The notes beneath the pieces were generated by a model. The model did no database searches, was not told the origin of the DNA, and saw only the letters and a program-made list of their open reading frames with translations. DNA of 64,000 nucleotides from Methylobacter tundripaludum (GTDB lineage Bacteria > Pseudomonadota > Gammaproteobacteria > Methylococcales > Methylomonadaceae). Position 1 is the stretch's first letter; each line of letters opens with the position of its first letter. A program made the translations under genes and the position numbers. The stretch is from assembly GCF_002934365.1 (NCBI RefSeq), contig NZ_PTIY01000001.1, positions 124,001 to 188,000 of the forward strand, read 5' to 3'. Below are positions 1-64,000 of this stretch, in pieces.

Positions 1-46
1 CTCCGCCTTTGATTCATGCGTTGGGATTGCCCGAAAAAATAGGCTA

Positions 47-433
47 TCAAGCAGAAGCGGCTTGAACGGGAATGGAACTGGCTGAACGCTGAACCTGATT
101 TTTTTCATTGAAATAAACCAGGGTGGGCTTATGATTTTCCGCTTCCTGTTGATCCAATATTGCAAATGCGCAAACAATAATCAGGTCGCCGGGGCACGCC
201 AGACGGGCGGCGGCGCCGTTAACAGAGAACAACCCTGATCCTTCTTCCGCACGAATGGCATAAGTCGTAAAACGCGCGCCATTGTTGATGTTGTAAATCT
301 GTATCTGCTCGTATTCCCTAATACCAGACAAGTCGAGAATATTGCCGTCAATCGCACAAGAACCCTCATAACCCAATTCCGAATGAGTCACCGTGGCCCT
401 ATGTAATTTCGCTTTAAGCATCGTGATTTGCAT
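47..433 (-). CDS. panD: Aspartate 1-decarboxylase
   Basis: Makes beta-alanine from L-aspartate for pantothenate and CoA synthesis, in the cytoplasm. The 128-residue product has the family's usual length. The pro-enzyme cleavage site Gly24-Ser25 (context YEGSC) is present, and Ser25 would become the pyruvoyl group. Lys9 and Tyr58, which are conserved in the family, are also in place. It is the last gene of a minus-strand folK-panB-panC-panD series, about 100 bases after panC. That gap shows no obvious terminator, so co-transcription is plausible. Assignment is secure. Confidence 0.97.
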
Positions 434-537
434 AATAAAAAACTATATAAATACCTTTGAGAACCGCGCATTATCCATTAATAGCAACAATGCATCAACT
501 TTTAGCATTTTCCAAACCCTACAAATCCTGCTATGGC

Positions 538-1380
538 TTATCTGGAAAAATAAATATTATCGATTAGCCGGGTTTTGCCTAAGCGCGCCGCCGTCAACAA
601 AACCAGCTCCTTATCATCTACGTCTGCTTTTTTTAAATCGCTCGCTCTGCACACGCTAAAATAATCCGGCTGAAAACCGGATTCCTGCAAAAACAGCAAC
701 GCCCTGCTCTCTATTTCCTGATCAGACAAATGCCCAGCTAAAACAGCATTACGCGCATCACACAAGGTTTGATACAGTTTTGAGGCGACAGCTTTTTCCT
801 CTACGGTTAAATAACCGTTTCTGGAGCTCATTGCCAAGCCGCTTGCTTCGCGGACTGTATCTACTCCGATTATTTCAACAGGAATATTCAGATCCCTGAC
901 CATCGTCCGTATCACCGTCAACTGCTGAAAATCTTTTAATCCGAATAAAGCGACATCCGGTTGCACGATGTTGAATAATTTACAAACAACTGTCGCAACC
1001 CCGTCAAAATGCCCCGGCCTGAACGCGCCGCAATACTGTTCAGATAAGCCGCTTACCGATACAACGGTTTTGGCATCCGGCGCATAAATCTCTGAAACAG
1101 CCGGTTGAAACAACAAATCCGCGCCGGCGGCATTAAGCTTTTCCTGATCTTCACGTTCGGTACGGGGATAAGTCTCAAAATCCTCGCCGACGCCAAACTG
1201 GGTAGGGTTGACAAAAATACTGACGACCACCCGGTCCGCTTTGTTTTTGGCCTCGTTGACCAGCGCCAGGTGCCCCGCATGCAGATTACCCATCGTCGGC
1301 ACCAATGCAACGCTCTGTCCCAGTGCTCGCCACGCCCCAACGGCATCGCGTAATTCTGATATGGCATTAACTATGTGCAT
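538..1380 (-). CDS. panC: Pantoate--beta-alanine ligase
   Basis: Condenses pantoate (made by PanB) with beta-alanine (made by PanD) using ATP, giving pantothenate. The 280-residue protein has the nucleotidyltransferase-type motif TMGNLHAGH near residues 29-37 (His34 and His37) and the SSRN segment that stands in for a KMSKS-like loop. Length is typical. It starts with ATG only five bases after the panB stop, so the two are surely co-transcribed and probably translationally coupled. Confidence 0.97.
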   Translation of the reverse strand: MHIVNAISELRDAVGAWRALGQSVALVPTMGNLHAGHLALVNEAKNKADRVVVSIFVNPTQFGVGEDFETYPRTEREDQEKLNAAGADLLFQPAVSEIYAPDAKTVVSVSGLSEQYCGAFRPGHFDGVATVVCKLFNIVQPDVALFGLKDFQQLTVIRTMVRDLNIPVEIIGVDTVREASGLAMSSRNGYLTVEEKAVASKLYQTLCDARNAVLAGHLSDQEIESRALLFLQESGFQPDYFSVCRASDLKKADVDDKELVLLTAARLGKTRLIDNIYFSR

Positions 1381-1385
1381 AAACC

Positions 1386-2201
1386 TTAAAAACTATGTTC
1401 AGTCGCTGGAAACAGGGACTGCTTGACCGCCTGATGATAGGCATTAATCGCTTCCTCGATATTCGCTGCGCCGCTCATGAAATTCCTGGAAAATCGCGGA
1501 CGCTTGACGGTACCGATATTGAGCATGTCATAAAGCACCAACACCTGTGCGTCGCAGTCGACACCGGCGCCGATACCTATCACAGGAATCGTTAACTGCG
1601 AGCTGATTTCTTTAGCCAAGACCGCTGGAACACACTCCAGCAGCAGCAGTCCCGCACCCGCTTGCTGCAATTGATGGGCATCAACCAGCATTTTTTCGGC
1701 AGCTGCGCGATCCTTGCCCTGAACCTTATAACGGCCCAATTGGTTAATCGATTGCGGCAGCAAACCCAAATGCCCGCAGACCGGAATGCCCTGATCGACC
1801 AGAAAACTGACGCAGTCGATTCTAGGCCCTTCCAGCTTAACCATTTGAGCGCCGCCAAGCTGCATTAATTTGGCCGCATTTTTGGCTGCAATAACCGGTG
1901 TGCTATAACTCATGAACGGCAGATCGGCGATAATAAATGCTCGCTGCCTGGCATTGCTGACGCACCGAGTATGATAAACCATGTCCCTGACGGTGACCGG
2001 GAGCGTGGTCGCATGGCCCTGTATAACCATGCCCAACGAATCCCCGACCAGCATCATATCGACGCCGACCTTGTCGATTAATGCGCTAAAACCTGCATCG
2101 TAAGCCGTTAAGCACGAGATTTTCTCGCCGCGTTGTTTCATCGCGGCCAGATCGATAATTGACAGCGGCTTTAGCGTAGCAGGGGAAGAATATGAGTTCA
2201 T
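1386..2201 (-). CDS. panB: 3-methyl-2-oxobutanoate hydroxymethyltransferase
   Basis: Transfers a hydroxymethyl group from 5,10-methylene-tetrahydrofolate to 2-oxoisovalerate, the first committed step of pantothenate synthesis. The 271-residue protein has the signature GDSLGMV followed by GHATTLPVT, a KLEG segment, and IGIGAG near the C-terminus, as expected for the TIM-barrel ketopantoate hydroxymethyltransferase family. It lies between folK (upstream, about 40 bases) and panC (5 bases). This places a folate-dependent enzyme beside a folate-synthesis gene. Confidence 0.97.
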   Translation of the reverse strand: MNSYSSPATLKPLSIIDLAAMKQRGEKISCLTAYDAGFSALIDKVGVDMMLVGDSLGMVIQGHATTLPVTVRDMVYHTRCVSNARQRAFIIADLPFMSYSTPVIAAKNAAKLMQLGGAQMVKLEGPRIDCVSFLVDQGIPVCGHLGLLPQSINQLGRYKVQGKDRAAAEKMLVDAHQLQQAGAGLLLLECVPAVLAKEISSQLTIPVIGIGAGVDCDAQVLVLYDMLNIGTVKRPRFSRNFMSGAANIEEAINAYHQAVKQSLFPATEHSF

Positions 2202-2240
2202 TTTTTTCAGAGGGATGCAGACTTTACTACGGCAGAGGAA

Positions 2241-2744
2241 TTAATCCAACCGCTTCAGTCCGTTCAAGGGACACTTGGCAAGCAAATCGGCAATATCGCC
2301 TTTCCCCGGCACTCGTAATTGCGGAGCAATTTCATACAAGGGGTACAAAACAAAAGCCCTTTCGGCAATACCGACATGAGGTACTGTCAAATCAGGCAAC
2401 TCAATAGTCCGATCGCCGTAGATCAACATATCCAGATCCAGCGTTCTTGCCCCCCAACGCTCAGCTTTTCTTACCCGGCCCTGATCGTTTTCTATATGTT
2501 GCAGGCAACGCAGCAACTCGATGGGAGGCAAGCGCGTTTCGATGCACATCACCGCATTAACGTAATCGGGCTGATCTTGCGGTCCCATAGGAGCGCTATG
2601 ATACAAACTGGAAAATGCCAGCTCCTTAACCCCGTCTATTTGCGTGATTGCCGTGCGCGCTGATTTTATTTGCTCGGCAGGGTTGGCAAGATTACTGCCC
2701 AAACCTATATAAACGGCGACCGAGTCAGTTTCTGGATTTTTCAT
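2241..2744 (-). CDS. folK: HPPK, first copy (6-hydroxymethyl-7,8-dihydropterin pyrophosphokinase)
   Basis: Pyrophosphorylates 6-hydroxymethyl-dihydropterin in folate synthesis. I chose the ATG at 2744, giving 167 residues; a TTG three codons upstream is also possible. Family landmarks are GLGSN near the N-terminus, the YHSAPMG loop, and the segment RWGARTLDLDMLIYGD that contains the Mg-binding DxD aspartates and the conserved Trp. It follows pcnB by a few bases and precedes panB, a common gammaproteobacterial order. A second, more divergent HPPK lies at 25466-25966. This copy keeps all the classical motif residues and is probably the main folate enzyme. Confidence 0.95.
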   Translation of the reverse strand: MKNPETDSVAVYIGLGSNLANPAEQIKSARTAITQIDGVKELAFSSLYHSAPMGPQDQPDYVNAVMCIETRLPPIELLRCLQHIENDQGRVRKAERWGARTLDLDMLIYGDRTIELPDLTVPHVGIAERAFVLYPLYEIAPQLRVPGKGDIADLLAKCPLNGLKRLD

Positions 2745-2758
2745 AGGTATCAAATACG

Positions 2759-4057
2759 TTAAGACTCTGTTTTGGGCGCACTATCTTTAGCTTTCTTATG
2801 ATAGCTGCGTTTACGTCCTGCCTTGCTGTTTTGGCCACGGCGCGGCGGCTGAGTCATTTTTCTTTGCTCATTTTCATCGGCATTCTGATACCGGGTCCAC
2901 CACTCGGCCAGCTCAGGATCGACGCCCCCTGTCTCGGCGCGCAGCAACAAAAAGTCATAACCGGCTCTAAAGCGCGGATGCCCGATCAAGCGGCTGGGTT
3001 TGGAGCCGATACGCGCGTTAAATTTGGGTTGTAAGCTCCAAACCTCGCGCATAGCCATGCTGATATGGCGCGGAAGCGCCGTACTCCTGATCTGTCTGGC
3101 AATAACTTCGCTGGCCGCATCCTGGTAGGCAATAACTTCAATCTCGCCTTGCGCCATTTTTGCTTTGGCCAGTATCCGCACAGGCTCCCACAAAAAGGCC
3201 GCCAATAAGAAGTAAGCCGTAACCGTTTTTCCCTCGGCTATCCTGTTATCCGAATTTTCCAGAGCCTTAATCAACAACAAGCGGGGAAAGCCGTCTTCTT
3301 CAACCGCCAAACTGTTTTCCGTGGCGGGAAACAGCACTTGAAAAAGACCGTAGTGCCTGAGCACTTCAAAAGTTTGCAACGCATAGCCGGATAAAAACAA
3401 CTTGATTGCTTCATCGTATAGACGGGCGGATGGTATGTCGGCCAGTAGCTGGACGTCGTTGTGTATCGCTTTTTCGCATTCAGGATCCAGTTTAAAGCCG
3501 AGTTTAACGGCAAAACGCACCGCCCTTAACATGCGCACCGGATCCTCACGAAAGCGCATTTCGGGATCGCCGATAAGTCTGAGCATCCCGGCTTTATGAT
3601 CAGCCATGCCGCCGACATAATCCACCACCGAAAAATCCTTGATATTGTAATAGAGTGCATTAACGGTAAAATCCCTGCGCCAAACATCTTCTTCAATCGT
3701 ACCGTAGACATTATCCCTCAATAAGCGTCCTTCCTTGTTGAGTACCTGCTTGTCGTTTTGCTCTTCTCCCGCGCCCCGAAAAGTCGCAACTTCAATAATT
3801 TCCCGGCCAAAATGCACATGCGCCAGACGAAACCTGCGCCCGATTAACCGGCAATTGCGGAATACTTTTCTGACTTGATCAGGGTCGGCATTGGTGACGA
3901 CATCAAAATCCTTGGGCTCCCGCCCCAACAGCAAATCGCGCACACAACCGCCGACCAGATAAGCATCGAAGCCCTCTTTTTGCAGCCGATACAGAACCTT
4001 CAGCGCGTTTTCACTGATCTGGGATCGTGAAATATTATGTTCCGCACGCGAATACAC
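2759..4057 (-). CDS. pcnB: Poly(A) polymerase I
   Basis: Adds 3' poly(A) tails to RNA, which marks it for decay. The nucleotidyltransferase head carries GGCVRDLLLG and the catalytic DFD (PKDFDVVTNA), followed by the RRDFTVNALYY and REDPVRMLRAVRFA blocks. The tail is rich in Lys and Arg. The coordinates use the first conventional start, a GTG at 4057 (432 residues). The frame, however, stays open to a TAG at 4154-4156. The residues just upstream (GQVK before VYSRAEHNISR) resemble the E. coli PcnB N-terminus, and there is no ATG, GTG or TTG in that stretch. An ATT at 4127-4129 preceded by AGGGTG is the likely true start, adding 24 residues. E. coli pcnB is known to start at AUU. Confidence 0.95.
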   Translation of the reverse strand: MYSRAEHNISRSQISENALKVLYRLQKEGFDAYLVGGCVRDLLLGREPKDFDVVTNADPDQVRKVFRNCRLIGRRFRLAHVHFGREIIEVATFRGAGEEQNDKQVLNKEGRLLRDNVYGTIEEDVWRRDFTVNALYYNIKDFSVVDYVGGMADHKAGMLRLIGDPEMRFREDPVRMLRAVRFAVKLGFKLDPECEKAIHNDVQLLADIPSARLYDEAIKLFLSGYALQTFEVLRHYGLFQVLFPATENSLAVEEDGFPRLLLIKALENSDNRIAEGKTVTAYFLLAAFLWEPVRILAKAKMAQGEIEVIAYQDAASEVIARQIRSTALPRHISMAMREVWSLQPKFNARIGSKPSRLIGHPRFRAGYDFLLLRAETGGVDPELAEWWTRYQNADENEQRKMTQPPRRGQNSKAGRKRSYHKKAKDSAPKTES

Positions 4058-4156
4058 TTTGACTTGTCCGGCAACCGGTACAGTCTCGTTTCTGGCTACG
4101 CCAATAATTTTTTTAAAGAAGTTTAAAATAGTCTTTACACCCTGTTTATTTTTCTA
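4058..4156 (-). other. Open 5' extension of pcnB with candidate AUU start codon
   Basis: The minus-strand reading frame of pcnB continues without a stop from 4057 up to a TAG at 4154-4156. It contains no ATG, GTG or TTG. An ATT codon at 4129-4127 has AGGGTG at 4143-4138, eight bases away, which is good Shine-Dalgarno spacing. The encoded peptide begins LNFFKKIIGVARNET and runs into the conserved PcnB N-terminus. The 4058-4359 interval has no other gene; the rest of it holds the promoter at 4211-4240 for the divergent genes and an AT-rich leader. Confidence 0.6.
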
Positions 4157-4210
4157 ATTATTTTTGATTATATCATTGCTAATGAATTCTAACCCAATCC
4201 GCAAGTTTCT

Positions 4211-4240
4211 TTTACATTCCCCTTTTGAATGGAGTAGAAT
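4211..4240 (+). promoter_or_regulatory. Sigma-70 promoter for the 4360-9917 gene series
   Basis: TTTACA at 4211-4216 (5 of 6 matches to the -35 consensus), an 18-base spacer, and TAGAAT at 4235-4240 (5 of 6 to the -10). It points toward the small ORF at 4360, leaving a leader of roughly 110 bases. Prediction from sequence only. Confidence 0.5.
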
Positions 4241-4359
4241 CAGCACTCTGATTTTTACGAGTAACCAATTAAAACATATTGCACACGCCAGATAAAAAAA
4301 TCAGACCACCATTTTTTAAACACTCGCACAAACATTAGCGTGCTTGACTGGAATTTGTT

Positions 4360-4539
4360 ATGTTCAAAAAGATTCTTAATAGCTTAATTGACCAACCTTT
4401 GTTAACCAGCCTTTTTGCAACAGATTTTTTCATTCTTCTGTTTCATAGACCGCCGTTTTTATTTTCCCTGTTAATGCTGGGAGCGCTAATGGCGATGTGC
4501 ATGTATTTTGGTCAAAAATTAGCCTTATTTAAAGTTTAA
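4360..4539 (+). CDS. Small hydrophobic protein of unknown function (59 aa)
   Basis: An ATG-initiated ORF of 59 codons whose TAA stop at 4537-4539 directly abuts the TTG start of the RDD protein. The product is basic at the N-terminus (MFKKIL) and strongly hydrophobic from about residue 17 to 55, with one or two membrane segments separated by HRPP and a short tail ending in FKV. I do not recognise the family. The direct abutment with a membrane-protein gene suggests translational coupling and possibly a joint role in the membrane. No convincing Shine-Dalgarno is visible, and it could be a chance ORF in an AT-rich leader. Confidence 0.5.
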   Translation: MFKKILNSLIDQPLLTSLFATDFFILLFHRPPFLFSLLMLGALMAMCMYFGQKLALFKV

Positions 4540-5010
4540 TTGGTCGAGCCAGCAAAGAATACGCCGCAAAAACCAGGCAATGTCCACATTTCCAGACCTG
4601 GTTTTTTACGTCGTCTCGCAGCAACATTTTACGACCTGCTGCTGCTGATTGCCGTTTTATTTGTCGCGACCGCACTATTGCTTCCTTTCAATGGTGGCAG
4701 GGCGTTTACTGCCCAACAGTTCTTTTTCCCCCTGTACCTACTGCTAGTCAGCTTCCTGTTTTACGCTTGGTTTTGGACTCATGGCGGGCAGACATTGGGC
4801 TTACGCGCGTGGAAAATAAAAGTGCTTACTCTGGATAGGGAACCCATCAGCTGGAAACAAGCGCTGCTCCGTTTCGTAGCCGCCATCGTATCATGGGGAT
4901 TCTTTGGACTGGGTATTTTGTGGATTCTTATTGATAAAAACCAGCTCAGTTGGCACGATCACCTCTCCAAAACAGCCCTGTTTCTTGACGCTCACGACGC
5001 CCAGCATTAA
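4540..5010 (+). CDS. RDD family membrane protein
   Basis: 156 residues from a TTG start that immediately follows the preceding small ORF. The first membrane segment has the family's Arg/Asp pattern (RPGFLRRLAATFYDLLLL). A second helix follows at about residues 60-80, then GQTLGLRAWKIKV, and a C-terminal block ending LIDKNQLSWHDHLSKT, which is typical of RDD proteins. Function in this family is unsettled; transport or ion homeostasis roles have been proposed. An alternative start is not obvious because the next Met lies too far inside. Likely the second gene of an operon running to ubiD. Confidence 0.85.
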   Translation: MVEPAKNTPQKPGNVHISRPGFLRRLAATFYDLLLLIAVLFVATALLLPFNGGRAFTAQQFFFPLYLLLVSFLFYAWFWTHGGQTLGLRAWKIKVLTLDREPISWKQALLRFVAAIVSWGFFGLGILWILIDKNQLSWHDHLSKTALFLDAHDAQH

Positions 5011-5051
5011 GCCATTACAATTCATTTCAAACAATAACACGTGATGTCATC

Positions 5052-6413
5052 ATGAATTGGTTTTCCAAGTTATTTCTCTCCCCGCGCTCCCAAACGCCTC
5101 TCCCGAAAACAAAACCCGACATAACTCTCCCCACCGGCCCAAATAATCCGCTTACCTGTTCGGAACCCGTCTCCACCGAATATAAGAAAGTGCCGCTGGC
5201 AACGTTAAAAAAACTGGCCCCGCTTCGAGACATGGACGACGCCTATGTTGAGCAACTGGTTCACACGACACTCACTTATACTCAGGGCTCTGTGATTTTT
5301 AGACTGGGCCAAAAAACCAATTCGGTTTTTTATCTGCTTAAAGGAATCGTTGAGCTTCAACCGAATAGCGACAACCGCTACACCCTGTCCGCCGCGTCAT
5401 CGCTTGCCAATCTGCCGCTCAATAGCGGCAAGGTTTGCGGTGCAACGGCCTTCGCCAAAACGAACATCACTATTCTGGCGATTTCAGGCGAATTCATCTG
5501 CCGCTGGTCGGGTAAAGGCCTCCAACAACCGGCCGCTTTGGAACTCATTGAGATCGACCTGCCCGAGCAAATCGCCGGAAACCGTTTTTTCAGCAGTTTT
5601 TCGGCGGCCTACCGGGAAAACAAGTTAAGCCTGCCCTCATTGCCCAATGTCGCCTTAAGATTGAAAGAAGCGATGGAGCAGGATTTAGGCATCAATGAGG
5701 TGGTTAAAATCATCGGTGTAGATGCATCGATCGTCGCCAAACTGATCCAGCTTGCCAACAGTCCGCTATACTCGCCCGTGTCACCGGTCACTAACTGTCA
5801 TGCCGCTGTCACCCGATTAGGGCTGGATCAAACGCGCAAACTGGTCATGGGCATCAGCCTGAAACAATTATTCCGGTGCCAAAACCTGCAACTGATGGAA
5901 AAAATGCAAGCCTTGTGGAAAAACAGCCTCTATATATCCAGCTTGAGCTTTGTTCTTGCCCAAGAAAACGGCTCGCCGAACCCGGAAGACGCCTTATTGG
6001 CCGGCTTGATCAGCGACATAGGCACGATACCGGTGTTGCATTTTGCCGAGCAGTATCCAAATGAATACCCGAATTTAGATGTGTTGGACTCGGCCATCCC
6101 GTTTTTGAACCCGCCGGTCGGCTCGCTGGTGCTGCACACCTTGGGTTTTGCCCAGGAATTAGCCGACATCCCCAAATACGCCGAAGACTGGTTCTACGAA
6201 AGCGGAGACGATCAATTAAATCTGGTCGACATAGTCATCCTGGCCAAATTGCACAGCTATTTCGGCACCAGCCGGGCAAAGGAAATACCCTACCTGAACT
6301 CGATACCTGCCTACACCAAACTTAAAAACAGCAAACTAACCCCAGACTTTTCTTTGGACGTACTGCACAAAGCAAAGCACCGGATCAACGCAGCCATGAA
6401 CTTTCTTTCCTGA
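5052..6413 (+). CDS. cNMP-binding-fold / HDOD domain signalling protein
   Basis: 453 residues. Residues about 45-155 look like a degenerate cyclic-nucleotide-binding beta-roll (LAPLRDMDDAYVEQLV, then GSVIFRLGQKTNSVFYLLKG) without a recognisable phosphate-binding cassette. Residues about 192-390 form an HDOD domain (LPSLPNVALRLKEAM, DASIVAKLIQLANSPLY, AAVTRLGLDQTRKLVMG), a relative of HD phosphohydrolases that lacks the catalytic HD pair. HDOD proteins act as regulatory scaffolds in signalling. Its N-terminal fold resembles that of the protein at 18177-19559. It lies 41 bases after the RDD gene and 7 bases before oligopeptidase A. The effector and target are unknown. Confidence 0.85.
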   Translation: MNWFSKLFLSPRSQTPLPKTKPDITLPTGPNNPLTCSEPVSTEYKKVPLATLKKLAPLRDMDDAYVEQLVHTTLTYTQGSVIFRLGQKTNSVFYLLKGIVELQPNSDNRYTLSAASSLANLPLNSGKVCGATAFAKTNITILAISGEFICRWSGKGLQQPAALELIEIDLPEQIAGNRFFSSFSAAYRENKLSLPSLPNVALRLKEAMEQDLGINEVVKIIGVDASIVAKLIQLANSPLYSPVSPVTNCHAAVTRLGLDQTRKLVMGISLKQLFRCQNLQLMEKMQALWKNSLYISSLSFVLAQENGSPNPEDALLAGLISDIGTIPVLHFAEQYPNEYPNLDVLDSAIPFLNPPVGSLVLHTLGFAQELADIPKYAEDWFYESGDDQLNLVDIVILAKLHSYFGTSRAKEIPYLNSIPAYTKLKNSKLTPDFSLDVLHKAKHRINAAMNFLS

Positions 6414-6420
6414 CACCACT

Positions 6421-8460
6421 ATGAACAATCCTTTATTAGCCAACACCCCTCTGCCGTTGTTTTCCCAAATAAAACCGGAACACGTCGCACCCGCCATCGA
6501 CCAGCTGTTGGCCGAAGCCCGTTCGTCGGTAGAACAACATCTCCAGGCCACGCAACATTACACCTGGAAAAACTTGGTCGAGCCATTGGAAAATGTGGAC
6601 GATAGGCTGAATAAAGCCTGGTCCCCGGTCAGCCACATGAACTCGGTCGTCAACAGCGACGAGCTGCGCGACGCCTACAACGCCTGCCTGCCCAAGCTCA
6701 GCGCCTACTCGACTGAAATGGGCCAAAACGAAGCCTTGTTTAAGGCTTACCGTTTTATTGCCGACAGCAAAGAATTTGCAACATTGGACACCGCCCAGCA
6801 AAAAATCATCCGCAACGCCTTGAGAGATTTCAAACTGTCCGGCATCGACCTGGATGACGAGAAAAAACAGCGCTACAAAGACATCAGCCAGGAATTATCG
6901 GCGCTTGCCAGCAACTATGAAGAAAACCTGCTCGATGCAACCAACGCCTGGAGCAAGCTGATCAGGGATGCGGACGATCTGGCCGGACTGCCCGAATCCG
7001 CTTTGGCCCAAGCCCAACAAACGGCGGAGAGCCATAACGAAGACGGCTGGATGATCACGCTGCAATTCCCGTCTTATATTTCGGTCATGACTTACGCCGA
7101 CAACCGCGAATTACGCCGCGAACACTACGAAGCCTTCGCCACCCGCGCTTCCGACCAAGGCCCGCATGCCGGACAGTGGGACAACGGCGAAAACATGGAA
7201 AAAATCCTGGCCCTGCGCCATGAAAAAGCCCGTTTGCTGGGATTCAACAATTACGCGGAACTGTCGCTGGCGGCAAAAATGGCCGAAAAGCCGGATGACG
7301 TGACCCATTTCCTGGAAGACTTGGCCGACCGATCCTGGCGGCATGCGCGCAAGGACCTGGCAGAACTGCGAGAATTCGCTCAACAGCATTACGGCATTAA
7401 CGACCTGCAATCCTGGGATATGGCCTATTTTTCGGAAAAAATGCGCCAGCATTTTTACCAGCTGTCGCAGGAAGAAGTTAAAACCTATTTTCCAATCACC
7501 CGCGTCCTGCCCGGCCTGTTTGCGATCGTGGAAAAACTGTACGGCCTGCAAATCACCGAGATCGGCGATTTCGACAGCTGGCATCCCGATGTGCGTTTTT
7601 TCCAGATCCATGACCAAAGCGGCCAGCTGCGCGGCCGGTTTTATCTCGACCTTTACGCCCGCGCCAAAAAACGCGGCGGCGCCTGGATGGACGATTGCGT
7701 CAGCCGTAAGCGATCCGACGACACCATTCAAACCCCGGTCGCCTACCTGACCTGCAACTTTACCCCGCCGACCGGCGACACACCGGCATTATTGACCCAT
7801 GACGAGGTGACCACCTTGTTCCATGAGTTCGGCCACGGCCTGCACCACATGCTGACCCAGGTCGATCATCTGGGCGTCTCCGGCATTAACGGCGTGGAAT
7901 GGGATGCGGTCGAGCTGCCCAGTCAGTTCATGGAAAACTGGTGCTGGGAACAGGAAGCGCTGGCGCTGATGTCGGGCCATTATCAAACCGACGAGAAATT
8001 GCCGGATGCGTTGTTTGACAAAATGATCGCGGCAAAAAACTTCCAGGCCGGTATGATCATGGTCAGGCAACTGGAATTCAGCCTGTTCGACTTCAGGATA
8101 CACCGCGACTACGACCCAGAAAAAGGCGGCCGCATCTATGAAACCCTGGAACAGGTCCGGGAACAGGTCGCCGTTGTCCGGCCGCCCAAATTCAACCGCT
8201 TTGCCCACAGCTTCTCGCATATTTTTGCCGGCGGTTATGGCGCAGGCTACTACAGCTACAAATGGGCCGAAGTGTTGTCCAGCGACGCTTTTTCGCTGTT
8301 CGAGGAAAAAGGTATTTTTGACCAGGACACCGGCCGCGCCTTTTTGACCAATATCCTTGAAAAAGGCGGCAGCCAGGACGCAATGGAGTTATTTATCAAC
8401 TTCCGCGGCCGCAAACCCACCATCGACGCATTACTCAGACATAACGGTATCGCGGCATGA
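6421..8460 (+). CDS. prlC: Oligopeptidase A (M3 zinc metallopeptidase)
   Basis: Cytoplasmic endopeptidase that degrades short peptides, including cleaved signal peptides. The 679-residue protein has the M3 zinc site HEFGH at residues 468-472 ([15 protein letters not shown]), with the downstream Glu supplied in the [18 protein letters not shown] block. The C-terminal [18 protein letters not shown] segment is typical of the family. Length matches E. coli OpdA. It starts 7 bases after the HDOD gene, and its stop overlaps the ubiD start (ATGA), so the three are one transcription unit. Confidence 0.97.
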
Positions 8461-9917
8461 TCTACAAAGACCTGCGCGACTTTATCAAGCAACTGGAAAA
8501 ACAGGGCGAACTCAAACGCATTAGCATTGAAGTCGATCCCTATCTGGAAATGACCGAAATTTGCGACCGCACCTTAAAACAGGGCGGCCCCGCATTGCTG
8601 TTTGAAAACCCCAAAGGCGCGAACATTCCGGTGCTGGCAAACCTGTTCGGCACGCCGCGCCGAGTCGCAATGGGCATGGGCGCGGAATCCGTCACCGAAT
8701 TGCGCGGCATCGGTGAGTTACTGGCTTACCTGAAAGAACCCGAGCCGCCCAAAGGCATGAAAGACGCGTGGGAGAAATTCCCTGTGTTCAAGCAAGTGCT
8801 GAATATGGCGCCCAAAATAATCAGCTCCCCGCCGTGCCAGGAACTGGTTCGGGAAGGCGACGAGATTGATCTTGCCGATTACCCCATCCAGACCTGCTGG
8901 CCGGAAGACGCCGCACCGTTGATTACCTGGCCGCTGGTCATCACCAAAGGCCCGAACAAGGAACGGCAAAACCTCGGCATTTACCGCATGCAAGTCATCG
9001 GTAAAAACAAGGTCATCATGCGCTGGCTGGCGCACCGGGGCGGCGCACTGGATTTCAAGGAATTCCAGGCCGCCCATCCCGGCCAGCCGTTTCCTGTTTC
9101 GGTGGCCTTGGGCGCTGATCCCGCAACGATACTGGCCGCCGTCACGCCGGTGCCGGATTCCCTGTCCGAATACGCGTTCGCCGGTTTATTACGCGGCAGC
9201 AAAACCGAAGTCGCCAAATCGCTGCTTAACGATTTGCAGGTCCCGGCCAGCGCCGAGATCGTGCTGGAAGGCTTTATTTATCCCGGAGAATTCGCCGCCG
9301 AAGGCCCTTACGGCGACCACACCGGCTATTACAACGAAGTCGCCGATTTCCCGGTATTCACGATCGAAAGAATCACCCAGCGACAGGCTCCGATCTATCA
9401 CAGCACCTATACCGGCAGGCCGCCCGATGAACCGGCGATCCTGGGCGTTGCGTTAAATGAGGTGTTCGTGCCCATTTTGCAAAAGCAATTCCCGGAAATC
9501 GTCGATTTTTACCTGCCCCCGGAAGGCTGCTCCTACCGCATGGCCGTGATCAGCATGAAAAAACAATACGCCGGTCACGCCAAACGCGTGATGCTGGGCA
9601 CCTGGTCGTTCCTGCGGCAATTCATGTACACCAAGTTCGTGATTGTCGTCGACGACGATGTCGATGTCCGCAACTGGCAGGATGTGATCTGGGCGATGAC
9701 TACCCGCATGGATCCCGCCAGGGATTTGACCATACTGGAAAACACGCCGATCGATTATCTCGATTTCGCCTCGCCGGTTTCAGGCTTGGGCTCCAAAGTG
9801 GGATTCGACGCGACCAATAAATGGCCGGGAGAAACCAACCGGGAATGGGGCAGGACTATCGTGATGTCGCCCGAAGTGGTCAAGAAAGTCGATCAGATGT
9901 GGGGTAGCTTGTTTTAG
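8457..9917 (+). CDS. ubiD: UbiD family 3-octaprenyl-4-hydroxybenzoate decarboxylase
   Basis: Decarboxylates 3-polyprenyl-4-hydroxybenzoate in ubiquinone synthesis, using the prenylated FMN made by UbiX. The 486-residue product begins [14 protein letters not shown] and has the family blocks [30 protein letters not shown] and the late [30 protein letters not shown] region. Length matches E. coli UbiD. The ATG overlaps the prlC stop by four bases, implying coupled translation. ubiX is not in the window. Confidence 0.96.
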
Positions 9918-9983
9918 TCTTGAGGATAATGGGCAACACGTTTTCGCCCGCCGCTTTGGCCGATCGTTGCCCCGGCTGTCGAT

Positions 9984-10016
9984 CACCGTTCCCCATACAC
10001 GCAAGGGTGAACGGTG
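9984..10016. repeat. Inverted repeat after ubiD
   Basis: CACCGTTC at 9984-9991 pairs perfectly with GAACGGTG at 10009-10016 around a 17-base loop. There is no T-run after it on either strand, so terminator function is uncertain; it may be a short dispersed palindrome. Confidence 0.4.
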
Positions 10017-10080
10017 TTGAATAATGCGGCAAAGATCATTATAGTTGAATGCCTTTTGTTACCTTGTTTTGTAATCGACC

Positions 10081-10563
10081 ATGCCTTCTTTCGACATTAT
10101 TTCTGAATTTGACAAGCACGAAATTAAAAACGCCGTTGATCAAGCCAATAAAGAAGTCACCACGCGCTTCGATTTTAAGGGCACCGACTCAAGCTTTGAA
10201 TTGACCGATGACAAACTGATTATGACGTCTCAATCGACGTTTCAGTTACAGCAAATGTTCAGTATTGTCTGTTCTAAACTCAGCCGGCGCGGCGTGGATA
10301 TAGCCTGCATGGATGTGGGCGACCCTAAGCCCGGCGGTAAAACGGTGCGCCAGGAAATTATCATGAAACAGGGCCTGGATTCGGCGCTGGCCAAAAAAAT
10401 CGTTAAACTGATTAAGGACAAAAAACTGAAGGTCCAGGCCGCCATTCAGGGCGATCAGGTCCGGGTGACCGGCAAAAACCGGGATGATCTACAAGAAGTG
10501 ATTAAAATGCTGAGAGCGGAAAACCTGGAAATGCCGTTGCAGTTTGAAAACTTCAGGGATTAA
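10081..10563 (+). CDS. yajQ: YajQ family nucleotide-binding protein
   Basis: 160 residues matching the YajQ/UPF0234 family throughout: MPSFDIISEFDKHEIKNAVDQANKEV at the start, TRFDFKGTDS, and GKNRDDLQEVIKMLR near the end. Family members bind nucleotides. The Xanthomonas and Pseudomonas homologues have been reported as c-di-GMP-responsive regulators, so this is a candidate receptor for c-di-GMP made or degraded by proteins such as the one at 58297. It stands alone between ubiD and the convergent argB. Confidence 0.93.
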   Translation: MPSFDIISEFDKHEIKNAVDQANKEVTTRFDFKGTDSSFELTDDKLIMTSQSTFQLQQMFSIVCSKLSRRGVDIACMDVGDPKPGGKTVRQEIIMKQGLDSALAKKIVKLIKDKKLKVQAAIQGDQVRVTGKNRDDLQEVIKMLRAENLEMPLQFENFRD

Positions 10564-10565
10564 GC

Positions 10566-10596
10566 CATATAGGGTGCGCGATGCGTACCCTATATG
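10566..10596. repeat. Perfect-stem palindrome between convergent yajQ and argB
   Basis: CATATAGGGT at 10566-10575 is the reverse complement of ACCCTATATG at 10587-10596. The inner GCGC/GCGT adds further pairs (one G-T) around a GAT loop, making a hairpin of about 14 bp. It fills most of the 46 bases between the two stops. It could act as a bidirectional terminator, but no T-run follows. The sequence resembles a widespread short intergenic palindrome. Confidence 0.6.
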
Positions 10597-10609
10597 TGTG
10601 GGCAACCGT

Positions 10610-11509
<900 letters not shown>

Positions 11510-11527
11510 TTACTTTAAAAAAGATTA

Positions 11528-11583
11528 TCACCGTGAAGGACACGAAGTTTTATTTCTTCGTGCTCTTCGTGTCTTCGTGGTGA
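11528..11583. repeat. Dispersed palindrome, CACGAAG/CTTCGTG family, copy 1
   Basis: The left arm TCACCGTGAAGGACACGAAG and the right arm, ending GTGTCTTCGTGGTGA, are near-complementary around TTTTATTT, with an extra partial CTTCGTG in the middle. The same element occurs at 43239-43285. It sits between the pyrC' stop and the argB start. Confidence 0.8.
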
Positions 11584-11610
11584 ATAAAAAATTAGGTGTG
11601 GCGCTGAATT

Positions 11611-12888
11611 TTACAATCGGTGAATAATTTTGCCGGCCTGCAAGGTATGGGTTACCCGCCCTTTGAAGGTTTGCCCCCAGAACGGCGTGTTGGCGCCCTG
11701 GCTTTTCCAGTTTTCAGAATTAACCTGCCACTCGAGTTCCGGGTCAAAAATACACACATCGGCAGCAAAACCCGGCGTCAACGCACCGCTGTTTAACTGT
11801 AGCACCCGCGCCGGATTTGCGCTCAAGCAGGCGATGCCCTGTTCCAGCGTTATCGCGTGTTGGGCTACCAGCATCAGCATTAACGGCAACAGGGTTTCCA
11901 GCGACGACATCCCCGGCTCCGTCTCCGGGAACGCGCCCAGCTTGGCATCCAAATCATGCGGCTGATGGTCTGAACAGATGCTGTTAATCGTGCTGCCGGC
12001 CAGTCCTTGTCTCAGATACTGCTTGTCCTCTTCGGTGCGTAACGGCGGCAACACATGATAGGCGCTGTCAAACGGCGTCATATCGTTTTCGGTCAGGTGC
12101 AATTGATGGACGGCGACATCGGCGCTGACCTTCAAGCCGTATTTTTTCGCCTGGTGGATTTTAATCACCGAACGCTTGCAGCTTAACTGGCCGAAATGCA
12201 CCCGGCAGCCGGTCAACTCGGCCAGTTCCAGGCATTGCGCCAAGGCTATGGTTTCGGCGGCTTCGGGAATGCTGGGCAAGCCGTAGCGAGTGGCGACTGC
12301 GCCTTCATGGGCGCAACCGTTATTGCCGAGCCAAAAATCATTGGACCGGAACATCAACAATAAGTCATGGCTGGCCGCATATTCCATGGCCCGCCTTAAG
12401 ACCAACAGGTTTTTCACCGGCTGGTTGGCATTGCCGACTGCAATACAGCCTGCCTGTTTCAGCGACAGCATGGAGCTTAATTCCGTGCCTTCCAGTTTCT
12501 GGGTCAGCGCGCCGATCGCATAGATTTGCGGGTAGCCGGATTTTTCCGCCAGTTCCTTGATCAGTTCGACAACGGCAGGCGTATCGATGACCGGCGCGGT
12601 ATCCGGTTGCAGGCACAGCGTGGTGACGCCGGCGCTTGCGGCGGCAAGCACTTCGCTTTTAAATGTCGCTTTGCGGCTGTGTCCCATGTCCCGCAAGCGG
12701 GTGCTTAAATCGATAAAGCCGGGACAGACGATTTGATTTTCGGCATCGATAACGGTATCCGGCTTGAAACCGGCCGGTTCGTCAGTCGCCGAAACGATCT
12801 TGCCGTCTTCGATATAAACGGAACCGGCGCGGTTTATGCCGTTGGCCGGATCGATGATTCTTCCGTGGTCTATGCGGATTTTCATCAT
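11611..12888 (-). CDS. pyrC': Dihydroorotase-like protein, probably inactive (PyrC')
   Basis: 425 residues with the amidohydrolase fold of type I dihydroorotases. The first metal-binding motif, normally HxH in DLHVHLR, reads DLSTRLR, so both His are replaced (Ser62 and Arg64). A later SDHQPHD block is retained. In Pseudomonas, the pyrB-linked pyrC' encodes such an inactive homologue, which is needed to assemble the dodecameric aspartate transcarbamoylase. The same arrangement here, with the ATG overlapping the pyrB stop by four bases, supports a structural role. A true dihydroorotase must be encoded elsewhere. Confidence 0.93.
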
Positions 12889-13949
12889 GCGGCTCCTTTA
12901 TCTCCAGGGATGGCGTGTATGCCAGAAGCCGGTAGGGAACCGGCGTGGCGTTCGCCAGGGATGGTGTGTATGCCGCCAGACCTGCCTGGAGCAGGTGCGG
13001 CCGTTTGCATCGCCATCGCCATGACCGCCATGCGCACCGCAATGCCGTTGCTGACTTGTTTGAGTATCACCGACTGCGGGCCGTCCGCGACTTTGGAATC
13101 GATTTCCACGCCGCGGTTGATAGGTCCGGGGTGCATGACGATCGCATCGGGCTTGGCGATTTTAAGTTTTTCTTCGGTCAGGCCGAAGCATTTGAAATAT
13201 TCGCTCTCGCTGGGCAGCAATGCCGAACTCATGCGTTCTTTCTGCAAGCGCAACATCATCACCACATCAATATCTTTAAGCCCTTCGGTCAAATTATGCG
13301 AAACGCTCACGCCCAAGCTTTCGACATGCGCGGGCAACAAGGTTTTGGGCGCAATCACCCTGACTTCTGCCGCGCCCAGGGTATTTAAGGCCTGAATCTC
13401 CGAACGCGCCACCCTTGAATGCAATATATCACCAATGATAGCCACTCTGAGGCTGGAAAAATCCGGCTTGAGCTGGCGGATCGTGAACATGTCCAGCATG
13501 GCCTGAGTCGGATGCGCGTGCTGGCCGTCTCCTGCATTGATAACACTGATATGCGGCGCGGTCTGTTGGGCGATAAAGTGCGCCGCGCCGCTGAGCGCAT
13601 GCCGCACCACAAACATGTCGACAAACATGGACTCCAGGTTGCGGATGGTGTCGAGCAGGCTTTCGCCTTTTGATGTGGCCGAGGTCGCGATATTCATGTT
13701 GATCACGTCGGCGGACAGGCGCGTGGCGGCCAGCTCGAAAGTCGTGCGGGTGCGGGTGCTGTTTTCAAAAAACAGGTTGACGATGGTCTTGCCGCGCAAC
13801 AGCGGTACTTTTTTGACCTGGTGCTCGGACACACCGGCGAAAGACTCGGCGGTATCGAGAATTTCCGTCAACAGGCTCTTGCTTAGACCCTCGATGGTCA
13901 GAAAGTGTTTAAGCTTGCCTTCCGCATTTAATTGCAGGTTATCAGTCAT
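12885..13949 (-). CDS. pyrB: Aspartate carbamoyltransferase catalytic chain, with repeat-encoded C-terminal tail
   Basis: Joins carbamoyl phosphate and aspartate in pyrimidine synthesis. 354 residues: carbamoyl-phosphate loop [13 protein letters not shown], then HPTQAMLD, and the aspartate-binding [21 protein letters not shown]. Homologues end soon after the helix [11 protein letters not shown]. Here about 38 residues follow ([10 protein letters not shown]...IPGDKGAA), encoded by two tandem copies of a hairpin repeat (12899-13003) inserted in frame before the stop. The ATGA overlap with pyrC' survives. pyrR lies four bases upstream, forming a pyrR-pyrB-pyrC' unit. Confidence 0.97.
12899..12950. 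repeat. Hairpin repeat family A, copy 1 (inside the pyrB 3' end)
   Basis: Begins TATCTCCAGGGATGGCGTGT. Contains the hairpin GCCGGT (12928-12933), loop AGGGA, ACCGGC (12939-12944). It is tandem with the next copy. The stem bases differ from the other copies but still pair, so the structure rather than the sequence has been kept. Confidence 0.8.
12951..13003. repeat. Hairpin repeat family A, copy 2 (inside the pyrB 3' end)
   Basis: Begins TTCGCCAGGGATGGTGTGTA. Hairpin ACCTGC (12980-12985), loop CTGGA, GCAGGT (12991-12996), extended by outer GCCGC/GCGGC. On the minus strand it encodes the APAPGRS part of the PyrB tail. Confidence 0.85.
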
Positions 13950-13952
13950 TGC

Positions 13953-14459
13953 TTATGCCACCGCGTCAATGGTTTCCAGGTGAACGTCCAAGGGTTCGGG
14001 GCCGGTCAGCTTGATCCGTTGGCCTGCGGTTAATTTAACGCCGGCGCCGACGCAATCGGGGCACAGCGGGATTTGCCTGCCGTCACGCTCTATCAGTACC
14101 GCCAACACAATCTGGTTCGGCCTGCCGTAATCGAAAATTTCATTCATTGCGGCGCGTATCGTCCTGCCGGTATAAAAAACATCGTCGATCAGGATAATGT
14201 CGCGGCCTTCAATGTTGGTCGGCAATTGGCTGGGCTTTACGTTGGGATTGACGCCGATTTGCGAAAAATCGTCCCGGTAAAATGAAATATCCAGCAGCCC
14301 CAACGGTTCGCTGATGTTTAACCGCCGGTGCATTTGCTCGGCAATCCATACGCCGCCGGTACGAATGCCTATTATCAATGGGTTAACCAGCTTTCTCTGG
14401 TCGATAATGCGTTTTAGCTCGGTTTCCAGGTTATCTAATAATTCGGGAATCTTTAACAC
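13953..14459 (-). CDS. pyrR: PyrR, pyrimidine operon regulator / uracil phosphoribosyltransferase
   Basis: 168 residues of the type I phosphoribosyltransferase fold. The PRPP loop reads ILIDDVFYTGRTIRAAM, preceded by IGIRTGG. PyrR proteins bind pyr mRNA as attenuators in Gram-positives and have uracil phosphoribosyltransferase activity. In gammaproteobacteria the regulatory role is less clear. No attenuator hairpin series is visible in the 3-base gap to pyrB. Its ATG abuts the ruvX stop, continuing the operon. Confidence 0.93.
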   Translation of the reverse strand: MLKIPELLDNLETELKRIIDQRKLVNPLIIGIRTGGVWIAEQMHRRLNISEPLGLLDISFYRDDFSQIGVNPNVKPSQLPTNIEGRDIILIDDVFYTGRTIRAAMNEIFDYGRPNQIVLAVLIERDGRQIPLCPDCVGAGVKLTAGQRIKLTGPEPLDVHLETIDAVA

Positions 14460-14918
14460 TTAATAGTCCTTTCTTGTACGGTCGTTTAGCCAGGTTTGCA
14501 GGATAAGCTGGGCGGCGAGTTGATCCTGCACTTCCCAGAGTTTGCTTGCGCTGACGCTGACTTCATCAAACAGCATTTGTTTGGCTTCGAATGTCGACAG
14601 GGTTTCGTCCTGTTGAAAAACAGGCAGTTGATAACGCCCTTCCAGCTGCCGGCAAAATTTTAACATGCGCGGCGTCACCGGGTTGTCGGTGCCGTCGTGC
14701 TGTTTCGATATGCCGACCACCAAACCGGCAGGACGCCATTCCTGTATCAGTTTGCCGATGATGTCCCAGTTGGGATTTTGATTGATCGAGCGTATGGTTT
14801 GCAGCGGACTTGCGGTCGCCGTGGTGGTTTGGCCGACGGCCGTGCCTATTTTTTTAGTGCCGAAATCAAAGCCCAGATAGGTATCGGCGTTGGCTTTGGC
14901 TAGTAATGGGTCTTGCAT
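14460..14918 (-). CDS. ruvX: Putative Holliday junction resolvase / pre-16S rRNA nuclease YqgF
   Basis: 152 residues with the RNase H-like fold of the YqgF family: LGFDFGTKKIGTAVG at the start, GLVVGISKQHDGTDN in the middle and DEVSVSASKLWEVQDQLAAQLILQTWL at the end. E. coli YqgF is implicated in 16S rRNA 5' processing and the name RuvX reflects a proposed resolvase role. The first conserved acidic residue is the Asp of FDFG. It follows algH by 83 bases that contain a hairpin repeat, and precedes pyrR without a gap. Confidence 0.93.
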   Translation of the reverse strand: MQDPLLAKANADTYLGFDFGTKKIGTAVGQTTTATASPLQTIRSINQNPNWDIIGKLIQEWRPAGLVVGISKQHDGTDNPVTPRMLKFCRQLEGRYQLPVFQQDETLSTFEAKQMLFDEVSVSASKLWEVQDQLAAQLILQTWLNDRTRKDY

Positions 14919-14923
14919 AGTTT

Positions 14924-14976
14924 ATATCGCCAGGAATGGTGTGTAACCCGCAAACCTGCCGGGAGCGGGTGCGGCG
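14924..14976. repeat. Hairpin repeat family A, copy 3 (between algH and ruvX)
   Basis: Begins ATATCGCCAGGAATGGTGTG. Hairpin ACCTGC (14954-14959), loop CGGGA, GCGGGT (14965-14970), with one wobble pair. It lies five bases upstream of the ruvX start on the minus strand, where it would form a structure in the leader near the ribosome binding site. Confidence 0.8.
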
Positions 14977-15001
14977 TCTGGTTGAGGTTCAAACCAAGCA
15001 A

Positions 15002-15565
15002 TCAGCCGTGCCCTGCCGGAGCGGTCAGCTGATTAATATCGATACCGATCTGGTCCGCTGCCGCAGTCCAGCGCAAGTTTACCGGCGTATCAAACAAGAC
15101 CTGCTTGCCGGAAGGCGTATTAAGCCAGGCATTGTCCATGATTTCTTTTTCCAATTGACCCGCGCCCCAACCGGCGTAACCTAAAGCCACCAGATATTGC
15201 TCGGGGCCTTCGCCCGCCGCAATGGCTTCAAGTACGTCGCGGGAAGTCGTCAGGGAAATGGTTTCTGAAACGGGCAAGGTCGCGTGCCAATCTCCGCCTG
15301 ACGTATGCACCACAAAACCTCGCTCCTGCTGCACCGGGCCGCCTGCGAAAACGGGCGTTTCAGCGGAAGCGGGTGAAGTGACTTTTATATCCATCTGTTT
15401 GAAAATTTCACCCAGCTTCATGTCTGTCGACCTGTTGATAACGATGCCTAAGGCGCCGTCAGCATTGTGTTGACACAAATAGGCGACCGTATGAAAAAAA
15501 TTGGGGTCCGCCAGGTTGGGCATGGCGATAATAAACTGATCGGTTAAGTAAGTGGTTTGGTTCAT
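15002..15565 (-). CDS. algH: YqgE/AlgH family protein
   Basis: 187 residues from the ATG at 15565; an upstream in-frame TTG at 15580 is less likely. Family hallmarks are TYLTDQFIIAMPNLADPNFFHTVAYLCQHN at the start, GIVINRS, FAGGPVQQERGFVVH, and the YAGWGAGQLEKEI block. The molecular function is unknown; the Pseudomonas homologue was named for an effect on alginate expression. Its place between tonB and ruvX matches the conserved gammaproteobacterial order. It ends GQLTAPAG-like (QLTAPAGHG), not repeat-derived. Confidence 0.93.
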   Translation of the reverse strand: MNQTTYLTDQFIIAMPNLADPNFFHTVAYLCQHNADGALGIVINRSTDMKLGEIFKQMDIKVTSPASAETPVFAGGPVQQERGFVVHTSGGDWHATLPVSETISLTTSRDVLEAIAAGEGPEQYLVALGYAGWGAGQLEKEIMDNAWLNTPSGKQVLFDTPVNLRWTAAADQIGIDINQLTAPAGHG

Positions 15566-15605
15566 GGCGCTTAGTATCAAAGGTTATGGTGACTTAATCA
15601 ACTGT

Positions 15606-16484
15606 TTATCGTGCGGTCATGCCGGACTCATCGGAAAATTTCCAGACACGGGTAATCACCAGAACATCCAATTCTTTCTGCAATTCCGGGGGTATCGGTG
15701 CAAACGGCGCACTCATACGGACAATTCTTTTTGCCGCCTCATCCAGGGCCGGATTTCCCGAAGACTGGTTGATGCGTATGCTGTAGATGCTGCCATCCGC
15801 TTTAATGCCGACATCCATGGTCAAGGTGCCGAAAAAGTTTTTCTTAGCCGCCACTTCCGGGTAATTCAGATTGCCGGTACGCTCTACTTTGTTTTCCCAG
15901 TCCTTGATGTATTGAGCGGCAACGTATTTATGGGTGCTGACCGAGTCAACGAATTTTATCTTAGGCTGATCGGCGCTTTGCTGGCTGAGCCTGATTTCAG
16001 TGCCCAATTGCGCAATTTGTTGCTGTAGCATCTCCGCCGATAATTGCGGGTGTATTTCGGTATGGCGCCTAGCGTCGGGTTTACTGGCGGTAACGATTTT
16101 TTTATCCGCTTTTTTCTGGGTAATCAGTTTTTTTTCTGCCTTGGGTTCGCTCTGTTCCGGTGCGCTCTTTTTTATCTGCTTGCTTTGGCTATCGCCCTGT
16201 TGGGGCAACTGTTGCGGCGGAGGTTCCGGCTTCCTATCTTGCTCGCCAGCGGCCAGCTGATTTTCCTGGGCCAAAAACTGAGCCTTTTCGGGCGCTTTTC
16301 GACTCGGCATATCGACCAGGGTAATATCAATGGACCGGCTGACTTGCTCCGGCTGCGGCGCGGTGAAATTAATCCCTAAACCGATCACAACATGAATGAC
16401 GGCCGCTATAAATAAAGCGATTAATAATGAATCATTATTAGACAACGGCGCAGGTGGATCAAATATTACCTGATGTGTTCTCAT
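15606..16484 (-). CDS. tonB: TonB-like energy transducer
   Basis: 292 residues. A short cytoplasmic stretch is followed by one membrane anchor (SLLIALFIAAVIHVVIGLGI, about residues 19-38), then a Pro/Gln/Lys-rich periplasmic linker and a C-terminal TonB domain (LNYPEVAAKKNFFGTLTMDVGI through VLVITRVWKF). No exbB or exbD lies nearby, so it probably borrows a motor encoded elsewhere. The corresponding Pseudomonas gene in this operon position is tonB3, linked to twitching motility, so a role outside iron uptake is possible. Its start codon lies inside the extended 3' end of gshB. Confidence 0.9.
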   Translation of the reverse strand: MRTHQVIFDPPAPLSNNDSLLIALFIAAVIHVVIGLGINFTAPQPEQVSRSIDITLVDMPSRKAPEKAQFLAQENQLAAGEQDRKPEPPPQQLPQQGDSQSKQIKKSAPEQSEPKAEKKLITQKKADKKIVTASKPDARRHTEIHPQLSAEMLQQQIAQLGTEIRLSQQSADQPKIKFVDSVSTHKYVAAQYIKDWENKVERTGNLNYPEVAAKKNFFGTLTMDVGIKADGSIYSIRINQSSGNPALDEAAKRIVRMSAPFAPIPPELQKELDVLVITRVWKFSDESGMTAR

Positions 16485-17478
16485 TTATCGCCATAGATGG
16501 TGTGTACGCCGTAGACCTGCCGGGAGCAGGTGCAGCAAGGGTGGTTTCGATATGATCCATAAGTTTGCCGCAAATATTCAATCCAAACTGGCGATCCAAT
16601 TCTTGAACGCAAGTAGGGCTGGTGACATTGATTTCGGTCAGCGTATCGCCAATCACGTCGATCCCGACAAAAACCAGGCCTTTTTCCCGCAATGTAGGCC
16701 CTACCTGTTCGGCGATCCAACGATCCCGATCGGTTAATGGCCGGCCTTCGGCCCGTCCGCCGGCCGCCAGATTGCCGCGGGTCTCGCCTTGAGCGGGGAT
16801 ACGCGCCAACGCATAGGGTATGACCTCGCCGTTAACCAGCAATATGCGCTTATCGCCGTCTACAATTTGCGGCAGGTACTTTTGCGCCATCACATAGCGA
16901 CTGTTGTACTGGGTCATGGTTTCCAGGATCACGCTGAGATTGGGATCGCCCTGGCGCAAATGGAAAATGGAGGTGCCGCCCATGCCGTCCAAGGGCTTTA
17001 GGATTATTTCGCCTTGCTCCAGCAAAAAGTCCCGGATTCTGGCAGGCTCCCTTGCCACCAAGGTTTCCGCGCAACATTGTGGAAACCATGCGGTAAAAAG
17101 CTTTTCATTGGCGTCCCGTAACGACTGCGGTTTGTTGATCACATAAGCACCCATGCTTTCCGCGCGTTCCAGCAGGTAAGTTGCGTAAATATATTCCTGG
17201 TCGAAAGGCGGATCCTTGCGCATCATGATTACATCCAGATCGTCCAGAGCAATATCCTGCTCTGCGGTAAACTCGTACCAGTTTTTTTCATCCCGCTGAA
17301 CTTTAATCGTCCGCGTTCTGGCGTAAGCTCTGCCGTTTCTCAGAAACAGGTCGTTGAGTTCCATGTAATGCAACTCCCAGCCTCTGACCTGGGCTTCGAG
17401 TAACATCGCAAAACTGGTATCTTTTTTTATGTTGATATGATCGATGGAGTCCATGACCATGCCGAGCTTAATAAGCAT
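16459..17478 (-). CDS. gshB: Glutathione synthetase, with repeat-encoded C-terminal tail
   Basis: Joins gamma-glutamylcysteine and glycine using ATP. 339 residues of the ATP-grasp fold: MRKDPPFDQEYIYATYLLE, ILKPLDGMGGTSIF, and FVGIDVIGDTLTEINVTSPTC. E. coli GshB is about 316 residues. Here the normal end LMDHIETTL is followed by [25 protein letters not shown], encoded by a hairpin repeat at 16485-16538 and by 26 bases of the tonB 5' end. The repeat seems to have removed the original stop and pushed the frame into tonB, making a 26-base overlap. Confidence 0.97.
   Translation of the reverse strand: MLIKLGMVMDSIDHINIKKDTSFAMLLEAQVRGWELHYMELNDLFLRNGRAYARTRTIKVQRDEKNWYEFTAEQDIALDDLDVIMMRKDPPFDQEYIYATYLLERAESMGAYVINKPQSLRDANEKLFTAWFPQCCAETLVAREPARIRDFLLEQGEIILKPLDGMGGTSIFHLRQGDPNLSVILETMTQYNSRYVMAQKYLPQIVDGDKRILLVNGEVIPYALARIPAQGETRGNLAAGGRAEGRPLTDRDRWIAEQVGPTLREKGLVFVGIDVIGDTLTEINVTSPTCVQELDRQFGLNICGKLMDHIETTLAAPAPGRSTAYTPSMAINENTSGNI
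16485..16538. repeat. Hairpin repeat family A, copy 4 (gshB/tonB junction)
   Basis: Begins TTATCGCCATAGATGGTGTG. Hairpin ACCTGC (16515-16520), loop CGGGA, GCAGGT (16526-16531). It directly precedes the tonB ATG on the minus strand and encodes the APAPGRSTAYTPSMAI tail of GshB. Confidence 0.85.
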
Positions 17479-17499
17479 TATTTTTTCCTGATGATTACG

Positions 17500-17582
17500 G
17501 TAGACGAAAAGCGAAAGACAAAGGACGAAAGGTTAAAAAACCATTGCGCCTTTTGCCTTTTGCCCTTAATCTTTCGCCTTAT
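17500..17582. repeat. Purine/pyrimidine palindrome, GGCGAAAG family, copy 1
   Basis: A purine-rich left arm (GCGAAAGACAAAGGACGAAAGG) faces a pyrimidine-rich right arm (GCCTTTTGCCTTTTGCCC, then CTTTCGCCTT) around TTAAAAAACCATTGC. The same type of element recurs at 21066-21150. It occupies the divergent gshB/rpmB intergenic region, upstream of the rpmB promoter. Confidence 0.7.
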
Positions 17583-17596
17583 TTTATAGATTGTTA

Positions 17597-17625
17597 TTTA
17601 CCTTGAAAAGATTTTTTGGTATAAA
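17597..17625 (+). promoter_or_regulatory. Sigma-70 promoter for rpmB-rpmG
   Basis: TTTACC at 17597-17602, a 17-base spacer and TATAAA at 17620-17625, about 44 bases before the rpmB start. The -10 is strong and the -35 matches four of six bases. Confidence 0.5.
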
Positions 17626-17668
17626 GCTCGGCTAACTTTTGAATTTAGGCACGCATTAGGGGTTAATC

Positions 17669-17905
17669 ATGTCCAGAGTATGTCAAGTAACAGGCAAACG
17701 CCCGGTTACAGGTAACAACGTTTCACACGCTAACAACAAAACTAAAAGACGCTTTTGTCCGAATCTGCAACATCACAGATTCTGGGTAGAGAGCGAAAAC
17801 CGCTGGGTTCGCCTCAGAATTTCCACCAAAGGCATGCGTATCATTGACAAGAGAGGCATCGATGCTGTTCTTGCCGATTTGCGTAAAGCCGGCGACATCT
17901 CTTAA
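17669..17905 (+). CDS. rpmB: 50S ribosomal protein L28
   Basis: 78 residues, the normal length, beginning [29 protein letters not shown] and containing the conserved [20 protein letters not shown] block. It is a structural component of the large ribosomal subunit. It is followed after 12 bases by rpmG, the usual bacterial pair, and has a recognisable promoter just upstream. Confidence 0.98.
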
Positions 17906-17917
17906 GAGGATAAAAAA

Positions 17918-18073
17918 ATGCGCGATAAAATTAAATTGATTTCGACCGAAGGCACCGGACACTTCTATACAACAACAAAAAACAAACGGACTATGCCCGA
18001 AAAAATGGAGATCAAAAAATTTGATCCCGTTGTCCGCAAACACGTTATTTACAAAGAAGCCAAAATCAAATAA
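17918..18073 (+). CDS. rpmG: 50S ribosomal protein L33
   Basis: 51 residues: [22 protein letters not shown], then [20 protein letters not shown] and YKEAKIK. This is a complete L33 of the Cys-free type, lacking the two CxxC pairs of the zinc-binding form. The Shine-Dalgarno AGAGGA lies at 17905-17910. It is the second gene of the rpmB-rpmG unit. The zinc-free form implies that no zinc-dependent swap occurs at this locus. Confidence 0.98.
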
Positions 18074-18132
18074 CCATCCGATTTTAAAAGTTTCTTTCCG
18101 GCAATCGCTCCACGAGCGAACCGAGCTATCAT

Positions 18133-18164
18133 AACCCGACATCTGCTGTTTTGACTGTCGGGTT
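18133..18164. terminator. Stem-loop after rpmG
   Basis: AACCCGACA at 18133-18141 pairs with TGTCGGGTT at 18156-18164 around a 14-base loop. It lies in the 103-base gap between convergent rpmG and the cNMP/rhodanese gene. The T-run after it is poor, so it may be a bidirectional stop or only a hairpin. Confidence 0.45.
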
Positions 18165-18176
18165 ACGCTGCCGCTC

Positions 18177-19559
18177 TTATCCCCCTTTTAGCCTATCCAG
18201 CACTTGGGTTAACTTCTCCATCTGCTTGTGCAATATTCGACATTGCTTCTCGGCATGTTGCTTGTCAAATTCCAGTTTCATGCACTTATCGTTGAGCTGT
18301 TGATTGGTGTTTCTGAGCGTTTCATTTTCCAATTTAAGAGCTCTTATTTGATCTTCCAGGATGCCTGCCGGGACGTCTGTCACCAAATTATCGATGAGGC
18401 GTTTTTGCTCAATCTCCCTAGGAAGACTCTCAATCCGTACCCCAGCGGCAAAAGAGGCTTTATCTTCCGGCTCCGGCTTCATCGCCAAGGATGATGCGCC
18501 TGCCGCAAGCCCGCCGCCAGGCGCAAGACCTTCCATCCCCCCCGCCAAAATCATCGCGTTAATCTTATGCCTGAGCAATAAAAATGCCGCAGCTTCGCTA
18601 ATCCTGCCGTCCCGGCAAACCACAACAACAGGCTTGTCATGATTGAACGTCTTAAGTTGCATTCTTAACGAGAAAAAAGGCGCATTGATGCTGTCGTCAA
18701 GATGCTGGTCTTCATAATCATCTTGAGAACGGACATCGAGCAAAATAGCTCCGTGTTTTACCGCCTCCTGCATTCCGGCATAATCGACAAACTTTAAAGA
18801 GGGCTCCTTTATCAAGGATATAAATCGATTTTTATCCAAACGCAATAACACGATGTCCGTCAGCGCCGTAATGGTTACGTTTCTAGGCGCGCCGGAAAGC
18901 AACGCATCTTCACCGAAAGTGTCGCCATTACCCAGTTGAGCTAATTTGATCTCTTTGGCATTAGGTGACGGCTTGCGCGTTAACAGGCATTGACCATTCT
19001 TAATCAAATAATAGTAATCGCCGGTGCCGCCTTGCTCGAGTATGGTTTCGCCCTTTTTAAAATGGACGGCCTCCAGCCCCATTAATATCTTTTGCAAATT
19101 GGCCGGGGGAAGGCGCTGAAAAATGGGTGATCTCAATAACACCGTCATCCAGTCATCTGGATCGCCTTCAGTCTCGTCAATGACCATGTAGCTATTGTCC
19201 TCATAAGCAAGGGGTGGGGGATTATTAACAATATCAGCGTTCAGCCGCAAAAAACGCACTCTTCCGTTCGCGACTGCATCGATCTTTCTTGGTATCTGGT
19301 GCGCTAACGCAAATCTGGCCGAGTCGCTGCCCGCTGCAATGACTTCAACAACCAACCCGGCCGCCTGAAGAGCAACCTCGCCGCTTATCAGGTAAACAAG
19401 CTGGGAAACCGAATCGCCTTTTTTAAACAAGCATCCGTCTTGTATCTCTTCGATCGTCATTTCGGCGCATAACGCATTAAACTGAGCGCCCGGCAATGTT
19501 GCGAGCGGGATTAGCTTACGAATAATCAGTCCATCTTCAGAATTGACGTCTACGGTCAT
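18177..19559 (-). CDS. Double cNMP-binding-fold / rhodanese protein with C-terminal coiled coil
   Basis: 460 residues. A first, degenerate cyclic-nucleotide-binding fold spans about residues 10-110. A second at about 135-255 has a credible phosphate-binding cassette (FGEDALLSGAPRNVTI, with the conserved Arg). A rhodanese domain covers about 262-350, with the active-site Cys in VVVCRDGRISE. The last 60 residues (LEDQIRALKLENETLRNTNQQL) look like a coiled coil. No signal peptide or membrane segment is seen. It is likely a cytoplasmic sensor linking cAMP or cGMP to sulfur or persulfide chemistry, or to a protein partner; the function is not known. It is transcribed divergently from degQ. Confidence 0.85.
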   Translation of the reverse strand: MTVDVNSEDGLIIRKLIPLATLPGAQFNALCAEMTIEEIQDGCLFKKGDSVSQLVYLISGEVALQAAGLVVEVIAAGSDSARFALAHQIPRKIDAVANGRVRFLRLNADIVNNPPPLAYEDNSYMVIDETEGDPDDWMTVLLRSPIFQRLPPANLQKILMGLEAVHFKKGETILEQGGTGDYYYLIKNGQCLLTRKPSPNAKEIKLAQLGNGDTFGEDALLSGAPRNVTITALTDIVLLRLDKNRFISLIKEPSLKFVDYAGMQEAVKHGAILLDVRSQDDYEDQHLDDSINAPFFSLRMQLKTFNHDKPVVVVCRDGRISEAAAFLLLRHKINAMILAGGMEGLAPGGGLAAGASSLAMKPEPEDKASFAAGVRIESLPREIEQKRLIDNLVTDVPAGILEDQIRALKLENETLRNTNQQLNDKCMKLEFDKQHAEKQCRILHKQMEKLTQVLDRLKGG

Positions 19560-19668
19560 TTCAACATTCTAAGCAAGATAACCGTTAAATGACAGTATTG
19601 ATTGTTTAAAAAATCAACTTTGGCACACCTTGTATTAAACATTTTTACATATATATTAGGGATCATGC

Positions 19669-21060
19669 ATGTTTAACAAACCCCGGAAAATCATGATGAA
19701 TGCTAAATCAGTAAAACAACTGTTATTTATAATAGCGCTTTTACCCGCTTATTTTTGTATAACGTCGAGCGTACAGGCGGCTTTGCCGACCTACGCAGAG
19801 GGCCAGGCATTACCATCTCTTGCTCCGATGCTTGAGCGCAGCATGCCGGCAGTCGTCAATATTTCAACCTCAACCAATATCCTGGTCAGTGAAAACCCAC
19901 TGATGCAGGATCCGTATTTTCGCCAGTTTTTTAATGTGCCCAATCAGCTGCGGCAACAGCAAAAAAACAGCTTAGGCTCGGGCGTCATTATCGACAACCT
20001 CCAAGGCCTGGTTTTAACCAATAACCATGTTATCGATAAAGCCGACAAGATCATGGTGACCCTGAATGACGGCCGCCAGCTTTCCGCTAAACTGATCGGC
20101 ACCGATCCTGAAGCGGATGTCGCCATCATCCAGATTCCCGCCGAAAACTTAACGATGCTGCCGATTGCAGATTCCAGCCAGCTGAGAGTCGGCGACTTTG
20201 TTGTCGCTATCGGCAACCCGTTCGGATTGGGCCAGACCGTCACCTCCGGGATAGTCAGCGCTTTGGGCCGCTCCGGCCTGGGCATTGAAGGCTACGAGGA
20301 TTTTATCCAAACCGACGCCTCGATCAATCCCGGCAATTCGGGGGGCGCACTGGTTAACCTTCGCGGCGAACTGGTCGGCATGAATACGGCCATCCTCGCC
20401 CCCAGCGGCGGCAATGTCGGCATCGGCTTTGCGATCCCGTCCAATATGGTTGTCACCATCAAGGATTCGTTGGTCAAGCACGGCGAGGTTCGGCGCGGCT
20501 TACTTGGCGTCACCACGCAGGACCTGACGCCCGAACTGGTCAAGGCGTTTGATTTAAAAAACAAGCACGGCGCCGCGATCAGCCGGATCGAAAACAACTC
20601 ACCCGCCGCGAAAGCGGGGCTGGAACCCGGCGACATTATTGTTGCCGCCAATGGCCGCCCGATTAAAAACAGCCATGACATACGCAATGTCGTCGGCCTG
20701 ATGCAAATTGGCGATAAAGTCGAGCTGGAATATTTCCGGGGTAACGAAAAAAAACAAGTCACCGCCACGATCGGCAAGCAGGAATTGCCGCAACTGGCGG
20801 GAGACAAGCTGCATCGCACCTTGCAGGGCACACTGTTAAGCACGCCGCTGAAAAACCAGATTGAAGGCGTTTTAATTGAAAAAATAGACACGACATCCAA
20901 TGCCTGGCGCGTAGGCTTGCGCCCCGGCGACGTTATCGTATCGGCGAATCGCTACCGTGTTCACAACCTGGAGGAACTAAAACAGGTGATTGATCCTAAT
21001 GGCGCTTTGCTGATTAACATCCAGCGAGGAGAAGAAGGGTTCTTTGTTGTGTTAAAGTGA
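19669..21060 (+). CDS. degQ: DegQ/DegP-type periplasmic serine protease
   Basis: Periplasmic HtrA protease/chaperone for misfolded envelope proteins. The catalytic triad is His120 (LTNNHVI), Asp150 (DPEADVAII) and Ser224 (NPGNSGGALV), followed by two PDZ domains (about 260-355 and 375-460). Length is typical of DegQ. An alternative start is the ATG pair at 19693/19696, preceded by GGAA; from there MMNAKSVKQLLFIIALLPAYFCITSSVQA makes a clean signal peptide cut after AQA-like VQA. Both starts have a plausible ribosome site, so the choice is open. Confidence 0.95.
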   Translation: MFNKPRKIMMNAKSVKQLLFIIALLPAYFCITSSVQAALPTYAEGQALPSLAPMLERSMPAVVNISTSTNILVSENPLMQDPYFRQFFNVPNQLRQQQKNSLGSGVIIDNLQGLVLTNNHVIDKADKIMVTLNDGRQLSAKLIGTDPEADVAIIQIPAENLTMLPIADSSQLRVGDFVVAIGNPFGLGQTVTSGIVSALGRSGLGIEGYEDFIQTDASINPGNSGGALVNLRGELVGMNTAILAPSGGNVGIGFAIPSNMVVTIKDSLVKHGEVRRGLLGVTTQDLTPELVKAFDLKNKHGAAISRIENNSPAAKAGLEPGDIIVAANGRPIKNSHDIRNVVGLMQIGDKVELEYFRGNEKKQVTATIGKQELPQLAGDKLHRTLQGTLLSTPLKNQIEGVLIEKIDTTSNAWRVGLRPGDVIVSANRYRVHNLEELKQVIDPNGALLINIQRGEEGFFVVLK

Positions 21061-21065
21061 TCAGA

Positions 21066-21150
21066 TGAAAGGCGAAGGGCTAAAGGCGAAAGGTACATAC
21101 TTTCGAATCTTGCACTTTCGCCTTTCGCCCTTTGCCCTTCGCCTTTAAAA
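21066..21150. repeat. Purine/pyrimidine palindrome, GGCGAAAG family, copy 2
   Basis: The left arm GAAAGGCGAAGGGCTAAAGG, continuing CGAAAGG, is nearly complementary to the right arm, which contains CTTTCGCCCTTTGCCCTTCG, around an AT-rich centre. It fills the gap between degQ and moaB and could act as a terminator-like hairpin. It is related to 17500-17582. Confidence 0.8.
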
Positions 21151-21154
21151 AAAT

Positions 21155-21676
21155 ATGACTACAGACAGAAATTTCATCCCCCTTAACATTGCGATACTGG
21201 TCGTTTCCGACAGTCGCACCGATGCCGATGACGTTTCCGGCAAAACGCTGGCGGAACGCGCAGCCGATGCCGGGCATCGGGTTATCGAAAAGAAAATAGT
21301 ACCTGACGACATTTATCAAATCAGGGCGGCTGTCTCGAACTGGATTGCCGCTGATGAGGTTAATGTCGTGATCAGTACCGGCGGCACCGGCGTAACCGGC
21401 AGGGACGGTACGCCTGAAGCGGTTGCGCCGTTGCTGGACAAAATGCTGGACGGTTTTGGCGAAATTTTCAGGATGCTTTCCTACCAGGACATTAAAACCT
21501 CAACCATCCAGTCCAGGGCGATTGCCGGGGTCGCCAATGCGACCTATGTCTTCTGCCTGCCCGGCTCGTCGGGCGCCTGCCGCACCGCTTGGGACGACCT
21601 GATTAAAGACCAACTGGATCATCGCACCCGCCCCTGCAATCTGGCGCAGCTGATGCCCAGGCTGATGGAGAAATGA
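21155..21676 (+). CDS. moaB: Molybdenum cofactor biosynthesis protein B
   Basis: 173 residues of the MoaB/MogA fold: LNIAILVVSDSRT at the start, then STGGTGVTGRDGTPEAV, and the C-terminal FCLPGSSGACRTAWDDLIKDQL. It likely adenylylates molybdopterin or supports molybdenum insertion. The start follows the palindromic repeat directly. Its stop overlaps the next ATG (ATGATG), coupling it to the DUF423 gene, though no functional link is known. No other moa gene is in the window. Confidence 0.93.
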   Translation: MTTDRNFIPLNIAILVVSDSRTDADDVSGKTLAERAADAGHRVIEKKIVPDDIYQIRAAVSNWIAADEVNVVISTGGTGVTGRDGTPEAVAPLLDKMLDGFGEIFRMLSYQDIKTSTIQSRAIAGVANATYVFCLPGSSGACRTAWDDLIKDQLDHRTRPCNLAQLMPRLMEK

Positions 21677-22080
21677 TGAATCCGGTTTTTTTATTGCTCG
21701 GCGCGTTAAGCGCATTGATCGGCGCCGGCATGGGCGCATTTGGCGCTCATGGTTTGAAAGCCGTCATCAGCCCGGAGCTGTTGGCCGTCTACCAAACCGG
21801 CGTGACGTATCAAATGTACCATGCGCTGGGGCTGATCGGCGTTGCGCTGATCAGCCGGCAAGCGTCGGACTCCAGATTATTGCACTGGGCCGGATGGTTG
21901 ATGTTCGCGGGCATCTTGCTGTTTTCCGGCAGCTTGTATTTACTGGCTATCCTCAATCTTAACTGGCTAGGCATGATCACCCCCATTGGCGGTGTTTGTT
22001 TTTTAACAGCCTGGTTACTCATCACTCTTTTCGCAGCCAAAATCATCAGGGCTTCCGATCACCACAGCAGGTATAAATAA
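21673..22080 (+). CDS. DUF423 family membrane protein
   Basis: 135 residues with four hydrophobic segments. The opening GALSALIGAGMGAFGAHGLK, the following YQTGVTYQMYHALGLIGVAL, and the PIGGVCFLTAWLLI near the end are hallmarks of the DUF423 (YgdD-like) family. Function is unknown. It starts within the moaB stop and its own stop overlaps the pepN start by one base, so moaB, this gene, pepN and the pteridine reductase form a tightly packed unit. Confidence 0.9.
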   Translation: MMNPVFLLLGALSALIGAGMGAFGAHGLKAVISPELLAVYQTGVTYQMYHALGLIGVALISRQASDSRLLHWAGWLMFAGILLFSGSLYLLAILNLNWLGMITPIGGVCFLTAWLLITLFAAKIIRASDHHSRYK

Positions 22081-24737
22081 TGCGCGACCCTAATCCACAA
22101 ACCATTTATCTAAAAGACTACACCGTACCCGAATACCTGATCCACAGCGTTGCGTTAAATTTCACCCTGGACGACGAAAACACCTTGGTCAGTTCGCGGC
22201 TCACGCTAAGCCGCAACCCTGCAAGCCAATCCCACGACACCTCGCTGACCTTGTCGGGCGAAAACCTGAAACTGATCCGCGTTAACCTGGATGACGGCGA
22301 CTTAAGCAAGGCTCAATACCTGCAAACCCAGGACTCGTTAATCATTCATGATGTCCCGCAGCAGCAGCGCTTTGTGCTGACCATCGACAACACAATCAAC
22401 CCGAAAGCCAACACCGCTTTGGAAGGGTTGTACCTGTCCAACGGCATGCTATGCACCCAGTGCGAGGCGGAAGGCTTCAGGAAAATCACCTATTTCCTCG
22501 ATCGCCCCGATGTGATGACGCTGTTCACCACGACGCTGGTCGGCGACAAAGACCGCTATCCGGTTCTGTTATCCAACGGCAACAAAGTCGCTGAAGGGGA
22601 GCTGCCGGATAACCGCCACTGGGTGACCTGGGAAGACCCGTTCAACAAGCCGTGCTATCTGTTCGCACTGGTTGCGGGGCAGCTGGAATGCATCGCCGAC
22701 CGTTTTACCACGCAGTCCGGCCGAGACATCGACCTGCAAATCTTTGTCGAAAAACACGACATCGACAAATGCGACCATGCGATGCAATCGCTGAAAAACG
22801 CGATGAGCTGGGATGAACAAGTGTACGACCGCGAGTACGACCTCGATTTATATATGATCGTCGCGGTGGGCCACTTCAACATGGGCGCGATGGAAAACAA
22901 GGGGCTTAACGTATTCAACACCAAGTTCGTATTGGCGCGCCCCGATACCGCGACCGACTCCGATTATGAACATATTGAAGGCGTGATCGGCCATGAATAT
23001 TTCCATAACTGGACCGGCAACCGCATCACCTGCCGGGACTGGTTCCAGCTCAGCTTGAAAGAAGGCTTTACTGTATTCCGCGACCAGGAGTTTACCGGCG
23101 ACCGCACCTCCAAGGCCGTTAAACGCATCGAAGACGTCAACATGCTGCGCACCCGCCAGTTTGCCGAAGACGCAGGCCCTCTGGCGCATCCGATACGCCC
23201 CGACGCCTATATAGAAATCAACAATTTTTACACCCTGACCGTGTATGAAAAAGGCGCCGAAGTGGTGCGGATGATCCACACCCTGCTGGGTGCTGAAGGC
23301 TTTCGCAAAGGCAGCGATTTGTATTTTGAGCGTCATGACGGGCAGGCAGTGACTTGCGATGATTTTGTCAGCGCAATGGAAGACGCCAACGGCGTTGACC
23401 TAAGCCAGTTCCGCCGCTGGTATTCCCAAGCCGGAACGCCGGTATTAAGCGTCCGCCAGCACTACGACTCATCCGCGCAAACCCTGACGCTGACCATCGG
23501 CCAAAGCTGCCCGCCGACTCCGGGGCAGCCGGTTAAAGAGCCGCTGCATATTCCGGTGACTGTGGGTTTGCTTAACAAAGACGGCTCCGTAGCGCCTTGC
23601 AAGCTGCAAGGCGGCGATCAAGTCTGCGATGAAGTCATACTGCAACTCACGCAATCCGAACAGGCTTTTACCTTTGAAGGTTTAAACGAACAACCGATCG
23701 TTTCGATCCTGAGAGGCTTTTCAGCGCCGGTTAAACTGACGATCGAGCGCAGCCTGGATGAGCTGGCGTTCTTACTAAGCTACGACAGCGACACCTTTAA
23801 CCGCTGGGAAGCCGGACAGCAATTGGCCGGACAGATCATTACAGGGCTGATTGCCGACCTGCAAAACGGCCGGGACATGGCCGTCAATCCGATCATGATC
23901 AATGCCTTTAAACAGGTGCTGGAGCAACCGTGGGACGACTTGTCGTATTTTTCTTTGCTGTTAAGTCTGCCCTCGGAAACCTATCTGGCCGAACAAATGC
24001 AGATTGTCGATGTGGAAGCCATCCATGCCGCCCGCGAGTTTGTCACGTTGACGTTGGCCGAACAGCTGCAATCGCAGTTCCAGGCGTTATATCAAGGTAA
24101 TCATCGGGATGAATCGGGAAAATTCGACGCCGGAGCAATAGGCCGCAGGCGCATCAAAAACACCTGCTTGAGTTATTTAAGCAAGCTGGAAAACAGTCAC
24201 ATCCATGAACTGTCGCAGCAGCAATTTAACACCGCCAAAAACATGACCGACCAAATGGCGGCGTTAGCGGTCATCGTCAATAACCCGCATCCGGCCAAGC
24301 AGCAGTGCCTGGACAGTTTTTATCACCAATGGCGGGACGAAGCCCTGGTTATCGACAAATGGTTTGCGCTGCAAGCCTCCGGCAGTATGCCCGACACTTT
24401 TGCGACCGTGCAGGCGTTAATGCGGCACCCGGCGTTCGACTTGAAAAACCCGAACCGCGTCAGGTCGTTGATAGGCGCATTCAGCCAGTCCAATCCGCTG
24501 CATTTTCACGCGGCCGACGGGCAAGGCTATCGCTTCCTCGCCGACCAGATTATCGCGCTGAACACCTTGAACCCGCAGATCGCCTCGCGCATGGTCGGCG
24601 CATTAACATCGTGGCGCAGATACGATGAAGGCAGGCAAGCGCTGATGAAGGCGCAGTTGGAACGGATCATGACCACCGAAGCGATTTCCAAGGATGTCTA
24701 CGAAGTGGCGAGTAAAAGTCTGGCTCAACAAGCCTGA
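22080..24737 (+). CDS. pepN: Aminopeptidase N (M1 family)
   Basis: Cytoplasmic zinc aminopeptidase of broad specificity. 885 residues, matching E. coli PepN. The GAMEN exopeptidase motif (MGAMENKGLN) precedes HEYFHNW at residues 305-311, in which the HExxH zinc ligands are His305 and His309; the third ligand Glu lies downstream in LKEGFTVFRDQEF. The C-terminal helical domain ends RIMTTEAISKDVYEVASKSL. It overlaps both neighbours by a base or so, implying coupled translation. Confidence 0.97.
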   Translation: MRDPNPQTIYLKDYTVPEYLIHSVALNFTLDDENTLVSSRLTLSRNPASQSHDTSLTLSGENLKLIRVNLDDGDLSKAQYLQTQDSLIIHDVPQQQRFVLTIDNTINPKANTALEGLYLSNGMLCTQCEAEGFRKITYFLDRPDVMTLFTTTLVGDKDRYPVLLSNGNKVAEGELPDNRHWVTWEDPFNKPCYLFALVAGQLECIADRFTTQSGRDIDLQIFVEKHDIDKCDHAMQSLKNAMSWDEQVYDREYDLDLYMIVAVGHFNMGAMENKGLNVFNTKFVLARPDTATDSDYEHIEGVIGHEYFHNWTGNRITCRDWFQLSLKEGFTVFRDQEFTGDRTSKAVKRIEDVNMLRTRQFAEDAGPLAHPIRPDAYIEINNFYTLTVYEKGAEVVRMIHTLLGAEGFRKGSDLYFERHDGQAVTCDDFVSAMEDANGVDLSQFRRWYSQAGTPVLSVRQHYDSSAQTLTLTIGQSCPPTPGQPVKEPLHIPVTVGLLNKDGSVAPCKLQGGDQVCDEVILQLTQSEQAFTFEGLNEQPIVSILRGFSAPVKLTIERSLDELAFLLSYDSDTFNRWEAGQQLAGQIITGLIADLQNGRDMAVNPIMINAFKQVLEQPWDDLSYFSLLLSLPSETYLAEQMQIVDVEAIHAAREFVTLTLAEQLQSQFQALYQGNHRDESGKFDAGAIGRRRIKNTCLSYLSKLENSHIHELSQQQFNTAKNMTDQMAALAVIVNNPHPAKQQCLDSFYHQWRDEALVIDKWFALQASGSMPDTFATVQALMRHPAFDLKNPNRVRSLIGAFSQSNPLHFHAADGQGYRFLADQIIALNTLNPQIASRMVGALTSWRRYDEGRQALMKAQLERIMTTEAISKDVYEVASKSLAQQA

Positions 24738-25477
24738 TGAAAGCCGCCGCCCAAAATGTGCTGATTACCGGCGCAGCCAAGCGCATAGGCGCGGCTTGTG
24801 CCCGGTTGCTGCATAGCGAAGGCTGCAATGTTTTTCTGCATTACCGGTCTTCCGCGGCAGAGGCCGGGCAGCTTTGCGATGAACTGAATCATCTGCGGCC
24901 CGGTTCGGCAAAAGTCATGCAGGCAGACTTACTGAACATGGCCGAGCTGGAGGCTGTCGCCCACGAAGCCTGCATGGCTTGGGGCGGCATCGATGTATTG
25001 GTCAATAATGCATCGTCCTTTTATCCGACGGCGCTGGCTGATGTGACCGAACGGCAGTGGGACGAGCTAGTGGGCAGTAACTTGAAAGCGCCGTTTTTCC
25101 TGGCGCAAGCGCTGGCAAAGACCTTGGCCGACAATAACGGCTGCATCGTCAATATTGTCGACATCCATGCCGAACGGGGCTTAAGCGGTTATCCGGTGTA
25201 CAGTATCGCAAAAGGCGGACTGGCTGCGATGACCAAGGTCTTAGCCAAGGAGTTGGGACCAGCTGTCCGGGTCAACGCGGTGGCTCCGGGAGCGATACTC
25301 TGGCCTGACAACGATTTATCCGAATCGGCCAAGCTGGAGATACTGCACCGGGTGGTTTTAAAGCGCAGCGGTGAACCCAATGATATTGCCAAGGCGGTGC
25401 TTTTTTTGATTAAGGATGCCGATTACATCACCGGCCAAATATTGACCGTCGATGGCGGCCGCACCCTATTTTGTTGA
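24737..25477 (+). CDS. Pteridine reductase (short-chain dehydrogenase)
   Basis: 246 residues of the SDR fold. The cofactor motif reads TGAAKRIGAA, in which the Arg of TGxxxRxG is the signature of pteridine reductases such as PTR1 and FolM and favours NADPH. NNAS is present, and the catalytic Tyr-Lys pair is YSIAK with a preceding DIHAERGLSGYPVY. It likely reduces dihydropterins or dihydrofolate. It convergently overlaps the second folK by 12 bases, and folB follows, so a pterin-related role fits the context. Confidence 0.88.
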   Translation: MKAAAQNVLITGAAKRIGAACARLLHSEGCNVFLHYRSSAAEAGQLCDELNHLRPGSAKVMQADLLNMAELEAVAHEACMAWGGIDVLVNNASSFYPTALADVTERQWDELVGSNLKAPFFLAQALAKTLADNNGCIVNIVDIHAERGLSGYPVYSIAKGGLAAMTKVLAKELGPAVRVNAVAPGAILWPDNDLSESAKLEILHRVVLKRSGEPNDIAKAVLFLIKDADYITGQILTVDGGRTLFC

Positions 25478-25966
25478 AGCCCAGGACGGCATGACGCGCT
25501 TTTGCCTGAGATCGGTCTTGTCGAATTGCTGCCACAGCTCGGCATAACTGATGTGATTGACAGGATGTTTCAGGGCCGGGGCGATTTCCGCCAAAGGTTC
25601 AAGCACAAAAGCGTAATGCTCGATTTCATCACGGGGTATTTGCAGGCGGCCATCGTTGACGATCAGCTCTCCGTATAGAATCAGATCCAGATCGAGGGTT
25701 CGCGCCGCAAACTTCCGGCTGTCGGGCGTGCGGCCGTTATCCAGCTCAATTTGCCTGAGCTGTTTTGCAACCGCTTTCACTTCCAAATCGGAGTCGAAAC
25801 CGACCACGAGATTGTAGAAAACGTCGCCGGTAAAGCCGACGGCTTCGGATTCGTAAATACTTGAAACCGTCAGTTTTCCGAAGGCTTGTTCAAGCGCCCT
25901 GAGGCTGGCAGGAATGTGTACATCCTTGTTTATGTTGCTGCCGATGCTGATATAGCCTCTGGTCAC
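25466..25966 (-). CDS. folK2: HPPK-like protein, second copy
   Basis: 166 residues with the HPPK fold: ISIGSN at the start, SSIYESEAVGF, and ARTLDLDLILYGE with both Mg-binding Asp. The Trp that normally precedes the Arg-Thr-Leu motif (RWGPRTLDLD) is Phe here (RKFAARTLDLD), and the loop is otherwise altered. A divergent folK beside folB also occurs in Pseudomonas. Whether it phosphorylates the same pterin as the copy at 2241 or serves another pterin pathway cannot be told. It overlaps the folB start by four bases. Confidence 0.88.
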   Translation of the reverse strand: MTRGYISIGSNINKDVHIPASLRALEQAFGKLTVSSIYESEAVGFTGDVFYNLVVGFDSDLEVKAVAKQLRQIELDNGRTPDSRKFAARTLDLDLILYGELIVNDGRLQIPRDEIEHYAFVLEPLAEIAPALKHPVNHISYAELWQQFDKTDLRQKRVMPSWASTK

Positions 25967-26322
25967 GATTTTTTCTCCCCCCGCTCAATGATAATGCCGA
26001 CATCGCTGGCGCCGCTGATCGCGCCTTTTTTATTCAGGGTTACTTTTACCCAAGACACGTTAAATTCGTTGCGAATAATGTCGGCAATTTCCGAAATTAA
26101 TCTTTCCACCAGAAAAAACTGGCTGGACTCGACAAAAGAAATAACCCGGTGAGAAACCGTTTTGTAATCAAGCGTATGTTGAATGTCATCGGTTTCTGCG
26201 GCTTTTTGAATGTCGAAAGCCATCTCAATATCCAGGATGACTGTTTGCTTGGCCACTCTTTCCCAATCGTAAATGCCGATGATGGTTTTAATTTCCAGGC
26301 CGCCTAAAAATATGATGTCCAT
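25963..26322 (-). CDS. folB: Dihydroneopterin aldolase
   Basis: Converts dihydroneopterin to 6-hydroxymethyl-dihydropterin, the HPPK substrate. 119 residues: MDIIFLGGLEIKTIIGIYDWER, then DYKTVSHRVISFVESSQFFLVERLISEIADII with the conserved Glu, and WVKVTLNKKGAISGASDVGIIIER. It is the first gene of a minus-strand folB-folK2 pair and is divergent from plsY, as in Pseudomonas genomes. Confidence 0.95.
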   Translation of the reverse strand: MDIIFLGGLEIKTIIGIYDWERVAKQTVILDIEMAFDIQKAAETDDIQHTLDYKTVSHRVISFVESSQFFLVERLISEIADIIRNEFNVSWVKVTLNKKGAISGASDVGIIIERGEKKS

Positions 26323-26414
26323 AGTGATTTCCGGTTATGATGCGTGTTTTTTTAAACCGCCAAGTATCAGGGAAACTCCCTGCGCTTACAAGTTCTGAAT
26401 GATGAAAAGGTTAC

Positions 26415-26990
26415 ATGATGGTTGAATGGTTGTTTATTCCGGCCGCCTATTTGATAGGCTCAATTTCCAGTGCAATTATTATCTGCCGCATGATGGGATT
26501 GCCCGATCCCCGCGAGCAGGGCTCGGGCAATCCCGGCGCAACCAATGTGATGCGTATCGGCGGAAAAAAAGCAGCGGCGATTACCCTGCTGGGCGATTCG
26601 CTGAAAGGATTGATCCCGGTTTATGCCGCGAATGTGTTGGGACTGCCTCTTGAGTTAGTTGCGGCGACCGGCTTGGCGGCGTTTATAGGCCACCTCTACC
26701 CGGTATTTTTCGGTTTTAAAGGCGGCAAAGGCGTTGCGACATCGGTCGGCGTGTTGCTCGGTTTTTTCTGGGCGCTCGGTCTTGCGTTCATGGCGACCTG
26801 GTACCTAATTTATAAGCTGGGCAAGATTTCATCCTTGTCCGCGTTAGTCGCCTCGACCCTGTCGCCGGTTTTTGCCTGGTTTATAGTCGGCAACGAGGCC
26901 ATCGTTGCCGCTTCCGCAGTGATGACGGTGTTCTTGCTATGGCGACACAAGAGCAATATTCAACGCTTGCTGGCCGGCCAAGAAGCCTGA
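26415..26990 (+). CDS. plsY: Glycerol-3-phosphate acyltransferase PlsY
   Basis: Inner-membrane enzyme that acylates glycerol 3-phosphate from acyl-phosphate, the first step of phospholipid synthesis. 191 residues with about five membrane helices. Conserved loops are seen: AYLIGSISSA, DPREQGSGNPGATNVMR, and GHLYPVFFGFKGGKGVAT. Two ATGs lie in tandem at the start. It converges with tsaD, and the two stops abut. Confidence 0.96.
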   Translation: MMVEWLFIPAAYLIGSISSAIIICRMMGLPDPREQGSGNPGATNVMRIGGKKAAAITLLGDSLKGLIPVYAANVLGLPLELVAATGLAAFIGHLYPVFFGFKGGKGVATSVGVLLGFFWALGLAFMATWYLIYKLGKISSLSALVASTLSPVFAWFIVGNEAIVAASAVMTVFLLWRHKSNIQRLLAGQEA

Positions 26991-28001
26991 TCAACAGCCG
27001 GATAACTCACTAATCGGCCAACGAGGGCGGGCATAAATTTCCAGCCCTTGTTGCTGGCCCGCCATTAAACGCTGACAACCCGCATAGGCAATCATTGCGC
27101 CGTTATCGGTGCAAAATTGCAGCCGGGGAAAATAAAGCCGGGCATTTTCCTTGGCAACCATTTGGGTTAAGGATGCTCGGATTTGCTTGTTGGCGCTGAC
27201 GCCTCCGGCAACAACCAGTCGTTTCAGGCCGGTTTGCTGCAAGGCCCGCTTGCATTTGATGCTGAGCGTCTCGGCAACCGCCTGCTGGAATGCGGCTGCG
27301 ACATCGGCTTTATCTTGATCTGTCTTTCCAGAGGCGTTAACGGCATTCAACGTGAAAGTTTTTAAGCCGCTAAAGCTAAAGTCCAATCCGGGACGGTCTG
27401 TCATCGGACGGGGAAATTTAATCTGCGGCTTACCCTGTTCTGCCAATGCGGACAGTTTCGGTCCGCCGGGATAGCCCAAGCCCAGCATTTTTGCGGTCTT
27501 ATCAAACGCTTCACCGGCAGCATCATCAAGGGATTCGCCTAATAGTTGATAGCGGCCGATTCCCTCAACCCGCACAAGCAAGGTATGCCCCCCGGAAATC
27601 AGCAACGCGACAAAAGGAAATTCCGGCGGGTTTTCTTCCAACATGGGCGCCAGCAAATGACCTTCCATGTGATGAACGGCAAGTGCGGGAATTTGCCACG
27701 CCCAAGCCAGGCTTCTGGCCGTTGCCGCGCCAACCAGCAACGCCCCCATCAGGCCGGGACCTGCGGTGTAGGCAATGCCGTTAATATCGCTGCCGGTCAA
27801 TCCGCTTTCTTTTAGGCATTGCTTGATCAGAGGCACCAGTTTCCGAATATGGTCGCGCGATGCCAGTTCGGGGACGACGCCGCCATATTCGCTATGCATA
27901 TCGACTTGACTGTATAAAAGATGGCTGCACAGGCCGTGTTCGGAGTGATAAATGGCGACACCGGTTTCGTCACAAGAGGTTTCTATGCCTAAAACGTACA
28001 T
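26991..28001 (-). CDS. tsaD: tRNA N6-threonylcarbamoyladenosine transferase, TsaD
   Basis: Catalytic subunit that attaches threonylcarbamoyl to A37 of ANN-decoding tRNAs. 336 residues of the ASKHA fold: [11 protein letters not shown] at the start, the metal ligands His111 and His115 ([12 protein letters not shown]), [11 protein letters not shown], and SFSGLKT. An essential gene in most bacteria. It is divergent from rpsU across a shared promoter region, the order known from Pseudomonas. A tRNA-Ile2(CAU), an ANN-codon tRNA, lies in the neighbouring operon. Confidence 0.98.
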
Positions 28002-28008
28002 TGAGTTT

Positions 28009-28036
28009 TTGAAATTTATAAAAGTAAAGGTATAAT
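28009..28036 (+). promoter_or_regulatory. Strong sigma-70 promoter of the rpsU-yqeY-dnaG-rpoD operon
   Basis: TTGAAA at 28009-28014, a 16-base spacer, and a perfect TATAAT at 28031-28036. The start of transcription would be near 28043, giving a leader of about 65 AT-rich bases before rpsU. Confidence 0.7.
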
Positions 28037-28106
28037 TAAGGGTTCTGTTTGTTCAGTGGATTAAAAATCCTAACTTTTTAAATATTAACATATTTGGGTC
28101 ATTATA

Positions 28107-28340
28107 ATGCCGTCAGTAAAAATCAAAGAAAACGAACCATTTGATATTGCGATTCGCCGCTTCAAACGCGCTTGTGAAAAAGCCGGTGTATTGGCAGAAG
28201 TGCGTCGCCGCGAGTTTTATGAAAAACCAACCGCAGAACGCAAACGCAAAGGCGCCGCCGCCGTTAAACGTCACTTGAAGAAATTAGCGCGTGAACGTTA
28301 CGCACTGAAAAATCTACGTCGCGGACGCCCTGTACTGTAA
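28107..28340 (+). CDS. rpsU: 30S ribosomal protein S21
   Basis: 77 residues. Residues 1-62 are the conserved S21 core ([42 protein letters not shown]). E. coli S21 has 71 residues and ends soon after the KKLAREN region; here the C-terminus reads [16 protein letters not shown], a little longer and different. S21 aids translation initiation on the small subunit. First gene of the macromolecular-synthesis operon. Confidence 0.97.
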
Positions 28341-28358
28341 AGGATCAAGGTTAATACG

Positions 28359-28808
28359 ATGGATTTGTTAATAGATCGCATCAAGGACGACATGAAAGCC
28401 TCCATGAAAGGCGGCGATAAAGCAAGACTGGGTGTAATCCGCTTGATTTTGGCCGCCATCAAGCAGGTGGAAGTCGACGAGCGCATTGTCTTGGATAATG
28501 AACGGATTATCATGGTTCTCGACAAGATGCTCAAACAGCGCCGCGAATCCATCCGCCAATTTTCCGAGGCCGGCCGGGACGACCTGGTAGCCATTGAAGA
28601 GGCCGAAATTCCGGTGATTCAGGACTTCTTGCCTCAAGCCCTGACCGAGACCGAAATTGATTTAATGGTTAAGGACGCTGTTGCAGAATCCGGCGCCGAA
28701 TCAATTAAGGATATGGGCAAGGTCATGGCTTTGCTTAAAGTAAAAATGCAGGGGCGCGCCGACATGTCGGTTGTGAGCAATAAAATCAAAGCCTCACTAG
28801 CTGGATAG
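28359..28808 (+). CDS. yqeY: GatB/YqeY domain protein
   Basis: 149 residues of the YqeY family: MDLLIDRIKDDMKASMKGGDKARLGVIRLILAAIKQ at the start and MGKVMALLKVKMQGRADMSVVSNKIKASL at the end. It resembles the tail domain of the GatB amidotransferase subunit, a tRNA-binding helical module, but stands alone. Its function is not established. It is commonly found between rpsU and dnaG, as here. Confidence 0.93.
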   Translation: MDLLIDRIKDDMKASMKGGDKARLGVIRLILAAIKQVEVDERIVLDNERIIMVLDKMLKQRRESIRQFSEAGRDDLVAIEEAEIPVIQDFLPQALTETEIDLMVKDAVAESGAESIKDMGKVMALLKVKMQGRADMSVVSNKIKASLAG

Positions 28809-28906
28809 TTTCTTTGCTGATTTTTGTCTGCAACTGATTCTGCGCCGCCCAAAGCACCTGTTTTTGGCGTTTATCTCCTACATCCCTGCAACCGCCGGAG
28901 CATTGC

Positions 28907-30658
28907 GTGTCAGGTAGAATCCCTCGCGAATTTATTGACGAGCTTTTGGTGCGGGTTGATATTGTCGATTTGATCGACTCGCATGTCCCTCTAAAAAAAA
29001 CGGGTAACAATTTTGTCGCTCGCTGCCCTTTCCATACCGAAAAAACCCCCAGCTTTTCCGTAAACCGAAAAAAGCAATTCTTTTATTGCTTTGGTTGCGG
29101 AGCCAGCGGCAACGCCATTAGCTTTCTAATGGATTTTAGCCATCTTGACTTTGTTGAGGCCGTTGAGGACCTAGCAGGATTTGCAGGGATCGAAGTACCC
29201 AGAGAATCAGTCGAATATCAATCAACACAAAAAAAAGGAGACCTAAACGATCTGTATGCGCTAATGGAGAAAGCAGCAGCCTTTTACGCGGATCAGCTGC
29301 GAACTAGCGCCGAAGGAAAAAAGGCCGTTGAATACTTAAAAAGCAGAGGCGTCAGCGGCGATTGCGCCAGCGACTTCATGCTGGGCTACGCACCTGACGA
29401 ATGGCAAGCTTTGGCGAATCAATTTGACCAGAAACTATTGCTTGAGGCCGGCATGCTAGTCAGCAAAGAAGGCGGGCAGATTTATGATCGCTTTCGCGGT
29501 CGCATCATGTTTCCGATCAGGGATAAACGCTCCCGCATCATCGGCTTTGGCGGGCGAGTACTCGATAATTCTTTGCCCAAGTACTTGAATTCCCCGGAAA
29601 CGCCCTTATTTCACAAAGGCAAAGAAGTTTACGGCTTATATGAGCTACTGGAAAAGAATGCCAAACCCCAGAGGATTTTGATTGTTGAGGGCTATATGGA
29701 TGTTATCGCCTTAGCTCAGTTCGGCATCCATTACGCGGTCGCAGCGCTCGGGACGGCGGCATCGCAAGCCCACCTGGATTTATTATTCCGGTTTACCTCG
29801 GAACTGATATTTTGTTTCGATGGAGATAAAGCTGGGCGGGAAGCAGCATGGAGAGCAATGGAACCGGCCTTTTCCAGCTTAAAGGATGGGCGACAGATTC
29901 GCATTATGCTGTTACCACAAAATCATGACCCCGATTCACTGATAAGAGAAGAGGGAATTGACGGCTTTACTGCCCGTGTACAGGCAGCCGAAACCTTATC
30001 GGAATATTTTTTTGGACGCGTCTCGAACGAACTGAATCTGTCCGAAATGGAGGGCCGAGCACAACTGGTAAACAAAGCTAAGCCGTATCTGGAAAAACTG
30101 CCGGAGAGCATTTTTAAAGAGATGATGCTTGCCCGACTAAAAGAATTATCGGGCTGGACCGGCCTGGATGTTTTGGAGAATACAGCTACACTTGCTCCCA
30201 AGCAAAGCTCAAAACAGCGCCCGGAAATACATAGAAAACCACCGCCAAATAGCGGCAGATTATCTTCGGCGCGCGTAGCGATCGCCTTACTGATCCAGAA
30301 CCCTCGGTTGGCCGAGATAGTTGAGCAACGCGAAATTGACTGGGATGGTCTGGAATTCAAAGGTGCCGCCTTATTTATGAATATCCTGCAAACGATTGCA
30401 GATAAAAACCCGGCAACCATGCCTGTCTTGGTGGAGTGCTATCGAGACGCCACCGAAGAAAAACCTGTAAAAGCCTTGGCTTTTTTAGACTTACAGGTTC
30501 CTGACGACAAGATAGAGACGGTATTTTGCGACGCACTGAATAGGCTATTAATCCAAGCCAGAGAAGCCAGTTTGGCTAGACTGCTGGATAAAGACAAGAT
30601 CAGAGGATTGGATGCACAGGAGAAAGAGCTGCTGCGAAAAATGCTGACAGCTAAATAG
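28907..30658 (+). CDS. dnaG: DNA primase
   Basis: Makes RNA primers for replication. 583 residues from a GTG start preceded by GGAG at 28897-28900. The zinc-binding motif is Cys40, His43, Cys61, Cys64 (ARCPFHTEKTPSF...FYCFGCGASG). The TOPRIM core follows (RILIVEGYMDVIAL, and FCFDGDKAGREAAWRAME with the metal-binding DGDKAG). The C-terminal 140 residues form the helicase-binding domain. It is third in the rpsU operon, and rpoD follows after 80 bases. Confidence 0.97.
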   Translation: MSGRIPREFIDELLVRVDIVDLIDSHVPLKKTGNNFVARCPFHTEKTPSFSVNRKKQFFYCFGCGASGNAISFLMDFSHLDFVEAVEDLAGFAGIEVPRESVEYQSTQKKGDLNDLYALMEKAAAFYADQLRTSAEGKKAVEYLKSRGVSGDCASDFMLGYAPDEWQALANQFDQKLLLEAGMLVSKEGGQIYDRFRGRIMFPIRDKRSRIIGFGGRVLDNSLPKYLNSPETPLFHKGKEVYGLYELLEKNAKPQRILIVEGYMDVIALAQFGIHYAVAALGTAASQAHLDLLFRFTSELIFCFDGDKAGREAAWRAMEPAFSSLKDGRQIRIMLLPQNHDPDSLIREEGIDGFTARVQAAETLSEYFFGRVSNELNLSEMEGRAQLVNKAKPYLEKLPESIFKEMMLARLKELSGWTGLDVLENTATLAPKQSSKQRPEIHRKPPPNSGRLSSARVAIALLIQNPRLAEIVEQREIDWDGLEFKGAALFMNILQTIADKNPATMPVLVECYRDATEEKPVKALAFLDLQVPDDKIETVFCDALNRLLIQAREASLARLLDKDKIRGLDAQEKELLRKMLTAK

Positions 30659-30660
30659 TT

Positions 30661-30692
30661 TGGTGCAAAATAATAGGAATTTGTAGTATAAT
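30661..30692 (+). promoter_or_regulatory. Possible internal promoter before rpoD
   Basis: A perfect TATAAT at 30687-30692 lies 46 bases before the rpoD start, in the dnaG-rpoD gap. The best -35 at 17 bases (TGCAAA) matches only three of six. Internal rpoD promoters are known in other gammaproteobacteria. Confidence 0.35.
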
Positions 30693-30738
30693 TTTTGGTT
30701 CGGCGAAGCCAGGTCGAACTAAAGTCTTCCGTGAGTAA

Positions 30739-32556
30739 ATGATGAATCAAGAACAGCAGCAGTCCCAACTCAAACAATTGATAGCCAAAGGCAAAATACA
30801 GGGTTACCTGACTTATGCCGAGGTCAATGATCACTTGCCCAGCGACATTGTTGATCCTGAACAAATTGAAGATATCATTGGCATGATCAATGATATGGGG
30901 ATTCAGGTTTATGAGGTTGCACCGGACGAAGATTCCCTGATTACCGACTCAGCAGCCGTTACTACGGACGATGAAGATGCCGAGGAAGTTGCTGCTTTAG
31001 CTTCTGTCGATAGCGAGTTCGGCAGAACCACAGACCCGGTGCGCATGTATATGCGGGAAATGGGCTCAGTGGAATTATTGACTCGCGCCGACGAATTAAA
31101 AATTGCCAAGCGCATTGAAGAAGGACAGCAGCAACTGGTTAAGGCCATCGCTCGCTCCTGCATCGTTGTTGAAGATTTTTTGCAATCGTTTGATAATATA
31201 TCCAGCGAAGAAGGCGGTATTCGCCTGACAGATTTAATTTCCGGTTTTGTGGATTTAAGCGAGCCCGATGATTTTGTCACGGCTTTGCCAATCGGTGACG
31301 ATCTCGAAGAAACAGCCGCCGTTGCAGCCGAAGAAGAGCCGAAAGGGCTAAATTACGAAGAGGTTAAAGACAAGGTTGACACGCTCAGAAAGCAGTTAAA
31401 AATAGCCGCTGCAGCCATCAAAAAGCATGGCTATTTGAGCGATAAAACAGAAAAAGAATTTGAAGCGTTGGCTGATTTGTTTATGGAGTTTAAATGGACT
31501 CCTCAGTATTTAAAGAAATTGACAGCTATCATTCCTGACGGTGTTGCTGCCGTGCGTGAGCAGGAAAGACTGATCATGGACATTTTCGTTAACCATGCAA
31601 AGATGCCGCGCAAGGAATTTATCGCCTCCTTTACTGAGAATGAAGCCAGTTCAGAATGGCTCGATCAGTACTTGAACGCAAGCAAATACTCGCAAGCACT
31701 GAAAGAACGCGAAAAAGAAGCAAGAAAAGCCCAAAAAACACTTACCGATATAGAAGTGGAGTATGGCCTAACCATTAGCGGGCTAAAGGACATTAACCGG
31801 CGCATGTCTATTGGCGAAGCCAAAGCAAGACGCGCGAAAAAAGAAATGATCGAGGCTAATTTAAGGCTGGTCATTTCAATAGCTAAAAAATATACTAATC
31901 GTGGATTACAATTTCTGGATTTGATTCAGGAAGGCAATATCGGCTTAATGAAAGCCGTCGATAAATTCGAATACCGTCGCGGATATAAGTTTTCAACCTA
32001 TGCAACATGGTGGATCAGGCAAGCCATCACCCGCTCGATTGCGGATCAGGCCCGAACTATTCGTATTCCGGTGCATATGATCGAAACGATCAATAAATTG
32101 AATCGAATTTCCAGGCAAATACTTCAGGAATTGGGACGGGAAGCAACGCCGGAAGAGCTGGCGGAACGCATGGAAATGCCTGAAGACAAAGTTCGCAAGG
32201 TATTAAAAATCGCCAAAGAACCTATTTCAATGGAAACCCCTATTGGCGACGATGAAGATTCTCATTTGGGAGATTTCATAGAAGATGCTAAAGTATTGTC
32301 CCCGGTTGAAGCTGCAACGATTGCCGGTTTGCGTGAATCGACACAAAATGTGTTGGCTGGCTTAACGGCAAGAGAAGCAAAAGTTCTGCGGATGCGTTTT
32401 GGCATCAATATGAATACCGACCATACGCTGGAAGAAGTAGGCAAGCAATTCGACGTGACGCGTGAAAGAATCCGTCAAATTGAAGCCAAAGCATTAAGGA
32501 AACTTAGACATCCTTCAAGATCAGAGCAATTGCGCTGCTTTCTGGATGGCGAGTAA
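30739..32556 (+). CDS. rpoD: RNA polymerase primary sigma factor (sigma-70)
   Basis: 605 residues. Region 1.1 lies at the N-terminus ([24 protein letters not shown]), then region 1.2 ([21 protein letters not shown]), an acidic non-conserved insert at about 170-350, regions 2.1-2.4 ([39 protein letters not shown], then [15 protein letters not shown]), 3, and 4.2 ([32 protein letters not shown]). This is the essential housekeeping sigma factor. A tRNA gene follows within 12 bases. Confidence 0.98.
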
Positions 32557-32567
32557 TTAATACATAA

Positions 32568-32644
32568 GGGCCCTTAGCTCAGTTGGTTAGAGCGTCCGAC
32601 TCATAATCGGCAGGTCGTAGGTTCAAGTCCTACAGGGCCCACCA
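32568..32644 (+). tRNA. ileX: tRNA-Ile2 (CAU anticodon, lysidine type)
   Basis: 77 bases with an encoded CCA. The acceptor GGGCCCT pairs with AGGGCCC, the D arm GCTC/GAGC, the anticodon loop is CTCATAA and the T arm GTAGG/CCTAC. The top pair of the anticodon stem is a T-C mismatch. CAT could be Met or Ile2. The C4-G69 and C5-G68 pairs, which are TilS determinants in E. coli tRNA-Ile2, are present and differ from elongator tRNA-Met. E. coli ileX also lies close to rpoD. Ile2 is therefore favoured. Confidence 0.85.
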
Positions 32645-32650
32645 TACACA

Positions 32651-32675
32651 AGAAGGCTGCATCAGCAGCCTTTTG
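32651..32675 (+). terminator. Rho-independent terminator after the rpoD-tRNA unit
   Basis: GGCTGC (32655-32660), loop ATCA, GCAGCC (32665-32670), then TTTT. It lies seven bases past the tRNA CCA and before metK. Confidence 0.8.
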
Positions 32676-32710
32676 TACATCTGGGTTTTACATTTTAGCA
32701 AGGTGGTATC

Positions 32711-33871
32711 GTGAGCAATAATTATTCTTTTACATCAGAATCAGTTTCAGAAGGGCATCCTGACAAGGTTGCGGATCAAATTTCAGATGCGGTGCTTGAT
32801 GCCTTATTGGCTCAAGATCCTCGTTCACGAGTTGCTTGCGAAACACTGGTAAAAACCGGCATGGTTGTTTTGGCTGGCGAAGTAACTACCGACGCTTGGG
32901 TTGATCTTGAAGCCTTGGTTAGAAAAGTTGTCTGCGACATCGGCTATGATCATGGCGATATAGGTTTCGACGGACAAAGTTGTGCGGTTTTAAATGCAAT
33001 AGGCAAGCAGTCGGCCGATATTGCGATGGGTGTCGATGAAGCTGAAAACCATGAACAAGGTGCGGGCGATCAAGGCTTAATGTTCGGTTATGCCAGCAAT
33101 GAAACCGATGTATTAATGCCGGCGCCGATCACCTATTCTCACCTGCTGGTCAAGCGCCAAGCTGAAGTACGCAAAAATAAAACCTTGCCTTGGCTCCGCC
33201 CTGATGCGAAAAGCCAGATTACTTTTCGCTACGAAAACAACAAACCCGTAGCCATTGATGCGGTTGTTTTATCTACCCAACATTCACCTGATATTGCTAC
33301 CAAAGCATTGCATGAAGCGGTGATGGATGAAATTATCCTGCCGATTTTGCCTAAAGAATGGCTGCATAAAGATACCAAATATTTCATTAACCCTACCGGT
33401 CAGTTCGTTATCGGCGGCCCTGTCGGCGACTGTGGCTTAACCGGACGTAAAATTATCGTTGACACCTACGGCGGCATGGCAAGACACGGCGGCGGTGCGT
33501 TTTCAGGCAAAGATCCATCAAAAGTTGACCGTTCAGCGGCATACATGGCGCGCTATGTAGCAAAAAACATTGTTGCGGCCGGATTAGCCGAACGCTGTGA
33601 AATTCAGGTTTCTTACGCGATCGGTGTTGCAGAACCTACATCTATTACGGTTGAAACGTTTGGCACGGGCAAAATCAGCGAAGACAGACTGGTGCAAATT
33701 GTCAGAGACAATTTTGATTTAAGACCTAAAGGCTTGATTGCAATGTTAGGCCTGTTAAAGCCTATCTACCAAACAACTGCGGCGTATGGTCATTTCGGAC
33801 GTACCGAAGATTCCTTTAGCTGGGAAAAGACCGATAAAGTTGACGCATTAAAAGATGCTGCCGGCCTTTAA
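32711..33871 (+). CDS. metK: S-adenosylmethionine synthetase
   Basis: Forms S-adenosylmethionine from methionine and ATP. 386 residues from a GTG start with AAGGTGG just upstream. Landmarks: [54 protein letters not shown]. First gene of a metK-ahcY-metF series covering the activated methyl cycle. The terminator at 32655 separates it from rpoD, and no SAM riboswitch fits in the remaining 35 bases. Confidence 0.98.
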
Positions 33872-33896
33872 TTAAACACTAAATACGGGAAACATA

Positions 33897-35189
33897 ATGA
33901 GCCAACCAGATTATAAAGTCGCCGACATTGCTCTGGCAGAATGGGGCCGCAAAGAAATCAATATCGCCGAAACTGAAATGCCGGGCTTAATGGCGCTACG
34001 TGGAGAATATGGTAGCGAACAGCCATTAAAAGGCGCTCGTATTGCCGGCTGTCTGCATATGACCATTCAGACTGCCGTATTGATTGAAACCCTGACTGCA
34101 TTAGGCGCTGAGGTTCGTTGGTCTTCGTGCAACATTTTTTCTACTCAGGATCATGCCGCTGCCGCAATGGCCGCGGCTGGCATTCCTGTTTTTGCATGGA
34201 AAGGCGAAACAGAAGAAGAAGCCGAATGGTGTATCGCTCAAACCATTGACGGTCTTGACGGCTGGCGCCCGAACATGATTCTGGATGATGGCGGCGATTT
34301 AACCGTCATGATGCATGAAAAATATCCTGAATTAATGGCCGATATTAAAGGCTTGTCCGAAGAAACCACTACCGGCGTATTGCGTCTGTATGAAATGGTC
34401 GCCAAAGGCACGTTAAAAGTTCCCGCATTCAATGTTAACGATTCGGTAACAAAATCAAAATTCGACAACCTGTACGGTTGCCGCGAATCCTTGGTTGACG
34501 GCATCAAGCGCGCTACCGACGTGATGATCGCCGGAAAAATCGCCGTAGTCTGCGGATACGGCGATGTCGGCAAAGGTTGCGCGCAATCTTTGCGCGGTCT
34601 TGGCGCAACCGTATGGATCACCGAAATCGACCCGATCTGCGCATTGCAGGCGGCGATGGAAGGTTATCGCGTGGTAACGATGGAAGAGGCCGCACCTCTT
34701 GCCAATATTTTTGTTACCGCAACCGGCAACTTCAATATCATTACCCATCAGCACATGCTTGCAATGAGAGACCAGGCGATTGTCTGCAACATCGGTCACT
34801 TCGATGCGGAAATTGAAATTTCTTCATTGCGTCAATACACTTGGGAAAACATCAAACCTCAAGTTGATCATGTGATTTTTCCTGACGGCAAACGCCTGAT
34901 CATCCTGGCTGAAGGCCGTTTGGTTAATCTGGGCTGCGCTACAGGACATCCAAGTTTTGTAATGTCTAACTCGTTCTGTAACCAGGTTCTGGCGCAAATT
35001 GAACTTTGGAAAAATTCCGCCCAGTATGAAAACAAGGTTTACATACTGCCTAAGAAACTGGACGAAAAAGTTGCCCGATCACATCTGAAGCAATTGGGCG
35101 TTAATTTGACTGTGTTGACTGAAGCGCAAGCCAAATACATCAATGTTCCGGTTGATGGGCCGTTTAAAGCCGACCATTACCGTTATTGA
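33897..35189 (+). CDS. ahcY: Adenosylhomocysteinase
   Basis: Hydrolyses S-adenosylhomocysteine to homocysteine and adenosine, removing the inhibitory by-product of methyl transfer. 430 residues: [17 protein letters not shown] at the start, [14 protein letters not shown], the NAD-binding [18 protein letters not shown], and the C-terminal [10 protein letters not shown]. It follows metK by 25 bases, so the two are probably one transcript. An S-adenosylhomocysteine riboswitch does not fit in that gap. Confidence 0.98.
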
Positions 35190-35204
35190 TTAATCATCGT
35201 TCCC

Positions 35205-35296
35205 ACGGTCCCCGTGGGAATGCAATCCGTGCCGTTTTGCGGCACGGAACGCAATGGCTCCACAGCGGTATCCCGGCAGAAACCGTGGGAACGATA
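35205..35296. repeat. CGTTCCCAC-family palindrome between ahcY and metF
   Basis: CGTTCCCACGG near 35199-35209 and its reverse complement CCGTGGGAACG near 35284-35294 bracket the element. Inside, GTGCCG...CGGCAC forms a second hairpin (GTGCCGTTTTGCGGCAC), and CCCACGGTCCCCGTGGG a third. This is a known type of dispersed intergenic repeat in bacteria. A half-size relative lies at 36243-36266. Confidence 0.75.
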
Positions 35297-35327
35297 CATT
35301 TTAGATTCCCGTCAGTGAGACCATAAA

Positions 35328-36185
35328 ATGCAATCGCAAAAACAGCATCCCCAACTGTTCAGTTTCGAATTTTACCCGCCAAAAACCGAAGAAGGCGCGG
35401 CAAGTTTGCAAATTGTTCAGAGCAAACTGGCAAAACTCAATCCCGACTTTTTTTCCGTTACTTTTGGCGCCGGTGGCTCAACCCGCGATAAAACCTTCGT
35501 TACGGTCATCGAAATTCAAGCCAAAGGCGTCGCCGCCGCACCGCATTTATCTTGCGTGGCCTCAACCAAAGATAATATTCGCGCCATTCTGAAGGATTAT
35601 CAGGATCATGGCATTACCAAGATTGTTGCCTTAAGAGGTGATTTACCCTCAGGCATGATGTCAGCGGGAGAATTCCGCTATGCCAATGAGCTGGTCGAGT
35701 TTATCCGCCAGGAAACCGGCGATCATTTTCAGATCCACGTAGCGGCCTACCCCGAAGTCCACCCACAAGCCGCCAACGGCGTGGAAGATTTCAAGAACTT
35801 CAAGCGTAAAGTGGCGGCGGGCGCCAATGCCGCCATTACACAGTATTTTTACAATGCCGAAGCATATTTTTATTTTGTTGACGCCTGTGAGAAAAACGGC
35901 ATAACAATCCCCATCGTACCCGGCATTATGCCGATTACCCAATACACACAATTGTTCCGCTTTTCGGAAATGTGCGGCGCGGATATTCCCCGTTGGCTCA
36001 GAAAACGTCTGGAGAGTTTTGGCGATGACAAGGAATCCGTGCAGGCATTCGGCCTGGATGTGGTCAGCAACCTTTGCCAACGTCTTCTTGACGGCGGCGC
36101 ACCCGGACTGCATTTTTACACGATGAATCAGGCCGCACCTACCCTGGCGATTTTGGACAATTTGCACATCAAGCCTCAAAAATAA
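35328..36185 (+). CDS. metF: 5,10-methylenetetrahydrofolate reductase
   Basis: FAD enzyme that makes 5-methyl-tetrahydrofolate for methionine synthesis. 285 residues: FSFEFYPPKTEEGAASL near the start, VTFGAGGSTRD, ALRGDLP, and AAYPEVHPQA, with FYNAEAYFYFVDAC, all standard for MetF. It follows ahcY after a 138-base gap filled by a palindromic repeat, so it may be separately expressed. Confidence 0.97.
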   Translation: MQSQKQHPQLFSFEFYPPKTEEGAASLQIVQSKLAKLNPDFFSVTFGAGGSTRDKTFVTVIEIQAKGVAAAPHLSCVASTKDNIRAILKDYQDHGITKIVALRGDLPSGMMSAGEFRYANELVEFIRQETGDHFQIHVAAYPEVHPQAANGVEDFKNFKRKVAAGANAAITQYFYNAEAYFYFVDACEKNGITIPIVPGIMPITQYTQLFRFSEMCGADIPRWLRKRLESFGDDKESVQAFGLDVVSNLCQRLLDGGAPGLHFYTMNQAAPTLAILDNLHIKPQK

Positions 36186-36242
36186 AAACACCACTCAAAT
36201 CGTGGCCGCGTTCAAAATCCGTATAGCAGCAAAAATCACACT

Positions 36243-36266
36243 CGTTCCCAAGCGCCATTGGGAACG
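36243..36266. repeat. CGTTCCCA-family short palindrome between metF and bioA
   Basis: CGTTCCCAA at 36244-36252 pairs with TTGGGAACG at 36258-36266 around GCGCCA-like loop bases. It is a short relative of the element at 35205-35296; the two flank metF. Confidence 0.7.
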
Positions 36267-36290
36267 GCTACCAATCTGAGCCTTTAGCTT

Positions 36291-37643
36291 ATGCCGTCCA
36301 ACCAATCCCTTTCCGATCGAGACCTTTCCGTGCTGTGGCATCCCTGCACGCAAATGAAAGATCACGAAACCTTCCCGATTATTCCGATCAAAAAAGGGCA
36401 AGGCGTTTGGCTGGAAGACTTTGACGGCAATCGCTATCTCGATGCGATCAGCTCATGGTGGGTCAATTTATTCGGCCATGCCAATCCTATAATCAATGCG
36501 GCGCTAAAAGACCAGCTCGATACGCTGGAACATGTGATTTTTGCCGGATTCACTCATCAGTCAGCGGTCAAACTGGCGGAAAAACTGGTTGAAATAACGC
36601 CTGAAGGGCTAAGCCGCTGTTTCTATGCCGACAATGGCTCTGCTGCGGTCGAAGTTGCTCTGAAGATGAGTTTTCACTATTGGCGCAACCAAGGACAAAC
36701 CCAAAAAACCAAATTCATCACGCTGGAAAACAGTTATCACGGCGAGACCTTAGGCGCACTGGCCGTCGGCAATGTGTCGCTCTATAAAGAAACCTACGCA
36801 CCGTTATTAATGGACGTGATCACCGTCCCCGGCCCGGACTGTTACCTCCGCGAACCCGGCGAGTCATGGGCCGATTATTCGACCCGCCGCTTTGCCCTGA
36901 TGGAACAGACACTGCAACAACACAGTGACGCGGTTTGCGCGGTCATCATTGAGCCTTTGGTGCAATGCGCAGGTAATATGCGCATGTATGATCCGGTCTA
37001 TTTGAAATTGCTGCGCGCCGCCTGCGATAAATACAACGTGCATTTAATCGCCGATGAAATCGCGGTCGGTTTCGGACGCACTGGTACATTGTTTGCCTGT
37101 GAGCAAGCGGTAATCAGCCCCGATTTCATGTGCTTGTCCAAAGGCTTGACCGGCGGCTATTTGCCGTTGTCGGCGGTGCTGACCACCGATCAGGTGTACC
37201 AGGCGTTCTATGCCGATTATCAGGCGATGAGCGCATTCCTGCATTCGCACAGCTATACCGGCAATGCGCTGGCATGCAGGGCGGCGCTTGCCACCATCGA
37301 TATTTTCCAGCAACACAACATCATCGAAAAAAACAAATCCTTGGCCGATAGCATGGCGAAAGCGGCGGCGCGTTTTCATGATCATCCGAATGTCGCAGAA
37401 GTCAGGCAAACCGGCATGATCCTGGCGATTGAGCTGGTCAAAAACAAACGCACCCGCGAACCTTATCCCTGGCAGGAGCGCCGCGGGCTTAAAGTCTATC
37501 AATACGCGCTGTCTCAAGGTGTATTATTGCGGCCCTTGGGCAACGTTATTTATTTCATGCCACCCTACATTGTTACCGAAAATGAACTCTTGTTGATTGC
37601 CGATGTGGCTTGGCAAGGCATACAACAGGCGGTTAAGGACTGA
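36291..37643 (+). CDS. bioA: Adenosylmethionine-8-amino-7-oxononanoate aminotransferase
   Basis: Makes 7,8-diaminononanoate in biotin synthesis, using S-adenosylmethionine as amino donor. 450 residues: LWHPCTQMKDHE at the start, DAISSWWVNLFGH, YADNGSAAVEVALKMS, and the PLP-binding Lys284 (CLSKGLTGGYLPLS). It lies in the metK-ahcY-metF neighbourhood, which fits its SAM use. No other bio gene is present. rsmE follows after two bases. Confidence 0.97.
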   Translation: MPSNQSLSDRDLSVLWHPCTQMKDHETFPIIPIKKGQGVWLEDFDGNRYLDAISSWWVNLFGHANPIINAALKDQLDTLEHVIFAGFTHQSAVKLAEKLVEITPEGLSRCFYADNGSAAVEVALKMSFHYWRNQGQTQKTKFITLENSYHGETLGALAVGNVSLYKETYAPLLMDVITVPGPDCYLREPGESWADYSTRRFALMEQTLQQHSDAVCAVIIEPLVQCAGNMRMYDPVYLKLLRAACDKYNVHLIADEIAVGFGRTGTLFACEQAVISPDFMCLSKGLTGGYLPLSAVLTTDQVYQAFYADYQAMSAFLHSHSYTGNALACRAALATIDIFQQHNIIEKNKSLADSMAKAAARFHDHPNVAEVRQTGMILAIELVKNKRTREPYPWQERRGLKVYQYALSQGVLLRPLGNVIYFMPPYIVTENELLLIADVAWQGIQQAVKD

Positions 37644-37645
37644 TT

Positions 37646-38410
37646 ATGCGAGTTTCCAGATTATATACACCGGCATCGCTGGCTACAGGCAAACTCATCG
37701 AACTGGATGATGACAACGGCCATTATGTCAGGACGGTGTTGCGGTTAAAAAAAGATGACCCAGTCATTTTATTTAACGGCCAGGGTGGGGAATATTTATG
37801 CACTGTTGCAGAAGCCGGCCGGAAGGCCGTGCTGATTACGGTCGAGCAATGGAGCGACCGCAGTGTGGAGTCTCCGTTGCAGGTCATCTTGGGACTAGGC
37901 GTCTCGCGGGGCGACAGGATGGATTTGACCGTGCAAAAAGCCGTGGAGCTGGGCGTCAACCACATCACCCCGCTATTAACCGAGCGTTGCGTGGTGCAAT
38001 TCAAAGGCGAAAAAAAGCTGCAGCGCTTATTGCACTGGCAAAAAATAGTTCAACATGCCGCCGAGCAAAGCGGCAGGACCACCCTGCCCGCACTGCCGGA
38101 AGTTGAACAGTTGCAAGACTGGGTTGGCAACCAACAGGGCCTGAAAGTATTTCTCGACCCTTATGCGGAAACGACATTAACGGAATTAAAACCCGAAGCC
38201 ATGGAAGCCTGTCCTGAGCCTAGTCGAAGGGTAACCTTACTGACCGGCCCCGAAGGCGGATTTTCCGATCGGGAACGGGACATAGCGAAAGCCTCCGGCT
38301 TCATACCCGTCCGTTTAGGCAGCCGCATATTAAGAACAGAAACCGCATCAATCGCCGCCTTAGCCGCTGTGCAGTTGTTGTGGGGAGATTTTGGCAGGAG
38401 CGACAAATGA
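37646..38410 (+). CDS. rsmE: 16S rRNA (uracil1498-N3)-methyltransferase, with an inserted repeat
   Basis: SPOUT methyltransferase that modifies U1498 of 16S rRNA. 254 residues: DNGHYVRTVLRLKKDD near the start, LGLGVSRGDRMD, KAVELGVNHITPLLTER, then the knotted SAM site LLTGPEGGFSDRE and LGSRILRTETAS. Between the strands an eight-residue insert, ACPEPSRR, has been added by an in-frame dispersed repeat (38207-38231), in a place where homologues have a short loop. It overlaps the following CPBP gene start by four bases. Confidence 0.95.
   Translation: MRVSRLYTPASLATGKLIELDDDNGHYVRTVLRLKKDDPVILFNGQGGEYLCTVAEAGRKAVLITVEQWSDRSVESPLQVILGLGVSRGDRMDLTVQKAVELGVNHITPLLTERCVVQFKGEKKLQRLLHWQKIVQHAAEQSGRTTLPALPEVEQLQDWVGNQQGLKVFLDPYAETTLTELKPEAMEACPEPSRRVTLLTGPEGGFSDRERDIAKASGFIPVRLGSRILRTETASIAALAAVQLLWGDFGRSDK
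38207..38231. repeat. Short dispersed repeat inserted in frame in rsmE
   Basis: CCTGTCCTGAGCCTAGTCGA, continuing AGGG, matches the well-known bacterial repeat whose complement contains CTTCGACTAGGCTCAGGAC. It is translated here as ACPEPSRR, just before the SAM-binding strand of RsmE. Confidence 0.75.
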
Positions 38411-39300
38411 GCAGATATATCATCAATTCAATAATGCCTCTTTTGGTATTGCTCGCAGCCGCATCGTTAGCTTGTATCGTAGGTTACTTTATTTTTCAGG
38501 GTATAGATGGCCAGCTTCCTTTATCCAAAATAATCACCAAATCGACCCAGTTATTCTTAGTGCTGAGTATTTTTCCGGCCGTGGCCTATCTGAAATTTAA
38601 CAAGAGCGATTTAGGCTTTGCTGCGAGAGCCGTTTTTTTGAAGCAGGTATTACAAGGGTTCGGTCTGGGATTTATCACCCTGATGCCGATATTTATCACC
38701 CTGTATATTCTCGGCATCGATGTTGTTGATCAATCGGAGCCCTGGACAGCCGGTTTCATAGTTAAAAAAATAATGCTGTCTTTATTGCTGGCGCTATTGA
38801 TTGCGGCCTTTGAGGAATCGGTTTTTCGAGGGGTGTTATTGGCGGGTTTAAAAAAGAACTTGCCGGTCATAGCGGCCATTTTAATCAGCTCAATTTATTA
38901 TGCGGCTTTGCATTTCCTGGACAGCAAAACCGAGATACCTTTTCAACAGGCCCAGCTGTTAAGCGGTTTTACCTTGCTGGGCGAAGCATTAGCTAATGTA
39001 CTGAGTCCAAAAAACGCATCGGCATTCCTTTCATTACTGGTGGTCGGCGCTTTTCTCGCCGTCATCAGAACGCAGGCCAAAGAAAGTTTAGGTCTATGCA
39101 TCGGTTGTCATGCCGGGTGGGTGTGGCAAATAAAAATGAGCGGCACCTTGTTCAATCCGAATTTAAATTCGGAATATCTTTATCTGGTCAGCAGCTATAA
39201 CTATGTCGTCGGACCTTTAGTGACCGGATGGCTCAGCACAGCCATCATCGGCTATTATGTTTATAAAAAGTATTCAAAATCCTCATTTGTCCAACATTGA
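38407..39300 (+). CDS. CPBP family intramembrane metalloprotease
   Basis: 297 residues from the ATG at 38407, which overlaps the rsmE stop (ATGA). About seven hydrophobic segments are visible. The CPBP (Rce1-like) motifs are present: Glu136-Glu137 with Arg141 (FEESVFRG), His169 (AALHFLD) and a later CHAGWVW His. Members process prenylated or other peptides in membranes; the substrate here is unknown. The C-terminal coding end overlaps the convergent DUF4124 gene by 18 bases. Confidence 0.88.
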   Translation: MSRYIINSIMPLLVLLAAASLACIVGYFIFQGIDGQLPLSKIITKSTQLFLVLSIFPAVAYLKFNKSDLGFAARAVFLKQVLQGFGLGFITLMPIFITLYILGIDVVDQSEPWTAGFIVKKIMLSLLLALLIAAFEESVFRGVLLAGLKKNLPVIAAILISSIYYAALHFLDSKTEIPFQQAQLLSGFTLLGEALANVLSPKNASAFLSLLVVGAFLAVIRTQAKESLGLCIGCHAGWVWQIKMSGTLFNPNLNSEYLYLVSSYNYVVGPLVTGWLSTAIIGYYVYKKYSKSSFVQH

Positions 39301-40275
39301 TTCGATATAGGGCTTGAACGCCGAGCGTAACTCCCGGACTTTCTGGCTGGCGCAGAGTTCCGTTCCTAGCGATGATTCCCGGCAGCGTATATCGAGAAAA
39401 AGCTGCTGTTTTTTATTCTCATCTTCTATTTTTGACACCGACAAACTTAGATCGCTGTCGCTTGCAGGCGCACGGCCCATAATCAATTTGTCGGTATCGG
39501 TATCGATCGGAGTCGTGGCATAGGCCTTGATAAACTCATGAGCGCTAGCCCAGGCCTTTGCGCATAGTTCATCAGTCTCGCAGGCATACAGGCCGATCTC
39601 GGCGGCTGCTTTGGCTTGTACAGATAGGTCTGGCGCGTTTGATGGATCGGTATTCCCCTGGGTTAAAAATTTATAGCGTTCAATATCCGCTTCAAATTCG
39701 GCCTTGGCGCGGTTCTTTTTTTCGATCTGTTTATTTATTTCAGCGTAAGCGGCTTGAATCTGGGCTTCTGTTTGTTTGATTTCGTCCAGCAACGTTGCCG
39801 GGATTTTTTTGCCGTTGCGTTCGAGTTCCGCGGCTTTCTTTTGCTGCGTCTCCAGTTGATTTTCAACGCGCTTTAAATTGGCTTGAGCCACATTCCGCTG
39901 CGCATCCAGAGATTGCATTTTTGCGTAAAGGCTCGATTCCATGTCTTTCAGGTTACGGAAGGTGCTGAGCAGCACTTTGTCGTTAGCCGCCTGCTGGGCG
40001 ATAATTTTTTCCTGGGCTTTTTTTAACGCGTTCAGCCTGTCATCGATAGCCTGCTGTTCTTTCGTTTTTGCCTGTTCAGTGACTTCAACAACCCGGCCTT
40101 TTTCGTTCAGCGATTCCCTCCGCAACTGGGCATGCTCCGGCGGCACTTGGTCGGAGAAAACGGTTTCGCCGTTCTCATTGACCCAGCGGTACATTTTCTT
40201 GGCAAACGCAGACTGGCTGCTTAAACAAAGGAAACAAACTAGAAAAAAACTGACTGAAAAAGCACGTGTTTGCAT
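39283..40275 (-). CDS. DUF4124 domain protein, secreted, coiled coil
   Basis: 330 residues. A signal peptide (about residues 1-25, ending SAFA) is followed by a DUF4124 domain (KKMYRWVNENGETVFSDQVPP), which is common in envelope proteins of gammaproteobacteria. Residues about 75-195 form a long, charged heptad-rich coiled coil (KKAQEKIIAQQ...EAQIQAAYAEINKQIEKKNRAK). The C-terminal 120 residues contain four Cys (ACETDELC, CRESSLGTELC) that could form disulfides in the periplasm. Function is unknown. It converges with the CPBP gene. Confidence 0.8.
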   Translation of the reverse strand: MQTRAFSVSFFLVCFLCLSSQSAFAKKMYRWVNENGETVFSDQVPPEHAQLRRESLNEKGRVVEVTEQAKTKEQQAIDDRLNALKKAQEKIIAQQAANDKVLLSTFRNLKDMESSLYAKMQSLDAQRNVAQANLKRVENQLETQQKKAAELERNGKKIPATLLDEIKQTEAQIQAAYAEINKQIEKKNRAKAEFEADIERYKFLTQGNTDPSNAPDLSVQAKAAAEIGLYACETDELCAKAWASAHEFIKAYATTPIDTDTDKLIMGRAPASDSDLSLSVSKIEDENKKQQLFLDIRCRESSLGTELCASQKVRELRSAFKPYIESMLDK

Positions 40276-40377
40276 GGCGGATGTGTGATTTTGCCTGAAA
40301 AATTAAATTATATTGCAAAGATAACAGATGCTGAAGGAACGGGTGAAAAACAGGGAAAACCTGGGCTTCAACGGAGG

Positions 40378-40680
40378 TCACAAGGAAATATCAAATTGCA
40401 GAGAGTCCGGCAGGGATGGAAACTTCTTCGGCGAACTGATCGCGATACGTTTTTCCCGGCCGGACTCCCCCGTTATCAGCTTGCAGGCCGATTTACTGAC
40501 TCCAAACTCATCGGCTATAAAGGCGATCAAATGCTGATTGGCCTTGCCGTCGATCGGCGCAGCCTTGACTCGGAGCTTCAGCCTTTCTCCATGCAGCCCC
40601 GCCCATTCGTCCTTGCTGGCTTTAGGTTGAACATGGAGGTTCAAGGTCAAAACCCCATGTTCCCAGTAGTACCAGCTCAA
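40378..40680 (-). CDS. yggU: DUF167 (YggU) family protein
   Basis: 100 residues. WEHGVLTLNLHVQPKASKDEWAG at the start and LKVRVKAAPIDGKANQHLIAFIA-like LRVKAAPIDGKANQHLIAFIADEFGV are the YggU hallmarks. Start is a TTG overlapping the yggT stop (TTGA), a typical coupled junction. Function is not established. It ends the yggU-yggT-proC run read on this strand. Confidence 0.92.
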   Translation of the reverse strand: MSWYYWEHGVLTLNLHVQPKASKDEWAGLHGERLKLRVKAAPIDGKANQHLIAFIADEFGVSKSACKLITGESGREKRIAISSPKKFPSLPDSLQFDISL

Positions 40681-41252
40681 CCGATCAAGCTGGCTAGTTG
40701 ATGCAGCGGCGGCAGTATGACCATTTTTGCCAGTTGCAACAGCATTAGCGCAGCCAACGGCGACAAGTCGATGCCGCCCAGATCGGGAATAAATTTACGG
40801 CAGAGGTTAAGCACAGGCTCGGTCAGGCTGTACAAGACAGACGATGCAGCACTAAACGTACCGGGATTCATCCAGCTGAGTATGGCTCTGGCAAATACCG
40901 CATAGATGAAGATATTGATCAACAGCGAAACCAGTTGGGTCAGCGATAAAATGGTCAATGCGCCGATGCTGATCGCGACGCCTTTCAACAACAGTATCGA
41001 AAAATCGGCCAGCATTTGCAGCCCCATCACCAGCACCAGCGAGGAGGTGTCAATCTTGCCGATGGACGGCACAAAGCGGCGCAGCAGTTTTAACGGCGGG
41101 TGGGTCGCCTTGACCAGAAACTGGGAGATCGGGTTGTAAAAATCGGCGCCGCACCATTGCAATAAAAAGCGCAGCAGCACCGCCAGGATGTACAGCGAAA
41201 GCAGCGAGTCGATGATAAAAATAGCCGGGTCGGTCATGTAGCTTGAATCCAT
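40677..41252 (-). CDS. yggT: YggT family membrane protein
   Basis: 191 residues with two tandem YGGT repeats of hydrophobic helices (IDSLLSLYILAVLLRFLLQWCGADFYNPISQFLVKATHPPLKLLRR, and the later IFIYAVFARAILSWMNPG...LTEPVLNLCRKFIPDLGGIDLSPL). It is an inner-membrane protein. Relatives help cell-division placement or turgor in other bacteria, but the E. coli role is not firm. Its ATG overlaps the proC stop by one base (TAATG). Confidence 0.93.
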   Translation of the reverse strand: MDSSYMTDPAIFIIDSLLSLYILAVLLRFLLQWCGADFYNPISQFLVKATHPPLKLLRRFVPSIGKIDTSSLVLVMGLQMLADFSILLLKGVAISIGALTILSLTQLVSLLINIFIYAVFARAILSWMNPGTFSAASSVLYSLTEPVLNLCRKFIPDLGGIDLSPLAALMLLQLAKMVILPPLHQLASLIG

Positions 41253-42079
41253 TACGAATTCTCCATTTGTTTAGACATTTCAATTGAGCGGTCTCGTGCC
41301 GCATGTAACGCTTTTGAAACCAGCTCGGTAAAGCCGCCTTGCTCAAAAGTTTCTATGGCTTGCTGCGTGGTGCCGCCGGGCGAGGTGACGCGCTTGCGCA
41401 GCTGTTCCGGCGATTCGGTCGACTCCAGCGCTATTTTAGCCGCGCCTAATGCGGTTTGCTGCACCAGCAAACGCGCGGTCTCTTGGCTCAGGCCCAGTTC
41501 CAGAGCGGCTTTTTCCATGGCTTCCATCAGCAGGAAATAATAAGCGGGTCCGCTGCCGGAAACGGCGGTCACCGCATCCAGCTCCGCTTCATCGTCAACC
41601 CACAGCGCGATACCGACCGCACGTAAAATATTTTCCGCCAGGTCGCGTTGCTCGGCCGTGACCTTGTCGTTGGCATGTAATGCCGTAGCGCCGGTCAACA
41701 CCAGCGCCGGGGTGTTGGGCATGCAGCGCACGATCGCGGTATCGGCGCCCAGCCAATGGCTTAAGCTGTTCTGGTTAATGCCGGCGGCGATCGAGACCAC
41801 CAGCGATTTTTTCTGCTGAACCAGCGCGGCGATACTTTGCGCGACAGCGCTCAGCGTCTGCGGCTTGACCGCCAGCACCACGACATCGGCCGCATTGATG
41901 ACGTCATCGTTGTTTGCCGACGTGTTGACGGTCAGATCCTGTTTCAGGGCTGTCAGCGTATCCGGGTTAATATCCGACACCCAAATCTGTTCAGGGGCAT
42001 GGCCGCTGGCAATCAATCCGCTGATCAGGCTGGACGCCATGTTGCCGCCGCCGATAAAACCTATCTTGTTTGTTTTCAT
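41252..42079 (-). CDS. proC: Pyrroline-5-carboxylate reductase
   Basis: Last step of proline synthesis, NADPH-dependent. 275 residues: NKIGFIGGGNMASSLI at the start, VLAVKPQ, RCMPNTPALVLTGATAL, and the substrate region TAVSGSGPAYYFLLMEAM with SPGGTTQQAI. The usual upstream partner yggS (PLP-binding) is absent; a divergent radical SAM gene lies there instead. Confidence 0.97.
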   Translation of the reverse strand: MKTNKIGFIGGGNMASSLISGLIASGHAPEQIWVSDINPDTLTALKQDLTVNTSANNDDVINAADVVVLAVKPQTLSAVAQSIAALVQQKKSLVVSIAAGINQNSLSHWLGADTAIVRCMPNTPALVLTGATALHANDKVTAEQRDLAENILRAVGIALWVDDEAELDAVTAVSGSGPAYYFLLMEAMEKAALELGLSQETARLLVQQTALGAAKIALESTESPEQLRKRVTSPGGTTQQAIETFEQGGFTELVSKALHAARDRSIEMSKQMENS

Positions 42080-42203
42080 GGTTGATAATGTGATTGTTGA
42101 GTTGAAAGTATTTTACCCTATATGAGGGCTGTGTGATAAATCACAAGCCTTTTGAGCAGGCAAGCTGTGCTACATTACACGCACTAAACGATAAACAGAG
42201 CTT

Positions 42204-43193
42204 ATGATCGAAACCATTTACATCGAAGAAGCCATCCTGCAACACCCGCGTGTTTTGGATATTGTTGCGAGATTCCCGCAAGCCAGGAAAATAACCTGCC
42301 GCCGTTACGGCGAAGTATTTAACCCCAAGGCGCAAAACTTCCGCCTGCAAAAGCAGCAACCCGCGTTGATACTGGCGGAAAAATATAAAAACTTTGCGCT
42401 GCCTGCGCCCTTGGGTTACGGCATCGGGGCGGCAAGAAATTACTACTTCTCGCACATGCTCAACTGCCTGTACGATTGCCGGTATTGTTTTTTGCAGGGC
42501 ATGTACCAGTCGGCCAACTACGTGCTGTTTGTCAATTACGAGGATTTCCAGCAGGACATCCGCCAACTGTGCATCGAATCGCCAAGCGAAAACCTGCATT
42601 TTTTTTCCGGCTACGATTGCGACAGCCTGGCCTTGGAGCCGGTCACCGGCTTTGCCGAGCAGTTTTTGCCGTTTTTTACAACACTGCCCAACGCCTGGCT
42701 GGAATTAAGAACCAAAAGCACCCAGGTCAGGAGCCTGTTAAACCGGGAACCACTGCCCCGTTGCATCGTGGCGTTCAGCCTGTCGCCTGATCAAATCGCC
42801 GAAAAAGTCGAAGCCAAAGCACCCTCGGTAGCTCGCCGTCTGGATGCGCTGTGCAAAGTGCAGAAACAGGGCTGGCAAATCGGGCTGCGCTTCGATCCGC
42901 TGATTTATCAATCCGGCTACCAACAGCAGTATCGGGAGTTGTTCGAGCAGGTTTTTTCCCGTATCGATTTAAACCGGCTGCATTCGGTCAGTCTCGGCGT
43001 ATTCAGGCTGCCGGAGAACTTTTTTAAAAAAGTGCACAAACTGTATCCTGAAGAAAAGCTCTTTGCGAGTCCCTTGGTCAGCCAGCAAGGCATGGTTTCC
43101 TACAAGCAGGACCTGGAGCAGGAGATGATGCACTACTGCGCCGAACAACTCTTAAACTATATTCCCGCCGACAAGTTTTTTCCATGCACGTAA
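42204..43193 (+). CDS. Spore-photoproduct-lyase-like radical SAM protein
   Basis: 329 residues. The radical SAM cluster motif is Cys88, Cys92, Cys95 (NCLYDCRYCFL), in the CxxxCxxC spacing. SPL-type N-terminal text (ILQHPRVLDIVARFP) and LRTKSTQVRSLL, LRFDPLIYQSGY further along agree with that family. The organism makes no spores by any evidence here. Homologues occur in many Gram-negatives, and the substrate is not known to me; DNA photoproduct repair is an inference. Cys123 and Cys139 lie near the region where the sporeformer enzyme has its H-donor Cys141, but the alignment is uncertain. Confidence 0.85.
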   Translation: MIETIYIEEAILQHPRVLDIVARFPQARKITCRRYGEVFNPKAQNFRLQKQQPALILAEKYKNFALPAPLGYGIGAARNYYFSHMLNCLYDCRYCFLQGMYQSANYVLFVNYEDFQQDIRQLCIESPSENLHFFSGYDCDSLALEPVTGFAEQFLPFFTTLPNAWLELRTKSTQVRSLLNREPLPRCIVAFSLSPDQIAEKVEAKAPSVARRLDALCKVQKQGWQIGLRFDPLIYQSGYQQQYRELFEQVFSRIDLNRLHSVSLGVFRLPENFFKKVHKLYPEEKLFASPLVSQQGMVSYKQDLEQEMMHYCAEQLLNYIPADKFFPCT

Positions 43194-43238
43194 TTTTGTT
43201 CGGCATGATGGTAAATAGACGACTAAAAAAGCTTTTAT

Positions 43239-43285
43239 TCACCACGAAGAACACGAAGCTTTATTTCTTCGTGTCTTCGTGGTGA
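43239..43285. repeat. Dispersed palindrome, CACGAAG/CTTCGTG family, copy 2
   Basis: TTCACCACGAAGAACACGAA and TTCGTGTCTTCGTGGTGA are inverted around GCTTTATTTC. It lies in the leader of the following SDR gene and matches the element at 11528-11583. Confidence 0.8.
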
Positions 43286-43308
43286 TAATTATTAATGAGA
43301 AATTAGTT

Positions 43309-44028
43309 ATGAATCTTATTAAACGCACAGTTCTGGTGACCGGAGCCAGTTCCGGCATAGGCCGCGCGATCGCCAGGAATTTATTGCAACAGGGGCATCA
43401 TGTGATCGGCGTGTCCCGCGATAGCGGCAAGTTTATCCGGCAGCTGGATAATTTCACTCCCATGCAACTGGATTTAAGCCGGTTAGACGACATACCGCGC
43501 AAAGTCCGTGAACTGGAGCAAACCTTCCCCGGCATCGATGCGGTGGTTTTTTGCGCCGGAAAAGGCCAGTTCGGCTCGGTGGAGGAGTTTTCCTATGCGC
43601 AGATTGAAGACCTGATGAGGATAAACTTTACCAGCCAGGCCTTTTTGGTGAAGGCGCTAATGCCCGCTTTAAAACGCAAGGGTCACAGTGATTTGATTTT
43701 TATCGGCTCGGAAGCGGCATTAAAAGGCAACCGCAAGGGCGCGCTGTATTGCGCCGCCAAATTTGCAGTGCGCGGCTTTACGCAGGCCCTGCGCGAGGAA
43801 TGCGGCAAAAGCCATGTACGGGTCTGCCTGATTAATCCCGGCATGGTTAAAACTCCATTTTTTGAGCAATTGTCTTTCGAGCCGGGCGATGATGCCAGTA
43901 ACTTTATTGAACCGGAAGATGTCGCCGAGGCGGTGTCCTATGTGCTTAATTCGCGGTCGCAGATAGTGATCGATGAAATCAATCTGAGTCCTCTAAATAA
44001 AGTCGTGAAATTTAAAAAGCCACGATGA
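43309..44028 (+). CDS. SDR family oxidoreductase
   Basis: 239 residues from ATG at 43309, with GAGA upstream; an in-frame GTG at 43279 lies inside a palindromic repeat and is unlikely. Rossmann motif TGASSGIGRAIA, FCAGKGQFG in place of NNAG, and catalytic Ser/Tyr/Lys in IGSEAALKGNRKGALYCAAKFA. The substrate cannot be predicted. It stands alone, with a terminator shared with pyk after it. Confidence 0.88.
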   Translation: MNLIKRTVLVTGASSGIGRAIARNLLQQGHHVIGVSRDSGKFIRQLDNFTPMQLDLSRLDDIPRKVRELEQTFPGIDAVVFCAGKGQFGSVEEFSYAQIEDLMRINFTSQAFLVKALMPALKRKGHSDLIFIGSEAALKGNRKGALYCAAKFAVRGFTQALREECGKSHVRVCLINPGMVKTPFFEQLSFEPGDDASNFIEPEDVAEAVSYVLNSRSQIVIDEINLSPLNKVVKFKKPR

Positions 44029-44074
44029 CGGGATCGTTCGCGCTTTAAAGCGGTTTTAATCGAAGTATATCTGC

Positions 44075-44113
44075 AAAAAAAATGGCCTGAAAAACTGAGT
44101 TTTTCAGGCCATT
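44075..44113. terminator. Bidirectional terminator between the SDR gene and pyk
   Basis: A perfect 14-bp stem: ATGGCCTGAAAAAC (44082-44095), loop TGA, GTTTTTCAGGCCAT (44099-44112). Eight A residues precede it, so on the minus strand it ends in a T-run and terminates pyk. Confidence 0.9.
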
Positions 44114-44178
44114 AATATGAACCCTTTGCCGCGCCGTATAATTATCGGGCAAAGAGTTAACAAACAGTCAACAACGTT

Positions 44179-45618
44179 TTAATGAGTTGAATCCTGCCCG
44201 ACAGTGATGACCTTTAACGCATTGGTGCCGCCCGCTATGCCTTCCAGATCACCTTGAGTGATGATGAAGGTATCGCCATCAGCCGCAACGTTGCGTCTTT
44301 TCAGTTCAGCAATGATCGCCCTGTTGACTTCGGCATGATCGCTAAGGTCATGAATGAAAAGTACCGGGAAAACGCCACGGTATAAAGTGACTCTGCCTAA
44401 TGTCTCTTGATGCGGGCTAAGCGCAAAAATCGGAATGCCCGAGCTGATTCTGGACATCCATAACGGCGTAGAGCCTGATTCGGTCAACGCGGCAATGCCG
44501 TGGATTTTAGTGTGGTTAGCCATGTACATCGCAGACATCGCAATCGCTTCATCGACGCGCTCGAACTGGAGATCAACACGATGCCTTGATACGCGAACAA
44601 TCGGTTGTTTTTCCGCTTCAACGCAAATGCGGTTCATCGCTTCAATGGCTTTAACCGGGTATTTGCCCGATGCCGTTTCCGCAGACAGCATGATCACGTC
44701 GGTGCCGTCGTAAACCGCATTGGCGACGTCAAACACTTCGGCGCGAGTAGGAATCGGGTTATCTATCATCGATTCCATCATTTGTGTGGCGGTAATCGCA
44801 ACACGATTCAGGTCGCGGGAGCGGCGAATCAACGTTTTTTGCACGGCAGGCAGGTTGGCATCGCCGATTTCGACGCCGAGGTCGCCACGGGCGACCATGA
44901 CCGCATCCGAGGCCAGGATGATTTCATCCATGACCTCTATGGCTTCAGCCCGCTCGACCTTTGCCACGATCCCCGCATGACAGCCTTCGGCAACCAACAG
45001 GCGGCGCGCTTCATGAAGATCTTCAGCGGTGCGGGGGAAAGAAATGGCGACATAATCGCATTTCATTATCGCAATCGTTTTAATATCTTCCTTATCCTTG
45101 TCGGTCAAAGCCGCCGCAGAAAGGCCGCCGCCCAGCAGATTGATGCCTTTGTTGTTCGACAGGTCGCCGCCAACGACAACCGTACAGTTGACGCGCATGT
45201 CTACAACGTTGACCACGTCAAGAACGATACGACCGTCATCCAGTAACAATCTGCTGCCCGGTTTGACTTCCAAAGCCAAAGGTTCGTAAGTAATGCCGAC
45301 TTGAGTATTATCGCCGGCCGTTGGATCAAGATTTATATCCAGAGCGAAATCTTGGCCTTCTTTTAAAAACACTTTGGTGTCTTTAAAACGGGCAATGCGG
45401 ATTTTAGGGCCTTGCAAATCAGCTAAAATACCAACCAGTCTGCCGGTTTTCAGGCTCAGCTCACGGACAGCATTCGCCCGGTTAATGTGGTCTTGTGCGG
45501 AACCATGCGAAAAGTTCATACGAACAAAGTCAAGGCCCGCCGCAAACATACCTTCAAGTACTCCGGGCTTATCCGTAGCGGGACCCAGAGTTGCTAAAAT
45601 TTTGGTTCTTCTTAACAT
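44179..45618 (-). CDS. pyk: Pyruvate kinase
   Basis: Converts phosphoenolpyruvate and ADP to pyruvate and ATP. 479 residues: [35 protein letters not shown] at the start, [34 protein letters not shown] and the C-terminal [23 protein letters not shown]. The length suggests the PykA-like class. It follows gap by 15 bases on the same strand, so gap-pyk is a probable operon for lower glycolysis. Confidence 0.97.
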
Positions 45619-45633
45619 TATGTAGGAAATCCG

Positions 45634-46647
45634 TTATTTTGCGTTAACTAAAGCAATTGTCGTATCCAACATACGGTTTGAGAAGCCCCATTCGTTGTCA
45701 TACCAGGACAGCACTTTTACAAGGTTGCCATCCATGACTTTGGTCAACGATGCTTCGTATATTGACGATGCAGGGTTGTGGTTAAAGTCGATTGAAACCA
45801 GTGGCAAGGTGTTAATATCCAGAATGCCTTTTAACGAGCCTTCGGATGCTGTTTTCAAGATTTGGTCGATTTCTTCTTTGGTGGTTTTTCTGGCCGCTTC
45901 AAAAGTGAAATCAACAACAGAAACGTTGATAGTGGGTACGCGCATTGCGAAACCATCCAGCTTGCCGTTCAATTCAGGCAATACCAAGCCTACAGCCGCA
46001 GCGGCGCCTGTTTTGGTAGGAATCATCGATTGTGTGGCCGAGCGGGCGCGACGTAAATCGCTGTGATAGACGTCAGTCAGTACTTGGTCGTTGGTGTAAG
46101 AATGAATGGTAGTCATCGAACCTTTCACAATACCGATCGCATCGTGTAAAGGTTTAACCAATGGCGCCAAGCAGTTGGTTGTGCATGAAGCATTGGAAAT
46201 AACAGTGTCCGATGCTTTCAGAACATCGTGGTTTACGCCGTAAACGATAGTTGCATCGACATCGTTGCCGCCGGGCGCTGAAATAATAACTTTTTTTGCA
46301 CCGGCGGTAATATGCGCGGATGCTTTAGCTTTGCTGGTAAACAAACCGGTGCATTCGTGTACGGCATCGATACCCAGTTCGCCCCAAGGCAGTTTTGATG
46401 GATCTCTTTCTGAGAAAACTTTAATCTTATCGCCGTTGATGACGAGATAATCGCCGTCAACGCTCACGTCGAAAGGAAATTTTCCATGCACTGAATCATA
46501 TTTAGTCAGATGAGCATTCGTTGCAGCGTCGCCTAAATCATTGATTGCAACAATTTGAATTTCATTGGTACGGCCTGCTTCGTATAATGCGCGAACGATA
46601 TTACGTCCAATACGACCATAACCATTGATTGCAACTTTAATTGGCAT
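45634..46647 (-). CDS. gap: Glyceraldehyde-3-phosphate dehydrogenase, type I
   Basis: 337 residues. NAD-binding [15 protein letters not shown] with Asp after AIN (AINDLGD), which favours NAD. Catalytic Cys155 ([13 protein letters not shown]), then the S-loop [21 protein letters not shown], and [12 protein letters not shown] at the end. It has its own promoter (46720-46748) and pyk follows. Confidence 0.98.
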
Positions 46648-46704
46648 AGATATTCTCCAGATTGGTGAAATGAAAACTTACAAAAACGGACAGCACTAAA
46701 GCTT

Positions 46705-46748
46705 CCGAGAATCTCGGCAATTGTACCAATTGTTAGATCCTTAGTCTA
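46705..46748 (-). promoter_or_regulatory. Promoter of gap-pyk with a palindrome at the start site
   Basis: On the minus strand, TAGACT (46748-46743), a 17-base spacer and TACAAT (46725-46720). Right after it lies the palindrome CCGAGATTCTCGG (46717-46705), at about +1, a place where a repressor could bind. No regulator is known to me for this site. Confidence 0.5.
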
Positions 46749-46815
46749 TTGACCTGGAAAACGATCGCTGTTATTAAACAAGCCGTCCGCTTTAATAATT
46801 CCCGGCCACGGAACT

Positions 46816-49623
46816 CTAAACATTAAATTTGTCTTCTATTTTTTGTTTGTAATTTAAATAATGGATGGTTTGCAACTGCTCAGGGTTATCGACGCGGAAT
46901 GCAGAAAAAGGCAGATCTATATCGGTGATATAAATCGGATAACTAACCTTACCGTTCCTGAATTGAAGTATATGCTGATACGCGGCATAAAAAACTTGAT
47001 TGCCGTGATCTAGCGATGAAAACTCTTTTTCATTGCAGTAGATCGTATAGACAATGCCTTTATTGGTGGCTTCACCGGTGATACGCAGGTTTAATTCACT
47101 GTTTGGCGGCGTTGCTTTGAACTGCACCGGGTTACTGGAAAAGTCTCCGGCAACACTCTTCCTGATTTCACAATATTCAATGGTCAGTAGTGTTTCAAAA
47201 AGGTTGCGGTTAAGGATTGATTCTAAAAAAACAGCGTATTGTTTTAATAGGTAACCGGGGTTTGCTTTGTTATGCCGCTGGATATGTAAGCCCCCTCTTT
47301 CATCAACGATATATATGGTCGTATCCGCCTTGCTTTCATAGTAGAAAAGCTGGATTACTTGCGGCCTATTCAGCGAATAAATGAGCTGGATAGGCGTATT
47401 TTCCAGGACAGCCTGATCAAAATAAATCGTGCTGAACTGCTCTTGGGGACGGGCTAATTCATTGAGCAGCTGTTTTTTTGTTGCCAGCTTTTTGTAACCT
47501 AGGGTTTGATTTACGGACTGAAAAACATAGAACGAAGTCCCGCCCGGCAAAATATAACGCGGCGCGCGATTATGATATTGCTTCGCGAAAAGTTTAACCA
47601 AAGTATTAAATACCGCCTCAACGCGAAAGATAATACCTTTGGCGCGAGCCGGGGTATGACAAACAAACTTCAGGCCGCCCGGGGATAACGGCTTTTTATT
47701 GTTGTTAATGATGTCCGTTAAGCTGTCAAACAGCCCTTCTATGCCTTCGCCCTGGCTGGAGGTGATTTCACCCCAGCTGGACAGCGAAATCCTGTTTATA
47801 GTCTGAATAAAACACTCGCGGCTCATGCCGTAGCTTAGCGCATCGGAACGCTCGCTCATAACGCACAGGGCTTCATCATCCGAGATTCCCATATTGATAA
47901 GAATCAATGAACTCAGCTGCGCCTTCGGGGTTTGGTAGGTTTCCAAAGGCGGGTCGTCGTTAAAGTTCTGGGTTAAAAAGTGGTTGATTTGCGTCAGAGT
48001 TGAATGCATCTCGTCATTCGGCATTTTAAGCGACTGCGAACTGAATTGAAGCTGCAGTTGTTTGGAATAGAGCCCATTGATGACCAGCCAGCAAAGAATT
48101 TCAACCAGCGTCCTGCATTTTTGTATCGGCTCAAAATCTCCGGCAGTAGCCATCTGTACATTTTTCAAGTACAGAGCCCAACCATCGTCGCCGTCGGGCA
48201 GACGATTTTCTACGATAGATAATGCGCTTTCTTTTGAATAAACTTCCGAGCGCGTGGTAATGATTTCAATCTTGCCCGGCCTTTTTTCCAAAAAGGCATG
48301 GAGCTTCCTACCGATTAATTTCAGATCGTTACTGTTTTCCTGGTTTTGGGCCACGTAGTCCCTGGCGAAGCCCATGATCATACGGTAGCACTGAGTCAAT
48401 TGCTGTACGATAACGGCATGTTCCGACGTTGCTTTTTTTATATTCCATAGCCGCTGATACTTAAGATTCTCAATAGTGGATACCGGCCAATTCCAGAGCT
48501 TGGCAATATGCTGCATATATTTTTCCCTGGCGGCCCTGGTCTGGGAGTCCATCGTATTGTCGGATGACCCCATCACTTTTAAATAAAAGCATTGCCGGGC
48601 CAAGGCCAGTCTTCCGTGACTATGCGCTTTTTGCAGGTATCTTTCGACTTTTTGGTAAATCAGCAAATACGGATCGAGATCGGCGGACATGAAATCGCCC
48701 TGATAAACGGCCTTTTTTATGTCCTGGCAAAGCCATCCTGTTTGGGGATATTCGCTGGCATAGCACTCCATGAGTAACAGTTTCAATAATGACTTGTGCG
48801 GTGAATGCAGCGCTTTATAAAGATGCCAAAGGGTTGCGCTGGTAAACTCTTCCGCCGGGACGGCGTCGAAGCCGCCGAAGTCGATCAACTCATGCTCGGG
48901 AATGAACAGATTATCAATTAAGTGCTTGATATAGCCCGTGTAATTGCTTTCTTCATGGGGAGGGACCAGCCACCATGCAGGACTTTTTCCCGCAATGTAA
49001 ATCGCTGTCCGGTAAAACTCTTCAAGCAACAGGTAATGCTGGGTTTGACCGCTGCTTTCGGTGGAAATGGGGGTATTTTCACCGAGCCGAAACTGCTTGC
49101 TGTCCATCAGGAAGAAATGCACTTCCAGTCCTAACGATGCAGCCCAGACCTCTATTGCGGTAGCTTTTTTTTGCAGCTCATCAATCGCGCCCGGCAATAA
49201 GTCGGATTGGTGGCATAACCAAATGTCCATGTCGCTGGTTTTGGAAAATGCGATACTGCCGACACTGCCCATTAAGAACAGCCCTTCAATAGGATAAACG
49301 AGTGATACCGGGCGGGTGTAGTTGAAATTTTTTGCCAGTTGTTTGGCCGCGTTGATAGTCCTGATGCCGGGGTTATACTCTGGTATTCCGGCCGGTGTCG
49401 TCGAGGAAATAAATCCCGGCAGCATCGGAAAGTTGCAGTGAAAAAGCAGAGCCAATACGTCTAAAAACGCTTGTTGCCGGGGCAGGAGGAAGTCCTGAAC
49501 ACGCTGCTCGCGAAGCTGGTTCAAGCGTTTGAATCGGTGTTTGATCGTTTGCAGGTCTTGTATGCTGATTTCTTCGCCGGGCGAACCTAAATGAATGGGG
49601 CGCTCTTGGTGTGGCCTGATCAT
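46816..49623 (-). CDS. cyaA: Class I adenylate cyclase
   Basis: Makes cAMP from ATP. 935 residues. The N-terminal catalytic domain carries the class I nucleotidyltransferase-like motif LMGSVGSIAFSKTSDMDIWLCH at about residues 112-133, with the two Asp. It is a cytoplasmic protein with a long C-terminal region that in enterics senses the phosphotransferase state. No PTS or crp gene is in the window, though two proteins with cNMP-binding folds are. It follows argH by about 15 bases. Confidence 0.93.
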   Translation of the reverse strand: MIRPHQERPIHLGSPGEEISIQDLQTIKHRFKRLNQLREQRVQDFLLPRQQAFLDVLALLFHCNFPMLPGFISSTTPAGIPEYNPGIRTINAAKQLAKNFNYTRPVSLVYPIEGLFLMGSVGSIAFSKTSDMDIWLCHQSDLLPGAIDELQKKATAIEVWAASLGLEVHFFLMDSKQFRLGENTPISTESSGQTQHYLLLEEFYRTAIYIAGKSPAWWLVPPHEESNYTGYIKHLIDNLFIPEHELIDFGGFDAVPAEEFTSATLWHLYKALHSPHKSLLKLLLMECYASEYPQTGWLCQDIKKAVYQGDFMSADLDPYLLIYQKVERYLQKAHSHGRLALARQCFYLKVMGSSDNTMDSQTRAAREKYMQHIAKLWNWPVSTIENLKYQRLWNIKKATSEHAVIVQQLTQCYRMIMGFARDYVAQNQENSNDLKLIGRKLHAFLEKRPGKIEIITTRSEVYSKESALSIVENRLPDGDDGWALYLKNVQMATAGDFEPIQKCRTLVEILCWLVINGLYSKQLQLQFSSQSLKMPNDEMHSTLTQINHFLTQNFNDDPPLETYQTPKAQLSSLILINMGISDDEALCVMSERSDALSYGMSRECFIQTINRISLSSWGEITSSQGEGIEGLFDSLTDIINNNKKPLSPGGLKFVCHTPARAKGIIFRVEAVFNTLVKLFAKQYHNRAPRYILPGGTSFYVFQSVNQTLGYKKLATKKQLLNELARPQEQFSTIYFDQAVLENTPIQLIYSLNRPQVIQLFYYESKADTTIYIVDERGGLHIQRHNKANPGYLLKQYAVFLESILNRNLFETLLTIEYCEIRKSVAGDFSSNPVQFKATPPNSELNLRITGEATNKGIVYTIYCNEKEFSSLDHGNQVFYAAYQHILQFRNGKVSYPIYITDIDLPFSAFRVDNPEQLQTIHYLNYKQKIEDKFNV

Positions 49624-49638
49624 GACTCAAACGTTATT

Positions 49639-51033
49639 CTATATTGAAGCCAGGTCTTGTCGCGCTGTCCGTATGGCGAGCCTGACCGTATCGGGAGCTG
49701 TACCGCCAATGTGTTTGCGCGCAGCAACCGAACCTTCCAAGGTTAAATAATCGAACACATCATCCGTGATCAAACTTGAAAAATGCTGCAACTCCGGCAG
49801 CGACAGCTCCGATAAATCGCGCTGACTGTCCAGCCCTAAACGCACCGCCAGCCCCACGACTTCATGCGCATCACGAAACGCCATGCCTTTACGCACCAGG
49901 TAATCGGCAAGGTCGGTAGCCGTGGCAAAGCCGCGTCTGGCAGAGTTGTACATATTGGCTTTTTTGGCTTCGATATGAGGGACCATGTCGGCATAAGCCC
50001 GCAAGCAATTAATCAATGTGTCGGCGGTATCGAAAAGCGGTTCTTTATCTTCCTGGTTGTCTTTGTTGTAAGCCAAGGGCTGGCTTTTCATCAGCATCAG
50101 CAGCGAAACCAAGTGCCCGGTTACCCGGCCTGATTTGCCGCGCACCAGTTCGGGTACGTCGGGGTTTTTCTTTTGCGGCATAATCGAGGAACCGGTGCAA
50201 AAGGCATCGGGCATCTCGATAAAGTCAAACTGGGCGCTGGACCACAAGATTAGCTCTTCGGAAAAGCGCGATAAATGCATCATGATCAAGCTGGCGGCCG
50301 CCGTAAACTCAATCGCAAAATCGCGGTCGCTGACCGAATCCAGCGAATTCGCTGAAGGACGGCTGAAGCCAAGCAAGTCGGAAGTCATCTGGCGGTCTAT
50401 CGGGTAACTGGTTCCGGCCAATGCCGCAGCGCCCAGCGGCATGATGTTGACGCGTTTGCTGCAATCCTGGAGTCTTTCGCGATCACGGCTGAGCATTTCA
50501 AACCAGGCCATCAGATGATGGCCGAAAGTGATCGGCTGGGCGACCTGCAAATGGGTGAAGCCGGGCATGATGGTGTCGGCATGAAGCTCGGCCAAATCGA
50601 GAACGGCTGTTTGCAGGCGAGTGAGCTGGCTTAAAATCTGGTTGATCTCACTGCGCAGGTAAAGACGGATATCGGTCGCGACCTGATCGTTGCGGGAACG
50701 CCCGGTATGCAGTTTTTTGCCGGCAATACCGATTAAATCGGTCAGCCGCGCTTCGATGTTCATATGAACATCTTCCTGCTTGATCGACCAGACAAATTCA
50801 CCACTGACTATTTCCTGACCGATTTGGTTAAGGCCGCCAATAATCGCGTCGCGTTCCTGTTCGGTCAGAATGCCGCACGCGCAAAGCATTTTGGCGTGGG
50901 CGATAGATCCTTCAATATCCTGCTGCGCCATGCGTTGGTCAAAATCGACAGACGCGGTGAATACCTCGACAAAGGCATCGGTTGCTTGGGCAAAACGGGC
51001 GCTGGAAAGTTTGTCGGAATTAACGTTGGTCAT
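49639..51033 (-). CDS. argH: Argininosuccinate lyase
   Basis: Splits argininosuccinate to arginine and fumarate. 464 residues from ATG at 51033; an ATG 14 codons further upstream (51075) adds a His-rich stretch and is less likely. Family marks: [63 protein letters not shown], and the signature [24 protein letters not shown]. It is divergent from hemC, as in Pseudomonas, and co-directional with cyaA. Confidence 0.97.
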
Positions 51034-51237
51034 GATGTGTTTGTGGTGAGTTGCAATTGAATATAAATTATACAACTAAAGCCATTGTCCCTGCTAACGC
51101 TCCTTACCATATCCCTGCGGACAAAGCTCCCGTCCCAAACTCACGCTTCTTATCGACATTCTCGCAGACAAGAAATTCAAGTTCGATTAGCCGTCATTAA
51201 CCGACAAGGGGTACAATGAAACGATTTATTGTTAGAA

Positions 51238-52179
51238 ATGAATGGTGTTCTTTTGACTGAAAAAATTATTCGTATCGCAACGCGCAGGAGCCCATTGGCG
51301 TTATGGCAGGCGGAGCACGTCGCTGAACGTTTGCAGCAAACATTTCCGGGGTGCAGGACTGAACTGGTCACAATGACCACACAGGGCGATAAAATTCTCG
51401 ATGCCCCTTTAGCCAAGATCGGCGGCAAAGGCCTGTTTGTCAAAGAATTGGAGCAGGGCATGCTGGACGGTTTTGCCGATATTGCCGTGCATTCGATGAA
51501 AGATGTGCCGGTAGAGTTTCCTGGCGGCTTGCACCTGGCGGCTATTTTGACCCGTGAAGATCCTACCGACGCTTTTGTCTCCAACCGTTATTCGGCCTTA
51601 CATGATTTGCCTGCAAATGCCAGAATCGGCACATCCAGCTTGCGCAGGCAATGCCAGATTAAAGAACTTTACCCCGATGCTGAAATATTATCGTTAAGGG
51701 GTAATGTCAATACCCGTTTGTCCAAATTGGATAGCGGAGAATACGACGCCATTATCCTGGCTTCAGCCGGTTTAAAGAGATTGGGCATGGCCGATCGTAT
51801 TAGCCAAGGCCTGGATGCAGGCGTCAGTTTGCCTGCGATCGGCCAGGGCGCTATCGGCATAGAATGCCGGAGCGATGATCTGGAAATCAATCAGATGTTG
51901 ACTGCATTGCATGATAGCGAAACCGGGCTGTGCGTGATGGCCGAACGCGCCATGAACGCGCGTTTGAATGGCGGCTGCCAGGTCCCGATCGCCGGTTTTG
52001 CCCAAATGCAGGGCGATCAGCTGTTCATGCGCGGATTGGTCGGCAATCCTGACGGCAGCCTGATCTATCGGTCTGAACGGACCGATAGCGTGGACAAAGC
52101 GGAAGCTATCGGCAAAATGATTGCCGAAGACTTGCTGGCTCAAGGCGCGGATAAAATTCTGCAAGCGCTGTTCGATTAA
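51238..52179 (+). CDS. hemC: Porphobilinogen deaminase
   Basis: Polymerises four porphobilinogens to hydroxymethylbilane. 313 residues from ATG at 51238. A TTG at 51253 is also possible; with it the cofactor-binding Cys would be residue 242, the same number as in E. coli, which is a reason to prefer it. Marks: [43 protein letters not shown], and [12 protein letters not shown] carrying the dipyrromethane Cys. First of the hemC-hemD-hemX-hemY run. Confidence 0.97.
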
Positions 52180-52181
52180 AT

Positions 52182-52958
52182 ATGGCTTTGAACGGCACGC
52201 ATATTTTAGTGACTCGGCCTGAGCACCAGGCGGAAAACCTCAGCCGTTTAATTGAGCAGCAGGGCGGGATAGCCGTGCGGTTTCCTACCCTGGAAATCGT
52301 TGCACGGAATGACGACCGGACGCAATCTACGCTGGCGAATCTGGACAGGTTCCACTGGGTTATTTTCATCAGCGCCAATGCAGTAAATTTTGCTCTAAAG
52401 GCGAATGATGGCAAAATACCCCGCACAAAATCCGTGCGTTTTGCCGCAGTGGGCCAAGCTACGGCGCAAGCCATTAAAATGGCCGGTTTGCCCGTCGATC
52501 TGCTGCCTGAAAATGGACATAACAGTGAAGCCTTGCTGGCGACGCCGGAGTTGCAGCGGGTCGACGGGCAGCATTGTCTAATCGTTCGCGGCGAAGGCGG
52601 ACGCGAACAGTTGGCAACCGCGTTGCGCAGTAGAGGCGCAGAAGTTGACTATCTGGAAGTCTATAAAAGAATAACTCCCTGTATTGATAGCTCTCCGGTT
52701 GTCGAGTTGCTGGTTCAACGCCGCCTGGACGTCATTACCGTGACCAGTGCCGAAGCGTTGCAAAACTTGAGCTTAATGCTGGGTGAAAATAATAAGCTAT
52801 TGTTATCAATACCCCTGGTGGTGGTTAGCGATAGAATCAGGCAACAAGCCTTCGATATGGGGTTTAATCGAATTACTGTGACGGATAGTCCTATCGACAC
52901 GGCAATTCTTGAGACAGTAATAAACGTGTGTGACAGGGGAATAGAGTGGCCGAATTGA
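52182..52958 (+). CDS. hemD: Uroporphyrinogen-III synthase
   Basis: Closes and inverts the ring to form uroporphyrinogen III. 258 residues, low in conserved motifs as usual, with ILVTRPEHQAENLSRLI at the start, FISANAVNFAL, AVGQATAQAI, and VTSAEALQNL near the end. It begins two bases after hemC and overlaps the hemX GTG start by 13 bases. Confidence 0.93.
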   Translation: MALNGTHILVTRPEHQAENLSRLIEQQGGIAVRFPTLEIVARNDDRTQSTLANLDRFHWVIFISANAVNFALKANDGKIPRTKSVRFAAVGQATAQAIKMAGLPVDLLPENGHNSEALLATPELQRVDGQHCLIVRGEGGREQLATALRSRGAEVDYLEVYKRITPCIDSSPVVELLVQRRLDVITVTSAEALQNLSLMLGENNKLLLSIPLVVVSDRIRQQAFDMGFNRITVTDSPIDTAILETVINVCDRGIEWPN

Positions 52959-54304
52959 GCGAACAACAAGAACAGACTGTGAGCGAAAACAGCAAGGCTC
53001 GCAAGTCTCGTAGCGGACTCTGGCTTGGGATCATTGTGCTGTTCATCATCATAAGCATAGCCGGCGCCGGATTTTATCTTTTTCAGCAATTGCGTGCCGA
53101 ACAGGACGATTTAGGCGGCGAAGTCAACAAAGGCGATATGCAGCTGATTGAGCTGTCAAAACAGATTAGCGGTTATCAGGCGCAACTGGCCGCCATTCAA
53201 TCCCAACTCGCGACCGTAGAAGCCGATGCTGCCGGAAAAGACGCCCATTTCACCCAAACCCTGGCGGATTTCTCCCGCTTGCATACCGAAAAGCTGGACG
53301 GCGCCCGCAATGAATTAAACAGTGCAATTTCCCAGGTGCAGCGTCAATTAGGCAAGACACGCGGCGACTGGTTAATTGCCGATTCGGAATATTTGCTAAG
53401 CATAGCCAATCAGCGCCTGTATTTAATGGGCGATGTCAATACCACCCGTGAAGCGCTGGAAGCGGCGGATCAACGTCTCAGAGAAAGCGGGGATGCGGGA
53501 ACATTTAAAATCCGCGAACAAATCGCCAAGGATATTAGCGCTATCCGTAATGTTGCCGTTGCCGATGTTGTCGGGATGTATGCCTCGATTCAAGCACTGC
53601 AAACTCAGGTCGATAAATTAACCTTATTTTTGCCTTATACCGGGAAAACATTGACCCCGTCTAAGCCGGCACAAGAGCCGGCCGATAAAGAAGGGCGGAA
53701 CCTGATTGATTCTGCATTGGACCAATTGGAAGAGGTGGTGACTATCCGGCACATCGAACATCCAATCAAGGAAATATTAACGCCGGAACAAGCCCAGTTT
53801 ATCCGCGAGCAGTTAAGGGTAAAACTGGAAATGGTCAAAATCGCTCTGGTTCAGCAAAACGAGCAACTTTATCAATCCAGCCTAGCCGATGCAAAAAAGT
53901 GGACCGAACAAAATTTTGCCAAAAACACAGAAACCGGCAATTTCATTGCCGAACTGGACAAATTTAGCGCCATTAAAATCCGCAGCCACTTTCCCGACAT
54001 CAGTCTGTCGTTGAAAATGCTCAGGGACATTACTAAACTGAGACTGGAAGCCGACAAGGCCATGCCGGCTGTTGAAAAAACCAAACCGGTTCAAGTCGAA
54101 AAACCTGTTGAAACAACAAAGTCAGGGGAAGCCGTGACTCCAGTTGAAGCCGAAAAGCCTACCGAGACACCGGCGACTACCAAGGATGCTGGAGGTGTGG
54201 AGGCCGGTACGACTGCACGGACGCAGGAGGTAGAGCAACGCAAGGAGCAGTTACCGAAGGACCCGGCTCGACAACCGATTGAAGCGGCGCCTGCCGCACA
54301 TTAA
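52946..54304 (+). CDS. hemX: HemX-like inner-membrane protein
   Basis: 452 residues from GTG overlapping hemD. A short cytoplasmic tail is followed by one membrane segment (GLWLGIIVLFIIISIAGAGFYLF, about 24-47), then a coiled coil (AEQDDLGGEVNKGDMQLIELSKQISG) and the HemX domain (WLIADSEYLLSIANQRLYLMGDV). The last 90 residues are Pro/Glu/Thr/Lys-rich. It was once named as a uroporphyrinogen methyltransferase, but no methyltransferase domain is seen. The role is unknown. Confidence 0.88.
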   Translation: MAELSEQQEQTVSENSKARKSRSGLWLGIIVLFIIISIAGAGFYLFQQLRAEQDDLGGEVNKGDMQLIELSKQISGYQAQLAAIQSQLATVEADAAGKDAHFTQTLADFSRLHTEKLDGARNELNSAISQVQRQLGKTRGDWLIADSEYLLSIANQRLYLMGDVNTTREALEAADQRLRESGDAGTFKIREQIAKDISAIRNVAVADVVGMYASIQALQTQVDKLTLFLPYTGKTLTPSKPAQEPADKEGRNLIDSALDQLEEVVTIRHIEHPIKEILTPEQAQFIREQLRVKLEMVKIALVQQNEQLYQSSLADAKKWTEQNFAKNTETGNFIAELDKFSAIKIRSHFPDISLSLKMLRDITKLRLEADKAMPAVEKTKPVQVEKPVETTKSGEAVTPVEAEKPTETPATTKDAGGVEAGTTARTQEVEQRKEQLPKDPARQPIEAAPAAH

Positions 54305-54319
54305 TCCAGAGAGTACATA

Positions 54320-55549
54320 ATGAAAAATATAATGTATTTTCTGGGCTCCCTACTCATTGCCGTTGCCGCCGCTTTTGTTGCTTATAAATGGCTGGGCGGA
54401 TTTGAAAATCCCGGCTATGTGCTGATCGGCATCGGCTATTGGTCCCTTGAAACATCGTTAATCGTTTTCTCGGTTAGCCTGATCATGGGATTTTTCGTGC
54501 TTTATATCTTCTTCAGGTTTCTAGGCTGGCTGCTCAGGCTGCCGGGGCAAATCAAAAACCGCGGCAAAAGCATCAAGTTCAACCGCTCCCAAGAAGCCCT
54601 GATTGCAGGCTTGGTCGATTCCGCCGAAGGCAACTGGGAAAAAGCCGAAAAGGTATTGATCAAGCATGCCTCGCACAGCGGCGCGCCGTTGATCCATTAT
54701 CTGACCGCGGCAAGAGCTGCACAATCTCGCGGCGCCTACGACAAAAGAGATGAATACCTGAAAAAGGCGGCCGACCAGGCGCCGGGCTCGGACGTAGCGA
54801 TAGGCCTGACCCAGGCCGAGTTGCATTTGTCGGACAAACAATTCGAGCAAGCCCTGGAAACACTGACGCGGCTGCATTCCATCGACCCGACTCACGCCAG
54901 CGTTTTGAAACTCTTACACCAAGCCTATCAACAAGCCGGCGATTGGGAAGGCGTCCGCAGGCTGATTCCATCGCTGAACACTAATAAGGTGCTGATGGAA
55001 GCAGAGATAAAACTGCTGGAAACCGAAGCATTCAGCAAACTGTTAAAGCAGGCGGCCGAGACCGGCAATGTTGATCAAATTGAATCGCTGTGGTCGGAAA
55101 TTCCCGATTACATCAGAAACATGAAAGGCGTTTCGGCCATTTACTTTGCCGCGATGATTGACGCAGGGGCGGGCGCAAAAGTCGAAGGCGGCTTGTCCAG
55201 AGCCTTGTCGACAACCTGGGATCAAACGCTGGTCGTACTGTATGGCAATGTTCAGTCGATTGACGTCGCAAGACAGCTCGAAACAGCCGAGCAGTGGCTG
55301 CCTATGCACCCACGGGACGCCGTGTTCCTGACCGTACTCGGCAAGTTGAGCATGAAATGCGGCGACAACCAAAAAGCGACAACCTACCTGACCAAGAGTC
55401 TTTCAATAGAGCCTACCGTTCCGGCTTATCAACTATTCGGCGACTTGATGTTTGCCCAAGGCGACAAGGACAGGGCCAGCGAATGTTACAAGCAGGGCTT
55501 GGAGTTGGCGTCCAGCGAGATTGTCAGCCGGATTGATTCAATCTCCTGA
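54320..55549 (+). CDS. hemY: HemY-like TPR membrane protein
   Basis: 409 residues. Two N-terminal membrane helices (about 4-24 and 40-62) are followed by tetratricopeptide-like helical repeats on the periplasmic or cytoplasmic face (SQEALIAGLVDSAEGNWEKAEKVLIKHA, DKRDEYLKKAADQAPGSDVAIGLTQAELHLSDKQFEQALETL). It is unrelated to the oxidase HemY of Gram-positives. The family is linked to hem operons in proteobacteria and its role is not settled. Confidence 0.9.
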   Translation: MKNIMYFLGSLLIAVAAAFVAYKWLGGFENPGYVLIGIGYWSLETSLIVFSVSLIMGFFVLYIFFRFLGWLLRLPGQIKNRGKSIKFNRSQEALIAGLVDSAEGNWEKAEKVLIKHASHSGAPLIHYLTAARAAQSRGAYDKRDEYLKKAADQAPGSDVAIGLTQAELHLSDKQFEQALETLTRLHSIDPTHASVLKLLHQAYQQAGDWEGVRRLIPSLNTNKVLMEAEIKLLETEAFSKLLKQAAETGNVDQIESLWSEIPDYIRNMKGVSAIYFAAMIDAGAGAKVEGGLSRALSTTWDQTLVVLYGNVQSIDVARQLETAEQWLPMHPRDAVFLTVLGKLSMKCGDNQKATTYLTKSLSIEPTVPAYQLFGDLMFAQGDKDRASECYKQGLELASSEIVSRIDSIS

Positions 55550-55826
55550 AGACAGCCGGGCAACCGCGAAACCATTCCCTTAGCCGATGGATCTTGACTA
55601 AAACAATGGTTTCTGTGGACTCTGAATCATCAATGCTCTGCGGACATGGCGAAAGCCCAGGCATCAGCCTCAAAACGCTTTCCCGTCCGAAGCCCGCTGT
55701 CCGCTTGTTTCACCTGTTAATCAGCAACTTTACTGCCGCCCGGATTCCATAAATATTTCTTTTCTCATTTAAACCGGCTTCAAAACATCCGCCCTCCTAC
55801 AGGGATACAGGCGGAAATGAAGACTT

Positions 55827-57050
55827 TTATTCCGATTTAATAAACTCCGCAACAGCCTTAATTCGGAGGCGGCGTATCGCCTCGCCAATATCCGCGCCTT
55901 TAAGTTCACTGTTCAGAATAGCCGACATATCGACCGATGCCGCCTCCTTGGCGGCGGCGCTCAGCAGTCCGGCCTGAGGATAGGGTGAATGTTCAAATCC
56001 GGTTCTGCCTTTGGCGTCCGCCTCGCAAGCCAGCAAAAATTCAGGCAACTTATTGTTTGGCTTGTATGCGCCCAGAGCGGCCAGCATATCGGTTATTGTT
56101 GAAGCGCGTAACTCAAAAGCCCGATGACAGTGGGTATGGTATTGCATGACCTGCATAGCCAGCGATTTAAACGAGTTCGGTACGCGCAGGCGGGCGCACA
56201 TCCGCTCCAATACCGGCAAACCTTGAGTTTCATGTGCGTAATGATGCGGCCAGTTTGCTTCCGGCGACAGACCTTTGCCCAAGTCGTGAACCAACGCCGC
56301 AAACCTGACTTCGGGACTCGGCGACAAAAGCGCCGCCTGCTCCAAGCAGAGCATGGCATGAATGCCGGTATCGATTTCCGGGTGGTGTTTTTCCGGCTGC
56401 GGCACGCCAAATAAACAACTTATTTCCGGGAAGATTTTATCCAGCGCCGCGCAGTCTTTTAAAGTATAGAAAAAAGCGCTGGGCGATTTCTCGTTCAGCG
56501 CCTTAAACAGTTCGGCCCATACCCGCTCAGGAACCAAATGATCCACCTCCCCTGCCGTCACCATAGACTGCATCAAAACGCGGGTTTCCTCAGCCAGCGT
56601 GAAACCGAGATCAGCGTATCGGGCCGCAAAACGGGCGATACGCAATATCCGCACGGGGTCTTCGGCAAATGCCGGTGAAATATGCCGGAAAATGCGTCGC
56701 TCAAGATCGCGCCGCCCGCCGTAAGGATCGACAAGCAGGCCTTCCGGCGTCATCGCCATCGCATTGATGGTCAGGTCGCGGCGTATCAAATCCTGTTCCA
56801 GGCTGACATCGGGAGATGCATGCACGGTAAAACCTTTGTAACCGGGCGCGGTCTTTCTTTCAGTTCTGGCCAGCGCATATTCTTCACGGCTTTGCGGATG
56901 CAAGAATACCGGAAAATCCTTGCCCACCGGCCTGAACCCTTGTTTCACCATGGATTCCGGGGTCTCGCCGATCACCACCCAGTCCCGCTCCTTGACCGGA
57001 AGCCCAAGTAATTGATCGCGCACCGCACCGCCAACAAGATATATTTCCAC
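55827..57050 (-). CDS. cca: Multifunctional CCA-adding tRNA nucleotidyltransferase
   Basis: Adds or repairs the tRNA 3' CCA. 407 residues. The head has YLVGGAVRDQLLG and the catalytic ERDWVVIG; the RRDLTINAMAM block follows. The C-terminal half carries an HD domain (FAALVHDLGKGLSPE, with HHYAHE), which supports phosphohydrolase activity as in E. coli. The window's tRNA already encodes its CCA, so a repair role is likely. It is distinct from the pcnB relative at 2759. Divergent from purC. Confidence 0.96.
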   Translation of the reverse strand: MEIYLVGGAVRDQLLGLPVKERDWVVIGETPESMVKQGFRPVGKDFPVFLHPQSREEYALARTERKTAPGYKGFTVHASPDVSLEQDLIRRDLTINAMAMTPEGLLVDPYGGRRDLERRIFRHISPAFAEDPVRILRIARFAARYADLGFTLAEETRVLMQSMVTAGEVDHLVPERVWAELFKALNEKSPSAFFYTLKDCAALDKIFPEISCLFGVPQPEKHHPEIDTGIHAMLCLEQAALLSPSPEVRFAALVHDLGKGLSPEANWPHHYAHETQGLPVLERMCARLRVPNSFKSLAMQVMQYHTHCHRAFELRASTITDMLAALGAYKPNNKLPEFLLACEADAKGRTGFEHSPYPQAGLLSAAAKEAASVDMSAILNSELKGADIGEAIRRLRIKAVAEFIKSE

Positions 57051-57264
57051 TATGCAACTCTAACCGTTTAATAAGATGCCTAGAATAGCACAGCCGTATT
57101 TGAGGCCGCACAACCCTAGGCCGCAATCAGCTAAAATATCACCGTCAGTTTGATGTCGAAAAGAACCGATGCATTCGCCCATCAGTCCCGACATTTTGCG
57201 AGATTATTTTTGGGTTGCGCCAACAACTGATAAAATCACCCTATTTGACACTCGGCGAGAAATT

Positions 57265-58158
57265 ATGACCGCTCCAGAAGCTTTATACCAATCAACACTG
57301 TCGTCCTTAAAGCTCCGCGCCCGCGGCAAAGTGCGCGATATTTACGACATTGACGACCAGCACATGCTGATTGTGACCACCGACCGGCTGTCTGCATTTG
57401 ACGTCATTTTGCCTGACCCGATTCCCGGCAAGGGCCGTGTTTTGACCAACGTATCCAATTTCTGGTTTGAAAAAATGAAGCAGGTGATTCCCAATCATTT
57501 GTCAGATATTCCGCTGGAACAGGTCGTTCCCGATGCCGCCGAGCGCGCGCAAATTGAAGGCCGCGCTATCGTCGTCAAGTTATTGAAGCCGCTGCCGGTC
57601 GAAGCCATCGTGCGCGGCTACCTGATCGGCTCCGGCTGGAAAGATTACCAAAAATCCGGCGCCGTCTGCGGCATTAAACTGCCCGAAGGTTTGCAGCAGG
57701 CGCAGCAACTGCCGGAACCTATCTATACGCCGTCCACCAAAGCCGAAGTCGGCGACCATGATGAGAACGTCTCTTTTGAAAGGACCGTTGAATTGATGGG
57801 CCGGGATTTGGCGGAAAAAGTGCGCGACGCCAGCTTGAAACTGTACAAGGAAGCCGCCGCCTACGCCAAGGAGCGGGGCATTATTATTGCCGATACCAAA
57901 TTCGAATTCGGCGTCGACGATAACGGCGTTTTATACCTGATTGATGAGGCGTTAACGCCCGATTCATCGCGCTTCTGGCCCGTCGATCAATATCAGGTCG
58001 GCATCAGCCCGCCCAGTTTCGACAAACAATATGTCCGAGATTACCTGGAAACGCTGGATTGGGATAAAACTGCGCCAGGGCCGCATTTACCGGCAGAAGT
58101 GGCCGGGTACTGCGCGGCGAAATACCGCGAAGCGGAAGTTAGGCTAACGCAGGATTGA
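57265..58158 (+). CDS. purC: SAICAR synthase (long form)
   Basis: Phosphoribosylaminoimidazole-succinocarboxamide synthase in purine synthesis. I chose the ATG at 57265 (297 residues), with GGCGAG upstream; an ATG 32 codons earlier (57169) gives an unsupported N-terminus. Marks: [57 protein letters not shown], and [12 protein letters not shown]. The length fits the longer, yeast-type class rather than the roughly 236-residue Pseudomonas enzyme. Confidence 0.96.
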
Positions 58159-58176
58159 TGCTTAAATCAATAACCG

Positions 58177-58203
58177 AACGCCCCATCGTTGCGGGGCGTT
58201 TAT
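58177..58203 (+). terminator. Terminator after purC
   Basis: AACGCCCC (58177-58184) pairs with GGGGCGTT (58193-58200) around an eight-base loop, followed by a short T-rich tail. It lies about 20 bases past the purC stop. Confidence 0.7.
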
Positions 58204-58296
58204 CAGCAGAATGTAATCCGGCTGCTTCAAAAGATCATTCCAACTGGATCTGCCATCCTATTTCGTCCATAAACAACATCCCCTCGGATTGGTCGT

Positions 58297-61200
58297 CTAG
58301 CCCTTGCGCCAGAGTGCGTATAAACATTTAAGCAAGGCGTCTTTCAGCCGGTGAAACTCACCCAGTCCCATCTTTGCTTCGTAGCCTTGACCTTGGGTCT
58401 TGAGATTGCCAAGCTCTGCCGCCAATTCATGCACCTGCCGGTGCAATGACTCGATTGTCTGCCGGGCTGACGGCGAACCTCGGCCAGCCAAGCCACCGGA
58501 ATCCAGCCATTTGCCAAAGCGGCATTGGTGATGGTCCAACGTCGGCGGCGCGTTCCGCTCTCCGGCAAGAGAAACCTCAAAAGCATCCGCCCAAGCACGA
58601 AGCTCGGCCCCCGCATAAAGCAGCGGTAAATCGGCACGGTTTATAGCCTTCAAACCAAACCAGCAAGGATCAGGTTTCCAGACGGCCGTCCACTCCGGCA
58701 ATTCATCGGCCGGCATCGGACGGGCGATACCGTAGCCTTGTGCAAGTTCACAACCGAGTTGCAACAACATTTCTCCATGCTCCACAGTTTCCACGCCCTC
58801 GGCTATTGCCTGCCGGCGGAAGGCGGCCGCCAGTCCCAGCACACCTTCCAAAATAGCCAAATCTTCAGGATCTTCCAGCATGTCGCGCACGAAACTCTGA
58901 TCTATCTTCAGCATGTCGGCTGACAGGCGTTTCAGGTAAGTTAGCGAAGAATAACCGGTACCGAAATCATCCAACGCAAAACTGACGCCGATGTCGCGAC
59001 AGTCTTCCATCAGCTGGGAAATCTGGACCAAATCGGCAAGTGCGCTGGTTTCCAGCACCTCCAGCTCCAGCGAGAACGGTTTGATACCGGGATACCGCGC
59101 CAGCAGAGTGCGCAGCCGTTCGACAAAGTCACCTTGCTGTAACTGCCGAGCACCGACATTGACGCTGACCGGAATATTCAGCCCGCCCTCTCGCCAACAC
59201 TCCAGTTGAGTCAGCGCGGTGTCGATGACCCACTCGCCCAACTCGACAGCCAGGGGATGATCCTCGATCACAGGCAAAAATACCGCCGGCGGCAACAGCC
59301 CTCTGTCCGGATGTTGCCAGCGAATCAGCGCCTCAACGCCGATGACCGTACCTTTGCGCATATTCACCTTAGGTTGGTAATACAGCACGAACTCCCGTTC
59401 CGCCAAGGCATGCCGGATGCGTTCCAAACTTTCATGATGCCCACGGGTAAGCCGGTCTTGCTCGGTGTCGAAAATGTGGTAGCTATTTTTACCGGCCAGC
59501 TTGGCCTGATACATTGCCTGATCCGCTTGGCGCAGTAATTGATCGGCGTCCACATCATCCTGCTGCTGGGGATAGAAAGTGACGCCGACGCTGGCCGACA
59601 CCTGGAGGAGCAACGCACCAAAATGCACGGGCTCGGCCGCCGCAGTGAGCAGGCGGGTGAGCATCGTTATGCTGTGTTCGCTGTCGGCCAAGTCGAGCAG
59701 AACGGCGACGAATTCGTCACCGCCCAAACGGGCAAGGGTGTCGCCTTCACGCAACGCCTGCTTCATGTTTGTGGCTACGGACATCAGCAACTGATCGCCG
59801 GCATCGTGTCCATGGCTGTCGTTGATAGCCTTGAAACCATCCAGGTCGATATAAGCCACCGCCAGTTGCCGTCCGCGTCGCTGAGCCTGGGTCATGGCCT
59901 GATGAAGACGATCAGCCAGCAGCACACGATTAGGCAAGCCGGTCAAAGCGTCGTAATGGGCGACATGCTCAAGATACTGCTCATTCTCCTTGAGCGCGGT
60001 AATATCGGTGGAAATCCCCATTAATCCCCAAATCGCCCTGCTCTCGCCGTCTTCGTAAATCGGCGTTTTGACTTCCAGATAGACGCGGCGCCCTCCCTCG
60101 GCATAGATAACCTCAACTTCCTCCGTCGTTTGCTCGCCTTTGAACACACGAGAGTCAATCTCTCGCAGCTGCTTGATTGTATCCGGCGGGAAAAAGCGGC
60201 TATCGTCGCATCCCACCAGTTCATCGGCTGAACAACCAAACAACTCCAACGTTGGGCGATTGGCATAAACGTAACGGAATTGGGTGTCTTTCATGTAAAT
60301 GTATGAGGAAACATGATCCAGCGCATCGCGAAATCGCTGATTTTCGGTGTTCGCGGTTTTCAACATCAATTCCGCCTGTTTGCGTTCGGTAATATCCGCC
60401 GCCACGCCATGGAGTCCGACAATAGCGCCACTCTCATCTCTAACAGCCTCCCCACGCGCCCATAGCCAGCCATGCGCCCCATCGGCCCTGATAGTCTCCA
60501 GCTCAAGTTCGTAAGGTATTCCCAAGCTTTTTGCCTTGGCTATTGCGTTATTCACTTTATTCCAGCTCGAAGGGGTAAACAACCGAAACTGCTCGGTGTA
60601 ATCCGGCGGCGGCGACTTTGAGTTGAGACCGTATATCCGGTAAAGCTCCTCCGTCCAATGAACCTGATTGGTAACCAGATCCAGCTGCCAGCTGCCAACC
60701 TGGGCGATACGCTGAGCTTCTTGCAGCTCTGTTTGACTTTGCCGGAGTTCATCCTCCAGCAACTTGCGCTCGGTAATATCCGTATGCGTACCAATCATGC
60801 GCAAGGGTTTGCCGTCATCACTGCGGCTGACCACCACGCCTCGATCGAGCATCCATTTGTAACTGCCATCCTTGCAAATGACACGGTGTTCGGTGGCGTA
60901 AAGTGGAATCCCGCCCTCAAAATACGCTTGCAGAGTGAGCAACGTTTCGGCTATATCGCTGGGGTGGACACGTTTTTTCCATTCATCCAGGCTATTACCG
61001 ATCTCGTCTTCGGAAAAACCGAGCATTTCCTTCCAGCGCCTGGAAAAAAACACCGTGTTATCCGCCAAGCTCCAGTCCCATACCCCGTCGCCGGCGCCTT
61101 CGAGCGCGAACCGCCAGCGATATTCGCTTTCGGCCAACAATTGCTCACGGCGTCTGATCTCTTGGGTCAGGTTATTGGCGATACCGGCAGCATTGACTTG

Positions 61201-62211
61201 GGTATTGATCACCGACAACATCAAGCCGAACAGCAGGATGCTGAACGCAACACCACCGAACAAGGCGGTCCAGGCCGGCGCATAGCCGATATCGAATGTT
61301 GCGCCCATGCGATCAAATGCCAACAGCCACTGTCGGCCGTTAAAATCAATGGTTCGCTGCTGCTGGAGCAGCACTTGCATGTCCGGCGTAGCGACGATCT
61401 TGCTGGTGAATAGCAACGATGCTGGGGTTGCTTGCGGCCCGTCGTAAATCTGCAGGTTGATAGCTTGGCCTTCACGATGCTGCCAATCGCCCAAGATCCC
61501 GGCCATCAGATCGTTCATCCGGTATGGCGCATAAACCCATCCATTCAACGCTGCTCGTCTATGCTCGACGGTGTCGTGAGCCATGCCCTTGCGATAAACG
61601 GGGACATACATCAAGGTTCCCGCCTGAACTTCGACGCTGGTCTCCTGCACCAATTCGACCTTACCGGACAACGCCGCTTCGCCGGTATCCCGCGCCTGCT
61701 CCATCGCGGTTCGCCTTACCGGCTCGGAGAACATGTCGTAACCGAACGCGCGCAAATTGCGGTCGCGGAAAGGTTCGATATAAACGACAGCGGTGTATAT
61801 GGCGCGGTCGCCCGATGGACTCAAACTGTAATCGGGGAATCCTTCACGGCGAATGCGGGCGATGTGGTCGCTCAGCTGATCGGGTGTAATGACTTGGGCA
61901 AAGCCGATACCCTGTACGCCGGGAATGCTGCCCTGCACGCTCAATATTTCCGTGTAGGCGCGCCAGTCTTGGCGAGTAACGGCGTCTGACGCATTAAGAA
62001 GCGCAGCGCCGCCGCGCAGCGTTAAGGCGTAAGCGCCAAGACGCTCCTTAATCTTCAGGGCGACTTGGTCGCAAGTAAAGGAGAATTGCCGTAGAGCATC
62101 CGCCTCCATACTCTGTTTAATTTGAAGGCTGGCGAAAACAGCGGCCAGCACCCCAAAACCAAGCAGCGCGCAGGCGAGCCAAATTTGTTTGGTGGTTCTG
62201 TTCATACGCAA
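58297..62211 (-). CDS. CHASE-PAS-PAS-PAS-GGDEF-EAL-CZB c-di-GMP protein
   Basis: 1304 residues. Two membrane helices (about 9-31 and 310-335) bracket a periplasmic CHASE sensor. Three PAS domains follow (about 365-490, 495-615, 625-745), then a GGDEF with an intact active site at residues 830-834 and an EAL domain with all catalytic blocks (EAL at 960-962, NVGARQL, LDDFGTGYSS, EGVET). The C-terminus is a CZB-like zinc domain: Cys1230 (HHQCRFGKW) and His1257xxxHis1261. It probably makes and/or degrades c-di-GMP in response to an external ligand and cytoplasmic cues. No neighbour reveals the output. Confidence 0.92.
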   Translation of the reverse strand: MRMNRTTKQIWLACALLGFGVLAAVFASLQIKQSMEADALRQFSFTCDQVALKIKERLGAYALTLRGGAALLNASDAVTRQDWRAYTEILSVQGSIPGVQGIGFAQVITPDQLSDHIARIRREGFPDYSLSPSGDRAIYTAVVYIEPFRDRNLRAFGYDMFSEPVRRTAMEQARDTGEAALSGKVELVQETSVEVQAGTLMYVPVYRKGMAHDTVEHRRAALNGWVYAPYRMNDLMAGILGDWQHREGQAINLQIYDGPQATPASLLFTSKIVATPDMQVLLQQQRTIDFNGRQWLLAFDRMGATFDIGYAPAWTALFGGVAFSILLFGLMLSVINTQVNAAGIANNLTQEIRRREQLLAESEYRWRFALEGAGDGVWDWSLADNTVFFSRRWKEMLGFSEDEIGNSLDEWKKRVHPSDIAETLLTLQAYFEGGIPLYATEHRVICKDGSYKWMLDRGVVVSRSDDGKPLRMIGTHTDITERKLLEDELRQSQTELQEAQRIAQVGSWQLDLVTNQVHWTEELYRIYGLNSKSPPPDYTEQFRLFTPSSWNKVNNAIAKAKSLGIPYELELETIRADGAHGWLWARGEAVRDESGAIVGLHGVAADITERKQAELMLKTANTENQRFRDALDHVSSYIYMKDTQFRYVYANRPTLELFGCSADELVGCDDSRFFPPDTIKQLREIDSRVFKGEQTTEEVEVIYAEGGRRVYLEVKTPIYEDGESRAIWGLMGISTDITALKENEQYLEHVAHYDALTGLPNRVLLADRLHQAMTQAQRRGRQLAVAYIDLDGFKAINDSHGHDAGDQLLMSVATNMKQALREGDTLARLGGDEFVAVLLDLADSEHSITMLTRLLTAAAEPVHFGALLLQVSASVGVTFYPQQQDDVDADQLLRQADQAMYQAKLAGKNSYHIFDTEQDRLTRGHHESLERIRHALAEREFVLYYQPKVNMRKGTVIGVEALIRWQHPDRGLLPPAVFLPVIEDHPLAVELGEWVIDTALTQLECWREGGLNIPVSVNVGARQLQQGDFVERLRTLLARYPGIKPFSLELEVLETSALADLVQISQLMEDCRDIGVSFALDDFGTGYSSLTYLKRLSADMLKIDQSFVRDMLEDPEDLAILEGVLGLAAAFRRQAIAEGVETVEHGEMLLQLGCELAQGYGIARPMPADELPEWTAVWKPDPCWFGLKAINRADLPLLYAGAELRAWADAFEVSLAGERNAPPTLDHHQCRFGKWLDSGGLAGRGSPSARQTIESLHRQVHELAAELGNLKTQGQGYEAKMGLGEFHRLKDALLKCLYALWRKG

Positions 62212-62451
62212 CCCGCTGGTTTAAGGGCATCCCAAGCACTATAGCAAAATCAGGAACAATTGCCATCCAATAATACATAGCCTTCGACTTTAGCGCCCTC
62301 CCCAACTGAGCCCGGCACAAAACGAAGGATCAATACTGAGCGCTTTGGAAATCTCTATCGGTCTTGCCTACCTCTAGCGAGCTACTTTATCGTTGTCGGC
62401 ATTGTTTAAATAGGAGTTTTACAATGTAAAGTTAAGTCCAAGTTATTAAAT

Positions 62452-63993
62452 TTAACTATGTTTCTGTCCGACAAGATGCTTTACTCTTAAACCCGTTAAC
62501 AGCAATGTCGCGGTATAAACGATCAATCCTATCCCTATCCATTTAACCAGATTGATTACTCGCGCTGTCGAATTCCAGCCATACCACCAACCGGCATCAA
62601 CAAAATGATACAAGCCGGTGGACATTACCCCGGCAGCCAGCGATACCCTGGCTAAAAACAGCCACCAACCCTCAGCCGGATGATAAACCTTGTCCCTGTG
62701 CAATTTTCTCAACAACAAAGCGGCATTAAAAAAAGCGCCCAGCGAAGTCGCCAACGCCAGCCCCGCATGAGCCAGCGGAAAAACCAACGCCAGATTCAGG
62801 CCTAGACTGACCAGCATCGCATAAACGCCGTAGCGAACCGGCGTTTTCATGTCGCCGCGCGAGGTAAAGCCCGGCACCAGCACCTTGATCAGGATAAAAC
62901 CCAACAAACCCAGCGAATAAGCCTTCAAGCTTAATCCTGTAAAATGCACGTCGCTGACGCCGAATTCATTATATTGAAACAGCGTCGACAGCATCGGCTC
63001 TGCCAGCATCACCAATCCAATGGTGGCGGGCAAGCCTACCAAAACGACCAGCCGCAATCCCCAATCCAGTGAATTTGAAAAAGCGGCGGTGTCTTCCGCA
63101 GCATGGCTTTTGGCTAAATTCGGCAAAATGACCGTCCCCAGCGCAAGGCCCAAAATACCCAACGGAAACTCCACCAGGCGGTCGGAATAATACAGCCAGG
63201 ACACGCTGCCGACGGTTAAGAACGACGCAATCAAGGTATCCAACAGCAAGTTAATCTGCGTCACTGAAACGCTAAAAATCGCCGGCAGCATCAGACTTAT
63301 AATCCGTTTAACGCCCGAGTCGTTAAAGCCCAACCTTGGTCTTGGCATCAGCCCCAAGCGCATCAACGCGGGAAGCTGAAACAACAGCTGCACGATGCCT
63401 GCCGCAAAAACGCCCCAGGCTAAGGCGGTAACCGGCTCGTCCATCAAAGGCGCCAGCCAGATCGCGGCGGCTATCATGCAAATATTGAGGAAAACCGGCG
63501 TTAAGGCGGGAATCGCAAATTTTCCATGCGCATTTAAAATGCCGCCGGCAAAAGCCACCAACGCGATAAAAAACAAGTAGGGAAAGGTGATTTGCAGCAG
63601 CTGCACGGACAGCTCATACTGCGTTCCCTGCCACATAAACCCCGGAGCCAACAGCATGATCAGAACAGGGGCTGCCACTACGCCAACTAAGGTAATCAGC
63701 AGTAAAAACACCGACAGCGTTCCGGCGGTTTTATCGATAAACTGTTTTAACGCGGCCTTGCTGCCCCGCTCTTTGTAATCGGACAGCACCGGAACAAAGG
63801 CGTGTGCAAAAGCGCCCTCGGCGAATAAGCGACGCAAAAAATTGGGAATTTTGAACGCCACAAAAAAAGCGTCTGTTGCCGAATCCACGCCGAAAATCTG
63901 TGCAATCAACATATCCCGGATAAAGCCGAGTATCCGTGAAATCAAGGTCATACTGCCGACCACCACCGTCGACTTAAAAAGCTGCCTGCTCAA
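62452..63993 (-). CDS. murJ: Lipid II flippase MurJ (5' end at the window edge)
   Basis: Moves lipid II across the inner membrane for peptidoglycan synthesis. 513 residues visible with about 13-14 membrane helices. SRILGFIRDMLIAQIFGVDSATDAFFVAFKIPNFLRRLFAEGAFAHAFVPVL at the start is the family hallmark. The first codon in this stretch is TTG at 63993; the frame stays open through AlaAla to the window edge, so the true start may lie just outside. The 240 bases after its 3' side (62212-62451) hold nothing I can identify. Confidence 0.96.
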   Translation of the reverse strand: MSRQLFKSTVVVGSMTLISRILGFIRDMLIAQIFGVDSATDAFFVAFKIPNFLRRLFAEGAFAHAFVPVLSDYKERGSKAALKQFIDKTAGTLSVFLLLITLVGVVAAPVLIMLLAPGFMWQGTQYELSVQLLQITFPYLFFIALVAFAGGILNAHGKFAIPALTPVFLNICMIAAAIWLAPLMDEPVTALAWGVFAAGIVQLLFQLPALMRLGLMPRPRLGFNDSGVKRIISLMLPAIFSVSVTQINLLLDTLIASFLTVGSVSWLYYSDRLVEFPLGILGLALGTVILPNLAKSHAAEDTAAFSNSLDWGLRLVVLVGLPATIGLVMLAEPMLSTLFQYNEFGVSDVHFTGLSLKAYSLGLLGFILIKVLVPGFTSRGDMKTPVRYGVYAMLVSLGLNLALVFPLAHAGLALATSLGAFFNAALLLRKLHRDKVYHPAEGWWLFLARVSLAAGVMSTGLYHFVDAGWWYGWNSTARVINLVKWIGIGLIVYTATLLLTGLRVKHLVGQKHS

Positions 63994-64000
63994 CGCCGCT

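Follow-up and report, generated by a model that had tools for sequence, protein, structure and literature searches.

The pcnB gene of Methylobacter tundripaludum raises a simple question, namely at which codon its translation begins. In the window (the whole stretch of DNA analysed, 64,000 nucleotides in length), the pcnB frame runs open from a TAG at 4156-4154 to a GTG at 4057, and this stretch contains no ATG, GTG or TTG (collectively, NTG). Three in-frame ATT codons lie upstream of the GTG, at 4129-4127, 4108-4106 and 4105-4103, and the first of these follows an AGGGTG (4143-4138) after a spacer of exactly eight bases (TAAAGACT). The first-pass annotation had drawn on the open NTG-free frame, the ATT at 4129-4127 and the AGGGTG to propose an AUU start resembling that of E. 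coli pcnB, and each of these features was confirmed base for base. On comparative grounds, translation almost certainly starts at the AUU of 4129-4127, which would give a poly(A) polymerase I of 456 residues. The elements of the locus are listed here by window position.

2759..4129, minus strand: proposed pcnB coding sequence, an open frame of 456 codons from ATT 4129 plus the stop codon TAA at 2761-2759
4127..4129, minus strand: ATT (AUU), proposed pcnB start codon
4138..4143, minus strand: AGGGTG, Shine-Dalgarno-like, with a predicted 16S-tail pairing of -6.5 kcal/mol
4154..4156, minus strand: TAG, the in-frame stop that bounds the possible pcnB start
4055..4057, minus strand: GTG, the first ATG, GTG or TTG of the pcnB frame, and an internal valine codon if translation starts at the AUU
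4103..4126, minus strand: codons +1 to +8 (LNFFKKII), a conserved N-terminal block that would be lost with a start at 4057
4167..4175, minus strand: TGATATAAT, an extended -10-like element of putative function; the leader would then be some 30 bases long
2241..2744, minus strand: folK, downstream of pcnB, with an ATG start and a TIGR01498 match; used as a control gene

The pcnB identity of the frame is given by its match to TIGR01942 (527.6 bits against a cut-off of 305.65), and E. coli poly(A) polymerase structures match the product at E 1e-124 or better than 1e-122. The product is not filed under NF008634, the NCBI equivalog model for E. coli-type PcnB, because its 479.8 bits fall under the curated cut-off of 702; the alignment to that model spans residues 3-442 of the AUU-started protein, with residue 3 at model position 7. 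Homology also crosses the GTG at 4057, since the translation there (...PVAGQVKVYSRAEHNISR...) matches the equivalent stretch of E. coli MG1655 (...ARPQVTVIPREQHAIS...), and the earlier claim to this effect was thereby borne out. Among named organisms, the nearest N-terminus is that of an uncultured Methylococcus (L301).

The conservation of the start was followed through the genus, where all 23 genomes searched gave a match, and the family, where 200 of 201 did so, seven of them only at E 1e-6 to 1e-15 and probably through the cca paralogue alone. The 5' region was read at 94 family loci: all 23 from the genus plus 71 from elsewhere in the family, 60 of which were chosen so as to represent further genera. 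The motif following ATT 4129 served to place its column, with four rows set by hand (L167, L374, L375 and L387) and none left unplaced. Homologues that begin at the equivalent of 4057 with no homology upstream, which the first-pass annotation had named as the contrary case, were thus not encountered in the family. Alignment of N-termini in relatives, the check it had proposed, gave ATT in 90 loci, ATC in two and GTT in two, in a column that leans towards isoleucine because the placing motif demands isoleucine or valine there. For comparison, ATT makes up 0.488 of the isoleucine codons in the pcnB body, a contrast that ignores kinship among the loci, and at two isoleucine positions inside these genes ATT stands in 63 of 93 and 20 of 85 readable rows. 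The four exceptions all carry an ATG or GTG upstream, where the weak codon has been lost: an in-frame ATG lies 14-15 codons upstream in L395 and L396 (both GTT) and in L394 (ATC), and in-frame GTG codons lie 9 and 19 codons upstream in L160 (ATC). Conversely, the 49 loci whose frame is free of NTG from the in-frame stop down to the column all have ATT. By these column counts, the third base is held where initiation would depend on it, and the codon is free to change in loci that have an alternative start. A G-rich triplet (GGT, AGG, GGG, GGA, AGT and others) sits four codons ahead of the start in most of the 94 loci. TTA directly follows the start codon in 79 of the 94, and most loci have a pyrimidine immediately in front of the start codon; both features may be relevant to initiation at a weak codon.

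A wider survey of Gammaproteobacteria gave a match at E 1e-60 in 348 of 377 genomes. Outside the family, 136 class-level loci were read, 107 of them from the high-similarity end of the class search, and many of the class-level loci cover only about 100 codons of pcnB. Named loci were the best 80 of 592 in a ranking by resemblance to E. coli, the source of the leading PcnB in the query, and three extra groups (f57, f102 and f67) were added since they looked informative, so that the sample is not a random one. With duplicates, MG1655, L269 (open at its 5' end) and L325 (conserved block not found) left out, 344 loci were kept. In 78 of the 344, the stretch that runs from the in-frame stop to the second codon ahead of the conserved block's anchor tyrosine is free of NTG; the other 266 carry some NTG there and enter the count only as a group. 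ATT, ATC or ATA is available in 77 of the 78, against 56 expected from codon sampling within the same genes, and the single exception (L184) offers CTG. Before f67 and f102 were added, the NTG-free loci numbered 67, of which 54 had ATT, 11 had ATC without ATT, one had ATA and one had CTG; 18 of the 67 came from the 136 class-level loci.

The extra groups show how far the codon itself may vary. Of 19 f57 loci fetched, 18 could be read, by eye, and all 18 have ATT or ATC in the column; 15 lack any NTG. ATT has no advantage over ATC there (8 of 18), and selection for AUU as such is therefore not a general rule. In f67, the column has ATT in 17 loci and ATC in two of 19, with no NTG in ten, and in f102, ATT or ATC occurs in seven of nine, with no NTG in four and neither codon in L047 and L403. 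Weak codons interchange in the family, f57 and f67, and in none of the three did the start column show an ATG. Farther afield, Citrobacter (L228), Kluyvera (L230) and Pantoea (L237) have ATT TTT ACC CGA in common with E. coli. ATT stands at the corresponding place in Shewanella (L263), Ferrimonas (L270 and L276), Idiomarina (L275) and Colwellia (L262), ATC does so in Pseudocolwellia (L259) and Glaciecola (L287), and Sedimenticola (L296) offers only ATA. The frames of Serratia, Rouxiella and Xenorhabdus stay open over long distances and were left unassigned. A weak start was therefore found in many gammaproteobacterial lineages but not in all of them: Vibrio (L249, L250 and L253), Marinobacter (L291 and L295), Gilvimarinus (L304) and an annotated Amphritea gene have ATG instead, so that pcnB can evidently do without a weak start. 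A record titled Chryseobacterium sp. 18061 (L231) holds an Enterobacterales-type pcnB whose 5' region is identical to that of Citrobacter sp. 18056 (L229), and it is probably mislabelled or contaminated.

That so many relatives retain AUU or AUC points to a weak start that is preserved rather than accidental. Much as has been proposed for E. coli, AUU would be retained for its very weakness, as a codon disfavoured by initiation factor 3 (IF3), and discrimination by IF3 would keep PcnB scarce and tracking the state of the initiation machinery; by analogy, we infer that IF3 controls the level of PcnB here as in E. coli. The most durable alternative accepts the AUU start and attributes its conservation to amino-acid or mRNA-structure constraint, or to slow drift, with no IF3-linked control. 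This account has a substantial chance of being right, though a less than even one. It gains from the next codon, TTA, which is likewise conserved synonymously (79 of 94), from the lineages that use ATG and from the inferential nature of the IF3 link in this organism. Against it, other isoleucine columns vary in the family, and in f67 ATT is strongly over-used at the column relative to those genes, whose bodies have ATT as only 0.226 of their isoleucine codons. Moreover, isoleucine itself would not be selected at the column, because the residue laid down at a start codon is methionine.

Rivals that move the start elsewhere fare much worse. Were translation to begin at GTG 4057, the sequence upstream would be untranslated, and it is true that this GTG is the first NTG of the pcnB frame. 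However, among the 23 genus loci, GTG occupies this position here alone, with ATA or ATT in 21 and another codon in L011, and its predicted Shine-Dalgarno pairing is poor (-3.2). The upstream LNFFKKII is moreover matched by NF008634 and changes as coding sequence does: across the 94 family loci, the mean entropy in codons +1 to +8 is 0.54 bits at the first codon position, 0.32 at the second and 1.09 at the third, and non-synonymous changes relative to the M. tundripaludum sequence stand to synonymous ones in a crude ratio of 0.12; for codons -8 to -1, the entropies are 1.27, 1.13 and 1.47 and the ratio is 0.41. (A genus count by codon position was left aside, since the alignment is disrupted by indels ahead of the start.) From these patterns, the residues that follow the ATT are read as evolving as coding sequence, and a start at the GTG is most improbable.

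Equally improbable is a start at one of the later ATT codons, 4108 or 4105, both of them in frame and identical to the proposed codon. Their columns vary, with ATT in 34 and 46 of the 94 loci, respectively, and ATC, ATA, TTG, CTT, TTT and others in the remainder, and conserved residues precede both. Least likely of all is entry by frameshift, either from an out-of-frame ORF upstream or by slippage on the seven-A run (4114-4108) that sits just after the proposed start, given that no NTG-started out-of-frame ORF stays open into codon +8 at the M. tundripaludum locus and that only three of 49 comparable family loci have one, each begun by TTG. All three of these candidates were rejected on the genus and family columns, the ORF test and the pattern of coding change. 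Initiation at AUU 4129 as in E. coli, the central claim of the first-pass annotation, is by the same token strongly supported by comparison, through the genus, the family, f57, f67, the coding change and the frameshift test. Comparison likewise shows that AUU is conserved in the family and that other gammaproteobacterial families use AUU or AUC at the corresponding place.

The initiation signal itself is modest. Predicted Shine-Dalgarno pairing is -6.5 at the proposed start, as opposed to -9.8 for E. coli pcnB and -9.3 for the M. tundripaludum infC, and a value of this order would fit low expression of pcnB. An enrichment analysis based on Shine-Dalgarno pairing over all 64 codons did not single out even ATG.

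Two other genes served as controls. The folK gene was fetched from 30 genomes, representing all 18 of the class-level NTG-free cases, seven more of f57 and five of the genus, and an ATG, GTG or TTG was found within 25 codons before its conserved block in 28 of 28 readable loci (the block was unreadable in L335 and L356); in M. tundripaludum (L348), the ATG lies 13 codons before the block. A search for infC gave matches in 27 of 31 genomes of the order, and the apparent start was ATC in all 27, M. tundripaludum included. Its infC lies outside the window at G000:C9:12418-12924 (L223), where TGGAGG precedes the ATC. Given this ATC, the genome seems to use another weak codon, AUC, for infC, and its two genes would differ in codon, with AUC in infC and AUU in pcnB.

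Non-canonical starts of this sort have precedents. The AUU start of E. coli pcnB is credited to Binns & Masters 2002, as cited in later papers. PMC9410913 describes the AUU of infC as serving the self-regulation of IF3 and says that E. coli has only two AUU genes. In Staphylococcus, according to PMC13009471, cvfC1 and ccpN have conserved AUU or AUA starts that lower expression and were mapped by ribosome profiling. The M. tundripaludum locus most resembles E. coli pcnB, in that the gene is orthologous, folK is adjacent, a Shine-Dalgarno-like sequence precedes the start and an AUU would head the homologous N-terminus with no NTG before the conserved block. It differs in its N-terminus (LNFFKKII here, FTRVANFCRKVL in E. 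coli), in its weaker predicted Shine-Dalgarno sequence and in having its start placed by comparison. With infC, which starts at AUU, AUA or AUC, it shares a non-NTG isoleucine start codon and so, on the comparative evidence, a start outside ATG, GTG and TTG of the type that IF3 discriminates against. Unlike infC, which is subject to feedback by its own product in the account that PMC9410913 gives, pcnB would come under such control in trans. With cvfC1 and ccpN it has in common the conservation of a non-canonical start; those genes are unrelated, have an extended Shine-Dalgarno sequence and were studied by ribosome profiling.

The kind of start is therefore already known, and what may be new is the depth of its conservation, the AUC variant and the cases of loss with replacement. 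In the open-access literature, to the extent of its available text, only the E. coli pcnB case was found, and neither the depth of conservation nor the AUC variant was; a 2020 arXiv survey of non-AUG starts (Gvozdjak and Samanta) could hold relevant data. It is conceivable that, in much of Gammaproteobacteria, pcnB has long been kept, like infC, on isoleucine starts that IF3 discriminates against (AUU, AUC and rarely AUA), a generalisation for which we judge the odds to be even. If it is true, the dose of an RNA-tailing enzyme would be tied to the fidelity and abundance of initiation across a large part of the class. The presence of a weak pcnB start in distant relatives, with AUC accepted, would turn a one-species curiosity into an evolutionary experiment on start weakness, and the link between IF3 and polyadenylation becomes testable.

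Starts other than ATG, GTG or TTG are easily missed by gene finders, and the first-pass annotation had predicted that automated annotation would truncate the protein. This prediction fails for E. coli, where MG1655 and all four other records opened place the pcnB start at the ATT, and these five records indicate that annotation can be right where a reference exists. For Gammaproteobacteria outside E. coli, the present results suggest that PcnB N-termini merit a manual check. The residues at stake may have a function of their own. A basic amphipathic pattern is found in the first dozen residues after the weak start in L003 (the equivalent of 4126-4103), L071, L254, L262, L263 and L276, and the share of shuffles reaching the observed moment was below 0.05 in 13 of 15 hand-chosen peptides, the exceptions being L162 and L199. 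These values lend moderate support to a predicted amphipathic N-terminal helix, which could possibly serve as a membrane anchor. PMC9764084 cites a paper on E. coli PAP I and its localisation to the membrane, which together with the short basic amphipathic N-terminus invites the speculation that a truncated annotation might hide a targeting helix.

The TGATATAAT element occurs in most of 16 leaders inspected among genus relatives, about 37 bases before the ATT. A two-hexamer promoter and terminator scan of 4050-4560 gave no promoter-like site on the pcnB strand and no terminator-like site, and it did not pick up TGATATAAT; within 3900-4600, no known regulatory RNA of the leader matched Rfam at the gathering threshold. 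On the minus strand, pcnB is followed by folK and then by further ORFs, which we take from their translations to be panB, panC and panD. Elsewhere in the window, a second TIGR01942 match on the minus strand (56403-57047, 84.1 bits, below the cut-off) is probably the cca tRNA nucleotidyltransferase paralogue, and a second folK-family match, besides the folK adjacent to pcnB, lies at 25577-25954 on the minus strand (TIGR01498, 94.5 bits, above the cut-off).
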